From the NCBI RefSeq assembly GCF_026932795.1, contig NZ_JADPVH010000002.1:62001-126000 (forward strand): a stretch of DNA of 64,000 nucleotides, in the 5' to 3' direction. This DNA comes from Paenarthrobacter sp. Z7-10. GTDB taxonomy: Bacteria > Actinomycetota > Actinomycetes > Actinomycetales > Micrococcaceae. Below, in pieces: positions 1 to 64,000 of this stretch; position 1 is the stretch's first letter; every line of letters starts with the position of its first letter. The notes beneath the pieces are model-generated. The model searched no databases. It was not told the DNA's origin and worked only from the letters and a program-made list of their open reading frames with translations. A program made the position numbers and the translations under genes.

Positions 1-662
1 TGGCCCCATGTCAACAGCGAAAAACCAGCCACCACCGGCAATGCCGCGGCCAATTGGCCCGGGTTGAGCGACCCCGCTGCAGCCTGGAGATCAGGCCAGC
101 GGAGCCCCGGCAGATCTTCGCCGCCAACGGCCAAGTCCAGTCCGCCGCCCCACTCGTCGCCGTCGACCAGCAGCGTCCGGATTCCGAGGCCGGCCGCGTG
201 CCCGGCCATCAGAACGGAAAGCGTTGATGCCCCCGCCCCACCACATCCGCCGACTATCCCGAGGACGAAACCTGTGGACGCGGGATCCCGGAGCCGGCCA
301 AGGAACTCGGCCAGCCATTCAGAACCATGGGGAAGCACGGCGACCCTGTCCACACCCGAAATTGATGCTTGCTGCCACAGCGTTTCACTCTCGCCGCTGG
401 CACCTATGAGGACGGTCGGTCCACGACGACGGGGTATGGGCTCGGAGATGTCGCTGCCAACCAGGACGGCGCCGGCACCATGCCAATCGACGCCGGCTGA
501 CTCTATGGTTGCCGCTACGGCCAGCTCCACAGCGGCGGCGGCACTAATTCTGGCCGCTTCATCCCGAAGATATGAGGATTCGGTGACCAACAGAACGTCA
601 ATGCGCTGCTCCGGAAGCCATTGACCGGCTCGGCCGGAAACTGTCTCGGTCCTGCTCCTCAA
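1..662 (-). CDS. Ssd/CpaE-like MinD-family P-loop protein (partial, C-terminus off the left edge)
   Basis: An open minus-strand frame runs without stops to the left edge. The N-terminal part reads RIDVLLVTESSYLRDEAARI, like the receiver-like domain of septum-site-determining (Ssd, Rv3660c) and CpaE proteins. About residue 140 there is a deviant Walker A segment, GGCGGAGAST, followed by LLVDGDEWGGGLDL, which fits the MinD/ParA/CpaE ATPase fold. Family members act in septum placement or in tight-adherence pilus assembly, usually at the membrane. No ATG or GTG exists in frame near the expected N-terminus; the TTG at 662 is the best start but has no strong ribosome site. Gene order to the right matches the mycobacterial ssd neighbourhood. 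The family call is fairly safe; the exact role (Ssd or Tad pilus) cannot be decided without the missing part. Confidence 0.75.
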   Translation of the reverse strand, partial: MRSRTETVSGRAGQWLPEQRIDVLLVTESSYLRDEAARISAAAAVELAVAATIESAGVDWHGAGAVLVGSDISEPIPRRRGPTVLIGASGESETLWQQASISGVDRVAVLPHGSEWLAEFLGRLRDPASTGFVLGIVGGCGGAGASTLSVLMAGHAAGLGIRTLLVDGDEWGGGLDLAVGGEDLPGLRWPDLQAAAGSLNPGQLAAALPVVAGFSLLTWG

Positions 663-1047
663 CGCACCAGGATCCGGCTCGGGAACTCCGTGCGCCCGGC
701 TACTGGCAGCCAGGCTCCGGGCTCCCGGGCCAGAAACTTCCCGACCAAGGACTTTCGAGCCCCGGTCGGCGGTGGGAAAGCTGGCCTGTGCGCCGGAAGA
801 TCCCTCGAGCAGGGAGTCGGCGCGGGTCCGCGGTGCAGCGGCACGCCGGCCGCGGATTCGTGGACCGGAAGACATGGATACAGGTTCCCCGGAAGTCCAC
901 CGCCTCCGCTACTGGAGTTCATGCCGTTGTGCGCGGCGAACTGGTCGCAAGCCCGTGTGCAGGGGAAGTCGCCTGTGGCCGCCGGTGGCTGCCGGATCGG
1001 CAATGCAGCTCGATGACTGCCAGATCGGCGCTGCAAAAAGTATCTGC

Positions 1048-1112
1048 TGCCGGATCGGCGTCGTTTCTCTTTGGCTGCCGGATCGGCGTCGTGTCTCTTT
1101 GGCTGCCGGTCG
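1048..1112. repeat. 28-bp direct repeat, about 2.3 copies
   Basis: Copies begin at 1048, 1076 and 1104 with TGCCGGATCGGCGTCG or its start, then a TCTCTTTGG segment; the period is exactly 28 bp and the two full copies differ by one base. No spacers or CRISPR features. Confidence 0.8.
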
Positions 1113-1157
1113 CGCCACTTCCCGGCGGCCTCGTTCTTCGCCCCGATCGGGAGCGGG

Positions 1158-1163
1158 CAGAAT
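1158..1163 (+). promoter_or_regulatory. -10-like hexamer of a leaderless promoter
   Basis: CAGAAT lies exactly 6 nt before the ATG at 1170 and no ribosome site is present, so transcription would begin at the start codon. Confidence 0.45.
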
Positions 1164-1169
1164 AGGTGC

Positions 1170-2888
1170 ATGTACCTGGTGTTGGCTACTGCCTCCGGCA
1201 ACCGCTCCGCCGACGCCGGTCCGAGCCCCGCAGCGGACCTGCTTTCCCTGGACGCCGCCGGAAATCCTTCCGGAACCAGACTCACCGTCGCACTGCAGAA
1301 CCTGCCCGACGTCGTGCGTGGCCTTGAACAAGACCGGCCGCGCTGGGTGTGGCAACGAACCCAGGACTGGTACCCGGCGCTGCTGCGGGCCGGTGTCAGC
1401 GTGGAAAAATGCCACGATCTAACCCTGTGCCGCAACATCCTGGTCTATTCAGAGTTCACTGCCTCCACTGGTTACCCGCGCGCTAACATGGCTCTGCCGG
1501 TGGAGGGCGCGTCCGATTCGCGGCCGGGAGTACCCAATCAGGACAGCCTTTTCGACAGCCAGGTACAGCAGCGCGGACCCGGGCTCGAGGAACTTTGCGC
1601 TGATCTGCGGGCCCAGCTGGCGGCGGTCCGTGATACCGGCGAGCAGGCCAAGCTGTCACTGCTGCTGGCCGCGGAATCGGCCGGCACGCTGATCGCAGCG
1701 GAGATGCAGCATACCGGCGTTCCCTGGCGCGAGGACTTGCACGAGGCGATCCTGCAAACCCACTTGGGACCGCGGCCGGAGGGGATGCGCCGGCCGGAAC
1801 AGCTGGAACGGCTTGCGGCCCGGCTGCGGGATTTGCTCGGTGTCCCCGGGCTGAACCCAGATTCCGGCCAGGAGTTGCTGCGGGCACTGCACCGATCCGG
1901 CGTCGAGGTCAAAACCACCCGTTCCTGGGAGTTGGAGCAGCTAAAGCATCCGGCTATCGAACCGCTGCTGGCATACAAGAAACTCAGCCGGCTTTTTGCG
2001 GCCAACGGATGGGCGTGGCTGGACCAGTGGGTGGCCGGCGGGCGGTTTCGTCCGGAGTATGTGGTGGGCGGAGTGGTGTCCGGCCGGTGGGCCTCCCGTG
2101 GCGGAGGTGCGCTGCAGATTCCCAGGCAGATTCGAGGTGCCGCGTTCGCGGATTCGGGGTACAAACTGATCGTCGCCGATGCCGCCCAGCTGGAGCCGCG
2201 GGTGCTGGCGGCATTGGCCCGCGACACCAAGATGGCCGAGGCTGCGCGGGATAAGGACCTCTACGCCGGCATCGCAGCGCAGGGATTCGGCGGCGACCGG
2301 GCGAAGGCCAAGGTTGCGCTCTTGGGCGCCATCTACGGTGCGACGACGGGTGAGTCGGGTCGGCTGATGCCCCAGCTCACCCGCACCTATCCGCAGGCGG
2401 TGGGATACGTCGAGGACGCAGCCCGGGCCGGGGAAAAGGGCCGGATCGTGACCACCCGGTTGGGACGCAGCTGCCCGCCGCCCTCGACTGCGTGGATGGC
2501 CGCGCAACGCAGCACCACGGCCGAGGAACAGCGCCGGGCCGACGGCGCGGCCCGGTCCCGTGGACGTTTCACGCGCAATTTCGTGGTCCAGGGCTCGGCG
2601 GCGGACTGGGCTGCCTGCTGGATGGCGGAATTACGACGACGGCTGCGCGCCTTCCCGTCGGAGGTTCCCGGTGGCGCCGCGGCTGATGGCGGCCCCGCCG
2701 GGGTCCCCGAGATGGTCTTCTTCCTGCACGACGAAATCATGGTGCACGCTCGGGATGAGGACGTGGACCGGGTCTGCGCTCTGCTGGAGGAAGCCGCGCG
2801 GGCGGCCACGCAACTGTTGTTCGGTCAGATTCCGATTGAATTTCCGGTCAACATCACCGTGGTGCAGTCCTACGCGGATGCTAAATAG
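1170..2888 (+). CDS. bifunctional 3'-5' exonuclease/DNA polymerase (family A-like)
   Basis: The 572-residue protein resembles the polymerase half of DNA polymerase I but lacks a 5' nuclease domain. Polymerase motifs are visible in order: motif A as DAAQLEPRVLA (residues about 340-350), motif B as RAKAKVALLGAIYG, and motif C as FLHDEIMVH near the C-terminus. The N-terminal 180 residues would be the degenerate exonuclease-like part. In classic Pol I motif A the second residue is Tyr (DYSQIELR); here it is Ala. Actinobacterial genomes commonly carry this protein beside the Nudix/nth pair in addition to a full polA, so it is probably an accessory repair enzyme. The ATG at 1170 is chosen because a -10-like CAGAAT sits 6 nt upstream and the homologous sequence begins there; an upstream ATG at 1071 would add repeat-derived residues only. 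Confidence 0.85.
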   Translation: MYLVLATASGNRSADAGPSPAADLLSLDAAGNPSGTRLTVALQNLPDVVRGLEQDRPRWVWQRTQDWYPALLRAGVSVEKCHDLTLCRNILVYSEFTASTGYPRANMALPVEGASDSRPGVPNQDSLFDSQVQQRGPGLEELCADLRAQLAAVRDTGEQAKLSLLLAAESAGTLIAAEMQHTGVPWREDLHEAILQTHLGPRPEGMRRPEQLERLAARLRDLLGVPGLNPDSGQELLRALHRSGVEVKTTRSWELEQLKHPAIEPLLAYKKLSRLFAANGWAWLDQWVAGGRFRPEYVVGGVVSGRWASRGGGALQIPRQIRGAAFADSGYKLIVADAAQLEPRVLAALARDTKMAEAARDKDLYAGIAAQGFGGDRAKAKVALLGAIYGATTGESGRLMPQLTRTYPQAVGYVEDAARAGEKGRIVTTRLGRSCPPPSTAWMAAQRSTTAEEQRRADGAARSRGRFTRNFVVQGSAADWAACWMAELRRRLRAFPSEVPGGAAADGGPAGVPEMVFFLHDEIMVHARDEDVDRVCALLEEAARAATQLLFGQIPIEFPVNITVVQSYADAK

Positions 2889-2898
2889 ATCCGCGGCA

Positions 2899-3579
2899 TC
2901 AGAGCGGGACGGGAACCAGCCGGTTGGTGTCCCATTGGACCGCCCAGCCCAGCTGATCGAAGAGCCGGTCCAGCAGGGCACCGGTGAATCCCCAGATCAC
3001 TACCCCGTTGACGCTGAACGCCGGGCTCCGGGAGGTCTCCACACCGTGGCGGACTGTAGCCATGTACCTGTTGTCCGGATCCAGCAGGTCGCGCACAGGG
3101 ACACGGAACACCTGCGCGGATTCACCGAAGTCGACAACTGCCACCGGGGATTGGGATGCCCACCAGCCCAGTACTGGAGTCACCAGGAAGTTGCTCACCG
3201 GCAAGGCCACCTCCGGCAGCGCACCAAGAATTTCCACCCCGTCCGGGTCCAATCCGGTTTCCTCCACGGCCTCACGCAGTGCTGTGCCTTCCACTGATGT
3301 GTCCGAGGCGTCTGCTCCGCCGCCCGGAAAAGCGACTTGACCGGGGTGGTTCTCCAGATTCGCGGCTCTCTCCACCAAAAGCACGTCCAACTCGGTGGGG
3401 GCCAGCGGCTTCGGTGATGCCGCCGGAACGGAGTCGAGTGCGCCGAAGAGCATCAGGACGGCCGCGCGGCGGGCGGTGGACCGATCAAGACCCCTTGACC
3501 AACGCGGGTCCGGCGGATCGGGCAGCTGACCGGCCGCGGCCCTTTCCGCCAGCAAATGCAAGTCCGCCCGTGCGCTCAC
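2899..3579 (-). CDS. Nudix hydrolase, CoA pyrophosphatase type
   Basis: This 226-residue protein has the Nudix box [20 protein letters not shown] followed by EETG (G-x5-E-x7-RE-x2-EE-x-G). Just before it is [20 protein letters not shown], matching the UPF0035/NuCoA signature (LLTxRxxxLxxHxGQVxFPGG) of enzymes that cleave CoA and its derivatives into phosphopantetheine and 3',5'-ADP. Glutamates of the box bind the catalytic divalent metal. The start ATG overlaps the stop of nth by 4 nt, so the two are co-transcribed and probably translationally coupled. The M. tuberculosis counterpart Rv3672c has the same neighbourhood. It ends 10 nt from the convergent polymerase gene. Function by family; substrate not proven here. 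Confidence 0.88.
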
Positions 3580-4544
3580 TGATGCCCCGGCAGTGTGCCT
3601 GCGTCCCCCAACGGTGCTTCCGGCCCGGCGGTACTTTCCGACTTGTTCGTTGATCCGAAGGGAACCTGCGCACCGCGCTGGAATTCCATCCGGTACTCCG
3701 CCGCTCTGGACACGTCGGCAAGCATGCGTGCCAGTAACTCCTCATTGCCCGCTGCAAGCTCGTACTTGAGCAACTTTTTCGCCTTTACCGGATCGGTCTC
3801 CCCCTCGCCGTAGGACGGACACAGCGTTGCTACACCGCACGCCCCGCAGGCAGGCTTCCGGGCATGGCACACCCGCCTGCCATGGAACACCACGCGGTGC
3901 GAGAGCATGGTCCAGTCCGCCGGCTCAAACAGTTCCGCCACATCGCGCTCAACCTGGACCGGGTCCTCCGAATCCGTCCACCCAAACCGGCGGGCCAGCC
4001 GGCCAAAGTGTGTGTCAACGGTGATTCCGGGAATGCCGAAAGCATTTCCGAGCACCACATTGGCGGTTTTCCGTCCGACGCCGGCCAGTGTCACGAGGTC
4101 CTCGAGGCGCCCGGGGACCTCGCCATCGTACTCGTCCACGATCCGGGTCGCCAACGCCAGCAGACTCCGGGTCTTGGCCCGAAAAAATCCCGTGGGCTGG
4201 ATCATGGATTCCAGGTCGGCTGAATTCGCCTCCGACAACGCCTGGGCATTCGGATACTTAGCAAAAAGCGCAGGAGTTGTCTGGTTCACCCTGACATCGG
4301 TGGTCTGGGCGGAGAGCACTGTAGCCACGACGAGCTCGTAGGGGTTGCGGAAGTCCAGCTCCGCATGCGCATAGGGGTACAGCCCGGCGAGACCGCGATT
4401 GATCTTTCGCGCCCGCCGGGTCAGAGCCAGCCGCGACTCGCCCGCACCGGTTACCCGCGAAGTTCCCCGCCCGGTCACGCTCTGCGCGCCGGAATCCGCA
4501 ACACTGCGGTCCGATCCCGCCTTCCCGGACGTCGTCCCGGCCAT
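3576..4544 (-). CDS. nth: endonuclease III (DNA glycosylase/AP lyase)
   Basis: Base-excision-repair enzyme removing oxidised pyrimidines and nicking the abasic site. The 322 residues include the helix-hairpin-helix [15 protein letters not shown] with the catalytic Lys in GRKTA, the catalytic Asp in [11 protein letters not shown], and the [4Fe-4S] motif C-x6-C-x2-C-x5-C ([17 protein letters not shown]). It is longer than the usual 210-250 residues: about 45 low-complexity residues at the N-terminus and a C-terminal tail of about 70 residues are extra. The ATG at 4544 is supported by GAGGAG 6 nt upstream; AT-rich sequence (ATAATATCTA) behind it may be the -10. It heads a two-gene operon with the Nudix hydrolase. 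The region upstream is filled by 38-bp repeats. Confidence 0.93.
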
Positions 4545-4570
4545 GTGCTCCTCAATTTCAGCTAGATATT

Positions 4571-4722
4571 ATGTTCCTGGCCGCTGCTCGCCCTCCGGCC
4601 ATCGTTCAATGTTCCTGGCCGCTACTCGCCCTCCGGCCATCGTTCAATGTTCCTGGCCGCTACTCGCCCTCCGGCCATCGTTCAATGTTCCTGGCCGCTA
4701 CTCGCCCTCCGGTGCCCGTTCA
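4571..4722. repeat. four tandem 38-bp repeats copying the 3' end of the neighbouring gene
   Basis: Copies start at 4571, 4609, 4647 and 4685 (ATGTTCCTGGCCGCT...), exactly 38 bp apart. The first three differ at a single position; the fourth diverges in its last third where it becomes the end of the membrane-protein gene. Read on the minus strand each unit contains codons for N-I-E-R-x-x-P-E-G-E followed by TAG, that is, the last codons and stop of that gene. The array therefore looks like repeated duplication of the gene's tail, and it sits between that gene and the nth promoter. Confidence 0.9.
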
Positions 4723-6413
4723 ATGTTGCGCAGATCGCGCAGCACGCCGACCCGGCCATCGGTGTTCTGGACAAGGAAATCATGGCCGCGGTCCTGCAGT
4801 GCCAGGATCCAGTTTCCCGGCTCCACGTTGTACAGGAACCCGCCGGTCTTCTCATCCACGACGGGGCGAGGCCGATCCACCGCGAACCAGAACGCGTCGT
4901 AGGCGGAGGAGTGGGACTCCGCGCCGGTTTCCTCGTTCTGCCAGCCGTGCTGATCGTGGCTGTGTCCCGCCTCTGAACGCGACGCCGGATCGACGGTGGC
5001 GCCGATGCTTTCCCGCCGTGCCTGGACGGTTGGATTGACGGTGGTGGCTGGAACCCCGGAAAGGCTTCCGTCCACGGGCTCGACGGCGGCACTTGCGCCA
5101 TCCGCGCCCGTTCCCTGCGCGCCTGCGTTTTTCTTCGGCTCGTTGTCGGAACGCGCACCCAAGGTCTCGGAACTCCGGCTGCCAGCGCCCGTTGACCCCT
5201 GCTGCGCCGGGCTGCCCGCACGATTACCTTCAGACGTTTGTCCTTCGGCCGGCAGGGATTGTGCTGCGGCTGCCACGGCGCCGCCAGCGGCCGCACCGCC
5301 AAGGAACTGGCTGAGTTCGGGGGCGGCAGCCACCGTTTCCGACGACGACGAAGCGGCCCGCGCGGGACCCGCCGCGCGTTGCGTATCAGCAGTTTCCGAC
5401 GACGACGAAGCGGCACGCGTGGGAGCGCCCGGGCCATGCTGGGTATCGGCGGTTTCAGCGGCCGGCCGGCCGGCCGCTGAAGTTGGGCCATCCGCGGCTG
5501 CCGCGTTCGAACCGGCGGGATGTGTAGTGGAAGAGTGTGCCCCTGCATTGTCTCGACCAGTGGCGCCTGTGGCACCCGGCTGATGAGTGGCACCGCGCTG
5601 GCTGGAAGCGGCGGCACCGGCCGTTCCGGTGGTAGCGGAGACAGCCGAGCCGGTAGCCGTCGAGCCGGAAGCAGCCGAGCCGGTAGCGGCCGGTCCGGAG
5701 GCAGCCACCCCAGCGGTGGTGGAGACAGGAGCGGAGCCAGCGGCGTTCGAACCGGTGGGCCGGTTGGCTGCGGGCTTGGGGGCGGCGGCCGGCTTCCGAA
5801 CTGGGAGGACGGCATCGCGAGCCACCGGATGGGCAGCGGATTCGGGCCGCCCGGCAAAATCAGCGGCGAAGAAGGGCAGCCAGGGTGCTGCAACGGTCGC
5901 TGCCAATAGCGCAAGTGATCCGATCAGCGCGATCAGGAACCCAAGTCCAAAGTCACTCACGATGCTCAGGAAAAAGTAAGCCACCGCAAAGGAGGCAACC
6001 ACCGAGCCAAACTGATCCACGGACAGTGAGCCGACGCGGAAAGTGCTTCGGGCCGCGAGTCGGCGGGCAAGAAAGAGTCCCGCCACGATCAGCGGCAGAA
6101 CGATGCCGATGCCGACGAAGAACAGCGATGCCCCGTTCCAGAGGTTAACCATGTTCCCGGCGCGGAAGATCGGCAGCAGCGAGCCGATGAAGATCACCAG
6201 CACGGCACCGAGCACCACCAGGTCGCGCAGCGTGAAGGTTCCCACGACCGCCTGCGCCCCGCGCTTCGACGCGGACCCCTCGGTACCCGTCGTCGTCGTC
6301 GCTGCGTCACCGTGCCCAGCTGACGATGTAATCTCACTGCGCCCAGCTGCGCCGGCTGGGGCCTGCCCGCGGCCGGCCTTTTCGCTGTGTGGTCCGAATT
6401 GTTGTTCAGTCAT
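4698..6413 (-). CDS. membrane protein with long Ala/Ser/Thr-rich low-complexity region
   Basis: Unknown function; 571 residues. After a polar N-terminus there are about four hydrophobic segments between residues 60 and 200 (FTLRDLVVLGAVLVIFIGSL, then SLFFVGIGIVLPLIVAGLFL, then two more). Next comes a region of about 270 residues made mostly of A, S, T, G and P, with imperfect duplications such as SSSSETADTQ. The last 70 residues are ordered in character (DAFWFAVDRPRPVVDEKTGG, ending in IERAPEGE). The ATG at 6413 is chosen because GAGGAG lies 7 nt before it; the frame stays open further upstream but that would overlap acs. It is divergent from acs. The low-complexity part is probably disordered and cytoplasmic or extracytoplasmic; topology is uncertain. 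Confidence 0.75.
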   Translation of the reverse strand: MTEQQFGPHSEKAGRGQAPAGAAGRSEITSSAGHGDAATTTTGTEGSASKRGAQAVVGTFTLRDLVVLGAVLVIFIGSLLPIFRAGNMVNLWNGASLFFVGIGIVLPLIVAGLFLARRLAARSTFRVGSLSVDQFGSVVASFAVAYFFLSIVSDFGLGFLIALIGSLALLAATVAAPWLPFFAADFAGRPESAAHPVARDAVLPVRKPAAAPKPAANRPTGSNAAGSAPVSTTAGVAASGPAATGSAASGSTATGSAVSATTGTAGAAASSQRGATHQPGATGATGRDNAGAHSSTTHPAGSNAAAADGPTSAAGRPAAETADTQHGPGAPTRAASSSSETADTQRAAGPARAASSSSETVAAAPELSQFLGGAAAGGAVAAAAQSLPAEGQTSEGNRAGSPAQQGSTGAGSRSSETLGARSDNEPKKNAGAQGTGADGASAAVEPVDGSLSGVPATTVNPTVQARRESIGATVDPASRSEAGHSHDQHGWQNEETGAESHSSAYDAFWFAVDRPRPVVDEKTGGFLYNVEPGNWILALQDRGHDFLVQNTDGRVGVLRDLRNIERAPEGE

Positions 6414-6750
6414 TTCATGCTCCTCGCGGGACGGTCCAACAACAACCGGCCGGTACGTATGGTGTACCCGTCGCATGCCGGGCCCGTTCAATGGCCTGCT
6501 GCAGGGTTTGCGACGGATCACGGTTCTGTTACAGCCTAGTGAAACACGGCAGACAACTCTAGCTGGGGACCTTCTGGCCGCGGCCCGCGGCCAGGGTGGC
6601 ATGGCAGGCTCACGGCGTGTGACTGTGGACACGGTCAGCGGTGGTCGGGATAGGCTGACCGGGGAACCAGAATCCGTGCCGGCTTCCGGTCTTTCCGCTC
6701 CTACTGGACGGACCGCAGCCGCACTTAAAGCGAAGATGAAGGGCTGAACA
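6414..6750. other. 337-bp divergent promoter region
   Basis: Between the membrane protein gene and acs. It should hold both promoters. The only dyad I see is CGTGT-N8-ACACG at 6616-6633, a weak resemblance to a CRP/GlxR site. No small gene is supported. Confidence 0.4.
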
Positions 6751-8784
6751 ATGTCGCAGGACAATGCCGGATCGCCTGTCGTAAGCGCCGCGGACCAGGC
6801 GCAGGAGCATCCCGGTGATGCGCTGGAAAACCTACTGCATGAAAACCGCCGGTTCGCGCCAACACCGGAGTTCGCCGCCGCCGCGGTCGTCCAGGCCGGC
6901 GAGTATGACGACGCCGCGGCGGACGCGCCGGCCTTCTGGGCCAAGCAGGCACGCAGCCTGCTCAGCTGGAGTAAGGACTTCAGCCAAACCCTCGACTGGT
7001 CAAACCCGCCGTTTGCCAAATGGTTCGCCGACGGCGAGCTCAACGCTGCCTACAACGCCCTGGACCGGCACGTGGAAAACGGTTTGGGCGATCGTGTGGC
7101 AATCTACTTCGAGGGCGAGCCGGGTGACACCCGGACCTACACCTACGCGCAGCTGACCGAGGAGGTCAAAAAGGCCGCCAACGCGTTCGAAGCCCTCGGC
7201 CTGGCCAAGGGGGACCGGGTAGCCGTCTACCTGCCGATGATTCCCGAGGCCGTCATTACCCTGCTGGCCTGCGCCCGCATCGGCGCCGTGCATTCCGTGG
7301 TCTTCGCCGGGTTCTCCGCCGAGGCCCTGCGCTCCAGGATCGACGACGCGGAAGCCAAATTGGTCGTCACCGCGGACGGCACCTACCGGCGCGGCAAGCC
7401 CAGCGCCCTCAAGCCCGCCGTCGACGATGCGCTGCAGAAACCTGGCCATACCGTGGAGCACGTCGTGGTGGTCAAGCGCAACGGTGAGGACGTGGCTTGG
7501 ACCGAGGGCCGGGACGTCTGGTGGGATACCACGGTGGGGGCCGCATCCGCTGAACATACCGCCGTCGGCCATGAAGCCGAGCACCCGCTGTTCATCCTCT
7601 ACACCTCCGGCACCACCGGCCGGCCCAAGGGCATCCTGCACACCACCGGCGGCTATCTGACTCAGGCCGCCTACACGCACCGGGCCGTGTTCGACCTGCA
7701 CCCGGAGACCGACGTGTACTGGTGCACGGCCGACGTCGGCTGGGTCACCGGCCACACCTATGTCGCCTACGCGCCGCTCATCAATGGCGCCACCCAGGTG
7801 ATGTATGAAGGCACCCCCGACAGTCCGCATCAGGGGCGCTGGTGGGAATTGGTTGAAAAGTACAAGGTCTCCATCCTCTACACCGCGCCGACGGCGATCC
7901 GCACCTTCATGAAATGGGGCCGCGACATCCCGGGCCAGTACGATCTGAGCTCCATCCGGGTCCTCGGATCCGTCGGCGAGCCGATCAACCCCGAGGCCTG
8001 GATGTGGTACCGCGAGGTGATAGGCGCCAATGCGGGCAAGCAGGGGCAGAAGAAGGACCATCCGGCTCCCATCGTGGACACCTGGTGGCAGACCGAGACC
8101 GGTGCCATCATGGTGGCCCCGCTGCCAGGCGTGACGGCCACGAAGCCAGGGTCGGCGCAGGTGCCGCTGCCAGGCATCGCCGTCGACGTGGTGGACGAAA
8201 TGGGCCAGCCGGTCTCCAACGGCGCCGGTGGTTATCTGGTGCTGCGCGAGCCGTGGCCCTCCATGCTGCGCGGCATTTGGGGAGATCCCGAGCGGTACAA
8301 GGACACCTACTGGTCGCGTTTCGAGACGATGTATTTCGCCGGGGACGGCGCCAAAAAGGACGACGACGGCGATGTCTGGCTGCTCGGGCGGGTGGACGAT
8401 GTGATGAATATTTCCGGCCACAGACTCTCCACAACCGAGATCGAATCCGCCCTGGTCAGCCACCCGTCCGTGGCCGAGGCGGCCGTCGTCGGCGCGGCGG
8501 ACGAAACCACCGGTCAAGCAGTGGTGGCCTTCGTCATTCTGCGCGGCTCGGCCAAGGACGACCCCGACATCGTCACCACTCTGCGCAACCACGTTGGCAA
8601 GGAGATCGGTCCGATCGCCAAGCCGAAAACCATTTTGGTGGTACCGGAACTGCCCAAAACCCGCTCCGGCAAGATCATGCGCAGACTGCTGAAGGACATC
8701 GCCGAGGGCCGGGAGGCCGGAGATGCCACCACCTTGGCGGACAGCACGGTGATGTCACAGATCTCGGATTCACTGCGAAAATAG
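6751..8784 (+). CDS. acs: acetyl-CoA synthetase (AMP-forming)
   Basis: Activates acetate to acetyl-CoA through acetyl-AMP in the cytoplasm. The 677-residue protein has the ANL-superfamily motifs in order: P-loop [20 protein letters not shown], the acetate-pocket motif [52 protein letters not shown], and the C-terminal [14 protein letters not shown] containing the catalytic Lys that is acetylated in regulated Acs enzymes. Length is slightly above the usual 650 because of an N-terminal extension of about 30 residues. ATG at 6751 has AAGG about 9 nt upstream. It is monocistronic, followed by a strong terminator. M. tuberculosis keeps acs (Rv3667) in the same neighbourhood. Confidence 0.96.
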
Positions 8785-8798
8785 TCCTCACCGACAGC

Positions 8799-8839
8799 GA
8801 ACACCCCGGTTGCCCTGCGCTTCCGGGGTGTTCCTTTTT
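8799..8839 (+). terminator. rho-independent terminator of acs
   Basis: GAACACCCCGG pairs perfectly with CCGGGGTGTTC (11 bp, 13-nt loop), followed by CTTTTT. Confidence 0.9.
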
Positions 8840-8958
8840 CCATCCCAGTCCTTAGCTCTGCAACACCATTTCCAACAACTCCATCCCGTGACGGTGCCGC
8901 TGCCCGACGACGTTTACCTGACCGTTACTTAATGATCGAAATTTTTTTCTTTTGGGCA

Positions 8959-8986
8959 TTGACGTTCGATTTTGAGCGATTATGAT
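8959..8986 (+). promoter_or_regulatory. promoter of the galactoside cassette with internal DeoR-type operator
   Basis: TTGACG (-35, 8959-8964), 16-nt spacer, TATGAT (-10, 8981-8986). The spacer contains TTCGATTTTGAGCGAT, and a related ATGATCGAAAT lies at 8932-8942; TTCGATTTTGA-type boxes are bound by DeoR/GlpR-family repressors. The DeoR regulator encoded downstream is the natural candidate. Confidence 0.6.
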
Positions 8987-8993
8987 GGTGTAA

Positions 8994-9009
8994 TGTGATC
9001 TGCTTCACA
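8994..9009 (+). promoter_or_regulatory. perfect CRP/GlxR-type palindrome
   Basis: TGTGATCTGCTTCACA matches TGTGA-N6-TCACA in all ten conserved positions. It begins 7 nt after the -10, so it would overlap the transcription start of the promoter at 8959-8986. Bound Crp would then repress that promoter unless a second promoter is used. Confidence 0.75.
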
Positions 9010-9034
9010 GCTTGGTGACTTCAAGGGAGAAATC

Positions 9035-10360
9035 ATGGCAACTTACCATCCGCGGTCGTCCGCCGGCTTTGGCGGGGCAGGAATGGACCGCCGAACGCTG
9101 CTGAAATCATTGGGGGTCGGTGCCGCCGGCCTGGCCGGAGTTCCGCTGCTGGCTGCGTGTACGGGCGGCTCGGCCCCCGGAAGCGCCAGCGGCGGAGCCT
9201 CCAAATCGCTGACGTTCGGGTCGGGTGCCTCCGACGCGGTCCCGAAGGCCGGCTATAAGGCCGTCACTGATGCGTTCACCAAAAAGTCCGGCATCACGGT
9301 GACCACCAATACGGTGGCCCACAATGACTTTCAGAACAAAATCAACAACTACCTGCAGGGCAGTCCGGACGACACGTTCACCTGGTTCGCCGGCTACCGG
9401 ACGCAGTACTACGCGGGCAAGGGCCTGCTCGCACCGATCGATGACGTCTGGGAAAAAATCGGACCCAACTTCTCCGACGCGATGAAGAAGGCCTCCACCG
9501 GCCCGGACGGCAAAATGTACTTCGTCCCCAACTACAACTACCCCTGGGGCTTCTTCTACCGCAAGAGCCTGTGGACCTCGAAGGGCTACGAGATTCCCAC
9601 CACCTTCGACGCGCTCAAGACGCTCTGCGCCAAAATGAAAGGTGACGGCATCATCCCGATCGAGTTTGCCGATAAGGATGGCTGGCCGGCCATGGGCACC
9701 TTCGACTACATCAATATGCGGCAGAACGGATACCAGTTCCATATGGATCTGGCCGCGCACAAGGAGTCTTGGGACCAAAAGAAGGTCAGCGACGTCTTCG
9801 ACACGTGGAAGGCTCTGCTGCCCTTCCAGAATCCCGGAGCATTGGGCATGACCTGGCAGGATTCGGCCAAGTCCCTCGGCGCCAAGAAGTCGGGCATGTA
9901 CCTGCTCGGGTCCTTCGTCACCCAGCAGTTCACCGACAAGACCACGCTGGCCGACATCGGGTTCTTCCCGTTCCCGGAGATCGCCATGGAAGGCCGGGAT
10001 GCCGTGGAGGCACCCATCGACGGTCTGCTGCTGTCCAAGAAGGGCGGCCAGAACCAGGCAGCCCGCGACTTCATGGCGTTCATGGGTACCGCCGAGGGGC
10101 AGAACGCCTACGCGGCGGTTGACCCGTCGAACATCGCCACCGTCAAGGGAGCCGACACTTCCTCCTTCACGCCGCTGAACAAGACGTGCGCCGAGGTGAT
10201 CGCAAATGCCAAGAGCATCAGCCAGTTCTTTGACCGCGACGCCCTGCCCGCGATGGCCAACAACGTGATGATTCCTGCCCTGCAGACCTTCATCAAGGAC
10301 GGCACGGTGGATGTGAAGAACCTCGAGGCGCAGGCGAAGACGCTTTACGCGGCCCAGTAA
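9035..10360 (+). CDS. sugar ABC transporter substrate-binding lipoprotein (probable alpha-galactosides)
   Basis: Extracytoplasmic binding protein of a CUT1 importer, 441 residues. The signal sequence has a twin-arginine motif (MDRRTLLKSLG, residues 17-27) and ends in a lipobox LLAAC, so it is probably Tat-exported and lipidated. The mature part has the SBP-1 pattern, for example KSLTFGSGASDAVPKAGYKA and WGFFYRKSLW. AGGGAG upstream supports the ATG at 9035. First gene of a cassette with two permeases, a DeoR regulator and an alpha-galactosidase, which suggests raffinose/melibiose-type sugars. No ATP-binding subunit is in the cassette; a shared MsiK-type ATPase encoded elsewhere is usual in actinobacteria. 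Expression is likely controlled by the DeoR boxes and CRP palindrome just upstream. Confidence 0.9.
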   Translation: MATYHPRSSAGFGGAGMDRRTLLKSLGVGAAGLAGVPLLAACTGGSAPGSASGGASKSLTFGSGASDAVPKAGYKAVTDAFTKKSGITVTTNTVAHNDFQNKINNYLQGSPDDTFTWFAGYRTQYYAGKGLLAPIDDVWEKIGPNFSDAMKKASTGPDGKMYFVPNYNYPWGFFYRKSLWTSKGYEIPTTFDALKTLCAKMKGDGIIPIEFADKDGWPAMGTFDYINMRQNGYQFHMDLAAHKESWDQKKVSDVFDTWKALLPFQNPGALGMTWQDSAKSLGAKKSGMYLLGSFVTQQFTDKTTLADIGFFPFPEIAMEGRDAVEAPIDGLLLSKKGGQNQAARDFMAFMGTAEGQNAYAAVDPSNIATVKGADTSSFTPLNKTCAEVIANAKSISQFFDRDALPAMANNVMIPALQTFIKDGTVDVKNLEAQAKTLYAAQ

Positions 10361-10379
10361 CACCAGCAAGGACGGCCCG

Positions 10380-10404
10380 CTGTCCTGCCCGTGCGGCAGG
10401 GCAG
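10380..10404 (+). promoter_or_regulatory. intercistronic stem-loop
   Basis: CTGTCCTGCC pairs with GGCAGGGCAG around a 5-nt loop (10 bp, one G-U). No T-run follows. Such hairpins between binding-protein and permease genes commonly protect or attenuate the mRNA so that the binding protein is made in excess. Confidence 0.55.
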
Positions 10405-10437
10405 GGGGCCAGCCGCCCGCAGAAGGGAACGTTAGCC

Positions 10438-11400
10438 ATGAGTTCCACAACAGGGTCGCCCATAGCGCCCGTCACCAGCGCCGCCATTGCCAAGCCGCCG
10501 CGATTCCGGCGCGTCCGCCGATTGTCCCGCCGCGACAAGGTGGTTCTGAGTTTTATGGTGGGAATCCCCACGCTGATCCAACTCGTGCTGGTCTGGATCC
10601 CGACGCTGCTCTCCATCGGACTGTCCTTCGTGCGTTGGAACGGCCTGGAACTTTCCGACATCAAGCCGGTCGGCGTGGACAATTACAGCTACGTCTTTCA
10701 GGACTATCCACCCTTCTGGCCGGCGGTGCAGCACAACATTCTCTGGCTCCTGTTCCTGGGAATTATCGGCACGCCCCTGGGTTTGCTGCTGGCCGTGCTG
10801 CTGGACCAGCAGATCCGCGGCAGCAAGATCTACCAAAGCATCTTCTTCATCCCGGTGATGCTCTCGCTGGCCCTGATCGGCATTATCTGGCAGTTGTTCT
10901 ACCAGAAGGACAACGGCCTGCTGAATTTCCTGCTCGGCACCTCCGGCACTCCGGCCGCCGTCGACTGGTTCGGCGACTCGCGGGTAAACATCTGGGCTGC
11001 GCTGGTGGCGGCCACCTGGCGCCATTCCGGTTACGTCATGATCCTGTACTTAGCCGGGCTCAAGGGCGTTGACCCCTCGTTGAAGGAGGCCGCGGCGCTG
11101 GACGGGGCCAACGGAAGCCAGACGTTTTTCCGCGTCGTGTTTCCGGCTATGGGACCGGTGAACATCGTGATCGTCGTGATCACCATCATCGAATCCCTGC
11201 GGGCCTTTGATGTCGTCTACGTCATCAACCGCGGGCTCAATGGCCTGGAACTTATCAGCGCGCTGGTCATCCAAAACCTCATCGGCGAGGGGCAGGTGAT
11301 AGGTGTCGGTTCGGCGTTGGCTGTGATTCTGCTCGTCGTGTCGCTGGTGCCGATCACCTTTTACCTCTCGCGGGTCTTCGGAAAGGAGAAAGCAAAATGA
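10438..11400 (+). CDS. sugar ABC transporter permease, MalF/UgpA type
   Basis: Inner-membrane subunit, 320 residues, with about six hydrophobic segments (first at VVLSFMVGIPTLIQLVLVWI). The cytoplasmic coupling helix is seen as LKEAAALDGANGSQTFFRVV, the EAA loop that contacts the ATPase. Length and the charged N-terminal 35 residues (RFRRVRRLSRRDK) are typical of UgpA-like members. GAAGGGAACG precedes the ATG. The stop overlaps the next permease by 4 nt (ATGA), so the two are translationally coupled. Confidence 0.92.
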   Translation: MSSTTGSPIAPVTSAAIAKPPRFRRVRRLSRRDKVVLSFMVGIPTLIQLVLVWIPTLLSIGLSFVRWNGLELSDIKPVGVDNYSYVFQDYPPFWPAVQHNILWLLFLGIIGTPLGLLLAVLLDQQIRGSKIYQSIFFIPVMLSLALIGIIWQLFYQKDNGLLNFLLGTSGTPAAVDWFGDSRVNIWAALVAATWRHSGYVMILYLAGLKGVDPSLKEAAALDGANGSQTFFRVVFPAMGPVNIVIVVITIIESLRAFDVVYVINRGLNGLELISALVIQNLIGEGQVIGVGSALAVILLVVSLVPITFYLSRVFGKEKAK

Positions 11401-12338
11401 GCGGCCTCACTTCAGCTTCCCAGCAGTCTGCCTCCCCGGTTTCGGGACGCAGACGAAAGGTCGACGGCGTCGTCCGGCAGGGCGGCCGGCCCGCCCGGCA
11501 CTACGGCACGCACATCTTCCTGACTGTGATGGCGGTGGTCTGGCTCATTCCCTTGGCATGGGCACTGTTCACGGCGCTGCGGCCCAAAGCCGACACGGAC
11601 AAATACGGCTACTTCAGCCTCGGCGGAGCATTTAACTTCGGCAACTTTATCCAGGCCTGGAATCAGGGCGGATTCCCGAAGTACTTCGTAAACTCGCTGA
11701 TCATCACCATTCCGACCGTTCTGCTGACCTTGTTCTTCGCCTCGATGATGGCCTTCGCCGTCAGCCGGGTGAACTGGAAGTTCAACATCACGCTGCTGAT
11801 CATGTTCACAGCCGGTAACCTGCTGCCGCCGCAGGTGCTCGCCGCGCCGCTGTTCGAGATGTTCAAGCACCTGACGCTGCCGTATTGGTTCAGCGATTCG
11901 GGCACCCTGCTCAACACGTACATTAGCGTCATCGCCGCCAATACGGCCTTCCAGATTGGCTTCTGCACCTTTGTGCTGTCCAACTATATGAAGGCACTGT
12001 CCGCGGATCTCACCGAGGCCGCCCTGGTCGATGGCGCCGGCATCTGGCGGCAATACGCCTCGATCGTCCTGCCGCTGTGCCGGCCGGCGCTCGCTGCACT
12101 GGCCACCTTGGAAGTCATCTTCATCTACAACGACTACTTCTGGCCGCTGCTGTTCATTCAAAGCGGAGACCGGCTGCCCGTCACCACGGCAATCAACAAC
12201 CTGCAGGGCGTTTTCCTCTCCAACTACAATTTATTGGCTGCCGGTGCCACGATCACGGTGATTCCGACCCTGATTGTCTACCTGCTGCTGCAGCGTCAAT
12301 TCGTAGCCGGCCTTACCCTCGGAGCGAGCAAGGGATAG
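11397..12338 (+). CDS. sugar ABC transporter permease, MalG/UgpE type
   Basis: Second membrane subunit, 313 residues, forming the channel with the preceding permease. About six transmembrane segments; EAA loop LTEAALVDGAGIWRQYASIV. The C-terminus RQFVAGLTLGASKG is the highly conserved ending of CUT1 MalG-type permeases. Starts within the stop of the upstream gene; AAGGAG lies 9 nt before the ATG. Confidence 0.93.
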   Translation: MSGLTSASQQSASPVSGRRRKVDGVVRQGGRPARHYGTHIFLTVMAVVWLIPLAWALFTALRPKADTDKYGYFSLGGAFNFGNFIQAWNQGGFPKYFVNSLIITIPTVLLTLFFASMMAFAVSRVNWKFNITLLIMFTAGNLLPPQVLAAPLFEMFKHLTLPYWFSDSGTLLNTYISVIAANTAFQIGFCTFVLSNYMKALSADLTEAALVDGAGIWRQYASIVLPLCRPALAALATLEVIFIYNDYFWPLLFIQSGDRLPVTTAINNLQGVFLSNYNLLAAGATITVIPTLIVYLLLQRQFVAGLTLGASKG

Positions 12339-12418
12339 CAGATGGCACATGTCGGCCAACCCCATGTCCCGGCTCCGCACCGGTAGTCCATACCTTTCCC
12401 ACCGAAGCGAGGAACTCC

Positions 12419-13207
12419 ATGCTTGCCGACGCACGACGCTCCGCCATCGTGACCGCGGTGTCACGCGAACGCATCGTCCGCGTCTCCGATCTGGCGGAGA
12501 TGTTCGGCGTTTCGCTGATGACCGTGCGCCGCGATATCGATGTGCTGGACGAGGCGGGTCTGCTGGAGAAGATCCATGGCGGGGCCAAAATCCATGGCAG
12601 CGCCAGCACCCACGAACCCGGTTTTGAGCTCAAGTCGACTCAGGCGCAGGAGGAAAAAGACGCCATTGCCGGCGAAGCGGCCCTGCTGGCGCAAAACGGA
12701 ATGGCGATCGGGCTCAGTGCCGGAACCACCACCTGGGCGCTGGCCAAACTGCTGTGCCAGCGCCAGGGGCTGACTATTGTCACCAACTCGGTGCGGATAG
12801 CCGATGTTTTCCACGCCGCGGGCGCTAAGTCCACGGTGATCCTCACTGGCGGCGAGCGCACCCCCTCGGATGCACTGGTCGGGCCGGTGGCCACGTCCTC
12901 GCTGAGCCAGCTGCATCTCGATCTGCTTTTCCTGGGGGTGCATGGCGTGGATCCGGAGGCGGGGTTCACCACACCCAACCTGCTGGAGGCGGAGATGGAC
13001 CGGGCACTGGTGGCCGCGTCCCGCAAAGTGGTGGTGCTGGCCGACTCCACCAAGTGGGGCACGTTGGGCATCAGCACCATCGCCGCGCTCGAGGATGTGG
13101 ACGAGGTGATCACGGATTCCGGACTGGGGGTGGAGGCACAGCGGATCCTGCGGGAGAGGGTGGGCCGGCTGCGGCTGGTCCGGGTGCCGCAGCGTGAAAG
13201 CGCGTGA
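12419..13207 (+). CDS. DeoR/GlpR-family transcriptional repressor
   Basis: 262 residues. N-terminal winged HTH: RIVRVSDLAEMFGVSLMTVR then RDIDVLDEAGLLEKIHGGA, the DeoR signature. The C-terminal sugar-phosphate-sensing domain has the expected IGLSAGTTTWALAKLL, VTNSVRIADVF and VLADSTKWG segments. Start ATG 12419 has GCGAGGA 6 nt upstream. It lies 80 nt after the permeases and before alpha-galactosidase, so it most likely represses this cassette by binding TTCGATTTTGA-type boxes in the promoter at 8959-8986, released by a phosphorylated sugar. Regulator-target link is inference from position. Confidence 0.9.
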   Translation: MLADARRSAIVTAVSRERIVRVSDLAEMFGVSLMTVRRDIDVLDEAGLLEKIHGGAKIHGSASTHEPGFELKSTQAQEEKDAIAGEAALLAQNGMAIGLSAGTTTWALAKLLCQRQGLTIVTNSVRIADVFHAAGAKSTVILTGGERTPSDALVGPVATSSLSQLHLDLLFLGVHGVDPEAGFTTPNLLEAEMDRALVAASRKVVVLADSTKWGTLGISTIAALEDVDEVITDSGLGVEAQRILRERVGRLRLVRVPQRESA

Positions 13208-13291
13208 ATTGGGCCGGAGGGCTGCTGCGGTGCACCACATTGGCCACCCGGCGGCCGCACTCAACCATCAACCGAGCCAAGGATAAGTCCG

Positions 13292-15472
13292 ATGGAACCC
13301 CTGTACCTGCGCTCCGAAGGCACCAGTGTGCTGATCGGCTTCGACACCGGAGAGCCCGCCGTGCTGCACTGGGGCGCGGACCTGGGACCGACGCTTCCGG
13401 ACCTGGCGATCCTCACCGGCCCGGTCCCGCATTCGGCGCTGGATATTCCGGTGACTCTCGGCCTGTTGCCGCAGGCCTCCTCCGGCTGGCGCGGTCGGCC
13501 GGGGCTGCGCGGACACCGCACTCCGGACGGCAGTGGTTTCTCCGCCCGGCTCCGCGTCACGAATGTCCGGATCGAAGCCGCCATCCCGTCCGGAGGAGGG
13601 CAAAGCGGGCGCATCACCTCGGCGGATCCAGAGCTGGGGCTGACGGTTGTCAGCGAGTTGACGCTGCACTCCGGAGGGCTGCTGGAACTTCGGCATACCC
13701 TGACGAACGACGGCGGAACGGACTACGCGCTGGACGAACTTTCCGCTGTGCTTCCGGTAGGTTCTGACGGAACCGAGATCTTGGACCTGACCGGCCGCTG
13801 GTGCCGTGAACGGCATCCGCAGCGGCACCCCGTCCGGCAGGGCACCTGGGTCCGAAGCGGACGGCACGGGCGAACCGGGCACGATTCATCCCTGCTGCTG
13901 GCCGTCGGGTCTTCGGGCTTCGGCAACCGGCAAGGCAAGGTCTGGGCCGCGCATTTTGGCTGGAGCGGTAACCACGAGGCCTATGTCGATGCTGCAGCGG
14001 ATGGCAGGACCGTCCTCGGCGCCGCCGAGCTGCTCGGATCCGGAGAGATGGTGCTCGCACCGGGCGAGTCCTACGCCACGCCGGCGCTTTTCGCGGCCTA
14101 TTCGGACCGTGGCCTCGATGGTATTACGGCCGCATTCCACGACTGGTTCCGGGCCCGTCCGCGGCACCCCGCCACACCCAGACCTGTGGTCCTTAATACG
14201 TGGGAGGCAGTCTACTTCGACCATGATCTGGGCCTCCTGACGGAGCTGGCCGATTCCGCTGCCGAGCTGGGAGTGGAACGTTTTGTGCTGGACGACGGCT
14301 GGTTTCGGAACCGCCGCGGCGACCGCGCCGGACTCGGCGATTGGTATGTGGATACGGGCATCTGGCCCGAGGGGCTGCACCCACTGGTAGACGCAGTGAC
14401 TAGCAAAGGGATGCAATTCGGGCTCTGGGTGGAACCGGAAATGATCAACGTCGATTCAGACACGGCCCGTGAGCATCCAGACTGGATCGCCGGGCCGGCC
14501 GCCGAAAACTGGCCACACCGGAGGCCGGTGGAATGGCGTCACCAGCAGGTTCTTGATCTGGTGAATCCCGCGGCCTGGCAGTACATTTACGATCGAATCC
14601 ACGCCCTGCTCACGGAGTATCCGATCTCCTACCTGAAATGGGACCAAAACCGCGATTTGCTCGAGATGGGCCACGCCGGCCGAGAATCGGTGCATGAGCA
14701 GACCCTGGCTGCCTACCGGCTTTTCGACGCCCTGAAGACGGCCCACCCCAAGGTCGAAATCGAAAGCTGTTCCTCCGGTGGCGCCCGCGTCGATTTGGGA
14801 ATCCTGCAGCGGGCAGACCGCGTCTGGGCCTCGGACTGCAACGACGCGCTGGAACGCCAGATCATCCAGCGCTGGACCACAATGGTGGTGCCACCGGAAC
14901 TGGTGGGTTCGCATATCGGCCCCACCACCTCGCACACCACAGCCCGCACTTCCGAGCTCTCGTTCCGCGCCATCACGGCTCTCTTCGGGCACTTTGGCAT
15001 GGAATGGGATATCCGGTCCGTGGCCGGCACCCAGAGGGAAGACCTCCGAGCCGTCATCCAGCTCTATAAAACATTCCGGTCCCTGATCCACTCCGGACGG
15101 ATGGTGCGGGCCGACCTCCCGGACCCGTCACTGCTGCTGCACGGAGTGGTCTCCACGGACGGCTCCGAGGCCCTGTTCGCGTTCGTGTGTATGTATACCT
15201 CCGATGCCGAGGAACCCGGCAGGATTCCCTTTCCGGGGCTGAAGCCGGAGCTGACCTACCGGGTAAACGTTATCTATCCGACCGACGGCTCCGGCTACCT
15301 GCAACAATCTGCCCCGGCATGGTTGACCGGCGGAGCCACGGCGACCGGCCGTTTCTTGGCGGAAGTAGGACTGCCCATGCCCATCCTCAATCCGGAGCAT
15401 GCCATCCTGCTGCAGCTCACAGTTGCGGCAGGCAACCCGGACATCGATCCGGCCGGAGCACCGGAGCACTAG
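13292..15472 (+). CDS. alpha-galactosidase, glycoside hydrolase family 36
   Basis: Hydrolyses terminal alpha-1,6-galactosyl bonds (melibiose, raffinose, stachyose); 726 residues, a normal GH36 length, no signal peptide, so cytoplasmic. Catalytic core features: LDDGWFRNRR, then LKWDQNRDLLE with the nucleophile Asp at residue 451, the CSSGGARVDLGIL segment, and WASDCNDALERQ with the acid/base Asp (515 or 518). The N-terminal 280 residues form the beta-sandwich domain. AAGGATAA precedes the ATG. Lies downstream of the uptake genes and regulator, completing the cassette: import then intracellular hydrolysis. Confidence 0.94.
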   Translation: MEPLYLRSEGTSVLIGFDTGEPAVLHWGADLGPTLPDLAILTGPVPHSALDIPVTLGLLPQASSGWRGRPGLRGHRTPDGSGFSARLRVTNVRIEAAIPSGGGQSGRITSADPELGLTVVSELTLHSGGLLELRHTLTNDGGTDYALDELSAVLPVGSDGTEILDLTGRWCRERHPQRHPVRQGTWVRSGRHGRTGHDSSLLLAVGSSGFGNRQGKVWAAHFGWSGNHEAYVDAAADGRTVLGAAELLGSGEMVLAPGESYATPALFAAYSDRGLDGITAAFHDWFRARPRHPATPRPVVLNTWEAVYFDHDLGLLTELADSAAELGVERFVLDDGWFRNRRGDRAGLGDWYVDTGIWPEGLHPLVDAVTSKGMQFGLWVEPEMINVDSDTAREHPDWIAGPAAENWPHRRPVEWRHQQVLDLVNPAAWQYIYDRIHALLTEYPISYLKWDQNRDLLEMGHAGRESVHEQTLAAYRLFDALKTAHPKVEIESCSSGGARVDLGILQRADRVWASDCNDALERQIIQRWTTMVVPPELVGSHIGPTTSHTTARTSELSFRAITALFGHFGMEWDIRSVAGTQREDLRAVIQLYKTFRSLIHSGRMVRADLPDPSLLLHGVVSTDGSEALFAFVCMYTSDAEEPGRIPFPGLKPELTYRVNVIYPTDGSGYLQQSAPAWLTGGATATGRFLAEVGLPMPILNPEHAILLQLTVAAGNPDIDPAGAPEH

Positions 15473-15475
15473 GCT
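15470..15475 (+). promoter_or_regulatory. -10-like hexamer of a leaderless promoter
   Basis: TAGGCT exactly 6 nt before the aroQ ATG. It overlaps the stop codon of the alpha-galactosidase gene, so aroQ can be expressed independently of the sugar cassette. Confidence 0.5.
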
Positions 15476-15481
15476 TGAACC

Positions 15482-15940
15482 ATGAACGACGAAACTGCCG
15501 CCGCCGGAAATATCCTGGTCCTGAACGGTCCCAACCTGAATCTGCTGGGCACCCGGGAACCCGCGGTCTACGGCAGCAGCACCCTCGAAGACGTGCAGGA
15601 ACTCGCCGCCGCGGCCGCCCGGTCATTTGGTTTTTCCGTGGAATTCCTGCAGTCCAATCATGAGGGCGTGCTGGTGGATGCTCTGCACGCCGCCCGGACC
15701 ACGGCGGCAGGGATTGTCATCAACGCCGGTGCCTACACACATACCTCAGTTGCCATCCGGGATGCGTTAGCCGGAATCAGCCTGCCCGCCGTGGAAGTGC
15801 ACATCAGTAATGTGCATAAACGTGAGGAGTTCCGGCACTTCTCTTACCTCTCCGCCGTGGTCGACGTCGTCATTGCCGGTGCGGGCATCCACGGCTACGA
15901 ATTGGCCATCAACTACCTCGCCTCGGCGCTGCGCCACTGA
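15482..15940 (+). CDS. aroQ: 3-dehydroquinate dehydratase, type II
   Basis: Third step of the shikimate pathway (3-dehydroquinate to 3-dehydroshikimate). 152 residues, typical for the dodecameric type II enzyme. Diagnostic segments: [21 protein letters not shown] with the catalytic Tyr in the lid, [27 protein letters not shown], and [20 protein letters not shown] carrying the catalytic His. It does not belong functionally to the upstream galactoside genes and appears to have its own leaderless promoter. Confidence 0.96.
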
Positions 15941-15969
15941 GTGCGGCCCTCCTAAGCTGGCGCACTAAA

Positions 15970-16038
15970 TCGGGCCAACACAGTCGAGCCTGCCAAGTCG
16001 GGCCACATAATTGAGCCAGCCAAATCGAGCTAGCATAA
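15970..16038. repeat. degenerate 14-bp tandem repeat, five units
   Basis: Units begin at 15970, 15984, 15998, 16012 and 16025 with TCGRGCC-like sequence (for example TCGGGCCAACACAG and TCGAGCCTGCCAAG); the fourth is 13 bp. The last unit merges into the start region of the next gene. Confidence 0.6.
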
Positions 16039-16041
16039 AGG

Positions 16042-16503
16042 ATGGACATGCGAGAGAAGGAAAGCCTGCGGCTGCGCTGCCTCGGCGGGGCAGTCGGAGG
16101 ACTGGCAGCTACCGTGGTCATGACCACCGGCCTGACATTTTCGGATCGGCTCGGAGTCAGGAACCGGCAGCCACCGCGGAAGATTGTCCAGGCGGCCCTT
16201 CCGGACCTGCCCAAAGATACTTTGGATACTGTCGCCGTCGTCACTCATTTCGGTTATGGCGCGGCTGCTGGCGCCCTTTACGCTGCGGCCATCCCCGCCA
16301 GGTTTCGGAATCCGGCCACCGGAACGGGCTATGGGCTGTTGATTTGGGCGCTGGCCTATGAAGGCTGGCTCCCGGCGCTGGGCGTCGTTCCGGCCGCGCA
16401 CCGGGAGAAATGGAGCCGCGCGCTCACCATGTTGCTGGCACACGTCCTTTATGGTGCAACCCTGGGCTTGGTTGGCAAGCTGCGCATTCCCACCAGCAGC
16501 TGA
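16042..16503 (+). CDS. small multi-pass membrane protein (DUF6789/DUF1440-like)
   Basis: 153 residues with about four hydrophobic segments (GGAVGGLAATVVMTTGLTF; FGYGAAAGALYAA; GYGLLIWALAYEGWLPALG; MLLAHVLYGATLGLVG). The layout, with a conserved basic loop (RNRQPPRKIVQ) after the first segment and a repeated G/A-rich YGAxxGxxY motif, resembles the DUF1440/YagU and DUF6789 membrane proteins, whose biochemical role is unknown. A second in-frame ATG at 16048 is possible; AAAGGA precedes it. It converges on the marP-like gene. Function not assignable. Confidence 0.7.
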   Translation: MDMREKESLRLRCLGGAVGGLAATVVMTTGLTFSDRLGVRNRQPPRKIVQAALPDLPKDTLDTVAVVTHFGYGAAAGALYAAAIPARFRNPATGTGYGLLIWALAYEGWLPALGVVPAAHREKWSRALTMLLAHVLYGATLGLVGKLRIPTSS

Positions 16504-16556
16504 CGCACCTCCGCTGAAGATGCGGCTGCTTGCGGTGCAACTGTTGGACGCTGCAG

Positions 16557-17730
16557 CTATTTGCGGGTGCAGCTGCCGGAGGACACCTGCTGGTTTTCCG
16601 ACGCCGCGTCGTGGGCGACAGGTGCCAGTTCCTTGAGTGTGAAGGCATACCCAACCGGAGCGTTCGTGGTCGATTTGGCGAAGACCACGCCGACCACGCC
16701 GCCGGAGCGATCCAGCAATGGGCCACCGGAATTTCCCGGCTGCACATCGGCCGCCAGTTGATAGACCTCTTCCGGAAGAATAGATGTCGGGCACCATCAT
16801 TTGCGCCACCGTCTGGACGGTGGCGGGCTTGGACTGGAACGGCCCGCCGTGCGGATAGCCGGCGAAGGCTGCCGCCGATCCGGCATCCAGCTGGCGGCCG
16901 AGCTGCAGCGGCTGAACCGCCAAACCATCCACGGCTATCACGGCAAGGTCGTGCTGCGGGTCGAACTCCACCACCCGTCCGGGCAGGGCACCACCACCCG
17001 GGACCTCCACCACCGGCTGATTGACGCCCGCCACCACATGGGCGTTGGTCACCACACGGCCCGGCGCCACCACGAATCCTGAGCCCGTCTGGTTCTGGCC
17101 GCACTGATAGGCCGTCCCGGTTATCTTCAGCACGGATTGAGACGCGGCATTGAGGGCTGACGTGTTCGTGCTGGTGGTTGGCGGAGCCATCGGTGCGGCC
17201 GGTCCCAGCTGGTTGAACAGCTGTGGGATGCCGTCATTGAAGACGGCGGAGCGCAGCTGTGCCACAGCGGTCTTCACCGGGATCGGCGTGAGGTTATCGA
17301 TGGACCGAATGACCTTGGACTGGCTGATTTGGCTTGAAATGACGGGTATGCCCAAGTTGGAGACGCTGAAGGCGAGCAGCGAGAGCATCAACGCACCAAC
17401 GGCCAAGCTGAGCGCGCCGCCGAGGATGCGGTCAACGGCACGGATCGGGCGCACCCGGACGCGTCGGGCCATCAGGCGGCCAAGCCGGACCCCGAGTCCA
17501 TGACCCAGCGCCACGAGCGCAAGCGCGACGGCGACGACGACGGCGGTCCGCCAGGCGCTGTCCGCCACCAAAGAGCTGACGAAGGGGATGGCGAAGAATG
17601 CCGCAGCGGCCCCCGCCACGAACCCAACGATCCCGCCCAGGCTGACCACCAGCCCGGCCCGGAGGCCATACAGCACCTGGCCGAGCAGCCACAAAAGGAG
17701 CACCAGGTCCAGCAGCGTGAATCCGAACAT
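16557..17730 (-). pseudogene. marP: MarP-like membrane serine protease, frameshifted
   Basis: Homologue of M. tuberculosis MarP (Rv3671c), a periplasmic protease with an N-terminal four-helix CvpA-like membrane domain. Seen here: MFGFTLLDLVLLLWLLGQVL, three more hydrophobic segments, then a chymotrypsin-like domain with catalytic His (VVTNAHVVAG) and Asp (FDPQHDLAVIAV) in one frame. The catalytic Ser segment (EEVYQLAADVQPGNSGGPLL) and the C-terminus with SSGSC lie in another frame. The break is at about 16770-16782, one base gained or two lost, just after VPDIY. Past that point the first frame reads unrelated sequence (GLSTGGRCAAG...). The ATG at 17730 has AAAAGG 7 nt upstream. Either a true null allele or an assembly error. 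Confidence 0.85.
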
Positions 17731-17974
17731 GGCCATACCTTTTCCATTTCTGCAGCTGCTGCCTCGGGACCTCCCCGCAACTGCCGAGTTTACCGGCACC
17801 GGCTGACAATAACCTCGATGTTGGCCCTTGCTGCTGAGGCCGCCGGCCCCGGAGCCGGCGGCCCTCGGCGCGGCCGCAAATGCCAACTTGGTCACAAATT
17901 GGACAAAATTCTGAAACAATCGAACCAAGACCAACACAGAAACATTGAGTAGACACTTTAATTCAGGAGAATTC

Positions 17975-18652
17975 ATGGACATCGAGGTACTTCGCCGGGC
18001 ACCACTGTTTGCCACGCTCGACGACGAAGCGTTCCGGCTGCTGACGGACGAGCTGACCGAGGTGGACCTGTCCCGCGGCGCCTCGGTCTTCCGTGAAGGA
18101 GACCAAGGCGACCAGCTCTATTTCATCGTCTCCGGCAAGGTCAAGCTGGGCCGTACTTCCACCGATGGCCGCGAATCCCTGCTGGCTATTCTCGGCCCGG
18201 GCGAGCTCTTCGGCGAAATGGCCTTGTTCGACCCGAGCCCCCGCACCGCCACGGCTACCGCCGTCTCAGAAACCCGGCTGGCCGGTTTGAAGAACGAGAG
18301 CCTGAACGCCCTGCTGCGCAACCGGCCCGAAGTCTCCGCCCAACTGCTGCAGGCCCTCGCCCGCCGCCTGCGCCGGACCAACGACAATCTCTCCGACTTA
18401 GTCTTCTCCGATGTTCCCGGTCGGGTTGCCAAGGCGCTGTTGGACTTGGCCGACCGCTTTGGCCGTCCCGCCACGGACGGCATCCTGGTGGCACACGAAC
18501 TGACGCAGGAAGAGCTGGCCCAGTTGGTCGGCGCATCCCGCGAAACCGTCAACAAGGCCCTGGCCGAGTTCGTTCAGCGCGGCTGGCTGCGGCTGGAGGC
18601 GCGCGCCGTCGTCATCCTCGACGTCAACCGGCTCCGCCAGCGCAGCCGCTAA
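17975..18652 (+). CDS. crp: Crp/Fnr-family cAMP-responsive regulator
   Basis: 225 residues. N-terminal cyclic-nucleotide-binding domain with the phosphate-binding-cassette pattern GELFGEMALFDPSPRTATAT; long dimerisation helix; C-terminal winged HTH ELTQEELAQLVGASRETVNK followed by ALAEFVQRGW. Orthologous in sequence and neighbourhood to mycobacterial Crp (Rv3676) and corynebacterial GlxR, global regulators of carbon metabolism that bind TGTGA-N6-TCACA. The ATG at 17975 has AGGAGA 5 nt upstream; an in-frame ATG at 17945 lacks a site. Likely targets within this window are the palindromes at 8994, 53272 and 56516. Confidence 0.95.
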   Translation: MDIEVLRRAPLFATLDDEAFRLLTDELTEVDLSRGASVFREGDQGDQLYFIVSGKVKLGRTSTDGRESLLAILGPGELFGEMALFDPSPRTATATAVSETRLAGLKNESLNALLRNRPEVSAQLLQALARRLRRTNDNLSDLVFSDVPGRVAKALLDLADRFGRPATDGILVAHELTQEELAQLVGASRETVNKALAEFVQRGWLRLEARAVVILDVNRLRQRSR

Positions 18653-18708
18653 GGCCGGACGAACAGCTCAAAAGCAGACGCCGGCCACTGACAGTTGGCA
18701 GCCGCTGA

Positions 18709-19680
18709 CTACCGCTCGCGGCAGGGCGCACCTTCGGATTGCGGCGCCACATCAACCTCGAGCAGGAACTGCGGACCGGTCCGCAGTTTGTCAGCGCCGG
18801 CGTCGTCCGAGCTGACGTCGGCGCCGGCCTGGACCAGCCGAGGCTGATAGGCCTTCATCTGCCGTGCGTGGTTCAGGTAGGCGATGCAGCCGCGCGCGGC
18901 CGCGATTTTTTCCAAGATGATTTCGCAACCGGGAACGGTCAGCTCGGGCAGAGTCAGTCCCGCTGTGTTTGGTTGACCGATCTCGTCGCCGAGGGCACGT
19001 TCTCCGCGGCCCGCGACCAGCTCAGCGGCATTGGCCCAGCGCGCCCACACGCCCTTGCTGGAAAGCATCGACGGTTTCTGGTTGACTGGTGCGGCAGCGG
19101 CAAAATACCGGGTGTTGAAGCGGCGATGGGCGAAATCCGGGCTGATCCAATTCACCAGCGGCTTGAGCAGATCGGTGCGCAGTCCCAGCCCCGTTTTCGC
19201 CAGCAGTTCGGCAAAGGTCTTCTCCTGGCTGGCTATCGCCTCGCGCGCGCTCATCCATTCCGGTCCCTGCGAACCTTCCACCAAGGACGAAGCATCAGGT
19301 CCGGCCAGCAGGATGCCGGTTTCCTCGAAGGTCTCCCGGATCGCGGCCACCACGTGCCGGCGGGCCAGTCCCACGTCGTCCATACCCATGCTCTTGGCCC
19401 ACATCGACGGCGACGGGCCCACCCAATCGACGCCGTCGTCGTCGGCCGGTTCGATGCTGCCACCGGGGAAGGCGACGACACCCAAAGGCGAGCCGCCGGG
19501 CCGAAAACCCAGATACGTTTCCAGGCCCCTGGGGCCGTCTTTGAGCAACACGAGGGAGGAGGCGAAGCGCGGTTTGCTCGGAGTGCGGGCGCCAAAATCC
19601 ACCCAGCTTTGCGCCGCGGCGACTTGGTCAGGCAGCAGGGGGAAGAGCCGCTGGGCAGCGGGCCTACTGGAACTCTGCAA
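18709..19680 (-). CDS. Nudix hydrolase, NUDT19-like
   Basis: 323 residues. The Nudix box is split by an insertion: VVAFPGGSIEPADDD, about 35 residues, then AAIRETFEETGILLAG. This long-insert arrangement is typical of the NUDT19/RP2 type, some of which cleave CoA derivatives. No signal peptide. It overlaps the start of the ridA-like gene by 17 nt on the same strand, so it follows it in an operon. In M. tuberculosis the equivalent place holds Rv3677c (a metallo-beta-lactamase-fold protein) beside Rv3678c; here a Nudix protein occupies it. Substrate unknown. Confidence 0.82.
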   Translation of the reverse strand: MQSSSRPAAQRLFPLLPDQVAAAQSWVDFGARTPSKPRFASSLVLLKDGPRGLETYLGFRPGGSPLGVVAFPGGSIEPADDDGVDWVGPSPSMWAKSMGMDDVGLARRHVVAAIRETFEETGILLAGPDASSLVEGSQGPEWMSAREAIASQEKTFAELLAKTGLGLRTDLLKPLVNWISPDFAHRRFNTRYFAAAAPVNQKPSMLSSKGVWARWANAAELVAGRGERALGDEIGQPNTAGLTLPELTVPGCEIILEKIAAARGCIAYLNHARQMKAYQPRLVQAGADVSSDDAGADKLRTGPQFLLEVDVAPQSEGAPCRER

Positions 19681-20161
19681 TCAACTCAACCTCGACCGGA
19701 GAATCCAATGGCAGGACGGCGACGCCCACGGCGGATCGGGCATGGACCCCGGCGTCTCCGAGGACCTGTCCGAGCAGCTCGGAGGCGCCGTTGATGACGC
19801 CCGGCTGGCCCGTAAAGGTCGGCGCGGAGGCCACGAAACCCACCACTTTGACGATTCGGGTAATGCGGTCCAGATCGCCGATAACGCTCTTGACGGCGGC
19901 AAGGGCATTGACGGCGCAGATGGCAGCCAGGGACTTGGCGTGCTCGGCCGAAACTTCGGCCCCGACCTTGCCCGAAGCTGGCAGTTTGCCATCAATAAAG
20001 GGCAGCTGTCCGGAGGTGTAGACGTGGTTTCCGGAGATCACCGCCGGCACGTAGGCAGCCACGGGGGCGGCCACCGCGGGCAGCGCAAGCCCCAGTTCCT
20101 TTAGGCGGGTTTCGACGGCGGAGGTAACGGCCGTCGTCGTTGGAATGTCGCGCTCAGACAC
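19664..20161 (-). CDS. RidA family protein (YjgF/YER057c/UK114)
   Basis: 165 residues; reactive-intermediate deaminase superfamily, trimeric proteins that hydrolyse 2-aminoacrylate-type enamines from PLP enzymes. Visible family segments: PVAAYVPAVISGNHVYTSGQ, then LPFIDGKLPASGKVG, NALAAVKSVIGDLDRITRIV and the C-terminal SPVEVELIAEF. The usual catalytic Arg of archetypal RidA (in the C-terminal ARxAV segment) is present as HARSAVGVAVLPLDSPVEVE, so activity is plausible. It belongs to the longer RidA subgroup with an N-terminal extension. It overlaps the Nudix gene and follows the DUF4177 gene by 2 nt, forming a three-gene operon. Confidence 0.88.
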   Translation of the reverse strand: MSERDIPTTTAVTSAVETRLKELGLALPAVAAPVAAYVPAVISGNHVYTSGQLPFIDGKLPASGKVGAEVSAEHAKSLAAICAVNALAAVKSVIGDLDRITRIVKVVGFVASAPTFTGQPGVINGASELLGQVLGDAGVHARSAVGVAVLPLDSPVEVELIAEFQ

Positions 20162-20163
20162 GG

Positions 20164-20319
20164 TTACTGCTTCTCCCTTTTAAGGTAGGCCACAAGACCG
20201 TTCCCGTCGGGCCCGGGAACCACCTGCACGAGCTCCCAGCCATCCTCACCCCACTGGTCCAGAATCTGCTTGGTGGCGTGGATGATGAGCGGAATAGTGG
20301 CGTACTCCCATTTGGTCAT
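20164..20319 (-). CDS. small DUF4177-type protein
   Basis: 51 residues, beginning MTKWEYATIPLI and containing QWGEDGWELVQVV and LVAYLKREKQ. The W-E-Y-x-x-x-P-L and GxxGWELV pattern is the DUF4177 signature; a protein of this kind sits in the same place in mycobacteria (Rv3678A). Function unknown. The start at 20319 has no ribosome site, but TACGCT lies 7 nt upstream, so a leaderless mRNA is likely. It leads the RidA and Nudix genes. Confidence 0.8.
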   Translation of the reverse strand: MTKWEYATIPLIIHATKQILDQWGEDGWELVQVVPGPDGNGLVAYLKREKQ

Positions 20320-20326
20320 GAGCTAA

Positions 20327-20332
20327 AGCGTA
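20327..20332 (-). promoter_or_regulatory. -10-like hexamer for the DUF4177-ridA-Nudix operon
   Basis: TACGCT on the minus strand, 7 nt before the ATG at 20319; divergent and almost back to back with the ponA hexamer. Confidence 0.45.
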
Positions 20333-20343
20333 GTCCTTACCGG

Positions 20344-20349
20344 TAAACT
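20344..20349 (+). promoter_or_regulatory. -10-like hexamer of a leaderless promoter
   Basis: TAAACT exactly 6 nt before the ponA ATG at 20356. Confidence 0.5.
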
Positions 20350-20355
20350 GGGAAA

Positions 20356-22677
20356 ATGGCAGCTCGGAAAAACCCTATATTCAACACGGCGACCACTTTG
20401 GGGAAGATCCTCGGATTCCTTGCGGTGAGCGCCGTGTGTGGTGTCCTGGTGGCCGGGCTCATGGTCCCGGCCGTTGCAGTGACCGGTACTACCGCGAGCA
20501 ACTCCATCAGTTTCTTCGACCAGCTGCCCAGCGAACTGAAGATTGACGCGCCGTCGCAGTCCACCAAGGTGCTGGCCAACGATGGCTCCGTCATCGCCAC
20601 GTTCTACGACCAGAACCGTGTGCAGGTGGGCCTGGATCAGATGTCCCCGTTCATCAAGCAGGGCATCGTTGCCATCGAGGACTCACGCTTCTACGAGCAC
20701 GGCGGCATCGACAGTACGGGTATTTTGCGCGCGCTTGCCGCGACGGCGCAGGGTGACCGGCAGGGCGCTTCCACGCTGACGCAGCAGTACGTCAACAATG
20801 TGATTATCCAGACACAGGTGGCCAACGGGCACACCGATCAGGTGAAGCTGGGTTCGGAAAAAACCATCGGGGACAAGGTGCGGGAGATGAAACTCGCCAT
20901 CGCCCTGGAGAAGAAGTACTCCAAGGACGAGATCCTCAAGGGCTATCTGAACATCGTCTACTTCAACAACGGCGCCTACGGCATCGAGTCCGCGTCCAAC
21001 CTGTACTTTGGCGTACACGCGAAGGACCTCACCCTGCCGCAGGCCGCGCTGCTGGCCGGCGTGGTGAACAGCCCGTCCTACTACGACCCGATCAAGAACC
21101 CAAAGAACGCGCTGACCCGCCGCAACGCCGTGCTGGACCGGATGCTCCAGCAGCACAAAATTTCGCAGAAGCAACATGACGACGCAATCAAGACCAAGCT
21201 CGCGTTGAACGTGCAGCAGACCAAGCCGGGCTGTATTTCGGCCAACAGCGCGCCGTACTTCTGCGACTACGTGCGGCACCTGATCGTCAACAACTCTGCC
21301 TACGGCGCAACCGCCGAGGACCGCCAGAAGCTGCTGGACCGCGGCGGGCTGACCATTAAGACGACGCTGGATCCCCGGCTGCAGGCCGCGGCACAGAAGC
21401 AGGTCAATGACACCCAGCCTGCCGCCGACCCGAGCCAGAAGGGCACCGCGCTGGACACCATTGAGCCGGGAACCGGGAAAGTCCTGGCCATGGCGCAGAA
21501 CACGGTCTAGTCGAATACAACTGCGCCAGGCCACACAGTGATCAACTTCAGCGTGGATCAGGTCAACGGCGGTGGCACCGGTTTCCAGCCCGGCTCCACT
21601 GTCAAGACCGTAACCTTCGCTGAATGGCTCAACGAGGGCCACTCCATGAATGAGACGGTTGACGCCAGCCAGCGGATCTATCCCGCAGACTTCCCCTGGA
21701 AAGCAAGTTGCAAGCCGGACCAGCACTTTTTTGGCGCGTATGACAACACAGGAACGGACGGGCCGCCACTTCCCAACGACGAGTCGGGGTGGTACCGAAA
21801 AATGACAGTCCGGGAGGGCATCGTTCACTCCATCAACACCGCCACGTTTGCGTCCGCAGCCGAGCTGGACCTGTGCGGCATCAACGCCATGGGCAAGGCG
21901 ATGGGTCTGCACAGCGCCACCGACGGTTCTGCCTTGGACTGGACCGTACCCGGCATCTCCAGTTTGATCGGCGGCGGCAAGAATGTGGCTCCGCTGACCA
22001 TGGCCAACGCCTTCGCAACCTTCGCCAGTGGCGGGATCCACTGCAATCCGACAGCGATCACCGCCGTCACCGACAGCCAGGGCAAGAAGTACCCGGTCCC
22101 AGGGCCGGACTGCAAGCAGGCCATCAATCCGGATGTGGCCAAAGGCGTGAATTATGCACTGCAGCAGGTCATCACCAAGGGTTCCGCCTACGGGCTCGAC
22201 ATTGGCACTCCGGCTGGCGCCAAGACCGGCACCACCGATGCTTCCAAGCAGACATGGATGATTGGCTACACTCCGAAGCTCGCAACTGCTTCCTGGTGGG
22301 GCTGGTGGAAGGACGGCGCACGTCAAGACGCCCTGGATTACACGTACAAGGGAAAAACATATGACCAGGTGGATGGTGCCTACATTGCCGGTCCGCAGTG
22401 GCAGAACTACATGAAGCAGGCCATTACGTTCTACCCAAGCGGGGACTTTCCAGCACCGCCAGAAAGCACCATCGCTTATCCGTCCTCGCACCAGGACGAC
22501 GCGCCCAAGCCGCCGGACAACGGAGCGCCAGTGAGTTCACCGCCAGCCGACACGACGCCGTCGAACGCGCCGCCATCGGACGCTCAGCCCTCGAAGGCTC
22601 CGCCCAGCTCACCGCCGGCGAGCGCACCGCCAGCCGACAAGGGCAAGGGTAACGACGCCAAGCCCAGCAAGCCGTAG
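20356..22677 (+). pseudogene. ponA: bifunctional class A penicillin-binding protein interrupted by an in-frame amber codon
   Basis: Would be 773 residues: N-terminal membrane helix, GT51 glycosyltransferase (QGIVAIEDSRFYEHGGIDST, ASTLTQQYVNN, EKKYSKDEILKGYLN), then the transpeptidase with SxxK at Ser414 (FQPGSTVKTV) and KTGTT (AGAKTGTTDAS), and a Pro/Ser/Ala-rich tail. In the linker, TAG at 21508-21510 stops the frame directly after LAMAQNTV. Downstream codons continue in the same frame with typical sequence (APGHTVINFSVDQVNGGGTG), so a single base change (for example TAC or TAT to TAG) explains it. The remaining upstream product would be a membrane glycosyltransferase without transpeptidase; the downstream half lacks an anchor. 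Equivalent to the M. tuberculosis ponA2 region. Confidence 0.88.
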
Positions 22678-22683
22678 CCCGCG

Positions 22684-23664
22684 ATGTCCGACACTTCGCC
22701 AGCAGCCTCACCATCGAGCCCGACGACGACGGGTTGGCTCACCGGGCTGGCTGTCACGGCAGCCGCCGGGGCCGTCGTCGCCGGGGCCGGTGCTGCCTAC
22801 GGTGCCCTGATTGAACGCAACCGGTTTGAAGTACGCCACGAGACGGTCGCATGCCTGCCGGCCGGATCCTCGCCCGTTCGCGTCCTGCACCTGGCCGACA
22901 TTCACATGAGCCTGGGACAGAAAAGGAAGACCGACTGGCTCCGCAGTCTGGCCAGCCTTCGGCCCGATCTGGTGGTTAATACCGGCGATAACCTCAGTCA
23001 CGTCAAGGCCATCCGGCCGCTGCTGGATGCCCTCGGTCCGCTGATGGAATTTCCTGGAGTCTTCGTTCCCGGCTCCAATGACTACTTCGCTCCGGTGCCG
23101 AAAAATCCTGCGGTATACCTGCTCGGGCCAACAAAGCTCAAGGATGGGCAGACAGCCCGTCAGCCAAAGAAGCTGGATACGGAAAAGATGCATGCCGGAT
23201 TTGGCGCCGCGGGATGGGTCAACCTGACCAATCGGAACCAGTCCGTGGTCATGCACCGCATCCGCTTCGACTTCACCGGCGTCGATGATCCGCATATGGA
23301 ACGGGATCGATTTGCCGGCTGGCCCGCTGGGTCCAAGTACCAGACCCGGGCTCCGCACGTTCGGATCGCGGTCACTCATGCACCCTATCAGCGGGTGTTG
23401 GACCGCTTCACAGCCGCGGGTGCCGACCTGATTCTCGCCGGGCACACCCACGGCGGCCAGGTGTGCGTTCCCGGCTACGGTGCACTGATCAGTAACTGCG
23501 ACCTGCCAACGTGGCGCGCCAGGGGCCTGACCGACTGGGAATACGACGGCCACAGCACGCCGCTCAACGTTTCCGCGGGAATCGGCACCTCACGCTTCGC
23601 GCCGGTCCGGTTCGCCTGCCCACCGGAAGCAGTCCTGCTCACCCTGACCGCCCGGGGCGCCTAA
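22684..23664 (+). CDS. membrane-anchored calcineurin-like metallophosphoesterase
   Basis: 326 residues. A hydrophobic N-terminal helix (GLAVTAAAGAVVAGAGAAYG) precedes the catalytic domain. Metal-ligand motifs in order: LHLADIH, VNTGDN, PGSNDYF (Ser replaces the usual Asn/Gly of GNHE/D; the metal-binding Asn is kept), AVTHAP and LAGHTHGGQV. Resembles the YkuE family and M. tuberculosis Rv3683, which likewise follows ponA2. It starts 6 nt after the ponA stop and is likely co-transcribed, so the amber codon upstream may reduce its expression by polarity. Substrate unknown; a cell-envelope lipid or nucleotide phosphoester is possible. Confidence 0.88.
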   Translation: MSDTSPAASPSSPTTTGWLTGLAVTAAAGAVVAGAGAAYGALIERNRFEVRHETVACLPAGSSPVRVLHLADIHMSLGQKRKTDWLRSLASLRPDLVVNTGDNLSHVKAIRPLLDALGPLMEFPGVFVPGSNDYFAPVPKNPAVYLLGPTKLKDGQTARQPKKLDTEKMHAGFGAAGWVNLTNRNQSVVMHRIRFDFTGVDDPHMERDRFAGWPAGSKYQTRAPHVRIAVTHAPYQRVLDRFTAAGADLILAGHTHGGQVCVPGYGALISNCDLPTWRARGLTDWEYDGHSTPLNVSAGIGTSRFAPVRFACPPEAVLLTLTARGA

Positions 23665-23766
23665 CCTTGCCGCTGGCCAAGCCGGCTGGCTGCGGGAGGT
23701 TGGCAGGAATAAGCCGTCGGCTTTCGCCGCGGACGGTGAGACGGATCACCAAACGGGCATAGGCTG

Positions 23767-23799
23767 GTTACTTAGGGTAATTACCGGTGGTCAAGTAAC
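23767..23799. promoter_or_regulatory. nested palindrome upstream of the ABC exporter
   Basis: Outer arms GTTACTT (23767-23773) and AAGTAAC (23793-23799) enclose a perfect 10-bp palindrome GGTAATTACC (23776-23785). It lies 70-100 nt before the exporter start in an otherwise unstructured gap, so it is a plausible operator; no regulator gene is adjacent. Confidence 0.5.
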
Positions 23800-23870
23800 T
23801 CATCCCTGACACGCGCCAAAGCAACCCCGTCGCGTGACCCGACAACTGACATGGTCCCAGAGAAGTTGGC

Positions 23871-25769
23871 ATGGCGAAGCAGACAACCTTATTCCAATCC
23901 CTCAGCCGGCTTTATCCGCACCTTCGCCCCATTCTTCCGCGCCTGCTCATGGGGCTGCTCTCCGCGCTGGCGGCCAGCGTCGTGGCACTGATCATTCCGC
24001 AGGTGTACCGCGTTCTCATCAACTCCGGCCTGCACCAGGGCGGTGAGACCGGCAGCGTGTGGGCGGCAGCCGCCGTCGTGCTGGTCCTCGGCGTGCTGGA
24101 GGCAACCTTCGTGGCGCTGCGCCGCCAATTCGTCATTACGCCCGCCACCACGGTGGAAACCGCCATGCGCACCTCCTTCTACCGGCACCTGCAGGGCCTG
24201 GCCGTGGCGTTCCACGACCGCTGGGGCTCCGGTCAACTGCTCAGCCGCTCGATGAGCGACCTGAACTTCATGCGGCGCTGGATGGCTTTCGGCGCCATTA
24301 TGCTGGTGGTCACCTCGCTCACCGTCACGATCGGCGTGGTGCTGATGTTCACGCTGAGCCCGGTGCTTGGGCTGATTTTCCTGGCCGCCGCGGTGCCAAT
24401 TGTGTTGTTTGGGTTCCGCTTCCGCACCAATTATGGCCGGGTCAGCCGCAAGAGCCAGGACCAGGCCGGCGATCTGGCCACCACGGTGGAGGAGTCCGTG
24501 CACGGCATCCGGGTACTGAAGGCCTTCGGCCGCGGCCGGGAAGCCTTGGATGCCTTTGCCGGGCAGGCCGAGGAACTGCGGCAGACGGAGATCCACAAGG
24601 CGAAGTCGCTTGCCCTGTTCTCCCTGATCGTCACCCTGCTGCCGGAACTCGCACTGGGTTCCGGACTGATTGTGGGCATTCTTTTTGTCGCCCATGGCTC
24701 GCTGACCGTTGGGGCGCTGGTGGCCTTCTTCGCCACCGCCGCCGTGGTAGCCGGGCCGGTGGAGGCCATGGGTCCGCTGATGGCCATGACACTGAGCGCT
24801 AAAACGGCCGTGGACCGGCACTACGAAGTCATGGATTCCATCAACACCATCACCGACCCTCCGGATCCGGTGCAGCTGCCGTCCGTGCACGGGGATCTCA
24901 CATTCCGCGACGTGCACTTCGCGTACCAGGACACGGCCCCCGGTTCGCCCGACGTGCTCAATGGCATCGATTTGGAGATCCGTGCCGGGGAGACCATGGC
25001 CTTGGTGGGCGTGACGGGCTGCGGCAAGAGCACGCTGCTGGCACTGGTGCCGCGGCTGTATGAAGTCACCGGTGGGTCCGTGATGATCGACGGCGTTGAT
25101 CTGCGTGCGCTCTCCGTGCAGGAGCTGCGCACGCATGTTGCGGTGGCCTTCGAAGACACCACTCTGTTCTCCAATTCGGTGCGCGAGAACGTGCTCCTGG
25201 GTGCCGCCGAACATCCTGGCCTGTCGGCGGACCAGGTGCTGGATCAGGCTCTGGACGTGGCGCAGGCGCACTTCGCCTACGCACTTCCGGACGGCGTGGA
25301 CACGCTGATCGGCGAGGAGGGTCTGAGCCTTTCCGGCGGCCAACGGCAGCGCATCGCGCTGGCCCGGGCCATCGCCGCCCGGCCGGCGGTGCTGGTCCTT
25401 GACGACCCGCTCTCCGCCCTGGACGTCAACACGGAGGAACTGGTCGAATCGCGCCTGCGTGAGGTACTGCGGACGACGACGACGCTGATCGTCGCGCACA
25501 GGCCCTCAACTGTGGCGATGGCGGACCGGGTCGCGCTGATGGAGAACGGCCGGATCACCGCCGTCGGAACTCATGCCCAGCTGTTGGCCGGCAACGCACA
25601 TTACCGCTACGTCCTGGCCAGCCTCACCGAGGAGCCGAAGGACCTGGACAGTGACATGGAGGCAGGTGACGACATGGCGGAAGCCGACGTCGGTGCCGGT
25701 GGGATCGACGCCATCGAAGACCTGACCGGACTCACTGGGCTGAACGACGCCGAAGAGGTAAAAGCATGA
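23871..25769 (+). CDS. ABC exporter half-transporter, degenerate-site subunit
   Basis: 632 residues: six-helix membrane domain (residues about 20-315) then the ATPase. Walker [10 protein letters not shown], signature LSGGQRQR and H-loop VAHRPST are intact, but the residue after the Walker B Asp is Asp, not Glu ([12 protein letters not shown]), and the Q-loop Gln is replaced ([10 protein letters not shown]). This is how the non-catalytic subunit of heterodimeric exporters looks. Paired with the next gene, overlapping it by 4 nt. Family members export drugs, lipids or peptides; the cargo is not predictable. Acidic C-terminal tail of about 45 residues after the ATPase. AGAAG about 6 nt upstream supports the ATG. 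Confidence 0.9.
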
Positions 25770-27649
25770 GCACCAGCACGCAACACAAGGTCCCACAGGC
25801 TCCGGTCACGGGCACAGCCGGTGAGGACCGGGTTCTTCTCAGCAAGGCCGACAGCAAGGCGGTCCGGCAGCGCTCGGTGCGGCTGCTGGGTTCCCTGATC
25901 CGGCCGTCCCGCCGTCGTTTCGCCTGGACCGTGGTCCTGGTGGTGCTCTCGCAGGCCACCCGGGTTTCCGGCCCGCTGCTGATCGCCTTCGGCATTGACC
26001 ATGCGCTGCCCGCCCTTACCGGCGCGGCAGGGGCAGCGGACCCGTGGCCGCTGATCCTGGCCGGCGCCGGTTACATCCTTGCTGCGGTCGCGACGTCCGT
26101 ACTCACGGCCTCCTACGTTACCTCCACGGCACGGCTCAGCCAGTCGATGCTGCTGGACCTGCGCGTGCGCGTCTTCCGGCACACCCAGCGCCTGAGCCTC
26201 GAATTCCACGAAAAGTACACGTCCGGTCGCATCATTTCCCGCCAGACCTCGGACCTGGAGGCCCTGCGCGAGCTGTTGGACTCCGGCGTTTCGTCCCTTG
26301 CGTCGGGCATGGTGTTCATGGTTTTCACGGCGGTGACCATCTTCACCCTGGACTGGATCACCGGGCTGCTGGTGCTCGCCGCGGGCGTGCCAATGTACCT
26401 GCTCTCGCGCTGGTACCAGAAGCGGTCCCAGCGGGCCTTCCGCGCCTCCCGCGTGGTGTCCGCCAAGCTCATTGTGCACTTCATCGAAACAATGACCGGG
26501 ATCCGCGCGGTAAAAGCCTTCCGGCGGGAGGAGGACAACGCCGCCCGGTACGAGGAGCTGGCCGAGCATTACCGCACCGTCACTGTGCGTTCCATCAACC
26601 TCAACGGAATTTTCCAGCCGGGACTGGTGCTGATCGGCAACGTCACGGTGGCGGTGGTGCTGCTCGCCGGCGGTTTCCGGGTGCTCGACGGCGGCATCGC
26701 GGTGGGCGCGCTGCTGGCACTGCTGCTGTCCGCCAAGCGGTTTTTCCAGCCGGTGGACCAGATGGCCATGTTTTACAATTCCTTCCAGTCCGCTCAGGCG
26801 GCCCTGGAGAAGGTCTCCGGGCTGCTCGAAGAGGAACCCACGGTCCGGCCGCCCAAGAACCCCGTTCCGTTGCCCCATCCGCGCGGCGACATCGATTTCC
26901 ACGAGGTCGAGTTCGGTTACGGCAGCGGCCCGGTGGTGCTGCCCACGATGAACCTGCACATCCCCGCCGGCCAGACCGTCGCCGTCGTCGGCAAAACCGG
27001 CGCCGGCAAGTCCACCCTCGCCAAACTCATTGCCCGCTTCTACGACGTCACGTCCGGCTCCCTCACGCTGGATGGTGTGCCGCTGCGCGATCTCTCCCCC
27101 GCCGACCTGCGGCGCGCCATCGTCATGGTCACCCAGGAGGCCTTCCTGTTCAGCGGAACCGTGGCGGACAACATCGCTCTGGGCAAGCCCGCGGCCACCC
27201 GGCGCGAGGTGGAGGCAGCCTCCCGCGCCGTCGGAGCGCACGATTTCATCGAGTCCCTGCCCAACGGCTACGACACGGACGTGAACAAGCGCGGCGGACG
27301 CGTCTCCGCCGGCCAGCGCCAACTGATCTCCTTCGCCCGGGCCTTCCTGGCCGCACCCGCCGTCCTGATCCTGGACGAGGCAACTTCCTCGCTGGACATT
27401 CCCTCCGAGCGGATGGTGCAGCAGGGCCTGCACAAGCTGCTAGGTGCCACCGACGACGGCGCCGGAACCGTCACTGCCGGGCGAACCGCGCTGATCATCG
27501 CCCACCGGCTCTCCACCGTGGCCATCGCCGACCGCGTGCTGGTGGTCCACGGCGGTCGGATCGTCGAGGACGGAACGCCCGCCGAACTGATCTCCGGGGG
27601 CGGCCGTTTCGCCGATCTGCACGGCGCCTGGCAGAGTTCGCTGGTCTAA
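25766..27649 (+). CDS. ABC exporter half-transporter, catalytic-site subunit
   Basis: 627 residues, six-helix domain plus ATPase. Walker [11 protein letters not shown]-loop VTQEAFLFS, Walker [12 protein letters not shown] with catalytic Glu and H-loop IAHRLST are canonical, while the signature is degraded to VSAGQ. In the head-to-tail dimer its intact Walker B pairs with the LSGGQ of the partner, giving one active and one degenerate site, as in TM287/288-type exporters. Translation is coupled to the upstream gene (ATGA overlap). A long perfect hairpin follows. Confidence 0.92.
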
Positions 27650-27662
27650 CCCAACTGACTAA

Positions 27663-27702
27663 CAGATAACGCACTCATTCGCCGGAATGAGTGCGTTATC
27701 TG
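27663..27702. repeat. perfect 18-bp inverted repeat after the exporter operon
   Basis: CAGATAACGCACTCATTC pairs with its exact complement across GCCG. No T-run follows in either direction, so it is a processing or rho-assisted end, or a protein site, rather than a classical terminator. Confidence 0.85.
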
Positions 27703-27808
27703 CCACTCAGTCTGAGCAGCGGGCCGCATTTCGCGATGAGGCACCCCATCGGCTATTCTTGAGAGGTTGCTTTTCCCGGTTATTTACCGCTGGGAACGGT
27801 CAATGGAT

Positions 27809-27888
<80 letters not shown>

Positions 27889-27899
27889 TAGATAGTGGA

Positions 27900-27930
27900 G
27901 ATGGCGTCGAGAAATCGGCGCCATCTTTTG
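27900..27930 (+). terminator. terminator of tRNA-Pro
   Basis: GATGGCG pairs with CGCCATC, followed by TTTTG. Confidence 0.8.
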
Positions 27931-28000
27931 TTAACTCCAGCTGACCAGTCGGCCCGACAATTCCCTCGGGCGCAACAGTGACTTCTGGATTCGGACAGCA

Positions 28001-28035
28001 CTGTGCCCGAGCACCCCCAGGATACTCGGGCACAG
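28001..28035. terminator. hairpin downstream of the secreted-peptide gene
   Basis: CTGTGCCCGAG pairs perfectly with CTCGGGCACAG (11 bp, 13-nt loop), 30 nt past the stop of the minus-strand peptide gene. No T-run, so a factor-dependent or processing end is as likely as an intrinsic terminator. Confidence 0.55.
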
Positions 28036-28064
28036 CAGGAAAAGAATTTAGTTCAGAACATCGC

Positions 28065-28277
28065 CTAGCTGGCAGTGACGTTCGGCCAGTTACCTGTCGC
28101 AGGCGAAACGACATTCGGCCAGTTGCCCGTCGCCAGCAACACAGCATTAGGCCAGTTACCCGTCGCAGGCGAAACGACATTCGGCCAGTTACCCGTCGCG
28201 ACGACGGCTCCTTGAGCCGAAATTGCACCGCCGGCAATGACTGCCGTCAACATCAGCGAAGTTGCGAGCTTCTTCAT
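28065..28277 (-). CDS. small secreted protein made of four ATGNWPN repeats (candidate signal-peptide precursor)
   Basis: 70 residues. MKKLATSLML then a hydrophobic stretch and AISAQGA form a Sec signal peptide, with cleavage likely at residues 21-26. The rest is four 11-residue units: ATGNWPNVVSP (27-37), ATGNWPNAVLL (38-48), ATGNWPNVVSP (49-59), ATGNWPNVTAS (60-70). ATGNWPN is invariant. No Cys, no lipobox, no sorting signal and almost no charge, so the mature part is not an enzyme or a usual anchored protein. The start has a weak AAGGG site; the minus-strand promoter (TTGACA at 28367-28362) faces that of the HTH-TPR regulator. A multi-copy repeat precursor next to an HTH-TPR regulator is what a processed pheromone gene looks like. 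A structural or antimicrobial role cannot be excluded. I do not recognise the family. Confidence 0.8.
   Translation of the reverse strand: MKKLATSLMLTAVIAGGAISAQGAVVATGNWPNVVSPATGNWPNAVLLATGNWPNVVSPATGNWPNVTAS
28068..28199 (-). repeat. four 33-bp tandem repeats within the secreted-peptide gene
   Basis: 132 bp made of four in-frame 33-bp units, each encoding ATGNWPN plus four variable residues. The first and third units encode the same 11 residues. Confidence 0.92.
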
Positions 28278-28327
28278 GAGACCACCCTTATTGTTTGGTT
28301 GAGTTGGTGTCGCACGTTTTCTACGTG

Positions 28328-28367
28328 TTGACAACAATTGTAAAATCGAGTGTAAACGAAGTGTCAA
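28328..28367. promoter_or_regulatory. overlapping divergent promoters with TGTAAA half-sites
   Basis: TTGACA at 28328 (plus) and TTGACA at 28367-28362 (minus) face each other; each has a TGTAAA or TTTACA -10-like hexamer after 17 nt. Between them, TGTAAA at 28339, TGTAAA at 28351 and TGTCAA at 28362 form direct repeats 12 and 11 nt apart, plus the palindrome ACAATTGT at 28334. A regulator bound here would control both genes. The segment is AT-rich compared with its surroundings. Confidence 0.55.
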
Positions 28368-28413
28368 GTAAATTATAGGCCTTCGCCATTCCGGCGAGCC
28401 TCAGGAGGAACCA

Positions 28414-29658
28414 GTGGGCAACAGTTTCGGAGACCGGCTACGGACAGAGCGCCTGTCGCGGAGCCTAACGCAGGCTGAACTTGGTGGTGACCTGTACTCG
28501 GCCAGCTATGTTTCACTGCTGGAGAATGGCCGCCGGGAACCAACCCCGGACGTCGTCAAACAGCTGGCTAAACAGCTGCAACTTGCACCGCATGCCGTGC
28601 AGGAATGGACCAGCCCAGTTTCAGAAGAAGAAGCAGGGTACTTGCTCACGGCACTCTACGCGAGACAATCCTGGGATATGCGGGACTTCGTCGCTGCCGC
28701 AAAGCAAGCCCAGACCGCTGCCGGTATGGCCCAAGCCAATCGGGACACTGTCTCATGGTGGAACATGGCCTACCTGCAAGCCAGCTCACTGCTTGAAAAC
28801 GCAGACTGCGAAGCCGCAAAGGAGACCATTTCCGAAGTGCTGCGGCATCCGCTATCACAGGAAACAGCCGGTTTAGCGGTGCGGGCAGAGCAGTTGCTGG
28901 CCTCCGCGTGTCTGGGGTTAGGGCAGTTGACCGAGGCCGTAGAGCACGCCGCAATTGCAGTGAGACGCGGCGCCACGCTCCCACACGAATCCAACGCCTA
29001 CATCGCGGCCCTTCGCACGCTGATTGCGGCACTGGCGGAAAGCGGAAAATTGGATGAAGCGTGGGTTCATTGCCAGACACTCGCTGCCCTTGTCGATGAC
29101 ACCTTACTGCCCCAGCTCGCGGGGGAAATCTACTGGGTAGTTGGAAACGTGGCGTTTATGCGGCACGACGTCAAGGAGGGGCTGTCCAACCATGCACTGG
29201 CGGGACAACTGCTCTCTCCCGCCAGTGACCTCGCTTTGTGGGCGAGGTTTAATAAAGCGACGGCGTCAGTGAGGTTGTTCGCAGGCGTCGTAGAGCCAGA
29301 CACATTGGTGGCCATCGAACGCGCGGAGCTTGCCCAATCCGTGGTTGGCGCCAATCCGGCCGACGTTTTGGAGGTGTCGCTCATCCGCGCGCAATGGCAT
29401 TACCTTAATGGCGACATGAAGGAGGCCCTACAACTGCTGACCCGGCTGCGTGAGCACCGAGAGCAGCTTGCAAAGCACACCGCCGGCGAAGCAACTTTCC
29501 TCTTGGGCAGAACCCTGAAGGCCATGGGAAAGGGTCAAGAGGCGCTAGATATACTTACCGAGGCGAAAGAGCTCTTTTCCAGCGCTGGCGCAGCGGATAA
29601 GGCTTCGCTGGCGATGGACAGCATCTTGGAGATGCGGGCCGCTGGAAAGATTCACTAG
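28414..29658 (+). CDS. HTH (XRE) regulator with C-terminal TPR domain, RRNPP-like
   Basis: 414 residues. Residues 1-62 are an XRE-type HTH (LRTERLSRSLTQAELGGDLY, SASYVSLLENGRREPTPDVV). The remaining 350 residues are helical repeats of TPR character: paired helices with small/large alternation, for example AEQLLASACLGLGQLTEAVE, LIAALAESGKLDEAW, GEATFLLGRTLKAMGKGQEA. This is the layout of Rgg/PlcR/PrgX-type receptors, where the TPR domain binds an imported peptide. The GTG start has AGGAGG 5 nt upstream. It is divergent from the repeat-peptide gene with 136 nt between the start codons. Codon use is less GC-rich than in the flanking purine genes, suggesting separate history. Peptide sensing is inference from domain layout and neighbour. 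Confidence 0.85.
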   Translation: MGNSFGDRLRTERLSRSLTQAELGGDLYSASYVSLLENGRREPTPDVVKQLAKQLQLAPHAVQEWTSPVSEEEAGYLLTALYARQSWDMRDFVAAAKQAQTAAGMAQANRDTVSWWNMAYLQASSLLENADCEAAKETISEVLRHPLSQETAGLAVRAEQLLASACLGLGQLTEAVEHAAIAVRRGATLPHESNAYIAALRTLIAALAESGKLDEAWVHCQTLAALVDDTLLPQLAGEIYWVVGNVAFMRHDVKEGLSNHALAGQLLSPASDLALWARFNKATASVRLFAGVVEPDTLVAIERAELAQSVVGANPADVLEVSLIRAQWHYLNGDMKEALQLLTRLREHREQLAKHTAGEATFLLGRTLKAMGKGQEALDILTEAKELFSSAGAADKASLAMDSILEMRAAGKIH

Positions 29659-29688
29659 CTATCGGCCGCGAGAATGCTTGGCGATCCG

Positions 29689-30603
29689 CTAAGCGAAGGC
29701 TCGCCCGGTGAGTTTCTCGTAAGCCTCGACGTAGCGCGCCCGGGTTTGCTCGACGACGACGGCAGGCAGCTGGGGCGGTGGCGCATCGGTCCCGCGGTCC
29801 CAGCCGGACTCGGGCCCACTGAGCCAGTCGCGGACGTACTGCTTGTCGAAGCTGGGCTGTGCGGCGCCGGGCTTCCACTGGACCGCGTCCCAGAACCGGG
29901 AGGAATCTGGGGTCAGCACCTCGTCACCCAGCGTAATGTTGCCGTTGGCCGGGTCTACGCCGAACTCCACTTTGGTGTCCGCCAGAATGATTCCGCGTTC
30001 CCTTGCGATCGACTCCGCGCGGGAGTAAATCGCGAGTGTCAGTTCCCGCAGGGCCTCGGCATTTTCCGACCCGACGGCCGTGGCCACGGCGCCGAAGGTG
30101 ATGTTCTCGTCGTGTTCGCCCACCTCGGCCTTAGCTGACGGAGTGAAGATGGGCCGTTCCAGCCGGGACCCGTCCAGCAGGCCAGGGGGAAGCGGCAGGC
30201 TGCAGACGGTCTGGCTTTGCTTGTATTCGAGCAGTCCGGATCCCGTCAGGTATCCACGGGCGATGCATTCCACCGGAAACATATCCAGTTTCTTGCAGAT
30301 CATGGCACGCCCCTCGACCTCGGCTGGCACGCCATCCGCCGCGGTGCTGCCGACCACGTGGTGGGCAACCTGGAGTTGATCGAACCACCACAGGCTCAGC
30401 TGCGTCAGGATGCGGCCCTTGTCAGGGATTTCGGTAGCCAGAATGTGGTCGTAGGCGCTGATCCGGTCGCTGGCCACGACCAGCAGCACGCCGCTCCCGG
30501 GTGCGGCACCGGAAGCGGGGCCGGCGGGTGCTGCGGATTCGTACAGATCCCGGACCTTCCCGGAGTAGATTTGCCGCCAGCCGGGCAGCTGCGGGGCGCT
30601 CAT
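29689..30603 (-). CDS. purC: phosphoribosylaminoimidazole-succinocarboxamide synthase (SAICAR synthetase)
   Basis: Joins aspartate to CAIR in purine synthesis, using ATP. 304 residues, the usual length of the actinobacterial form. Family segments: YSGKVRDLYE (nucleotide binding), DRISAYDHILATEIPDKGRI, VECIARGYLTGSG, GIILADTKVEFG and DEVLTPDSSRFWD. Its ATG overlaps the end of purD by 4 nt, so the pair is one operon, purD-purC. It converges on the HTH-TPR regulator with 30 nt between stops and no obvious terminator. Confidence 0.96.
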   Translation of the reverse strand: MSAPQLPGWRQIYSGKVRDLYESAAPAGPASGAAPGSGVLLVVASDRISAYDHILATEIPDKGRILTQLSLWWFDQLQVAHHVVGSTAADGVPAEVEGRAMICKKLDMFPVECIARGYLTGSGLLEYKQSQTVCSLPLPPGLLDGSRLERPIFTPSAKAEVGEHDENITFGAVATAVGSENAEALRELTLAIYSRAESIARERGIILADTKVEFGVDPANGNITLGDEVLTPDSSRFWDAVQWKPGAAQPSFDKQYVRDWLSGPESGWDRGTDAPPPQLPAVVVEQTRARYVEAYEKLTGRAFA

Positions 30604-31967
30604 GCCCGTGCCGTCCGGACGCCGGCAGCTTCGGCTTCCGTTGCCTCGGTGGCTCCGGTCGCTGACACCGCCGGAAGAGCGCCGGTCCGCGGATTCGGAA
30701 CCGAAATTTCTCCCCGCGCGGCCTTGGCGGCAATATCGCGCCGGTGCTGCGATCCGTGCAGATGGATCAGCGCCACGCCGTCGTAGGCCCGTTCGCGGGC
30801 CTCCTCCAGATCAAGCCCCATTCCCACTACAGCGAGCACTCTGCCGCCGGCGCTGACGGTCTTGCCGTCGTCGTCGAGCCGGGTCCCGGCGTGCAGCACG
30901 TGCACGCCCTCCAGCGCGTTAGCTTTGCGCAGGCCGCGAATCCGCTGTCCGGTGCGTGGAGCGTCCGGATAGTTTTCGGACGCGACGACGACGGCGACAG
31001 CGCTTTCGGGTGCCCAGCGCAGGTCCTCCGCTTCATCCAGGGCCCCCTTGGCCGCGGCCAGCAGCAGCCGGCCCAGCGGGGTGCGCAGCCGGGCCAGCAC
31101 CACTTGCGTTTCCGGGTCGCCAAAACGGACGTTGAACTCGATTACCCTGGTGCCGCGCGACGTCAGGGCCAGGCCGCAGTACAGCACTCCGATAAAGGGC
31201 GTGCCCCGGTGCGCCATCTCATCGACGGTGGGCTGAGCGACCCGGGCGATGACTTCATCCACCAGCCCTGCCGGCGCCCAGTCCACCGGGGAATAGGCGC
31301 CCATGCCGCCGGTGTTGGGACCCTGGCCCCCATCGAAAATGCGCTTGAAATCCTGTGCGGGGGCCAGCGGAACCACGGTACGGCCGTCACACAGGACGAA
31401 CAGCGAAACCTCGGGGCCGTCCAGGAACTCCTCGATCACCACATCGCCGCCGGCGTCAAAACAGGTCTGCGCGTGGGCAAGGGCCTCGTCCCGATCCGAG
31501 GTCACCACCACGCCTTTACCGGCAGCCAGACCGTCGTCCTTGACTACATAGGGGGCGCCGAAGGTATCCAACGCGTCCTCGGCTTCAGCGGCATTGCTGG
31601 CCACCCTTGCCATCGCGGTGGGCACACCTGCCTCCGCCATGACCTGCTTGGCGAACGCTTTGGATGCCTCCAGCTGGGCCGCATCCTTCCCCGGACCGAA
31701 GACCGCGATGCCCGCATCGCGGACGGCGTCAGCCACGCCGGCGGCGAGTGGAGCCTCGGGACCAACGATCACCAGGTCGACGCCGAGCTTAGTTGCCAGC
31801 GCGGTGACTACCGCCGGTTCATTGGCATCGATGTCGTGGGTGGGAACCAGCCGGCCGATGCCGGCATTGCCGGGGGCCGCGTGGACCTCTGAGACATTCG
31901 GATCGCGCAGCAGGGAACGGACGATGGCATGTTCGCGGCCGCCGGGGCCTATGACTAGAACCTTCAC
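30600..31967 (-). CDS. purD: phosphoribosylamine-glycine ligase (GAR synthetase)
   Basis: Second step of de novo purine synthesis. 455 residues, slightly longer than typical (about 425) owing to an Ala-rich C-terminal tail. Seen: KVLVIGPGGREHAI at the N-terminus, the ATP-grasp segment YVVKDDGLAAGKGVVVTSD, VIEEFLDGPEVSLF, GPNTGGMGAYSP and the metal-binding VIEFNVRFGDPETQ. The GTG at 31967 is the start: TACCCT lies exactly 6 nt before it and no ribosome site exists, so the mRNA should be leaderless. Operon with purC. Confidence 0.95.
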   Translation of the reverse strand: MKVLVIGPGGREHAIVRSLLRDPNVSEVHAAPGNAGIGRLVPTHDIDANEPAVVTALATKLGVDLVIVGPEAPLAAGVADAVRDAGIAVFGPGKDAAQLEASKAFAKQVMAEAGVPTAMARVASNAAEAEDALDTFGAPYVVKDDGLAAGKGVVVTSDRDEALAHAQTCFDAGGDVVIEEFLDGPEVSLFVLCDGRTVVPLAPAQDFKRIFDGGQGPNTGGMGAYSPVDWAPAGLVDEVIARVAQPTVDEMAHRGTPFIGVLYCGLALTSRGTRVIEFNVRFGDPETQVVLARLRTPLGRLLLAAAKGALDEAEDLRWAPESAVAVVVASENYPDAPRTGQRIRGLRKANALEGVHVLHAGTRLDDDGKTVSAGGRVLAVVGMGLDLEEARERAYDGVALIHLHGSQHRRDIAAKAARGEISVPNPRTGALPAVSATGATEATEAEAAGVRTARA

Positions 31968-31973
31968 GCTTCA

Positions 31974-31979
31974 AGGGTA
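31974..31979 (-). promoter_or_regulatory. -10-like hexamer of the purD-purC operon
   Basis: TACCCT on the minus strand, 6 nt before the GTG of purD. Confidence 0.45.
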
Positions 31980-32084
31980 CTTTGCCCCGTGGCCAGCAGC
32001 TCAATAGGTGACGGGGTCCAGGGTGCCCGCTGCCCCGAGCAGTTGCTCCGTGCGGGAGTGCCCGCGCTCCCCGCACAGTCTGCA

Positions 32085-32090
32085 TAGACT
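32085..32090 (+). promoter_or_regulatory. -10-like hexamer of a leaderless promoter
   Basis: TAGACT exactly 6 nt before the ATG of the asparaginase gene at 32097. Confidence 0.5.
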
Positions 32091-32096
32091 GACAAC

Positions 32097-33101
32097 ATGT
32101 CTCAAACATTCTCCGCCGACGCCGCCGTCGAGCTCGCCGTCCTGGAACGCAGTGGGTTCATCGAATCCCGACATGTGGGGTCCGCCGTCGTGCTGGCCGG
32201 CGATGGCTCAGTCGTCACTTCCCTGGGCGACATCACCGGTCCGATCTTCCCGCGTTCCTGCCTCAAGCCGCTGCAGGCATTGGGCGCCATGCAATCCGGG
32301 GTTCCGCTGCGCGGCGCGCAGGCAGCGCTGGCCTGCGCCAGCCACGTCGGGTCCCAGGATCACATGGATGTTGTGGAGGGCATGCTGCAGGCCGCGGGTG
32401 TGAAGGAGCAGGATCTGGGCTGCCCGTCGGATTGGCCGCAGGATGAAGAGGCCCGTAACTGGCTGGTCCGGGCTGGGCGCGGCAAAACCAAGCTGGCGAT
32501 GAACTGCTCCGGTAAACATGCCGCATTCCTGTGGGCCTGTAAGGAAAATGGCTGGGACCTGAAGTCCTACCTGGAGCCGAACCACCCGTTGCAGCAGCGC
32601 ATCTTCTCGGTGATCGAGGAATACACCGAAGAGAAGATCTCGCATATTGGCGTGGACGGCTGCGGAGCCCCCGTCACGGCGTTCTCCCTGACCGGGCTCG
32701 CCCGGGCCTACTCGAAGCTTGCGCAGGCACCTTCGGACGGCAATGCCAGTGCCCGCGCTGCGACCATCGCGACGGCGATGCTGGACTACCCGTGGGCAAT
32801 TCAGGGCCATGGCAAGCCGAACACGATCGTGATGCAAGAGTTGGGTGTGCTGGCCAAGTTCGGGGCTGAGGGGGTGCTCGCGATGGCTACCTCCACCGGT
32901 GCCGCCGTGGCGGTCAAAATGCTCGATGGCAACGGGCGCGGGGCCACGCTCGTGGGTCTGACCCTGCTGGCGGCGGCTGGGGCTCTGGACGTTCCTGGTG
33001 TGGCCAATGTGCTGGAGCGGGTGGTGGAGCCCATCACCGGAGGCGGACGACCGGTGGGGAGCCTGCGGTTGGGCACCGCGGTTTCGGCGTTGCTGGACTA
33101 G
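32097..33101 (+). CDS. L-asparaginase II-like protein (Rhizobium etli type)
   Basis: 334 residues, of the thermolabile/R. etli AnsA-like asparaginase family, unrelated to the E. coli fold. Conserved segments: [14 protein letters not shown] (the S-x-x-K serine/lysine pair), [46 protein letters not shown] and a C-terminal [10 protein letters not shown]. No signal peptide, so cytoplasmic; hydrolyses asparagine to aspartate and ammonia, and aspartate feeds the neighbouring purC step, although a regulatory link is not shown. Start supported by the TAGACT element. Confidence 0.9.
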
Positions 33102-33109
33102 CGCTTACC

Positions 33110-33463
33110 GTGCCGGCACGACGCAGGATTACGACGGCGGACGGGCAGGCCGCGCTTGCCGCCTGGCGGGGCGGGGCGAGAGACCGCGCGACCACGGCGA
33201 CGGCGGTCCGGTTCTGCCTCGAAGAGGTGGCGGCCCGGGCTCCTGGCAACTCCGTTGAGGTGCGGGTGCCCCCCTTCGGTGTCGCGCAATGTGTCCAAGG
33301 ACCACGTCACACCCGCGGAACGCCACCCAACGTGATTGAGTGCGACGGCGCCACCTGGCTGGGCCTGGCGACCGGCCAGCTCAGCTGGGGCCAGGCGGTG
33401 GCTGCAGGTCAGGTGGCCGCGTCCGGACTCCGGGCGGATCTGTCCGACCTGCTTCCGCTCTGA
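33110..33463 (+). CDS. sterol-carrier-family (SCP-like) small protein
   Basis: 117 residues, starting with GTG 8 nt after the asparaginase stop, so probably in the same transcript. It contains [20 protein letters not shown] and [20 protein letters not shown], followed by [15 protein letters not shown], the pattern of the actinobacterial bacterial SCP/MSMEG_5817-type domain that is regularly found next to purF. The fold is related to lipid-binding SCP2 domains; the ligand is unknown. Confidence 0.8.
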
Positions 33464-33486
33464 TCCGCCGTACCAGGCCCGACGGG

Positions 33487-33492
33487 TACGCT
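33487..33492 (+). promoter_or_regulatory. -10-like hexamer of a leaderless promoter
   Basis: TACGCT exactly 6 nt before the ATG at 33499. Confidence 0.45.
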
Positions 33493-33498
33493 TAAGGC

Positions 33499-33900
33499 AT
33501 GATTTCCCAGCACTCCGACGAACAGTTTCCCGGATCAACAGAGCCGGTCGAGCGCCGCGAGATCTCTGTGCGGCGCGCCCCGAAGTTTGTTCCATTCCTG
33601 ATTGCCGGAGCGCTGCTTGGCGTTCTGGCCGCGGCCGTCGTGGCCGTGGTGGGTGCCGGCAGCGCCAGTTATGACCGGAGCACGGTCTTCGGCTTTTTCG
33701 CCGTGGTCCTGGCGGTTCCGGGCATGCTGCTGGGCGGCATGGCGGCCCTGCTGCTGGACCGCGCGAGTGTGAAACGCACCGAACGGGTCGTCGTCGAACG
33801 GGTACCCGACGAGCCTGCCGATGGGCTGGACCAGCGGGCCGCCGGAACAACCGACCAGCCCGGTGATGACCCTGCAGAAGGTCCCGAGCTGGAGCGTTAA
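33499..33900 (+). CDS. small two-helix membrane protein upstream of purF
   Basis: 133 residues. Charged N-terminus of about 30 residues (EPVERREISVRRAPKFV), two transmembrane segments (FLIAGALLGVLAAAVVAVVG and TVFGFFAVVLAVPGMLLGGM), then an acidic cytoplasmic tail (DEPADGLDQRAAG...). Similar short membrane proteins lie between the SCP-like gene and purF in many actinobacteria, but the function is unknown. No ribosome site; start chosen from the TACGCT element. Confidence 0.75.
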   Translation: MISQHSDEQFPGSTEPVERREISVRRAPKFVPFLIAGALLGVLAAAVVAVVGAGSASYDRSTVFGFFAVVLAVPGMLLGGMAALLLDRASVKRTERVVVERVPDEPADGLDQRAAGTTDQPGDDPAEGPELER

Positions 33901-33921
33901 GTCCTGTCAGCGGATACGTGA

Positions 33922-33927
33922 GACAAT
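33922..33927 (+). promoter_or_regulatory. -10-like hexamer of the purF-purM operon
   Basis: GACAAT exactly 6 nt before the GTG of purF at 33934; no ribosome site present. Confidence 0.45.
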
Positions 33928-33933
33928 TTTCAG

Positions 33934-35541
33934 GTGGCACGCGGAGACGGACAACTTTCCCACGATTTATTACCCGGTGAAAAAGGACCCCAGGATGCCT
34001 GCGGCGTCTTTGGTGTTTGGGCGCCCGGCGAAGAGGTCGCAAAACTTACCTACTACGGGCTGTACGCACTGCAGCACCGCGGACAGGAATCGGCAGGCAT
34101 CGCCACCAGTGATGGCAGTCGGATCAGTGTCTACAAGGACATGGGTTTGGTGTCCCAGGTGTTCGATGAGACGACGCTGAACACCCTGACCGGGCACATC
34201 GCCGTCGGCCATTGCCGTTATTCCACCACCGGCTCCTCCAATTGGGCCAACGCGCAGCCCACTCTGGGCGCCACCGGCTCCGGGACCGTCGCCCTGGCAC
34301 ACAACGGCAACCTGACTAACACCGCCGAGCTCTATGACATGGTGCTGGCAGGGCAGGGCAAGCCCACGGCCGGGGAAATGGCGCAGGGCAACACCTCCGA
34401 TACCGCACTGGTCACGGCCCTGCTGAAGGGCGAAGACGGCCGGTCGCTTGAAGACACCGCGATGGACCTGCTGCCGAAAATCCAGGGCGCATTCTGCTTC
34501 GTGTTCATGGACGAGGGCACACTGTACGCCGCCCGCGACGCCCACGGGGTGCGCCCCCTGGTGCTGGGCCGGCTGCAGCGCGGCTGGGTGGTCGCCTCCG
34601 AAGGTGCGGCCCTGGCTACGGTGGGCGCCAGCTTTATCCGCGAGATCGAGCCGGGCGAGTTCATCGCCATCGACGAGGACGGGGTGCGCAGCCATCGGTT
34701 TGCGCCGCCAACCCCTGCGGGATGTGTCTTCGAGTATGTGTACTTGGCCCGCCCCGATGCCTCCATTGCCGGCCGCTCGGTGTACGAGTCCCGAGTGGAG
34801 ATGGGCCGCCAACTGGCCCGCGAAAACAGTGTCAAAGCGGACATCGTCATTCCGGTGCCCGAGTCGGGAACGCCCGCAGCAGTGGGCTATGCCGAGCAAT
34901 CCGGCATTCCCTTCACCCACGGCTTCGTCAAGAACGCCTATGTGGGGCGGACCTTCATCCAGCCCAGCGAAACGCTGCGCCAGCTCGGCATCCGGCTGAA
35001 GCTCAATGCGCTGGAATCCGTGATCCGCGGCAAGCGGATTGTGGTCGTGGATGATTCGATTGTGCGTGGCAACACCCAGCGCGCGGTGGTCCGCATGCTC
35101 CGCGAGGCCGGCGCCGCGGAGGTGCACGTCAAGATCTCCTCCCCGCCGGTGCGCTGGCCCTGCTTCTACGGCATTGATTTCGCTTCCCGCGCCGAGCTGA
35201 TCGCCAATGGCGCGGCCATTGATGAGATTGCCAAGTCGATCGGGGCGGATTCGCTGGCCTACATCTCCGAGGACGGCATGATCGGCGCCACGCTGCAGCC
35301 GCGCGACCGGCTCTGTACGGCCTGCTTCACTGGGAAGTACCCGATCAAACTGCCGTCGGCGGACCGGCTCGGCAAGAACCTGCTGGAGCGCATCAACCCG
35401 GCCGACGACACCGCTGCCGATGGCTGCGACCCGGGACCCGGCGCCGAACTGGAGAACCTCCTCACCGACGCCGATCGGGTTGACGTCGACGACTTTGCCG
35501 GTCAGAGCGCCGCGACCACCGAAACGAAAGAGACGGTATGA
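33934..35541 (+). CDS. purF: amidophosphoribosyltransferase
   Basis: Commits PRPP to purine synthesis, transferring ammonia from glutamine. 535 residues. A 22-residue propeptide precedes Cys23 (DACGVFGVWAPG), the N-terminal nucleophile of the glutaminase domain; HRGQESAGIA, GHIAVGHCRYSTTGSS and LAHNGNLTN follow. PRPP-binding motif KRIVVVDDSIVRGNTQRAVV is in the C-terminal domain. Cysteines in WPCFYGIDF and RLCTACFTG suit the [4Fe-4S] cluster of the B. subtilis-type enzyme. Allosteric control by AMP/GMP is known for the family. It overlaps purM by 4 nt. Confidence 0.96.
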   Translation: MARGDGQLSHDLLPGEKGPQDACGVFGVWAPGEEVAKLTYYGLYALQHRGQESAGIATSDGSRISVYKDMGLVSQVFDETTLNTLTGHIAVGHCRYSTTGSSNWANAQPTLGATGSGTVALAHNGNLTNTAELYDMVLAGQGKPTAGEMAQGNTSDTALVTALLKGEDGRSLEDTAMDLLPKIQGAFCFVFMDEGTLYAARDAHGVRPLVLGRLQRGWVVASEGAALATVGASFIREIEPGEFIAIDEDGVRSHRFAPPTPAGCVFEYVYLARPDASIAGRSVYESRVEMGRQLARENSVKADIVIPVPESGTPAAVGYAEQSGIPFTHGFVKNAYVGRTFIQPSETLRQLGIRLKLNALESVIRGKRIVVVDDSIVRGNTQRAVVRMLREAGAAEVHVKISSPPVRWPCFYGIDFASRAELIANGAAIDEIAKSIGADSLAYISEDGMIGATLQPRDRLCTACFTGKYPIKLPSADRLGKNLLERINPADDTAADGCDPGPGAELENLLTDADRVDVDDFAGQSAATTETKETV

Positions 35542-36698
35542 CACCCACCGCCCCTGGCCCCCACTCCCCGGCCGGCATCACCTACGCCAGCGCCGGCGTC
35601 GACGTCGAGGCCGGCGACCGGGCCGTTGAACTGATGAAGGAAGCCGTTCGAGCCACGCACGGAGCACAAGTCCTCGGCGGCGTGGGCGGTTTTGCCGGGC
35701 TTTATGACGTTTCCCGGCTGCTGAGTTACACCAAGCCCCTGCTGGCGACCTCCACTGACGGTGTGGGCACCAAGGTGGCCATCGCCCAGGCCATGGATAT
35801 CCACGACACCATCGGCTTCGATCTTGTTGGCATGGTGGTGGATGACATCGTCGTTGTCGGCGCCGAGCCGCTCTTCATGACCGATTACATTGCCTGTGGA
35901 AAGGTGGTTCCGGAGCGCATCGCTGACATCGTCCGTGGTATTGCCGCGGCCTGCTCGGTGGCTGGCACGGCGCTTGTGGGCGGCGAAACGGCCGAACACC
36001 CCGGGCTGTTGGGCGAGAGCGAATACGATGTGGCCGGCGCGGCAACAGGAGTGGTCGAGGCCAGCAGGCTGCTTGGTCCGGAGCGTGTGCAGGCCGGCGA
36101 CGTGGTCATCGCCATGGCCTCCTCCGGACTGCATTCCAACGGCTACTCCCTGGTGCGCCGGGTCATCAACCGCGCGGGCTGGGCACTGGACCGGCAAGTT
36201 TCCGAACTGGGCCGCACGCTGGGCGAGGAACTGCTCGAGCCCACGCGGGTTTATGCCGCGGACTGCCTCGATCTGGCCCGCCACCTGCCTGTCGATGCCG
36301 CCGCGGCCGTTCACGGTTTCAGCCACGTCACCGGCGGCGGCTTGGCCGCCAACCTGGCCCGGGTTCTGCCGCACGGATTGACCGCGACGATTGACCGTTC
36401 CAGCTGGGAACTGCCGGCTATCTTCAAACTGGTATCCGAGCTGGGCAATGTTCCACTGCCGGATTTGGAGCGCACATTGAACCTCGGCGTCGGCATGGTG
36501 GCCATCGTCTCCGCAGCCGGTGCCGATGCCGCCGTCGCCCGTCTGACCGAGCGGGGACTGCCCGCCTGGGTGATGGGCAGCGTGGCCAAGGAGGGTACTG
36601 ACGAGTCCACGTCAAGCTCCCGCAGCGGTCCCGACTACGTTCAGGGCGCAAAGGGCGTCGACGGCGGCGCTGTCCGGCTGGTCAACTCCTACGCCTGA
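35538..36698 (+). CDS. purM: phosphoribosylformylglycinamidine cyclo-ligase (AIR synthetase)
   Basis: Closes the imidazole ring: FGAM to AIR with ATP. 386 residues. ITYASAGVDVEAGDRAVELM at the N-terminus, VLGGVGGFAGLYDVSRL, the ATP-binding STDGVGTKVAIAQAM, GMVVDDIVVVGAEPLF, GGETAEHPG and GFSHVTGGGLAANLARVLP identify it. The ATG lies inside the end of purF (4-nt overlap), giving coupled translation. Slightly extended C-terminus with Ser-rich residues. Operon likely ends here. Confidence 0.97.
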   Translation: MTPTAPGPHSPAGITYASAGVDVEAGDRAVELMKEAVRATHGAQVLGGVGGFAGLYDVSRLLSYTKPLLATSTDGVGTKVAIAQAMDIHDTIGFDLVGMVVDDIVVVGAEPLFMTDYIACGKVVPERIADIVRGIAAACSVAGTALVGGETAEHPGLLGESEYDVAGAATGVVEASRLLGPERVQAGDVVIAMASSGLHSNGYSLVRRVINRAGWALDRQVSELGRTLGEELLEPTRVYAADCLDLARHLPVDAAAAVHGFSHVTGGGLAANLARVLPHGLTATIDRSSWELPAIFKLVSELGNVPLPDLERTLNLGVGMVAIVSAAGADAAVARLTERGLPAWVMGSVAKEGTDESTSSSRSGPDYVQGAKGVDGGAVRLVNSYA

Positions 36699-36719
36699 CG
36701 CCGTGCGGCCGCGGAACGG

Positions 36720-37532
36720 CTACTCCCCGGCTGCGCCAGCCGCTTCTGATCCATTCGATCCCGCGGCCATGATGCAGAAGACGGCTCCCTGCGGGTCAGT
36801 GAAAACAGCCATCCGCCCGATTCCCGAAACATCAAAGACCGGGGCAATCACCGCTCCGCCCAACTCTTGCACCTTGGCTGCCGTCTGATCCGCGTCGGCG
36901 GAGTTGAAATAGACTGTCCAGTTGTTCGGGGTATCCGGCATGGGCTTCTTCATGGCCCCTGCGATGCTTTTGCCGTTCACCAGGAACTGCGTATATTCAC
37001 TCAGGTCCCCCGACGGTCCGGTGTCTGAGTCCATCCCCGCAACGCTCTGATAAAACGGCAGCGCCGCGGCCAGATCGTCCACCTGCAGCTCGTTCCAGAT
37101 CACTGTCCCGGGCTCGTTGACCACGCTGGCGCCAATATGTCCCTTGCCCTCCCAAAAGCCAATGTAGGCCCCGGCCGTATCAGTGGCCATCACCATCCGC
37201 CCGGAACCTGGAACCTCATCCGGGGGGAAAACCAGCGTTCCGCCCGCTTCGGTGATCCGTTCCGCGGCGCTGTCAACACTGTCCACAGCGATGTATGTAT
37301 TCCAGACCGACGGGATGCCGGCCGCCGCCATGTCCGGCATCTGCTGCATCAGCCCCGCAACGTTGCGCCCGTTCAAAGTGGCCATGTAGTACGTCATGTC
37401 CGGCCCCATGGCGCGGCCGTCAAAGTCCCAGCCGAACAGCGAGCCGTAAAACTGCCTGGCCCCTTCCACATCCGAGCTGACCAGATCACACCAGCACGGT
37501 GTGCCAGAGCTGTAGCTGTCTACGTTTGGCAT
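36720..37532 (-). CDS. VOC-superfamily protein with two glyoxalase-like domains
   Basis: 270 residues made of two tandem halves: residues about 8-125 (SGTPCWCDLVSSDVEGARQF, YGSLFGWDF) and 135-255 (PGTVIWNELQVDDLAAALPF, YQSVAGMDS). Each begins with the beta-strand/helix pair of the vicinal-oxygen-chelate fold and ends with a D-P/T-x-G-A-x-F/Y-x-x-x segment. Proteins of this pattern include hydroxylase-like 27-kDa antigen Cfp30B homologues in actinobacteria; catalytic activity is not established. ATG at 37532 has GGAGGG 6 nt upstream. Convergent with purM (21-nt gap). Confidence 0.85.
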   Translation of the reverse strand: MPNVDSYSSGTPCWCDLVSSDVEGARQFYGSLFGWDFDGRAMGPDMTYYMATLNGRNVAGLMQQMPDMAAAGIPSVWNTYIAVDSVDSAAERITEAGGTLVFPPDEVPGSGRMVMATDTAGAYIGFWEGKGHIGASVVNEPGTVIWNELQVDDLAAALPFYQSVAGMDSDTGPSGDLSEYTQFLVNGKSIAGAMKKPMPDTPNNWTVYFNSADADQTAAKVQELGGAVIAPVFDVSGIGRMAVFTDPQGAVFCIMAAGSNGSEAAGAAGE

Positions 37533-37656
37533 TGGTAACCCTCCAGATACTGCTGCCCGTGCTGTTGCACAAGGCGAGCTGGGAGAACGCACCTGTCGTA
37601 CGTTCAGGCACCATCCAAGCACGCCCGACCCCGGTTTGGAAGACATTCAGGCACAA

Positions 37657-37704
37657 CAAAAGCCCCGCCCGGGGATCTCCCTGATGGGAGAGCCGCAGCG
37701 GGGT
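37657..37704 (-). terminator. terminator of the DUF3073 gene
   Basis: On the minus strand a CCCCGC...GCGGGG stem encloses a second TCTCCC/GGGAGA hairpin and is followed by CTTTTGTTG. Confidence 0.75.
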
Positions 37705-37735
37705 GTTGCCTGTTTTGGTGGATCGTCCAGGTGAC

Positions 37736-37972
37736 CTAACCGATTCGGCGGGTGCCGACCTCGTCCTGGTCATCGTCATCCACTTGATCCGCATATTTGT
37801 CCGCATATGCTGAGTAATCCGGTTCCACCGGAGCCTCAGTTCGTCGGCTGGAGACATGACGGGTCGTGGCACCGAGCTCACGCTGGAGTGCCGTGTAATC
37901 AGTGTTCGGGGAGTAGTACTTAATGTCCCGAGCCTGCTTGGTTGCCTTAGCCTTTTGACGGCCGCGCCCCAT
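37736..37972 (-). CDS. small DUF3073 protein
   Basis: 78 residues: MGRGRQKAKATKQARDIKYY, then SPNTDYTALQRELGA, and an acidic C-terminus (DKYADQVDDDDQDE). The basic start followed by KYYSPxTDYxxLxxEL is the signature of the actinobacteria-specific DUF3073 family, which is nearly always found near purM. The bipolar charge suggests nucleic-acid or ribosome contact, but nothing is established. A clear terminator follows. Upstream sequence is AT-rich and is shared with the divergent gene at 38204. Confidence 0.9.
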   Translation of the reverse strand: MGRGRQKAKATKQARDIKYYSPNTDYTALQRELGATTRHVSSRRTEAPVEPDYSAYADKYADQVDDDDQDEVGTRRIG

Positions 37973-38203
37973 GGCGTGACCCCCTTTTGCACTCGGACCG
38001 GAGGTGGTCGCTCGGCTAAGAGCGAGGCCCCGGAATATACGGTCAATTTGTCGTAACTCTAGATTACATGCTTTCGCCGCGTTCCGCTTACGCCATGTAC
38101 GCAGATCCCCGGCGCCGGGCGCTGACGGCCCTGCCTTGGCCGCGGAAGTTTCGATAGAGTCGCCTTGAGAGCGGCCGGACCGACGGAAAGTGGGCATAGT
38201 TTC

Positions 38204-39316
38204 ATGAGCAATCAGGACGACGGCGGGTCGGGCGGCCAGCACGACGGCGCCGGTTCCGAAGGGTCGGGGCCGCACGACGACGGATCTCCGGAGCGCGAGG
38301 GCATCCAACAGGGTGCCGATGCCGCTATCAGCCTTCCCGCGCCGCAGCTTGGCACAGCGGCTATCAGCCCGGACGTTGCCGAGACCACGGCCCTCAATGA
38401 GGTGGCCGCCGAGGCCGCCCAAGTGGCCCGGGAGGCCGAAAAGGCCGGCACTCTAGCCGGTGGCGACCAAACCGGAATTCCCGACATGCCCTCCGCAGCC
38501 GGAGTTCGGGCAGCAGAGAAGGGGGCAGCGGACGCCACCGCGAACGTCACAGGAGATTACACTTCGGCTGAACCTGCTCCCCGAAGTTCGGCAAGCGGGC
38601 CTGGCCAGGGCGACACCCTTGGAATGGGTTCCGCAGCATCGCTGCCCGGACCGGCCGCCGCGCAGGTGCGCAGCCGTGCTAAGCGGAAGGCCCAGGCACG
38701 CAAATCGACCCAAGCCTGGGCACCGCCGCCGTCCTCCGGCGCGCGCAAGTCCGAGACGGCCACCGGAGCCAATAAGGCAGTCGTGGTGATAGGTGCAATC
38801 ATCGTCGTGTTGATCCTGATTGGCCTGCTGATCTGGCTGGTGATCACGCTGGTCGGGAGCGCGACCGGCGGTACGGCCGCCGGCTGCACGGCCTCCGTCG
38901 CTTCGCAGGCACCCACCGTGTCCGGCAGCGCCACCAGGACCACCCCGCCGGCCACCGCCGGCATTATCAGATCGCAGGCGTGTGCAACGGACTGGCAGCA
39001 AGGAGACTGCCTCAAGGGTTTCACCGACGCCGGGCATCCGGCTGACATTGTCACCTGCGGTACGCAGCATTCCGCCCAATTAGTAGGCGCCCATTACTAT
39101 CCCCCGGCGGCTGCGTATCCAGGCGTCGAGATATTAAAAACGAAGGCGAAGGACGTCTGCGGGGGCGTGAGCCTGGCCAGCGCAGCCAACAACTACGACC
39201 TCAAACAGCTCACCGCATACCCCTCGGAAAGCACCTGGGGAAAGCACGACCGCCGGGTTGACTGCCTGGTCTACGACGGCGCCGGGGATAACATCACCGA
39301 ATCCCTGCTTGGCTAA
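38204..39316 (+). CDS. membrane-anchored protein with septum-formation-like C-terminal domain
   Basis: 370 residues. Residues 1-185 are low-complexity (Gly/Asp then Ala/Glu rich) and cytoplasmic; a basic patch ([13 protein letters not shown]) precedes one transmembrane helix ([20 protein letters not shown]). The external part holds paired cysteines and the segments [40 protein letters not shown] and [20 protein letters not shown], the layout of the Septum_form (PF13845) domain of actinobacteria. Role probably at the cell envelope; no partner evident. The start at 38204 is preferred over 38165 because the extension lacks conserved character. Confidence 0.78.
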
Positions 39317-41988
39317 CCCGTCTCTTGGCTGGCCGCTTTCCGGTGCACGGTCAGCCCAGTTCCGGTCCCGCCGGCCAGCGCTTCAAGGCTCAACTCCTCC
39401 ACGTCCGCGGCCGTATCCACCACCACTGTGTCGCCATCCAGAATGCTTCCGGCCAGGATTTCCCGGGCCAACTGGTCGCCGATCTGCCGCTGCACCAGCC
39501 GGCGCAGCGGCCGGGCACCATAGGCCGGGTCATAACCGGTCATCGCCAGCCAGGCCCTGGCACCGTCCGTGACTTCCAGGGTCAACCGGCGCTCATGCAG
39601 GCGGGACGCCAGCGACTGCACCTGCAGATCCACAATCCGCGACAGCTCATCCACGCTGAGCGCATCGAACATCACTATCTCATCGAGCCGGTTGAGGAAT
39701 TCCGGTTTGAAGGAGACGTTGACGATGTCCATAACCGCCTTGTGCTTGGTCGCGTCGTCGAGGGTCTGATCCACCAGAAACTGCGAACCGAGGTTGGAGG
39801 TCAGGACCAGAATGACATTTCGGAAGTCCACGGTGCGGCCCTGACCATCGGTGAGGCGACCGTCGTCGAACACCTGCAGCAGGATGTCGAAGACCTCCGG
39901 ATGGGCCTTTTCCACTTCATCCAGCAAGACCACCGAATACGGACGACGGCGGACGGCCTCGGTCAGCTGCCCACCCTCCTCGTAGCCGACGTAGCCGGGA
40001 GGGGCGCCGACGAGCCGCGCCACGGTGTGCTTTTCCGAGTACTCACTCATGTCGATGCGGACCATTGCCCGCTCGTCATCGAAAAGGAAGTCCGCCAGCG
40101 CCTTGGCCAGCTCCGTTTTGCCCACGCCGGTTGGCCCCAGGAACAGGAAGGAACCGGTCGGACGGTCCGGGTCCGAAATGCCCGCCCGCGCGCGGCGCAC
40201 CGCGTCCGAAACCGCCGCCACGGCTTTGGCCTGGCCGATCAGCCGCGCACCCAGCACTTGTTCCATCTGCAGCAGTTTCGCCGACTCGCCCTGCAGCATC
40301 CGGCCGGCCGGAATTCCGGTCCAGGCCGAGATTACCTCGGCGATGTCGTCCGCAGTGACATCTTCCGCCACCATCAGCTCCTGTTTGACCGCCCCTTCCC
40401 GGCCGGCGACATCCGCCTCGGCAGCGGCTGCATCGTCCAGTTCGCGCTGCAGGGCCGGAATTTCCCCGTACAGGATGCGCGAGGCCTGTTCCAGATCGCC
40501 GTCGCGCTGTGCCTTGTCCGCAACGGAACGGAGCTCATCGAGTTTCGCCTTCAGCTCGCCCACCCGATTCAAGCCGGCCTTTTCCGCTTCCCAGCGGGCA
40601 TTGAGCGCAGCGAGCTGCTCCTTCTTGTCCGCCATATCGGAGCGCAGCGACTCAAGCCGATCGCGGGAAGCCGCATCGGTTTCTCCGCTCAGGGCCAGTT
40701 CCTCCATGGTCAGCCGGTCCACCGAGCGGCGCAGCTGGTCGATCTCTTCAGGAGCGGAATCGATTTCCATCCGCAGCCGGGACGCCGCCTCGTCCACCAG
40801 GTCGATCGCCTTGTCCGGCAGCTGCCGGCCGGCTATGTAGCGGTTCGACAGCGTCGCGGCCGCCACCAGTGCGGAATCGGCAATCGCCACCTTGTGGTGC
40901 GCCTCGTAGCGTTCCTTGAGCCCGCGCAGGATGCCGACGGTGTCCTGCACACTGGGCTCGCCCACGTAAACTTGCTGGAACCGCCGCTCCAGCGCGGCGT
41001 CCTTTTCGATGTGCTGGCGGTACTCGTCCAGCGTGGTGGCGCCGATCAGCCGCAGTTCGCCGCGGGCCAGCATGGGCTTGAGCATGTTGCCGGCGTCCAT
41101 CGCCCCTTCGGAAGCGCCCGCACCCACCACGGTATGGATCTCGTCGATGAAGGTAACCACCTGACCCTCGGAGCCTTTAATCTCCTCCAGGACCGCCTTG
41201 AATCGCTCTTCGAACTCGCCGCGGTACTTGGCTCCGGCTACCATCGAGGCCAGGTCCAGACTGATCAGGGCCTTACCGCGCAGGCTTTCCGGAACGTCTC
41301 CGGCGACCATCCGCTGCGCAAGGCCTTCGACAACGGCGGTCTTACCCACGCCTGGCTCGCCAATCAGGACCGGGTTGTTCTTGGTGCGTCGGCTAAGCAC
41401 CTGGATGACCCGCCGGATCTCCGCATCACGGCCGATCACCGGATCCAGCTTCCCTGCCCGGGCCATCGCCGTAAGGTCAGTGCCGTATTTTTCCAGCGCC
41501 TGGAAGGTGTTTTCAGGGTCCGGGGAAGTGACCTTCGCCCCGCCCCGAATGGACGGCAGCGCCGCCTCCAGGGCAGCCCGGACATTCACTCCGGCGCCCG
41601 CGGCATCGCGGAGTGCCTTACCCGCGGCGCCGGCGTCCGCGGCGATGCCCAGCAGCAGGTGCTCGGTCGAGACGTAGCCGTCCCCCATCCGCTCGGCTTC
41701 CTTTTGCGCTCCCTGAATCACCTGCAGTGCACTCCGGCTCAGCTGCGCCTGGGCCACGGACGATCCGGAAGAAGCCGGCAACGCCCGGATGGCCTGGCTC
41801 GCGCGCAGGCTGGCCGCGTCCGGATCCACACCCGCTGCCCGCAGCAGCGCCACGGCAACGCCCTCGCGCTGATCCATCAGCGCCTTGAGCAGATGCGCCG
41901 GCTCAACCTGCGGATTGCCGGCCGTCGAGGCGTTCATCGCGGCCGCAGAAAGGGCCTCCTGGCTCTTAGTGGTGAACTTGGCATCCAA
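39313..41988 (-). CDS. clpB: ATP-dependent disaggregase ClpB
   Basis: Hsp104-type chaperone that, with DnaK, rescues aggregated proteins. 891 residues. Start is TTG at 41988 ([18 protein letters not shown]), with GGAG 6 nt upstream; an ATG 45 nt earlier gives a non-homologous extension. Two Clp_N repeats, then AAA1 (Walker [14 protein letters not shown], Walker [16 protein letters not shown]), the long coiled-coil middle domain (about residues 395-525) that marks ClpB, and AAA2 ([28 protein letters not shown]). The C-terminus has an extra 20-residue tail. It overlaps the convergent upstream-strand gene by 4 nt. A HAIR-like dyad in the leader points to HspR control. Confidence 0.96.
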
Positions 41989-42090
41989 GGAAAGCTCCGT
42001 TCTCGCTGGGCGCCGGATCCGCGGACCGGCCACGTTGGCTGGTCGGACTAGTCGGACTGGCTGTGTGGCTGGCCTGCCTGCCGACTGACT

Positions 42091-42146
42091 GGCTGACTGG
42101 CTGACTGAGTGACTGAGTGACTGAGTGACTGAGTGACTGAGTGACT
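42091..42146. repeat. 8-bp tandem repeats in the clpB leader
   Basis: Two copies of GGCTGACT followed by five copies of GAGTGACT, without interruption; two looser GACTGACT-like units precede them. Located between the HAIR dyad and clpB. Confidence 0.9.
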
Positions 42147-42150
42147 TAGA

Positions 42151-42171
42151 CCTGAGCCTACTACGCTCAAC
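42151..42171 (-). promoter_or_regulatory. HAIR-like HspR operator of clpB
   Basis: CCTGAGC-N7-GCTCAAC; read on the coding strand GTTGAGC-N7-GCTCAGG, against the consensus CTTGAGT-N7-ACTCAAG. Arm spacing is exact and ten of fourteen arm bases agree. Directly upstream of clpB, an HspR target in other actinobacteria. Confidence 0.65.
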
Positions 42172-42325
42172 TTACAACGTGCGCTGTTATCCTCCATGTT
42201 TACCCAAGGTGAAACCCCTGTCCATTCACTAGCCTCCTACAGTCATCGACCGAGCACTTGGTGCGCGATACGGCGCTGCATCGCGCACCGAGTGCACCGT
42301 GGATGGAATTGGGGGTGGCAGCGGA

Positions 42326-42331
42326 TAGCGT
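42326..42331 (+). promoter_or_regulatory. -10-like hexamer of a leaderless promoter
   Basis: TAGCGT exactly 6 nt before the ATG at 42338. Confidence 0.45.
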
Positions 42332-42337
42332 TGAGCC

Positions 42338-43000
42338 ATGAAGACAGACGCGCTGGTCATATTCGACTGCGACGGCGTCCTGGTGGACAGCGAGCGTCTG
42401 AGCGTAGGCATCGAGGCCCACCTGTTGACCCAGATGGGTGTCCCGCATTCCGAGCTTGATGTGGTGAACACGTTTATGGGTCGCTCGGCTGGGGCTGGCA
42501 AAGCAGTGCTGGAGCGGCTGTTGGGGAAAGCCGGGGCGGCGGAGTTCGATTCCCGCTCGACGGCGGAAATCCACGCCGCCTTTGACCGGGACCTGACCCC
42601 CATTCCCGGCATCCCGGAGGTGTTGGACAGTCTGCGGCAGTCGGGCTGGCGGACTTGTGTGGCATCGAGCGGATCACACCAGAAAATGCAACGAACGCTC
42701 GGATTGACGGGTCTGTACGACTTTTTCCAGGGCCGCATCTTTAGCGCCGCCGACGTAGCCCACGGTAAGCCAGCCCCGGATCTGTTCCTGCAGGCAGCGC
42801 AGGTCATGGGGGCGGAGCCGGATGCCTGTGTGGTTGTGGAGGACAGCGTCCCCGGCGTCCAGGCAGGCATCGCCGCCGGAATGCGGGTCTACGGCTTCAC
42901 CGGCGGGCTCGCCCCGGAAGGAGCCTTGCAGGCCGCAGGCGCCCTCGTGCTGGAGTGCATGAAACACCTTCCGACGGCGCTGATGGACTGGCGGCGCTGA
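42338..43000 (+). CDS. HAD-superfamily phosphatase (beta-phosphoglucomutase/YieH-like)
   Basis: 220 residues. HAD motif I FDCDGVLVDSE with nucleophile Asp, motif II VASSGS, motif III Lys in HGKPAPDLFLQAA and motif IV VVEDSVPGVQAGIAAG. The helical cap between motif I and II is of the C1 type found in sugar-phosphate phosphatases such as YieH and in beta-phosphoglucomutase. Substrate not assignable. Next gene starts immediately after its stop, so they are co-transcribed. Confidence 0.9.
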   Translation: MKTDALVIFDCDGVLVDSERLSVGIEAHLLTQMGVPHSELDVVNTFMGRSAGAGKAVLERLLGKAGAAEFDSRSTAEIHAAFDRDLTPIPGIPEVLDSLRQSGWRTCVASSGSHQKMQRTLGLTGLYDFFQGRIFSAADVAHGKPAPDLFLQAAQVMGAEPDACVVVEDSVPGVQAGIAAGMRVYGFTGGLAPEGALQAAGALVLECMKHLPTALMDWRR

Positions 43001-44056
43001 TTGGCCATTTATATCGACCCGCCCAGCTGGCCGGCGCACGGCACCGTGTTTTCACACCTGGTCTCCGATCGAAGCCTGACCGAACTGCACGAAATGGCCG
43101 CCGCCGCCGGCATCTCAGATCGAGCCTTCGACCGGGACCACTACGACGTCCCGAAGCGCCGCTACGCGCAGTTGGTGGCCCTTGGTGCCCGCGAGGTGTC
43201 CGGGGCTGCCCTGGTCCGGCTGCTGATTGGCAGCGGTCTGCGGATACCGGCCCGACAGCGCAATGAATCCCTGCGCGCGGCGCTGCTGTACCGGTGGAAT
43301 GCCATCCTGCCCGGCGAAGAGCCGTTGGGCGCCGCACTGCTGGCACGCTGGAGCGAACCGCACCGGCACTACCACGGCCGCACCCATCTCCTCGCCGTCC
43401 TGGAAGCCATCGACAGGCTGGATTCTGCGCCACCGCGGGCTGTCCCACTGGCCGCGTGGTTCCACGACGCGGTCTACGACGGGGTTCCGCTTCGGGACGA
43501 GGAGGAATCCGCCCATTTGGCGTCTTCGGCCCTGATGAAGGCAGGACTAGCCGGGCGGGATGTCGCCGCGGTTGCGCGGCTCGTCCGGCTGACGGCCCAC
43601 CACCGGCCCGAGCCAGGAGATTACGACGGCGGTCTGCTCTGCGACGCGGATCTGTCGGTTCTGGGCGGCTCAGCACCCGAATACCGCCGCTATCTGACCG
43701 CCGTGCGGTTGGACTATGCGCACCTCAGCGACGCCGACTTCGCCACCGGCCGGGCCGCCGTCGTCCGTTCTTTGCTGGCGCTGGAGCCGCTCTACTCGAC
43801 GCCGCGGGCACGCCCGCTGTGGCAGGAGGCCGCTCGGCGGAATCTGGCCGGTGAGTTGAGCGGTGCGGGCGACGGCGGGCCAGGCGGTGCGGGCGACGGC
43901 GGGCCAGGCGGTGCGGGCGACGGCGGTGCGGGCGACGGCGGGCCAGGCGGTGCGGGCGACGGCGGGCCAGGCGGTGCGGGCGACGGCGGTGCGGGCGACG
44001 GCGGTGCGGGCGACGGCGGGCCAGGCGGTGCGGGCGACGGCGGTGCGGGTGAGTGA
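43001..44056 (+). CDS. DUF4031-HD domain fusion with Gly/Asp repeat tail
   Basis: 351 residues. Residues 1-80: [20 protein letters not shown] and [13 protein letters not shown], the DUF4031 signature. Residues about 95-270: a metal-dependent HD-type hydrolase domain with [36 protein letters not shown] and LTAHH, plus the Asp in [11 protein letters not shown]. Residues 287-351: repeats of GAGDGGPG and GAGDG. Start is TTG directly after the TGA of the HAD gene. The phosphohydrolase substrate is unknown. The tail looks disordered and is encoded by a tandem array likely to vary in length. Confidence 0.82.
43859..44055 (+). repeat. tandem GC-rich repeat encoding [13 protein letters not shown]
   Basis: Mixed 24-bp (GGTGCGGGCGACGGCGGGCC plus AGGC) and 15-bp (GGTGCGGGCGACGGC) units, all in frame, filling the last 195 bp of the DUF4031-HD gene. 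Confidence 0.9.
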
Positions 44057-44090
44057 GCCACACGACCTGCTGCTTCGCGGGTGTGCCAGT

Positions 44091-44096
44091 TAGGCT
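44091..44096 (+). promoter_or_regulatory. -10-like hexamer of a leaderless promoter
   Basis: TAGGCT exactly 6 nt before the deoD ATG at 44103, the same hexamer as before aroQ. Confidence 0.5.
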
Positions 44097-44102
44097 GGGA
44101 GC

Positions 44103-44816
44103 ATGTCAGTCCACATCGGCGCCGCTCTAGGCGCTATCGCCAAGAATGTCCTGATGCCCGGTGATCCGCTGCGCGCGGAATGGATCGCCCAGACGTTCCT
44201 GGATGATGCGCAGTGCTACAGCACAGTGCGGAACATGCTCGGCTTCACCGGAAGCTACCGGGGCGTACCGGTCTCCGTCCAGGGCAGCGGCATGGGCCAG
44301 CCCTCGATGGGGATTTATGCCACCGAGCTGATGAAAGACTACGGCGTGGATACGATTCTGCGGGTGGGCACCTGCGGAGCCATTTCGGCCAGTGTCAAGG
44401 TCCGGGACGTGATCATCGGGCAAACCGCCAGCACCGACTCCGCGCTGAACAGGCTGCGGTTCCACGGCATCGAGTACGCGCCGGGAGCAGACTTCACGTT
44501 GATGCGGCACGCCAGCGCCGCCGCAGAAGAAGCCGGACTACCCGCCGTCGTCGGCGGTTTGTTCACCTCGGACTCCTTCTACAACGACCGCAGCGAACTG
44601 TGCATGCAACTGGCGGACTATGGCGTGCTCGCGGTGGAAATGGAGACATCCGCGCTGTACACCCTGGCCGCTAAGTTCGGACGCAGGGCGCTAACCTTGG
44701 CAACCGTTTCGGACCATCTGCTGACCGGCGAGGAGACCAGCGCCGTGGATCGTCAGCAGACCTTCAGCGACATGGTGGAGCTGGCGCTGGCAACCGTTGA
44801 ACGGGCGTCGGCCTGA
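44103..44816 (+). CDS. deoD: purine-nucleoside phosphorylase, DeoD type
   Basis: Phosphorolysis of purine (deoxy)nucleosides in salvage; hexameric NP-I family. 237 residues, typical. N-terminal [37 protein letters not shown], the sugar-binding [16 protein letters not shown] and [10 protein letters not shown] with the catalytic Asp. Complements the de novo purine genes 10 kb upstream. Followed at 16 nt by the pentapeptide-repeat gene. Confidence 0.95.
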
Positions 44817-44832
44817 TGAGGGGTGCGCCTTG

Positions 44833-45507
44833 ATGGCCGCCGCACGCGGACCCGCCGCGGCAAAGTCCGGCGCTCCACGGCTGAGCGAAATCAGGCTGCC
44901 GGAGCTGCGCGACGGATCCGCGTCCTCACTCCAGCCCGGCGGGAGTTACGACGGGGAGCGTTACGAACGGCCGGCACTTGATGGACTGGACCTGACCGGT
45001 ACGGATTTCATTGACTGCGAATTCGTGGCCGCAACCTTTTCGGAGGCCCAACTGCGGGGCGTTCGGTTCCGCGATTGCATCCTGTCCGACGGCTACGCCC
45101 CTGTCTTTATCGCTGCCAGGTCCAGTTGGCGTGAAGTAGTGCTCAGCAGACCGCGCTGGGGCTCCGCGGAGTTGTACGACAGCAGCTGGCAGTCTGTGCG
45201 GATCGAGGGCGGCAAATTGGATTACGTCAACCTGCGTTCGGCCAAAATCTCCGATGTACTTATCAACGACTGCATTATCAGCGAACTGGATTTGGGCGGG
45301 AGCACCGTCACTCGGATGGCACTGAAAAACTGCAGCATCGGAACGCTGGAGCTGGGTGGCGCAAAACTGAAGGACTTCGATCTGCGCGGATCTGAATTTA
45401 AGGCCATCAACGGCATCGGAAGCCTCGCCGGGACCATCATCGACGACTACCAGCTGTCCCTGCTGGCGCCGCTGCTCGCCGGCCAGCTCGGCATCATCGT
45501 GGCCTGA
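44833..45507 (+). CDS. pentapeptide-repeat-like protein
   Basis: 224 residues. From about residue 50 the sequence follows an A(D/N)LxX-like five-residue period: LDGLDLTGTDFIDCEFVAAT, FSEAQLRGVRFRDCILSDG, YVNLRSAKISDVLINDCIIS, ALKNCSIGTLELGGAKLKDF. This predicts a right-handed quadrilateral beta-helix. Some such proteins mimic DNA and protect gyrase (Qnr, MfpA), but most have no known role and this one lacks enough acidic surface evidence to decide. ATG at 44833 chosen over 44797, which overlaps deoD. Confidence 0.82.
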   Translation: MAAARGPAAAKSGAPRLSEIRLPELRDGSASSLQPGGSYDGERYERPALDGLDLTGTDFIDCEFVAATFSEAQLRGVRFRDCILSDGYAPVFIAARSSWREVVLSRPRWGSAELYDSSWQSVRIEGGKLDYVNLRSAKISDVLINDCIISELDLGGSTVTRMALKNCSIGTLELGGAKLKDFDLRGSEFKAINGIGSLAGTIIDDYQLSLLAPLLAGQLGIIVA

Positions 45508-45537
45508 AACTCAGGATCACACCTTAGGTGGCTTGAC

Positions 45538-46020
45538 TCAGCGTCGCTCAAACTGGCCCGACTCATGGAGGCGCCACAACTCGTCCAGCTGGCTTCGCAG
45601 CTGACCGAACAGCAGAATCAACTGGTCCTCCTGCTCCGCGAGCATCCTGTCATGTGCCGAGAGGGATGCCAACTGTACCGCGATCGCAGCCCGGGAGGCC
45701 GCAGCTGCCTGGCCCGGGTTGGCGGCGTGCCCCGGGTTGGCGGCGTGCCCCGGGTTGGCGGCGTGCCCCGGGTTGGCGGCGTGCCCCGGGTTGGCGGCGT
45801 GCCCCGCATCGAGCGCGACGACGACGGCCGGGTCAGGCAGCTTGGCCAAAGCGGAGCGCAAGGCAGCGACCTCCAATGCCAGCCCACGCCGGCTCGTGGC
45901 CGCGTCCGCGATGCCCCGACGTACCTGCTCCATTGCTTCCGCCAGGCTCCGCTGCGGTTCCGATCGGCGCTCCACAGGACCGATCCGTGCCGCCCCCGTA
46001 ACCCACCGAATCAACCGCAT
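45538..46020 (-). CDS. coiled-coil protein with GHAANP repeats
   Basis: 160 residues, unknown family. Two helical, coiled-coil-prone segments (residues 20-65 and 105-160, for example QLASLSAHDRMLAEQEDQLI) are separated by five copies of GHAANP (residues about 73-102). Without the repeats the protein would read as one continuous helix, so the insert acts as a variable linker. Downstream partner of the membrane-anchored coiled-coil gene on the same strand (45-nt gap), probably one operon. Confidence 0.7.
   Translation of the reverse strand: MRLIRWVTGAARIGPVERRSEPQRSLAEAMEQVRRGIADAATSRRGLALEVAALRSALAKLPDPAVVVALDAGHAANPGHAANPGHAANPGHAANPGHAANPGQAAAASRAAIAVQLASLSAHDRMLAEQEDQLILLFGQLRSQLDELWRLHESGQFERR
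45717..45806 (-). repeat. five tandem 18-bp repeats
   Basis: GGGTTGGCGGCGTGCCCC units, in frame, each encoding GHAANP on the minus strand. Confidence 0.92.
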
Positions 46021-46065
46021 GCCGGCAGCCTCAGCTTTCGCCGCATAACCGATACATTCCCCGGC

Positions 46066-46641
46066 CTACCGTTTGCGCAGTTGAGCGTAGGTGCGTGCCC
46101 AATGCTCCAGCAGCTTGGCCTCGGAGCTCAACGCACGGGTCAGTTCATCCAGATCCACCGGCGCCATCGGTTGGGTGCTCGTCGCCAACGCCTGCCGGAC
46201 GCCAGTGGAGGTCTGCAGGATCTGTTCCACCTGCGCGCCCAGTGTCTGCGCATAGAGCTGCTGGATGGAAGCATCCGGGTCTTTTTCGGCGACTGCGAGC
46301 TGCCGGTCGATGATGGCGCCCGCCTCGTCAAGCGTCTGGACAATGTGCGCCAAATTGCCGGTGTGCTGGTCCGACTCGCGGGCAATGTCGAGGCTGCGCC
46401 GTGTGGCTGAGAGCGAGTCCGCCAGCGTTGACCTCATCCCGGCCAGCTCGCCGCGCGAACCAGATGCGGCCCGCGCCTGAACCCTGAGCACGCCGCGCCG
46501 GACGGTCTCCGCGCTTGGCGCCGCACGCCGGGCAACGCCCCGGGCACCCTTGTACAGCAAGAGACCACCTGCGGTGACGGTGCCAACGACCACCAGCACA
46601 AGAATGAGGATGACGATCAGAATGACGCTGCCGGGGTCCAT
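46066..46641 (-). CDS. membrane-anchored coiled-coil protein
   Basis: 191 residues. One N-terminal transmembrane helix (VILIVILILVLVVVGTVTAG) followed by a basic linker and a helical cytoplasmic domain rich in Ala, Glu, Arg (RSTLADSLSATRRSLDIARE, QLYAQTLGAQVEQILQTSTG). Similar single-helix proteins are common in Arthrobacter; no enzymatic motif is visible. Likely forms a complex with the repeat-bearing coiled-coil protein encoded next to it. Function unknown. Confidence 0.72.
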   Translation of the reverse strand: MDPGSVILIVILILVLVVVGTVTAGGLLLYKGARGVARRAAPSAETVRRGVLRVQARAASGSRGELAGMRSTLADSLSATRRSLDIARESDQHTGNLAHIVQTLDEAGAIIDRQLAVAEKDPDASIQQLYAQTLGAQVEQILQTSTGVRQALATSTQPMAPVDLDELTRALSSEAKLLEHWARTYAQLRKR

Positions 46642-46810
46642 CTGACGCTGCCTCCAGACGCAATGCTTGCAACGGCATGGTCCGCCGCCGCTGATGCGCT
46701 GAATTTTAGCACGGGTGGATTAGCCACAGCCTCCTGCAATCGGACCGATTCCAGCGCTAGACTGTCGGCCAGCAGAGGTACGTTTCGAGCATCGAGATCC
46801 GGAGGCTGTC

Positions 46811-48280
46811 ATGGCGCATTCATCCAATCCTTACTCCGTACTGCGGCGCAAGCCCATCGACGATGTGGAGGACGAAAACTCCGGAAGCGGACTGTTCCGG
46901 ACCTTGGGTTTGTGGCAGCTGACGGCAATCGGCGTGGGCGGCATCATCGGGGTAGGGATCTTCACCCTGGCCGGCGTCGTAGCGCATGGGGACGCGAACA
47001 ATCCCGGGGTGGGCCCCGCCGTCGTCATTTCCTTCCTGGTCGCCGGGCTGGCCAGCGCCGCCGCGGCCCTCTCCTACGCCGAATTTGCCGGAATGATTCC
47101 GCGCGCCGGTTCCGCCTACACCTATGGCTACGTGGCACTGGGGGAATTGATCGGCTGGTTCATCGGCTGGGACCTGCTGCTGGAATACATTGCGATCGTG
47201 GCAGTGGTCGCGATCGGCATTTCCGGCTATTTCGGGGCCTTCATGTCGGGGATCGGCGTGACGGTGCCGGACGCTGTGAACAGCGCCTGGACACCTGATA
47301 CCCCGCACGGCGTCATTAATTTGCCCGCCATCGTCGTTTGTTTGATTGTGACCTGGATCCTCAGCCGCGGTTCCAAGAGCTTCGGACGGTTTGAACTGGT
47401 GGCGGTGGGGCTGAAGGTGCTGCTGATCCTGGGCATCATCGGCATCGGCGTCTTCCACCTCCACGGCGAGAACTTTTCTCCGTTCATGCCCAGCGGATTC
47501 GGTGCTGTGCTGACCGGGGCGGCCACGGTCTTCTTCGCAGTGTTCGGCTACGACGCAATGAGCACCGCGGCAGAGGAGGCCAAGGACGCCAAGAAGCACA
47601 TGCCCAAGGCCATCATCCTGTCGCTGGTGATCGCCATGATCCTCTACGTCATGGCCACCCTGGTGCTGACAGGTATGCAGAACTACGCCAAAATGAACCC
47701 GACAAGCGCCTTTGCCTCCGCCTTTGATTCGGTCGGCCTGCCGACCATAGGTACCGTGATCGCGGGCTTTGCCGTGATCTCGATCCTGACCGTGATGCTC
47801 ACCTTCCTGCTGGGTGTGACCCGCGTCTGGTTCTCGATGAGCCGCGACGGCCTGCTGCCCAAGTGGTTTGCCAAGACGGACGCCAAGCGCGGCGTGCCGC
47901 AGCGGGTGACCTGGATTGCCGGCATCGCTTCCGCCGTGCTGGCGGGCGTGCTGCCGATCCGGCTGGTGGCAGACCTGACCAACATCGGCATCCTGGCCGC
48001 CTTTGTGGTGGTCTGCATTGCGGTCATTGTGCTGCGCAGGACCAAGCCTCACGCGCCGCGAGAGTTCCGGCTGCCGTGGATGCCGGTGGTTCCGGCCTTC
48101 GGGGTGCTGGCCTCGCTCTTCCTGATCGCTCAGCTGCACTGGGAAACTTGGCTTCGGTTCGTCATCTGGCTCATCATCGGCCTGTTCATCTATTACTTCT
48201 ACGGACGGCACCATTCCCTAATGAATCCGGACAGCCCGCGGCATGCTGACGAGACCGAGCCCGCGACGCCGGCCGGGTAG
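46811..48280 (+). CDS. APC-superfamily amino acid permease (cationic amino acid transporter type)
   Basis: 489 residues, about 12-14 transmembrane segments. First helix GVGGIIGVGIFTLAGVVAH is the conserved APC substrate-binding unwound helix; FAGMIPRAGSAYTYGYVALG, LLEYIAIVAVVAIGISGYFG and AVFGYDAMSTAAEEAKDAKK are typical of the CAT family (YfnA and related). Substrate probably Lys/Arg or another amino acid; not certain. GGAGG 7 nt upstream supports the ATG. Confidence 0.9.
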   Translation: MAHSSNPYSVLRRKPIDDVEDENSGSGLFRTLGLWQLTAIGVGGIIGVGIFTLAGVVAHGDANNPGVGPAVVISFLVAGLASAAAALSYAEFAGMIPRAGSAYTYGYVALGELIGWFIGWDLLLEYIAIVAVVAIGISGYFGAFMSGIGVTVPDAVNSAWTPDTPHGVINLPAIVVCLIVTWILSRGSKSFGRFELVAVGLKVLLILGIIGIGVFHLHGENFSPFMPSGFGAVLTGAATVFFAVFGYDAMSTAAEEAKDAKKHMPKAIILSLVIAMILYVMATLVLTGMQNYAKMNPTSAFASAFDSVGLPTIGTVIAGFAVISILTVMLTFLLGVTRVWFSMSRDGLLPKWFAKTDAKRGVPQRVTWIAGIASAVLAGVLPIRLVADLTNIGILAAFVVVCIAVIVLRRTKPHAPREFRLPWMPVVPAFGVLASLFLIAQLHWETWLRFVIWLIIGLFIYYFYGRHHSLMNPDSPRHADETEPATPAG

Positions 48281-48290
48281 TTCTGGCGGG

Positions 48291-48296
48291 TAGTCT
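48291..48296 (+). promoter_or_regulatory. -10-like hexamer of a leaderless promoter
   Basis: TAGTCT exactly 6 nt before the ATG at 48303. Confidence 0.45.
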
Positions 48297-48302
48297 TGGG
48301 TC

Positions 48303-48533
48303 ATGCGTAAGAAAGCGGACTGGGGGGACCTGGTTTTCCAGTTCGTCAGTTTCGCCTTGGTGTGCCTGGCGTTGTCCCTGCTGACCTGGCCCTTTCTGGT
48401 CAAGCTTGTGGCGGCATTCGGTTTTTCGATGCTGTTGGCCGGCGTGTATAAATATGTCCGCCGGACGGTTCGCCGGCGTCGGCAGCAGCCCAAAAGGCTC
48501 CGCGTAATGCACATCGAAAACGTGGAGGACTAA
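48303..48533 (+). CDS. small membrane protein
   Basis: 76 residues: DLVFQFVSFALVCLALSLLT and FLVKLVAAFGFSMLLAGVY suggest two membrane segments (or one hairpin), followed by a strongly basic tail (KYVRRTVRRRRQQPKRLR) that would lie in the cytoplasm. Family not recognised. It precedes the HutD-like gene by 4 nt, so they share a transcript. Confidence 0.65.
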   Translation: MRKKADWGDLVFQFVSFALVCLALSLLTWPFLVKLVAAFGFSMLLAGVYKYVRRTVRRRRQQPKRLRVMHIENVED

Positions 48534-48537
48534 TCCG

Positions 48538-49140
48538 GTGGACATAGTCCGCTATCAGAGCCTTCCAGCCTCCCGCTGGTCCAATGGCGGAGGAGTTACC
48601 CGCCAGATCGCAGCCTCTGCCGCTGCCGACTGGGACTGGCGGATCAGCATCGCCGAGGTCCGCACGGCAGGTCCCTTCTCGGATCTGCCGGGCATTGATC
48701 GGGTGCTGACGATCATCGCCGGTGAACTGATCGTGCTGACGGTCGATGGCGAGGAGCATCCGCTGGAGCGCTTCCGTCCCTTCCGGTTTTCCGGCGACAG
48801 CAGCACCAGCGCCGTCCTGCCCACCGGGGACGTGATGGATCTGAATGTGATGACCCGGCGCGGGAAGTTCACCGGTTACACCGCGATCGTGGAACTGTCG
48901 AAAAAGCGCCCGCACCCGGTATTCGCCGGTCAGCACGCCGTCCTGCTGCAGGGCTCCGCGAGCGTCTCGGACGGAGCGGGGGCGCCTCCTGCGCAGGGAA
49001 CGGAGGCAGGCACGACGACGACCGCACCAGCGGCGCTGGACCGATTCGACGTCGTCGTCGGCTCTGCCGCCGCTCCCGAAGTAAGTGGCCGCGGCTTTCT
49101 GGCCATCGTCAGCATTGATCCGGTCTCCGCCGAGGATTGA
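48538..49140 (+). CDS. HutD/Ves-family protein
   Basis: 200 residues, cupin-fold HutD family. Starts IVRYQSLPASRWSNGGGVTR QIAASAAADWDWRIS (broken here at 20), and continues with AEVRTAGPFSDLPGIDRVLT and LNVMTRRGKFTG, all conserved in HutD and E. coli Ves. HutD is linked to histidine utilisation in pseudomonads, but no hut genes are nearby here. A Thr/Ala-rich insert lies near residue 160. GTG start with GGAGG about 8 nt upstream. Confidence 0.85.
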   Translation: MDIVRYQSLPASRWSNGGGVTRQIAASAAADWDWRISIAEVRTAGPFSDLPGIDRVLTIIAGELIVLTVDGEEHPLERFRPFRFSGDSSTSAVLPTGDVMDLNVMTRRGKFTGYTAIVELSKKRPHPVFAGQHAVLLQGSASVSDGAGAPPAQGTEAGTTTTAPAALDRFDVVVGSAAAPEVSGRGFLAIVSIDPVSAED

Positions 49141-49162
49141 CGCGCGGCCCCGAAACCCTGCA

Positions 49163-49201
49163 TGCGCTATAAATATGCAGACGATGCATTAATTCGCTAA
49201 A
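49163..49201. promoter_or_regulatory. candidate TetR operator, first copy
   Basis: ATGCA-GACGA-TGCAT dyad at 49175-49189, preceded by TAAATATGCA (49170-49179), a 10-mer that recurs exactly at 50064. Lies upstream of the tetR-like gene. A related TATTTACGCATG is at 49319. Confidence 0.5.
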
Positions 49202-49391
49202 CTGGAGGCGGACACAGCCACAGATCGGTGCTTGTGCTCCTCGGATCCCTTGGCTTCATCGGAGAAAACATGTTCATGGCAGACGCAGCCGGCGTTAGGT
49301 ACGGCACCCCCCGGGCGGTATTTACGCATGTGGTACCGACAAAGGCGGGACGCGCGCATGGGGCAACAGCACCCTCCCCCGGGCGGTTCTC

Positions 49392-50033
49392 ATGAGCAAA
49401 GTCGTCGAGGCCGAACAGGGGCTGCGGGCACGGAAGCGGGCGGCCGCGGAAGCGTCCATAGAACAGGCCGCGCTGACCTTGGCGCTGGAGCGTGGATACG
49501 AAAACGTGACGGTCGAAATGATCTGCGAAGCCAGCATGATTTCGCAGCGAACGTTCTTCAACTACTTCGGCTCAAAGGAGGGCGTCATTCTAGGCACCAG
49601 GCCCGCCACGCCCGCAGAAGAAGAAATCCGGCGCTTCGTCACCCAGGAAGGGTCGGATGTCCTGGGCGACCTCGTTTCCCTGATCGCAGCGGCAATGTCG
49701 GCCGCCGAGCCGGATATGGCGCTTTTCCAAAGCCGGCGCACGCTGATCCAGCGCACCCCTGAACTGATGATGCGGGAAAAGGCACGCCTCGGCGACGCCG
49801 AGGGCCGGCTGACGAAGTATGTTATGGACCGCTTCCATACCCAGGGCCGCAGCGAAACGAAGACCCCGGACTTGGAGGACGAGGCCCGGATGGTCGTGGC
49901 CCTTGCCTTTGGCGCCCTGCATTACACCATGCACAAATGGGTCAACAGCAGCTTCAGCGTCAAACGCGGCGAACTGCTGGAAACCACCTCGAATCTGATC
50001 CGCCGCGCCACGGGGAACGAAAAACCAGCCTAA
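49392..50033 (+). CDS. TetR-family transcriptional regulator
   Basis: 213 residues. N-terminal HTH AALTLALERGYENVTVEMIC, EASMISQRTFFNYFGSKEGV is the classic TetR/AcrR recognition region. The C-terminal half is an all-helical ligand domain ending MHKWVNSSFSVKRGELLETT. The next gene on the same strand is a DHA2 drug exporter, and both upstream regions share the 10-mer TAAATATGCA, so the regulator probably represses itself and the exporter and is released by the exported compound. Start ATG 49392 lacks a strong ribosome site. Confidence 0.9.
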   Translation: MSKVVEAEQGLRARKRAAAEASIEQAALTLALERGYENVTVEMICEASMISQRTFFNYFGSKEGVILGTRPATPAEEEIRRFVTQEGSDVLGDLVSLIAAAMSAAEPDMALFQSRRTLIQRTPELMMREKARLGDAEGRLTKYVMDRFHTQGRSETKTPDLEDEARMVVALAFGALHYTMHKWVNSSFSVKRGELLETTSNLIRRATGNEKPA

Positions 50034-50050
50034 AGTGCACACACTACATG

Positions 50051-50084
50051 TTTGCAGTTTGCGTAAATATGCATTGACTGCAAA
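50051..50084. promoter_or_regulatory. candidate TetR operator, second copy, at the exporter promoter
   Basis: TTTGCAGT (50051-50058) and ACTGCAAA (50077-50084) form an 8-bp inverted repeat enclosing GCGTAAATATGCA, which contains the shared 10-mer TAAATATGCA. Confidence 0.55.
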
Positions 50085-50149
50085 GCTGGTAACAGCCGTT
50101 TCTCCCCGTCGAAATTCCGGTCCGTCCGGACGCAGTTCAAAAGGATGTC

Positions 50150-51781
50150 ATGAGTAAAACGCCTGAGGCTTCATCAGCCAACGCGGCAGCAAACCACCGG
50201 AGCGTCCTGCTGGTGTTCGCCGGACTGATGGTCACCATGCTGCTGGCCTCTTTGGACCAGACGATTTTCAGTACCGCCTTGCCCACCATCGTCGGTGACC
50301 TCAACGGGGTGAACGAGATGCTGTGGGTCATCACCATTTACATCCTGGCCTCGACCATCATGCTGCCGATTTACGGCAAGCTCGGTGATTTGATTGGGCG
50401 CAAGGGCATCTTCATCGGTGCCATCGCAGTGTTCATTGTGGGCTCCATCATTGGCGGCTCCGCTCCCGATATGGGCTGGCTGATTTTCGGCCGCGGCGTC
50501 CAGGGTATTGGCGGCGGCGGCTTGATGATCCTCTCCCAGGCCATCATCGCCGACGTGGTGCCGGCCCGCGAACGTGGAAAATACATGGGCATCATGGGCG
50601 GTGTCTTCGCCCTTTCCTCGGTGGCCGGGCCGCTGCTGGGCGGTTGGTTCACCGACGGCATTGGCTGGCGCTGGGGGCTGTGGATGAACATCCCGCTGGG
50701 CATCCTGGCCATTATTTCGGCCGTGTTCTTCCTTCACCTGCCCGTGAAACCGCGCCGGAAGATGCGCGTGGATGCAGCAGGCATGGCATTGCTGGCCATC
50801 GCATCCACGGCTCTGGTGCTTTTCACCACCTGGGGCGGCACCAAATATGCCTGGGGTTCGCCGACCATCATCGCGCTCATCATTGTCACGGTGGCAGCGG
50901 CTGTCGTCTTTGTGTTCGTCGAGAGCAAGGCGGCCGAACCGATCATGGCCCTGCATCTGTTCAAGGACAGGAATTTCAACCTCACCATTGTTGCCGGTCT
51001 CATCACCGGCATTGCCATGTTCGGGACGCTCGCTTACCTGCCGACTTACCTGCAGATGGTGACGGGGGCGAACGCCACGCAGGCCGGTTTCCTGATGATC
51101 CCCATGATGGCCGGTCTGCTGGTCACCTCCGTCGGTACCGGCCAGATTGTGAGCAAGACCGGGCGCTACAAGGTGTTCCCCATCCTCGGATCGTTCATTG
51201 TTGCCGGCGCGCTGGTGCTGCTCTCGACCATGACGGCAACTCTTCCTGTCTGGCTCACCTGCTGCTATCTGGCGATCATGGGCATCGGACTTGGCATGAG
51301 CATGCAGATCCTGGTCCTGATCGTGCAGAACTCGTTTCCCAATTCGCAGGTGGGCATGGCCACGGCGTCCAACAACTACTTCCGCCAGATCGGCGCCTCG
51401 CTGGGCGCCGCCGTCGTCGGGAGCCTGTTTGCCTCACGACTGGCAAGCCTGCTGCTTGAGCGGATGCCGGCCAGCGCCCAAGGCCCCGGCGCAGACAGCA
51501 ACTCCCTGACACCGAAGCTCGTGCGCAACCTTCCAGCGGCGGTGCGGGACGTTATTATTGGTGCTTACAGCGACGCGCTGACGCCCATCTTCCTCTACAT
51601 GGTCCCGCTGCTGCTGATCGCCGGCTTCCTGCTCTTCTTCCTGAAGGAAAAGCCGCTGGCCACCACGATTGAGCGTGACATCCTGCCTGAGTCATTGGAG
51701 ATTGACGGGGCCAATCATCTTCATGTCGCGGATGGACGGGAAGCTGTCGAGACCGGAAGGTCTGGCTCCGCGGCGCGCTGA
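50150..51781 (+). CDS. MFS drug exporter, DHA2 (14-helix) family
   Basis: 543 residues with about 14 transmembrane segments. Motif A appears as GKLGDLIGRKGIF; motif C-like ALSSVAGPLLGGWF marks drug/H+ antiporters; LDQTIFSTALPTIVGDL is the DHA2 helix-1 motif D. Resembles EmrB/LfrA/MDR proteins of actinobacteria. AAAGGA precedes the ATG. The C-terminal 20 codons overlap the convergent NCS1 permease gene by 61 bp. Regulated most likely by the adjacent TetR protein. Confidence 0.92.
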   Translation: MSKTPEASSANAAANHRSVLLVFAGLMVTMLLASLDQTIFSTALPTIVGDLNGVNEMLWVITIYILASTIMLPIYGKLGDLIGRKGIFIGAIAVFIVGSIIGGSAPDMGWLIFGRGVQGIGGGGLMILSQAIIADVVPARERGKYMGIMGGVFALSSVAGPLLGGWFTDGIGWRWGLWMNIPLGILAIISAVFFLHLPVKPRRKMRVDAAGMALLAIASTALVLFTTWGGTKYAWGSPTIIALIIVTVAAAVVFVFVESKAAEPIMALHLFKDRNFNLTIVAGLITGIAMFGTLAYLPTYLQMVTGANATQAGFLMIPMMAGLLVTSVGTGQIVSKTGRYKVFPILGSFIVAGALVLLSTMTATLPVWLTCCYLAIMGIGLGMSMQILVLIVQNSFPNSQVGMATASNNYFRQIGASLGAAVVGSLFASRLASLLLERMPASAQGPGADSNSLTPKLVRNLPAAVRDVIIGAYSDALTPIFLYMVPLLLIAGFLLFFLKEKPLATTIERDILPESLEIDGANHLHVADGREAVETGRSGSAAR

Positions 51782-53190
51782 ATACGCTTTGCCACGGCCG
51801 CCCGCTTCGCCCAGGGATAAAAGATCCCGGCCGTTACCAGCAGTCCCACCAGCCAGGAAATGTCAGTTCCTGACATGGCTGTGGCGATCGGTCCGGTGTA
51901 GAGCGACTGGGACAAAAAGGGAATCTGGACCGCGATGCCAATCGCGTAGGAGATCAGTGCCACTTTGTTCCAGCGTCCGTAATGGCCGTTGGGGTCATAC
52001 AGTGCCGCAACGTCCACCCGCTCACGGGAGATCAGGTAATAGTCCACCAAGTTGATGGCGCTCCAGGGAATGAAAACCATCAGCAGCAACAAGACCAGGT
52101 TCTTGAAATTTCCCAGGAAGTCCGACGAAGCCATGATCGCTATCAGCACGGAGAGCAGGATGAACCCGCAGATATAGAGAATCCGGGAGAGCTGCCGGAT
52201 CTTTGACTTGCCGGTGAACGCCGAAATGGAAGTCAGGATGGACATGAAGCCACCGTAGGCGTTGAGGGTGTTGACGGTGAGCTTGCCAACAAAGACCACC
52301 AAGGCAATCAGTACCGCGAAGATGCCGCCGCCGCCGAGCTGCGCCAGGAAACCGACTTGGCTGTCCAGGAATCCGCTGCCGTCCGCCGCGGCAGGCAGGG
52401 CAGCCAGCAAGGCGCCGAAGGACATGGACCACTGGGAGCCGATAACGCTGCCGCTGAATGTCGCGATGAACGTCGACTTAGCCGGCGTGTCAGCCGGCAG
52501 ATAACGTGAGTAGTCCGCCACATAGGGGCCATAGGTCAGCTGCCAGCCCGCACTGAGCGCAACGGCCGTCAGGAACGAGGCCGCGCTGAAGGCCGTGGTG
52601 CCGAACAGGGCGCCGACGTCGTATTGCGTGAAAAGGCGGACGGCCAGGTAGGTGAAACCGACCAGGCCGGAGACCGTCGCGATGCGCCCCAACAGGTGAA
52701 TGTACTTGTAGCCAAGGGTCGCGACGACGGCGGTGATGGCACCGAAGACGATGATTCCCAACGGCACATTGCTGCTGCCGGTGATGGTGTTTACGGCCTG
52801 ACCGGCCAGGATGGCACCGGTGGAGGCAAAACCGAGGTACATCAGGATGACCAGAATGAGCGGAATCACGGCGCCGTAAACTCCGAACTGCGCCCGGCTG
52901 GAGATCATCTGCGGCAGTCCCAGTTTCGGTCCCTGCGCCGAATGCAGGGCCATCACGGCTCCACCCAACAGGTTGCCAGCCAGCAGTCCCAAAATGCCCC
53001 AAAGCGCGTCGGCGCCAAAGGTCACGGCCAGCGCGCCGGTTACCACAGCGGTGATCTGCATGTTAGCGCCGAACCACAGGGTGAACTGATTACGGGGGCG
53101 TCCGTGCCGCGCCGTTTCCGGGACCACGTCAATGCTGTGCGTTTCAAGCAGCGTGCCGGATGATCCGGTCGCCGGGCCAGTTGATGCCAT
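51721..53190 (-). CDS. NCS1-family nucleobase permease (cytosine/purine type)
   Basis: 489 residues, about 12 transmembrane segments. The N-terminal QFTLWFGANMQITAVVTGAL, GPKLGLPQMISSRAQFGVYG and TYGPYVADYSRYLPADTPAK are conserved in CodB/PurP-like cytosine-purine permeases (NCS1). The substrate (cytosine, other nucleobase or related compound) cannot be fixed and no deaminase is adjacent. ATG at 53190 has GAGGAG 6 nt upstream. Its 3' end overlaps the MFS gene by 61 bp on the other strand. A CRP-like palindrome lies 80 nt upstream. Confidence 0.88.
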   Translation of the reverse strand: MASTGPATGSSGTLLETHSIDVVPETARHGRPRNQFTLWFGANMQITAVVTGALAVTFGADALWGILGLLAGNLLGGAVMALHSAQGPKLGLPQMISSRAQFGVYGAVIPLILVILMYLGFASTGAILAGQAVNTITGSSNVPLGIIVFGAITAVVATLGYKYIHLLGRIATVSGLVGFTYLAVRLFTQYDVGALFGTTAFSAASFLTAVALSAGWQLTYGPYVADYSRYLPADTPAKSTFIATFSGSVIGSQWSMSFGALLAALPAAADGSGFLDSQVGFLAQLGGGGIFAVLIALVVFVGKLTVNTLNAYGGFMSILTSISAFTGKSKIRQLSRILYICGFILLSVLIAIMASSDFLGNFKNLVLLLLMVFIPWSAINLVDYYLISRERVDVAALYDPNGHYGRWNKVALISYAIGIAVQIPFLSQSLYTGPIATAMSGTDISWLVGLLVTAGIFYPWAKRAAVAKRIQRAAEPDLPVSTASRPSAT

Positions 53191-53271
53191 GAGTGCTCCT
53201 CGTCCACAATGTTCGTCCGGACCGCAGGTGCGGTCCGGCCTCGCATCCAAGCTCATCACTACGGACGGTAC

Positions 53272-53287
53272 TGTGACACCCATCACC
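53272..53287 (-). promoter_or_regulatory. CRP-like palindrome upstream of the NCS1 permease
   Basis: TGTGACACCCATCACC, nine of ten conserved positions of TGTGA-N6-TCACA, with the same final C as the site at 56516. Confidence 0.55.
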
Positions 53288-53414
53288 GGGAATCGCTGTC
53301 CGTCATCCCAGACTCTGCGGCCTCAGCCCGCAGCCCAGCAGGCAGCCCCACGCCCACCCGCATGCCCATCAAGCACGAATCCGGCCAAGCACCGCCACCG
53401 GGGTGCCGCGGGTT

Positions 53415-53469
53415 AAAAAAACAGTCTGCGTCCCCCAGGTTTTTTGGAACCGGGGCGACGCAGACTGTT
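53415..53469 (-). terminator. terminator of the DEAD-box helicase gene
   Basis: On the minus strand AACAGTCTGCGTC pairs with GACGCAGACTGTT over 13 bp and is followed by a run of T. Confidence 0.92.
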
Positions 53470-53500
53470 GCAGTGCTGTTGTCAGTGCTGCCGGAAGCGG

Positions 53501-55195
53501 CTAGCGGCCACGGCGCTGATTCGACGCCGGCGCCGACGCACGGCGCGGACCTGCGGACCGCGACGGCCGACCGGAGCCCCCGGCATTTCCGGCGTTGTAG
53601 CTTCCGGTGGAGGTTCCGCCGGTATTCGAGGACCATACGGGTGCCGATCCCGCGGTCCGGGCGCCGCTGCCGCGCGGCACATCATTACGATGCGACGCGG
53701 ACTGCGGGGTGCGCTTGGCACCACGGGCCACGTCTCCATGGGCCTCGGAGCGTGCCGGACGTCGGCTTTCGCCTCCGGTCCTTTCGCTGCCAAAGCGGGG
53801 TGCCTGCGGCTGATCCTTGCGCCGGTCCTCGCGGTTGCCCGTCTCCGTGGCACCGCCGGAAACCCGGCCGCGTCCGCCGCGGCCGCCACGACCACCCACG
53901 GCAGGTGATCCCTGGCCGGTGCGGCGGGTGCGCTTGCGCTCGGCATTGGCTCCGGTGGAGGATCCGCCACCCTGCTGCGCCGTCTTGGCCGCCATGAGGG
54001 CCGCTCTGGTGCGCGGATCGATCTTATCGGCGACCTCCCCCACCAGTTTGGCTATCAGCGGTGAGCTGGTCGTGACGCGTTCGAAGGAGACGTCGACGCC
54101 GGCCGCCTTCATCAGCTTTTTCACGTCCGACTGCTGTTCCGGCAGCGTGATGGTCACCACGGTGCCGTCGGAACCGGCGCGGGCGGTACGGCCCGAGCGG
54201 TGCAGGTACGCCTTGTGTTCGGTGGGTGGGTCAACATGGATGACGAGTTCGACGTCGTCGACGTGCACACCGCGGGCGGCGACGTCGGTGGCCACCAGCA
54301 CGCGCACCTCACCCGAGGAGAACTCGGCCAAGTTGCGGTCGCGCGCATTCTGCGACAGGTTTCCATGCAGGTCCACTGCCGGGATTCCGGCATCCGTCAA
54401 AGTTTTCGCCAGCTTGCGGGCATGGTGCTTGGTCCGCATGAACAGCAGGCGGCGTCCGGCACCGGCGGCCAGCTCCACGATCAGCTGCTTCTTCACCGTC
54501 TGGTCGTTGACCACCAGAACGTGGTGTTCCATCGTCGTGATGGACGCCGTCGGGTCATCCACGGAGTGCGTGACCGGATTGGAGAGGTAACGCTGGACAA
54601 TCTTGTCCACGCCATTGTCCAGCGTGGCCGAAAAGAGCAGGCGCTGGCCGTCCTTCGGCGTGGTGTCCAGCAGCCGCTTGACCACCGGCAGGAAGCCGAG
54701 GTCGGCCATATGATCGGCCTCATCCAGCACCGTGATCTCGACCGATTCCAGCGTGAGCAGCCGCTGTTTCATCAGGTCTTCGAGCCGGCCCGGGCAGGCA
54801 ATGACAATGTCCACGCCGGCCTTGAGCGCACGCTCCTGGCGCTGCTGGGCAACACCGCCGTAGATGACCGTCGTGTTGAGGCCCATTTCCTTGGCCAGGG
54901 GTTCGATCGTGTTGTTGATCTGGGTGGCCAGCTCGCGGGTTGGTGCCAGCACCAATGCCAGCGGGCGGCCGGGCTTGCGTCGGTAAGCCGCTTCGCTTTC
55001 CGCCAGCCGGGCAACCAGCGGCAGCGCAAAGGCAATGGTCTTGCCGGAGCCGGTGCGGCCACGGCCCAGTACATCGCGGCCGGCCAAAGTGTCCGGGAGT
55101 GTCTTGATCTGAATCGGGAAGGCTTCTTCGATGCCGTTGGCGGCGAGGGAAGCGGCAAGGACCTTGGGCACGCCAAGGCTGGAGAACGTAGTCAT
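53501..55195 (-). CDS. DEAD-box RNA helicase
   Basis: 564 residues. All helicase motifs are visible: Q-motif FPIQIKTLPDTL, I GRTGSGKT, Ia APTRELATQ, Ib PGRLEDL, II VLDEADHM, III FSATL, V VLVATDVAARGVHV, VI HRSGRTARAG. After the core (residue about 400) comes a 160-residue basic, Gly/Arg/Ser-rich tail (GRGGRGGRGRVSGG) suited to RNA binding, as in cold-shock CsdA/RhlE-like helicases. No clear ribosome site precedes the ATG at 55195. The roughly 200-nt leader (55196-55404) may be a structured untranslated region, as known for cold-inducible helicases, but I see no diagnostic element. Confidence 0.92.
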   Translation of the reverse strand: MTTFSSLGVPKVLAASLAANGIEEAFPIQIKTLPDTLAGRDVLGRGRTGSGKTIAFALPLVARLAESEAAYRRKPGRPLALVLAPTRELATQINNTIEPLAKEMGLNTTVIYGGVAQQRQERALKAGVDIVIACPGRLEDLMKQRLLTLESVEITVLDEADHMADLGFLPVVKRLLDTTPKDGQRLLFSATLDNGVDKIVQRYLSNPVTHSVDDPTASITTMEHHVLVVNDQTVKKQLIVELAAGAGRRLLFMRTKHHARKLAKTLTDAGIPAVDLHGNLSQNARDRNLAEFSSGEVRVLVATDVAARGVHVDDVELVIHVDPPTEHKAYLHRSGRTARAGSDGTVVTITLPEQQSDVKKLMKAAGVDVSFERVTTSSPLIAKLVGEVADKIDPRTRAALMAAKTAQQGGGSSTGANAERKRTRRTGQGSPAVGGRGGRGGRGRVSGGATETGNREDRRKDQPQAPRFGSERTGGESRRPARSEAHGDVARGAKRTPQSASHRNDVPRGSGARTAGSAPVWSSNTGGTSTGSYNAGNAGGSGRPSRSAGPRRASAPASNQRRGR

Positions 55196-55404
55196 GTAAG
55201 AGCAGACTTTCGGTTACGTGGCCCTGGCACCGGTCGGTGCAGGGATTCGCCGAAGAAATGTCAGAAGATGTCAACCGCGCATCCATTCCGGACCGCAGCT
55301 GCGGCCGGATGGGTTAGTGCATTGGATTGCTACTATGCGGGACTGGATCAACGCGTTCATCGACGCATGAAGGGCGCGTACGCGCTTCAAGTTTCCCCAG
55401 TCTA

Positions 55405-56433
55405 TCAGTCCGGTGGGCGGCGGACGGCCAGATCCGACGGTCCGGTGGGGAGCACGACGACGCCAGTCGCCTTTCCATTGGGCTCCAGCAGCCATCCAAC
55501 GCGCTTCGGTGAGTTCAGGATCACAGCACTTTCCACCAGATGAAGCTCGGGAACCCGTTCCGCCATGGCCAGCTCGGCACTGATCACATCGGCCACCGAG
55601 CGCAGCCACATTCCCACCATGAAATTCGTGGAACCGGTGGTGGAGGCGATCAGCCGGACATTTCGAAAGGAGCCCAGGGCCCGTGCCACCTCGTCGTGCC
55701 GGTCGGCCGGAACCCGGCCAAACCAGTGGCAGGTGACAGGGAAACCGGAGTAGGCCTGGGCAAGTTCACAACGAAAAGTAAGCAGGTGCGAGGCCAACAG
55801 CCGATCCAACTGCCGGCGGACCGTCGCCGGATGGCCGCCGAGCTCCCGCGACATTTGTGCCGCCGTCGTCCGCCCATCGCGCATCAGCATCCGGATCATG
55901 TCCGGAGAAACAGCGGGGAACGGGTCCCGTCCGGCCGCTTCGGTGCGCTTGCGCTGCCCGAACTGCTGCTGTTGGGCGCGGGTCAGAATATTGAGCCGCC
56001 AGTTGTCCCCACCCAGGTGCAGCCGGGTGCACAGGGAAACCTGGTAGCGATTCAGCCCAGGAATGGCGGCGAGCGCCGGAATCACCTGCTGGCTCAGCTC
56101 GGCCAGAGTGGGCGTGATGACGGTCAGAATCAGGTCCCGGTTCCTGGCCGCCTCATCGACCGTCACGATTTCCGGGATGGCGCACGCGGCATCGATCACC
56201 GGAGACCGCCGGTTGAGGTCGCACTGGACATCCAAAAAGGACAACGACATCTTGTCCGGTTCGCCAATCAGATGCGCCGTAATCCACGCAGCGCCGGAGC
56301 TGCGCAGCCGTTCCCAACGGGAGGCCAACGTGGTGGCGTGCACGCCGAGAATGTCGGCGGCATCCGTCCAACTTACGCGGGGGGCGATCTGGAGGGCGTT
56401 GATCAACGCCAAGTCGTCTTCGGATAGTTGCAC
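55405..56433 (-). CDS. double Lrp/AsnC-family regulator
   Basis: 342 residues made of two Lrp units: HTH one LSEDDLALINALQIAPRVSW (residues 3-50) with a ligand-like domain, then HTH two VSPDMIRMLMRDGRTTAAQM (about residues 175-225) with a second RAM-like domain. Such fused double regulators occur in actinobacteria and commonly sit next to amidohydrolase or amino-acid genes. It is divergent from the M20 amidohydrolase/MHS transporter pair, so it probably controls them. The ATG at 56433 has GGAGGAC about 6 nt upstream. Confidence 0.88.
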   Translation of the reverse strand: MQLSEDDLALINALQIAPRVSWTDAADILGVHATTLASRWERLRSSGAAWITAHLIGEPDKMSLSFLDVQCDLNRRSPVIDAACAIPEIVTVDEAARNRDLILTVITPTLAELSQQVIPALAAIPGLNRYQVSLCTRLHLGGDNWRLNILTRAQQQQFGQRKRTEAAGRDPFPAVSPDMIRMLMRDGRTTAAQMSRELGGHPATVRRQLDRLLASHLLTFRCELAQAYSGFPVTCHWFGRVPADRHDEVARALGSFRNVRLIASTTGSTNFMVGMWLRSVADVISAELAMAERVPELHLVESAVILNSPKRVGWLLEPNGKATGVVVLPTGPSDLAVRRPPD

Positions 56434-56515
56434 AAGTCCTCCATATATGCGGCTCCGGTGCGCACTCTCAGTGGCATAGGACGGTTCAATGCGCTTTTCG
56501 AGCGATTGGGCGTGC

Positions 56516-56531
56516 TGTGAACCACATCACC
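56516..56531 (+). promoter_or_regulatory. CRP-like palindrome upstream of the M20/MHS operon
   Basis: TGTGAACCACATCACC, nine of ten conserved positions; located in the 220-bp divergent region between the Lrp-type regulator and the amidohydrolase gene. Confidence 0.55.
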
Positions 56532-56653
56532 ACAAAATGATTTGCGGCACAACTTTTTTGGCTGCGCCACTCACCGGCGCACGGACGGCAGCGCACGCCG
56601 AGCAGCGCACCCCGACACACCACTAAGCAACGTATCCGAACCCAGGGAGCCCC

Positions 56654-57910
56654 ATGTCATTTGTCCAACTTGCCTCCGAACTTGCCCCGGACCTTGTCCG
56701 CTTCCGACACCAGCTGCACCAGGAACCGGAGATCGGTTTGGATTTGCCGCGGACCCAGGAAAAAGTGCTGGCTGCGTTGGCCGACCTGCCGCTGGAAATT
56801 TCCCGGGGGACGGACTGCAGTTCGGTCACGGCCGTTCTGCGCGGGCAAGCTCCCGGTGCGGAACAACGCCGCGCCGTGCTGTTGCGGGCGGACATGGATG
56901 CACTGCCGGTTCAGGAACGTACCGGCGTGGAGTTCACTTCCCGCCTCGACGGCGCCATGCACGCCTGCGGCCATGACCTGCACACTGCCATGCTGGCCGG
57001 GTCGGCCCGGCTGCTGGCCGAGCGCGTCCACCAACTGCCCGGCGACGTGGTCTTTATGTTCCAGCCCGGCGAAGAAGGATTCGACGGCGCCTCGGTGATG
57101 ATTCGTGAAGGCGTCCTGGAGGCCTCGGGCCGGCGCGCGGACGCCGCGTATGGCATGCACGTTTTCTCCGGGTTGGAGCCGCACGCGCAGTTTGCCACCA
57201 AGCGCGGCGTCATGATGAGCGCCTCCGATGGGCTGACGGTGACGGTCCTCGGTGCCGGCGGCCACGGCTCGGCGCCGCACAAGGCGAAAGACCCTGTGAC
57301 CACGGTCAGCGAAATGATCACGGCTCTGCAGGTCATGGTCACCCGCCAGTTCAACATGTTCGACCCGGTAGTCCTGAGCGTGGGAGTACTGCAGGCCGGA
57401 ACCAAACGCAACATCATTCCGGAAACCGCCAGTTTTGAGGCCACCATCCGGACCTTTTCGGAAGCTAATCAGCAGCGGATGATGACGGCGATCCCCCGCC
57501 TGCTGAAGGGCATCGCCGCCGCTCACGATCTGGACGTGGACGTGGTCTACAACCGGGAATATCCGGTTACCGTCACCAACGTCGAGGAGACCATGAAAGC
57601 TGAAAACGCCATCGACGAGCTCTTTGGTCCTGCCCGGCACAGCCGGTGGACCACGCCGATGAGTGGCTCCGAAGATTTTTCCCGCGTCCTCAATGAAATT
57701 CCGGGATCGTTCATCGGGCTTGGCGCGGCAGCCCCCGGAACCGACCACGCTAACGCGCCCTTCAACCATTCCGCCTACGCCACCTTCGACGACTCGGTCC
57801 TGGCCGATGGGGCTGCGCTCTACAGTCAGCTCGCGGCCAGCCGACTCGAGCAACTGTCCGGCCCCGCCAGCACCGACGCTGCCCCGGTCAACAAGGAATC
57901 AGGACGATGA
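56654..57910 (+). CDS. M20-family amidohydrolase (N-acyl amino acid/hippurate hydrolase type)
   Basis: 418 residues, dizinc metallopeptidase fold. Conserved segments: FRHQLHQEPEIGLDLPRTQE, VLLRADMDALPVQERTG (bridging Asp), MHACGHDLHTAMLAGSARLL, FQPGEEGFDGASVMI (general base Glu-Glu), AYGMHVFSGLEP and GGHGSAPHKAKDPV from the lid domain. Family members hydrolyse N-acyl amino acids, hippurate, IAA-conjugates or glutamyl derivatives. It is translationally coupled (4-nt overlap) to an MHS transporter, suggesting uptake then hydrolysis of an organic-acid conjugate. Substrate unknown. Confidence 0.92.
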   Translation: MSFVQLASELAPDLVRFRHQLHQEPEIGLDLPRTQEKVLAALADLPLEISRGTDCSSVTAVLRGQAPGAEQRRAVLLRADMDALPVQERTGVEFTSRLDGAMHACGHDLHTAMLAGSARLLAERVHQLPGDVVFMFQPGEEGFDGASVMIREGVLEASGRRADAAYGMHVFSGLEPHAQFATKRGVMMSASDGLTVTVLGAGGHGSAPHKAKDPVTTVSEMITALQVMVTRQFNMFDPVVLSVGVLQAGTKRNIIPETASFEATIRTFSEANQQRMMTAIPRLLKGIAAAHDLDVDVVYNREYPVTVTNVEETMKAENAIDELFGPARHSRWTTPMSGSEDFSRVLNEIPGSFIGLGAAAPGTDHANAPFNHSAYATFDDSVLADGAALYSQLAASRLEQLSGPASTDAAPVNKESGR

Positions 57911-59202
57911 CTCATACCCCCATCACCACGCCGGCACGCTCGGCAGCACCCAGTAAAGGCATGGCCAAGACCCTTATTGGGACAGGCATCGGCAACGCCG
58001 TCGAATGGTACGACTGGGCCATCTACGCCACCTTCGCACCATTCTTCGCCACCCAGCTGTTCAGCAATAAGGACCCGCTGTCGGCCATCCTGTCCACCTT
58101 GGCGATCTTCGCCGTCGGCTTTTTGGCCCGTCCCTTTGGCGGCTTCCTGTTCGGCTGGATCGGCGACCGGTTCGGCCGCAAGCGATCCATGACCCTGACC
58201 GTAGGACTGGCCGCGGTGGGCAGCCTGATGATCGGCGTCGCCCCGACCTTCGCGGCCACCGGCGTGCTGGCTTCCATCGTGCTGCTCGCGGCCCGACTGC
58301 TGCAGGGGCTGGCGCACGGCGGCGAGCTGCCGTCCGCGCAGACCTATCTGTCCGAGATCGCGCCACGGAAAGAACGTGGCTTTTGGGCCAGCCTGATCTA
58401 CGTCTCCGGAACTTTCGGCAACATGTTCGGCGCCTTGCTGGGAGCGGTGCTGACCGTGCTGCTCAGCAAGGCGGACATGCTGGCCTGGGGCTGGCGCCTG
58501 CCCTTTCTCCTGGGTGGCATCTTCGGCCTGTACGCGCTGTTCATGCGCGCCCGGCTGAAGGAGTCCGAAATTTTCGACGCCGAGCCGGGGACCGTAAAGC
58601 GGGATCCCGTCTGGCCGCAGATTGTGCGCTACCGCAAGCAGGCCCTGCAGGTGATCGGCCTGACCGTGGGGCTCACAGTGGCTTACTACACCTGGGCCAT
58701 CGTGGCACCCACATACGCGTCCACGTCACTGGGCATGGACCGCGGAGCGGCACTCTGGTCCGGGTTGGTGGCCAACATTGTCTTCTTGGTGGCGCTGCCG
58801 CTGTGGGGCAAGGCCTCCGACAAATTTGGCCGCAAGCCGGTGCTCTGGACCGGTGCCTTGGGGGCGGCCGTGTTCTTCTTTCCGATGACCTGGCTGCTCG
58901 GCAGCTCCCCCTGGCAACTGATCGTTTCCATGTCGGTCATGCTGGTCTTCCTCGCTGCCGGGGCATCCATTGTGCCGGCCGTGTTTGCGGAACTGTTTCC
59001 GACCAGTATCCGCACCGTGGGCGTGGGCATTCCGTATTCCATCTGCGTGGCTCTGTTCGGCGGAACGGCACCGTACCTGCAGACCTGGCTGAACTCAGCC
59101 TTCGGGCCTAATGTCTTCGCCATCTACACCATTGTGCTGCTGCTGGTGTCCTTTGCGGTGATCTTTACCATCCCGGAGACCAAAAACAAGGACCTCAGCT
59201 AG
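57907..59202 (+). CDS. MFS metabolite:H+ symporter (MHS family)
   Basis: 431 residues, 12 predicted transmembrane segments. GTGIGNAVEWYDWAIYATFA is the hallmark start of the MHS family (KgtP, ProP, ShiA), and GFLFGWIGDRFGRKRSM is motif A. LLQGLAHGGELPSAQTYLSE and RKERGFWASLIY follow. Substrates of relatives are dicarboxylates, betaines or shikimate. Operon with the amidohydrolase; possibly imports its substrate. Confidence 0.93.
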   Translation: MTHTPITTPARSAAPSKGMAKTLIGTGIGNAVEWYDWAIYATFAPFFATQLFSNKDPLSAILSTLAIFAVGFLARPFGGFLFGWIGDRFGRKRSMTLTVGLAAVGSLMIGVAPTFAATGVLASIVLLAARLLQGLAHGGELPSAQTYLSEIAPRKERGFWASLIYVSGTFGNMFGALLGAVLTVLLSKADMLAWGWRLPFLLGGIFGLYALFMRARLKESEIFDAEPGTVKRDPVWPQIVRYRKQALQVIGLTVGLTVAYYTWAIVAPTYASTSLGMDRGAALWSGLVANIVFLVALPLWGKASDKFGRKPVLWTGALGAAVFFFPMTWLLGSSPWQLIVSMSVMLVFLAAGASIVPAVFAELFPTSIRTVGVGIPYSICVALFGGTAPYLQTWLNSAFGPNVFAIYTIVLLLVSFAVIFTIPETKNKDLS

Positions 59203-59242
59203 CATCGCGCCGGCGGCGGGATGCGGTGCGGACGGGCGACGG

Positions 59243-59248
59243 TAATCT
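59243..59248 (+). promoter_or_regulatory. -10-like hexamer before trmB
   Basis: TAATCT, 7 nt before the ATG at 59256. A GGAG lies between them but is too close to the start to be an ordinary ribosome site. Confidence 0.4.
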
Positions 59249-59255
59249 GGAGCGG

Positions 59256-60044
59256 ATGAATGAAACTCCAAACTCCGCGCCCAGCATCGCCCCGCCGTCG
59301 AACGCTGCCCACCGTGCCCAGCCGGTGTCCTTCGTTCGGCGCGGCTCGCGCCTGCAGGGCCGCCGGCAGAAGGCTTGGGCGGAGCATGCGGATGCGTATG
59401 TAATTGATGTGCCACGACAGATCTCCGATACGTCTGTCCATCCAGACTTCCGCTTTGACGCCCAGACTGTTTTTGGCCGCACGGCTCCCCTGATTATCGA
59501 GATTGGCTCCGGACTGGGCGAGGCGGTGGTGCAGGCTGCGACGGACAACCCGGATAAGGACTTCCTGGCCGTTGAGGTCTATCTGCCGGGGCTGGCGCAA
59601 ACCCTGCTGAAGGTGGCCGCCCGGTCGCTGCCCAATGTCCGACTGGTGCAGGCGAATGCCCCGGAAGTTTTGGACATCATGGTTCCGGCCGGTTCGGTGT
59701 CCGAGGTGTGGGTGTTTTTCCCCGATCCCTGGCACAAAAGCAAGCATGAAAAGCGCCGGCTGGTCACCCCGGCCTTTGCCCAGCAGGTTGCCGCTGCCCT
59801 GGAGCCGGGCGGCATCTGGCGGCTGGCTACAGATTGGGAACACTACGCACGGCAGATGCGCCAAATCGGGGACGCGTCGCCACTGTTCACGAACATGGCT
59901 GCGAGTACGGCGGACGTGGGCCCCAGTGCGGTGGATGGCGGCTGGGCGCCGCGCTTCGAGGGACGCGTCCTGACGAGTTTCGAAAGCAAGGCTCACCGCG
60001 CAGGCCGGGCAATCCACGATCTTGCCTATCGCCGCAACCCCTGA
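59256..60044 (+). CDS. trmB: tRNA (guanine-N7-)-methyltransferase
   Basis: Forms m7G46 in tRNA using SAM. 262 residues. SAM pocket IIEIGSGLGEAVVQAATDNP; FLAVEVYLPGLAQTLLKVA; the catalytic and tRNA-binding motif VFFPDPWHKSKHEKRRLVTP; GIWRLATDWEHYARQM. The N-terminus is extended by about 40 residues. The ATG at 59256 is preferred to 59226, which would overlap the transporter gene's 3' flank with no conservation. Independent of the upstream operon. Confidence 0.94.
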   Translation: MNETPNSAPSIAPPSNAAHRAQPVSFVRRGSRLQGRRQKAWAEHADAYVIDVPRQISDTSVHPDFRFDAQTVFGRTAPLIIEIGSGLGEAVVQAATDNPDKDFLAVEVYLPGLAQTLLKVAARSLPNVRLVQANAPEVLDIMVPAGSVSEVWVFFPDPWHKSKHEKRRLVTPAFAQQVAAALEPGGIWRLATDWEHYARQMRQIGDASPLFTNMAASTADVGPSAVDGGWAPRFEGRVLTSFESKAHRAGRAIHDLAYRRNP

Positions 60045-60090
60045 GCGGATTCAGCGTCGGGTGTCCGTATTTCCTCCGATTCAGCTGGCC

Positions 60091-60180
60091 TGAATTGAGC
60101 TGATCTGAGTTGAGCTGGCCTGAGTTGAGCTGGCCTGAGTTGAGCTGGCCTGAGTTGAGCTGGCCTGAGTTGAGCTGGCA
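60091..60180. repeat. six tandem 15-bp repeats
   Basis: TGAATTGAGCTGATC followed by five copies of TGAGTTGAGCTGGCC (the last ends in A), exactly 15 bp apart. Lies after trmB; the core GAGCTGGCC is related to the TCGAGCCNGCC units at 15970. Confidence 0.92.
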
Positions 60181-60293
60181 AAACGGCAAGCTGAATCTAC
60201 CAACCGCACCGATGGACTGAACCAACCGGCTCTGCACAACGTCTCAACTGCAGCGGGTACGCTCGTGCCCGGTATGCAGGAGGAGGCATTCCG

Positions 60294-60839
60294 ATGAAAA
60301 GATTTAGCGGTTCATTGATGGTCACTGTGGCCGTCGCTGTGGCGGCGCTGACCGGCTGCGGATCAACCGCAGGCAGCGGGGGCGCTGCGGCACCGGCCGC
60401 CAACCCGGCGTCCAGTGCGGCAGCGACAGCTGGCTCGTCCGGCTCGTCCGGCTCCGCTGCTGAAACCAGCAAGCTGGCCGTGTCCACCTCATCGCTGGGA
60501 CAGATCATCGTGGATGGAGCCGGAATGACCGTTTATGTTTTTGACAAGGATGTGGCGAATTCAGGTAAGAGCAACTGCAGCGGTGGTTGCCTGGCCAGCT
60601 GGCCGCCAGTCATAGCGAAACGCGGTGCTCCGTCGCTTGCTGGCATTTCCGCCAAGGTTGGAACCATTCCGACGGCGAATGGCGCTAAACAGGTAACCAT
60701 CAACGGCCTCCCTGTTTACTACTTCGCCGCCGACAGGGCAGCCGGGGACACCAAGGGCCAGAGTGTGAACAACATCTGGTGGGTACTGGATTCCGCCGGC
60801 ACCCGGATCGGCAACACGGGTGGTACCAGCGGATACTGA
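60294..60839 (+). CDS. lipoprotein with Yx(FWY)xxD repeat domain (Lipoprotein_15/COG4315)
   Basis: 181 residues. Signal peptide with lipobox ALTGC (Cys22), then a Gly/Ala/Ser-rich linker, then the domain: MTVYVFDKDVANSGKSNCSG, CLASWPPV, and QVTINGLPVYYFAADRAAGD with NIWWVLDSAG at the end. YVFDKD and YYFAAD are the paired Yx(FWY)xxD motifs of COG4315. Such lipoproteins are common in actinobacteria and are of unknown role, sometimes suggested in redox or metal contact. GGAGGAGG precedes the ATG. Confidence 0.88.
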   Translation: MKRFSGSLMVTVAVAVAALTGCGSTAGSGGAAAPAANPASSAAATAGSSGSSGSAAETSKLAVSTSSLGQIIVDGAGMTVYVFDKDVANSGKSNCSGGCLASWPPVIAKRGAPSLAGISAKVGTIPTANGAKQVTINGLPVYYFAADRAAGDTKGQSVNNIWWVLDSAGTRIGNTGGTSGY

Positions 60840-61025
60840 GTTCCTTTGATCGTGGCGGGACGCCGGCTCTCTTGCCATCCGGGTGGACGGCGGGACGCCA
60901 GCTTGCAATCCGGATGCCTGGGCCGGGACGGCCGGGCGCAGCCGTCCTGCCCTGCACAGGACCAAAATCGGCGCCGGTGCCCACATACAGGCACCACGCC
61001 GCTGCGCTGATGGTCCCGCCCCAAC

Positions 61026-61031
61026 TAGCCT
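61026..61031 (+). promoter_or_regulatory. -10-like hexamer of a leaderless promoter
   Basis: TAGCCT exactly 6 nt before the ATG at 61038. Confidence 0.45.
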
Positions 61032-61037
61032 CGGCAT

Positions 61038-61382
61038 ATGACATCACATGTGCCCCTTTCCGAAATCCCCCCGGAAGATCGTCCACGGGAGCGGCTGCTG
61101 GCTTTGGGAGCCCACAGACTCCGTAATGAGGAGCTGCTGGCAATTGTCATCGGCTCCGGAACCCGCAACGCCAGCAGCCTGGAGCTGGCGCAGCGGTTGT
61201 TGAAGAAAACGGCCGGACCTGCCGGGCTGGACGCCGCCAGTCTGCCGGCACTGCTCGACATCGGCGGTGTTGGACCCGCGGCGGCGATGCGGATCGTGGC
61301 AGGATGCGAGTTGCATCGGCGCGCGGCACGACGACGTACCGTGCAGCCCGGCGTGCCCGTCAGCCAGGTTCCAACGACTTGA
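61038..61382 (+). CDS. RadC/UPF0758 N-terminal domain protein lacking the JAB metalloprotease domain
   Basis: 114 residues. MTSHVPLSEIPPEDRPRERL, LALGAHRLRNEELLAIVIGS and ALLDIGGVGPAAAMRIVAG match the helix-hairpin-helix N-terminal half of RadC-family proteins (UPF0758). The JAB/MPN half (HxH...D) that normally follows is absent: the frame stops after a 20-residue basic tail and only 89 bp separate it from the next gene. Short forms are known in actinobacteria, so it is probably a stand-alone DNA-binding remnant rather than a fresh truncation. Confidence 0.75.
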   Translation: MTSHVPLSEIPPEDRPRERLLALGAHRLRNEELLAIVIGSGTRNASSLELAQRLLKKTAGPAGLDAASLPALLDIGGVGPAAAMRIVAGCELHRRAARRRTVQPGVPVSQVPTT

Positions 61383-61471
61383 AATTAAGCGCCGCGGCTG
61401 AGCACCGCTTAAGATTGAACGGTTAAGGGTTTGCCAGTCAGGCCCCGGATCCAATCCAGGAAGTATTATCC

Positions 61472-64000
61472 GTGACGTTTTCCCCCGCCCATCAAAGCCG
61501 TCTGGTGACCAGCACGCCACACATCAGCGACCGATCCACGGTGGCCGGTTTTGATTATGCCGGTCAGGGACGGGTCAAAGACATCGCCTTTGAGTCCGGG
61601 ACCGGGTTACTGCGCGGCCAGGTGCGGGGAACGTCGCTCTACCATGCCACCGCGAAGCTGATCCAGAGCGTGGACGGCCGCTGGTCATGTTCGGTGGGAA
61701 TCTGCAGTTGTCCGGTCCGGCAAAACTGCAAGCACGTCGCGGCACTGCTCTTTGCCGCGGAATCCGACCCGGACATTGGGCCGCTCCTGGGCACGATGGA
61801 ACCGGTATCGTCTTCGCGCGCCACCACCCTGACAGCTGTCCAGGGCAGATCGAGTGCCCAGGACGAGGCCACCGCGGACTGGGAGAAAACCCTGATGGGT
61901 TTGCTGCCCTCATCCCGGTCCACCCGGCAGGACAGTCCACCCCTGGCGCTGCAGTTTGAACTGGAACGCCCGGTCCGCAGGTTTTCCTACCGGGGACACC
62001 AGGATACAAAGGGATCACCTGTCCAGCTCAACGTTCGTCCGGTTCTGCTGGGCGCCAAGGGCAAGTGGGTCCGCAGCGGCATTGGGTGGAATACCCTGAA
62101 CTATCTGAACTTTGGCCGGAAGTTCAATGAAGCCCACCTGGATTGGCTGCTCGAATTCCTCAACTCCCATTCACCTTCCAGCCGCCAAGTCAGCTCCGGC
62201 TCCCCCTGGCTGGCCCTGAACTCCTTCGCCGGACGGAATCTGTGGAACCTGCTGGCCGAGGCCGGCAGGATCGGATTGAGTCTGGTCCATAGCCGAGGAT
62301 CGATGGATCCTGTCCGCGTTCTTGACGAGCCGGCCAAGGTGCGGCTGAGCCTGAGCCGCGCGGGATCTGGGGCCTTGGATCTCGGTGCCAGCGCAGAGAT
62401 TGGCGGCGTTCCGGTCGCCGCGGAACAACTGGAAACCATCGGCCGTCCGGCGCACGGACTCTTTTACGCCGACAACGGTCCCGATCCGCTCCCGGAACTT
62501 CATCCCCAGCCGGGCAACGCCACCGCAGTTCCGGGCGTCATCACGCTTGCACCCTTGGAAACGCCGCTGTCCGAGCAGCTGTTGGGCTTTATCCATTCCG
62601 GATCGAGCGTCCAAATCCCGGCCCGGGATGAGGACCGCTTCCTGCGCAAGTTCTACCCCCAGTTGCAGCGGACAGCGGAAGTGGTTTCGATCGACGGCTC
62701 GGTGGAGCTGCCGGCCTACTCGGCTCCGGTGCTGTCACTGTTGGCGAACTATGACGGGGATCATCGAGTGCGGCTGCATTGGGAATGGCATTACAGTGCC
62801 GGTGACCGGATCGACGCCGAACCGCTGTGGGGCCGACCGGACGACTCAGGGTACCGGGATGAGGCCGCCGAAGCCCGGATTCTGCAATCCGTGGGGCAGC
62901 CGTGGGAGACGGTCGCCCCGCTGGGCGGACCAGGGGAGCACAGTTGGGCCGAGCCGCGGCTTCTGGCAGCGGCCACGCTCGAGGGCCTGGACACCCTGAC
63001 TTTCACCGAACAGGTCCTGCCTGCCCTGCGCGAGCTGCCTGAGGTTCTGGTCGAAACAGCCGGCGAAGTTGCCGACTACCGTGAAGTTACCGAAGCTCCG
63101 GTGGTCAGTATCTCCACCGCCGAGACGGCAGACCGGGACTGGTTCGATCTTGGCATTGTGATTACCCTTGAGGGCGAGCCCGTGTCCTTCGCTGCCGTTT
63201 TTTCGGCTCTGGCAGCCGGCTCCACCAGGATGCTGCTGCCCAGCGGCGCACATTTCTCACTGGAACGTCCAGAGCTGCACCAGTTGCGGGAACTGATTGA
63301 TGAGGCCAGAGTCCTGCAGGACGCGGGCAGTGAGGGACTGAAGATCAGCCGCTTCCAGGCCAGCCTGTGGGATGAGCTGGCCCAACTGGGCATCGTGGAC
63401 CAGCAGGCTGCCGCGTGGCGCAGCTCGGTGGCCGGCTTACTTAGCGGCAGTGCTCCGACGCCGCTTCCGGCACCCGATTCGCTGAATGCCGTCCTCCGCC
63501 CCTACCAGCTCGAAGGGTTCAACTGGCTGAACTTCCTGTTCAGTCATGACCTGGGTGGCGTGCTGGCCGATGACATGGGGCTGGGAAAGACCGTCCAGAC
63601 CTTGGCGCTGGTCTGCTCGGCGAAGGAACGCAATGCAGAAACGCAGAACCGGGCCCCTTTCCTGGTCGTGGCACCGACGAGCGTCGTTGGCAACTGGGAA
63701 ACCGAAGCGGCACGTTTTGCCCCGGGCCTGAGGACTCTGGCCATTACCGAGACTTTCGCCAAAAGCGGCCTGAATCCGGCCGACGTTGTGGGCGGAGCGG
63801 ACATCGTCATCACCTCATACGCGCTGTTCCGCATCGACTTTGAGGCCTACGCCGCACATAGCTGGGCCGGTCTGATCCTTGACGAGGCCCAGTTCGTGAA
63901 AAATCACCAGTCCAAGGCGTACCAGTGTGCCCGCAAGCTTCCCGCCCCCTTCAAACTCGCAGTCACCGGCACTCCGTTGGAAAACAACCTAATGGAGTTG
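61472..64000 (+). CDS. Snf2-family helicase with SWIM zinc finger (partial, C-terminus off the right edge)
   Basis: The frame is open for 843 codons to the right edge. Near residue 80 the SWIM zinc finger CSCPVRQNCKH (C-x-C-x(n)-CxH) is present. A long Snf2-associated region follows, then the helicase core: VLADDMGLGKTVQTLALV (Walker A about residue 700), VVAPTSVVGNW, TSYALFRID, LILDEAQFVKN (DEAQ box) and VTGTPLENN at the edge. The C-terminal helicase domain lies outside. Bacterial Snf2/SWIM proteins are thought to act on DNA-protein complexes; no methylase or restriction partner is visible. GTG start with AGGAAG about 9 nt upstream. Confidence 0.9.
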   Translation, partial: MTFSPAHQSRLVTSTPHISDRSTVAGFDYAGQGRVKDIAFESGTGLLRGQVRGTSLYHATAKLIQSVDGRWSCSVGICSCPVRQNCKHVAALLFAAESDPDIGPLLGTMEPVSSSRATTLTAVQGRSSAQDEATADWEKTLMGLLPSSRSTRQDSPPLALQFELERPVRRFSYRGHQDTKGSPVQLNVRPVLLGAKGKWVRSGIGWNTLNYLNFGRKFNEAHLDWLLEFLNSHSPSSRQVSSGSPWLALNSFAGRNLWNLLAEAGRIGLSLVHSRGSMDPVRVLDEPAKVRLSLSRAGSGALDLGASAEIGGVPVAAEQLETIGRPAHGLFYADNGPDPLPELHPQPGNATAVPGVITLAPLETPLSEQLLGFIHSGSSVQIPARDEDRFLRKFYPQLQRTAEVVSIDGSVELPAYSAPVLSLLANYDGDHRVRLHWEWHYSAGDRIDAEPLWGRPDDSGYRDEAAEARILQSVGQPWETVAPLGGPGEHSWAEPRLLAAATLEGLDTLTFTEQVLPALRELPEVLVETAGEVADYREVTEAPVVSISTAETADRDWFDLGIVITLEGEPVSFAAVFSALAAGSTRMLLPSGAHFSLERPELHQLRELIDEARVLQDAGSEGLKISRFQASLWDELAQLGIVDQQAAAWRSSVAGLLSGSAPTPLPAPDSLNAVLRPYQLEGFNWLNFLFSHDLGGVLADDMGLGKTVQTLALVCSAKERNAETQNRAPFLVVAPTSVVGNWETEAARFAPGLRTLAITETFAKSGLNPADVVGGADIVITSYALFRIDFEAYAAHSWAGLILDEAQFVKNHQSKAYQCARKLPAPFKLAVTGTPLENNLMEL

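Follow-up and report, generated by a model that had tools for sequence, protein, structure and literature searches.

Genes and features at the locus

The window, a 64,000-nucleotide stretch of the Paenarthrobacter sp. Z7-10 genome, encodes a short, predicted secreted repeat protein divergently from a regulator with an HTH and TPRs. Positions are counted from the first letter of the window:

28065 to 28277, minus strand: putative secreted precursor of a pheromone in multiple copies (70 aa, with the ATGNWPN unit four times); orthologous divergent ORFs exist in relatives
28206 to 28277, minus strand: predicted Sec leader, residues 1-24 (MKKLATSLMLTAVIAGGAISAQGA), called from sequence, with the cleavage site inferred from an A-x-A-type motif
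28179 to 28199, minus strand: pheromone unit 1, ATGNWPN
28146 to 28166, minus strand: pheromone unit 2, ATGNWPN
28113 to 28133, minus strand: pheromone unit 3, ATGNWPN
28080 to 28100, minus strand: pheromone unit 4, ATGNWPN
28328 to 28344, plus strand: conserved operator-like site TTGACAA-CAA-TTGTAAA, an imperfect inverted repeat, present in HTH-type loci with a peptide
28328 to 28368, no strand: phylogenetic footprint common to both divergent promoters (the site and an opposing TGTCAAG); promoter assignment inferred
28414 to 29658, plus strand: HTH-TPR receptor/regulator, 414 aa, XRE-type HTH at residues 5-66 and TPR superhelix at 71-413

The precursor starts with an ATG at 28277 preceded by the RBS AAGGGTGG (28282-28289), and reads MKKLATSLMLTAVIAGGAISAQGAVV-ATGNWPN-VVSP-ATGNWPN-AVLL-ATGNWPN-VVSP-ATGNWPN-VTAS. 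The leader opens with K-K, continues as a hydrophobic stretch and ends in AQGA, followed by four 11-codon units. Sec leaders were called for all precursors by inspection and hydrophobicity only, and the Phr_nterm model remained sub-threshold on the leader of the window precursor (18.2 bits vs a cut-off of 25). A longer frame of 100 aa with a TTG start is less likely because the leader would end up buried. The four core copies encode their T, G, P and N with varying codons, but all changes are silent and the amino acids are identical. The original prediction of a 70-residue protein with a Sec signal peptide, four 11-residue units invariant in ATGNWPN and a divergent HTH-TPR regulator 136 nt away held throughout. 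The leader is a prediction from sequence, the units are exact (VTAS, the last four residues of unit 4, forms the C-terminus) and the distance is correct to the base (gap 28278-28413). A tRNA-Pro(cgg) gene lies at 27809-27885, between upstream ABC transporter genes and the precursor gene. The genes purC and purD are located downstream of the receptor, an order retained in many genera.

Architecture of the receptor

The receptor starts with a GTG at 28414 and has the RBS AGGAGGA at 28403-28409. Pfam matches include HTH_31/HTH_3 at residues 5-64 and TPR_12 over its gathering score, together with several weak, sub-threshold TPRs. An AlphaFold2 model based on 20 family sequences (mean pLDDT 91.9) consists of the HTH and a long superhelix of helix pairs reaching the C-terminus. 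The XRE HTH and long TPR-like domain claimed by the original prediction are thus confirmed. The prediction had also proposed modelling the regulator with its peptide; the receptor was modelled alone. A sequence profile match to PlcR of Bacillus thuringiensis spans residues 4-216 (E 9.6e-10), covering the HTH and the first TPRs, with the HTH contributing part of the match. Foldseek retrieved generic TPR proteins as the best matches, with PlcR-PapR7-DNA, Rap of pLS20, RapI and RapF also at E < 0.001. The fold match is not specific because eukaryotic TPR proteins (LGN) rank above PlcR and Rap. The Pfam, model, profile and fold matches together show that the receptor has the architecture of an RRNPP receptor, as judged from sequence and model. 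Common ancestry with RRNPP receptors is suggested but not proven, and convergence cannot be excluded. The residues W241, N245, H260, W276 and N280 are conserved among receptors and might conceivably contact the peptide; they were not placed in the groove and no binding data exist. The same genome encodes seven SBP_bac_5 oligopeptide-binding proteins (OppA-type), which is consistent with peptide import and with the predicted sensing of the peptide after import. Both import and binding are inferred.

Distribution of the divergent pairing

Of the 295 family genomes, 151 encode a receptor homologue; these represent 21 of the 32 genera, including Arthrobacter and Paenarthrobacter. A second family of the order also has homologues. 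Among 396 genomes sampled across the phylum, matches were limited to these two families and two genomes of the class. The latter two are large (about 8 Mb), and their receptor matches were weak and came without a W-P peptide. Searches of plasmid and phage collections with tblastn found no receptor match in either, and a plasmid or phage origin of the pair was rejected on this basis.

Upstream regions were inspected at 175 receptor places, of which 107 (69 HTH-type, 38 TPR-only) were non-redundant after removing copies with >90% identity. At 69 of the 107 receptors, a small ORF runs divergently and carries the core [VI]-[GN]-x-W-P-[DNYFH]; by type, this applies to 33/69 of the HTH-type and 36/38 of the TPR-only receptors. 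The same-strand control recovered such ORFs at 2/69 and 1/37 loci, respectively (Fisher p 4e-10 and 3e-17). The p values are based on uncorrected scanner counts; the pairing counts given here were corrected by reading, with L009 and L105 added and L144 removed (L numbers denote receptor or repeat loci). Chance alone produces loose scanner matches inside genes (16/69 on the reverse strand), hence the positional control alone was used. The two TPR-only receptors without a peptide are a disrupted gene in the window's own genome (C45, internal TAG) and a gene at a contig end. Roughly half of the HTH-type receptors lack a recognisable peptide gene, chiefly clade g25 together with some distant paralogues. 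One clade within the HTH type, with about 51-58% identity to the window receptor (L010, L020, L133, L136, L140-L153), has no recognisable peptide gene, and the operator-like site has lost its right half there. Its members may be orphan receptors.

HTH-type loci are syntenic across genera, in the order ABC transporter, pair and purC-purD, so part of the neighbourhood conservation reflects vertical inheritance. TPR-only loci sit elsewhere and this caveat does not apply to them. A screen of the 295 family genomes for a repeated W-P-[DN] DNA pattern recovered four matches in the window's own genome, all at its two receptor loci, and none in a receptor-less sister genome. The divergent pairing of receptor and peptide is therefore a family-wide trait and not a local oddity. 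Together with the silent-only differences among the four core copies, the recurrence of the pairing raises the observation above chance. The original prediction had proposed a search for GNWPN-repeat ORFs beside HTH-TPR genes and would have been refuted if homologous regulators never adjoined such ORFs. The search instead recovered the pairing across the family, at independent loci and with clade-specific cores, and in a second family of the order. In that family, the divergent precursor at L093:2734-2910 has three repeats of the TVGGSWPTSQDP type (GGSWPT x3), the same design with another core. One locus labelled as an Acidobacteria bacterium MAG (L036) has a precursor and a 70% identical receptor, the same receptor as in genome G032 of the window's own family; the assembly is likely mislabelled.

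Core peptide and precursor formats

Across the 69 precursors, the six core positions are V/I (57/69), G/N (64/69), a variable residue (N, W, D, I, S, Y and others), W, P and D/N/Y/F/H (63/69). W and P are constant because the search required them; the other four positions were left free, except that the repeat rule set a loose class for the first residue. Core sequences differ between receptor clades. The precursors come in three formats. The first combines a leader with 2-8 repeats (e.g., VGDWPH x8 in L043). The second is Phr-like and has a leader and a single C-terminal copy with the stop right after the core (e.g., L068, ending in SIGWWPN). The third consists of 16-32-codon ORFs without a recognisable leader, again with the stop directly after the core (e.g., MKMLQTPNSVSSRTLVGDWPD in L161). 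A hydrophobic leader is found in 60/69 precursors and is not recognisable in 9/69.

Among 32 multi-copy precursors, 876 codon comparisons within cores revealed no amino-acid change and 241 silent changes. Linkers of the same precursors showed 186 amino-acid and 65 silent changes in 438 codon comparisons. Selection thus maintains the core peptide but not the spacers. This fits the release of identical active peptides from each repeat, as originally proposed, with the processing itself being inferred. The C-terminal end of the peptide is placed at the residue after W-P, a purely sequence-based inference from the ends of single-copy precursors. The last repeat in the genus-10 clade ends in WPDPM followed by the stop, hence P-M is possibly retained in the mature peptide of this clade.

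Additional IGNWPDPM repeat ORFs without a clear leader are not located beside a receptor in four genomes of one genus (L187:3146-3331, L188:3624-3830, L189:3536-3688 and L186:3525-3902). The ORFs of L187-L189 adjoin glycosyltransferase-like and UDP-sugar-dehydrogenase-like genes. The four ORFs might represent a second pheromone source or a target locus. A further candidate for a receptor-less repeat ORF, L190, was rejected and turned out to be another TPR-only pair.

The shared promoter and its conserved site

HTH-TPR receptor loci share the conserved site TTGACAACAATTGTAA in the peptide promoter. The common sequence at HTH-type loci with a peptide is TTGACAACAATTGTAAA (or TTGACAtACATTGTAA and similar), and in the window the opposing TGTCAAG lies at 28362-28368. 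A regular expression for the site matched 19/33 HTH-type loci with a peptide, 1/36 without a peptide and 0/38 TPR-only loci. The sole peptide-less locus with the site, L135, itself carries a frameshifted precursor. The exact site is found once per genome, at the receptor locus, in four genomes of the genus including the window's own, and is missing from one receptor-less genome of the genus.

A consensus scan of the gap at 28278-28413 gave no sigma-70 site whose elements are 16-18 nt apart. The gap had no Rfam match either, and an RNA element between the genes was rejected for this reason. Allowing up to three mismatches, the window's own genome contains the site only at the locus and at one unconvincing position, not more than a reversed control pattern; a regulon derived from the site was consequently rejected. 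The simplest reading, inferred without binding data, is that the receptor binds DNA and acts on the promoter of its own pheromone. The site could still be a core promoter element under selection purely for expression, a possibility that is not excluded.

Receptors without a DNA-binding domain

The window's genome has one HTH-TPR and one TPR-only receptor-peptide pair. The second pair, on contig 118, consists of a 352-aa receptor lacking the HTH and a divergent 62-aa precursor with AAGWWPN twice. A third receptor copy on contig 45 (L078:3890-4843) has an internal TAG and no peptide ORF, adjoins a resolvase-like gene and appears, from sequence alone, to be a decaying paralogue. In the receptor tree, TPR-only receptors form a clade nested within the HTH-TPR family. 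A GGDEF-EAL (c-di-GMP) gene adjoins 32/38 TPR-only receptors, often with a DUF7793 gene in between. At four TPR-only loci (L062, L064, L073, L166), a GH18/CBM5 chitinase-like gene takes the place of the GGDEF-EAL gene. L072 and L073 each have two tandem TPR-only receptors with a separate precursor per receptor; the cores are IDDWPH or IDNWPN for one and VGNWPG or VGNWPD for the other. PDB sequence matches of the TPR-only receptor included no Rap, and no Rap entry was among the best 50 fold matches of its model. The adjacency of a GGDEF-EAL protein to peptide-paired receptors without an HTH suggests a c-di-GMP read-out of the same pheromone language. Whether the TPR-only branch acts through c-di-GMP is inferred from gene neighbourhood only, and we see no firm ground to favour either answer. 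These receptors, the single-copy and leaderless precursors and the conserved operator-like site all go beyond the original prediction.

Relation to known peptide-signalling systems

RRNPP(A) systems are recognized by a small exported propeptide of 10-100 aa and a TPR receptor of 250-500 aa encoded by adjacent genes (PMC10075063). Their mature peptides have 5-10 aa and some precursors carry 1-4 repeats (PMC11343458). The window pair satisfies all five sequence criteria used for RRNPP_detector candidates (PMC10075063), with a propeptide of 70 aa, a predicted Sec leader (inspection and hydrophobicity only), a receptor of 414 aa (352 aa in the TPR-only paralogue), TPRs supported by TPR_12 and the model, and divergent adjacency at 136 nt. 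The RRNPP_detector survey covered Firmicutes and viruses but not Actinomycetota (PMC10075063), and large RRNPP surveys have been confined to Bacillota and viruses.

The pair resembles PlcR-PapR of the Bacillus cereus group, an RRNPP system, in the XRE-type HTH fused to TPRs, the small Sec-exported precursor, the adjacent genes, the profile match and the presence of 3u3w/2qfc among fold matches. It differs in the divergent order, the multi-copy precursor, the W-P core, the longer TPR domain and the Actinomycetota host. Rap-Phr of Bacillus likewise combines TPR-only receptors with Phr-like precursors and a mature peptide at the C-terminus, and multi-unit precursors (1-4 units) are known there, including the tandem-duplicated Phr3T/Phr105 (PMC11343458). 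In contrast to Rap-Phr, the TPR-only receptors here adjoin GGDEF-EAL and DUF7793 genes rather than Spo0F/ComA-type targets, precursors reach up to eight units, and no Rap sequence match was found. Leaderless 16-32-aa precursors beside the receptor in some relatives recall SHP-Rgg and leaderless communication peptide (LCP)-RopB (PMC10518010), but the peptide sequence is unrelated, ends in W-P-D and occurs in a different phylum.

Open-licence literature (no preprints) describes intracellularly sensed peptide pheromones in Bacillota and their mobile elements, and actinobacterial quorum sensing as small-molecule based. Our search of it found no actinobacterial RRNPP-like case and no GNWPN-peptide paper, and no description of such a system in Micrococcaceae, as the original prediction had claimed; an earlier description elsewhere is possible. 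A W-P peptide-receptor family in Actinomycetota that likely works like RRNPP systems thus appears to be new, with its descent from RRNPP not settled.

Proposed mechanism and alternatives

Family-wide pairing, core-only selection, RRNPP architecture and the PlcR profile match support the original interpretation of a peptide-signalling pair. The pair likely forms a cell-to-cell signalling module that works in the RRNPP manner, with processing, import, binding, promoter effect and regulated genes all being inferred. The precursor would be exported by Sec, and extracellular proteases would then cut it into multiple 6-8-residue peptides that share the core T-G-N-W-P-N. The peptide would be re-imported, probably via an Opp-type oligopeptide permease, and bind the cytosolic receptor, encoded divergently, on the concave face of its TPR domain. 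Binding may change the way in which the receptor HTH contacts the divergent promoter shared by both genes, with TTGACAACAATTGTAAA as the most likely place. The putative outcome is pheromone autoregulation and possibly control of other genes, for which no second strong site was found. The data are probably best read as an RRNPP-like family of cytosolic quorum-sensing systems in Actinomycetota that use peptides, with membership by descent not settled.

The original prediction had also raised an antimicrobial or surface role. The repeat protein would then be an effector (antimicrobial or surface/adhesive) and the HTH-TPR neighbour a mere local regulator sensing something else. Bacteriocins and surface proteins also include secreted multi-copy precursors, the regulator may simply be autoregulatory, and some relatives have unlinked WP-repeat genes (L186-L189). 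Against this, single-copy and leaderless 16-32-aa precursors keep the terminal hexapeptide only, the core is acidic or neutral and not cationic, and no conserved immunity, modification or export gene was seen beside the precursor. TPR-only receptors are still peptide-paired in 36/38 cases despite having no HTH for DNA binding. We consider the effector explanation unlikely. Similarly unlikely, the peptide might be an autocrine ligand by which a cell senses itself (e.g., its Sec export or its uptake of peptides) instead of a signal to the population, with the same molecules serving another purpose. The 9/69 precursors without a recognisable leader speak for this, and autocrine and quorum use are inseparable by sequence alone; the leader is present in 60/69, however, and the 2-8 units and core diversification between clades resemble signal dose and pherotype divergence. 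Shared ancestry of two neighbours without functional connection would fit the synteny of HTH-type loci, but is very unlikely given the same pairing at separate TPR-only loci, the tandem duplicates with a separate core per receptor (L072, L073), the pairing with a different core in another family of the order (GGSWPT x3, L093) and the lack of the site where the peptide is missing (exception in 1/36, L135).

Significance

A bolder version of the preferred quorum-sensing reading is an independent Actinomycetota branch of cytosolic peptide quorum sensing with one W-P pheromone language and two receptor kinds. The HTH-TPR receptor would control its own pheromone promoter and the HTH-less receptor the neighbouring GGDEF-EAL enzyme by protein contact, passing population density on to c-di-GMP. 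Taken as one joint claim, this version could equally well prove right or wrong. If true, this version would link peptide sensing to c-di-GMP. A family-wide, chromosomal and multi-variant set of pheromones and receptors would by itself extend the intracellular peptide-pheromone mechanism to a second phylum. The family offers dozens of natural pherotypes with predictable ligands. Within one gene family, the evolution of receptor kind (DNA-binding vs protein-binding) and of precursor format (many-copy, single-copy, leaderless) becomes directly testable.
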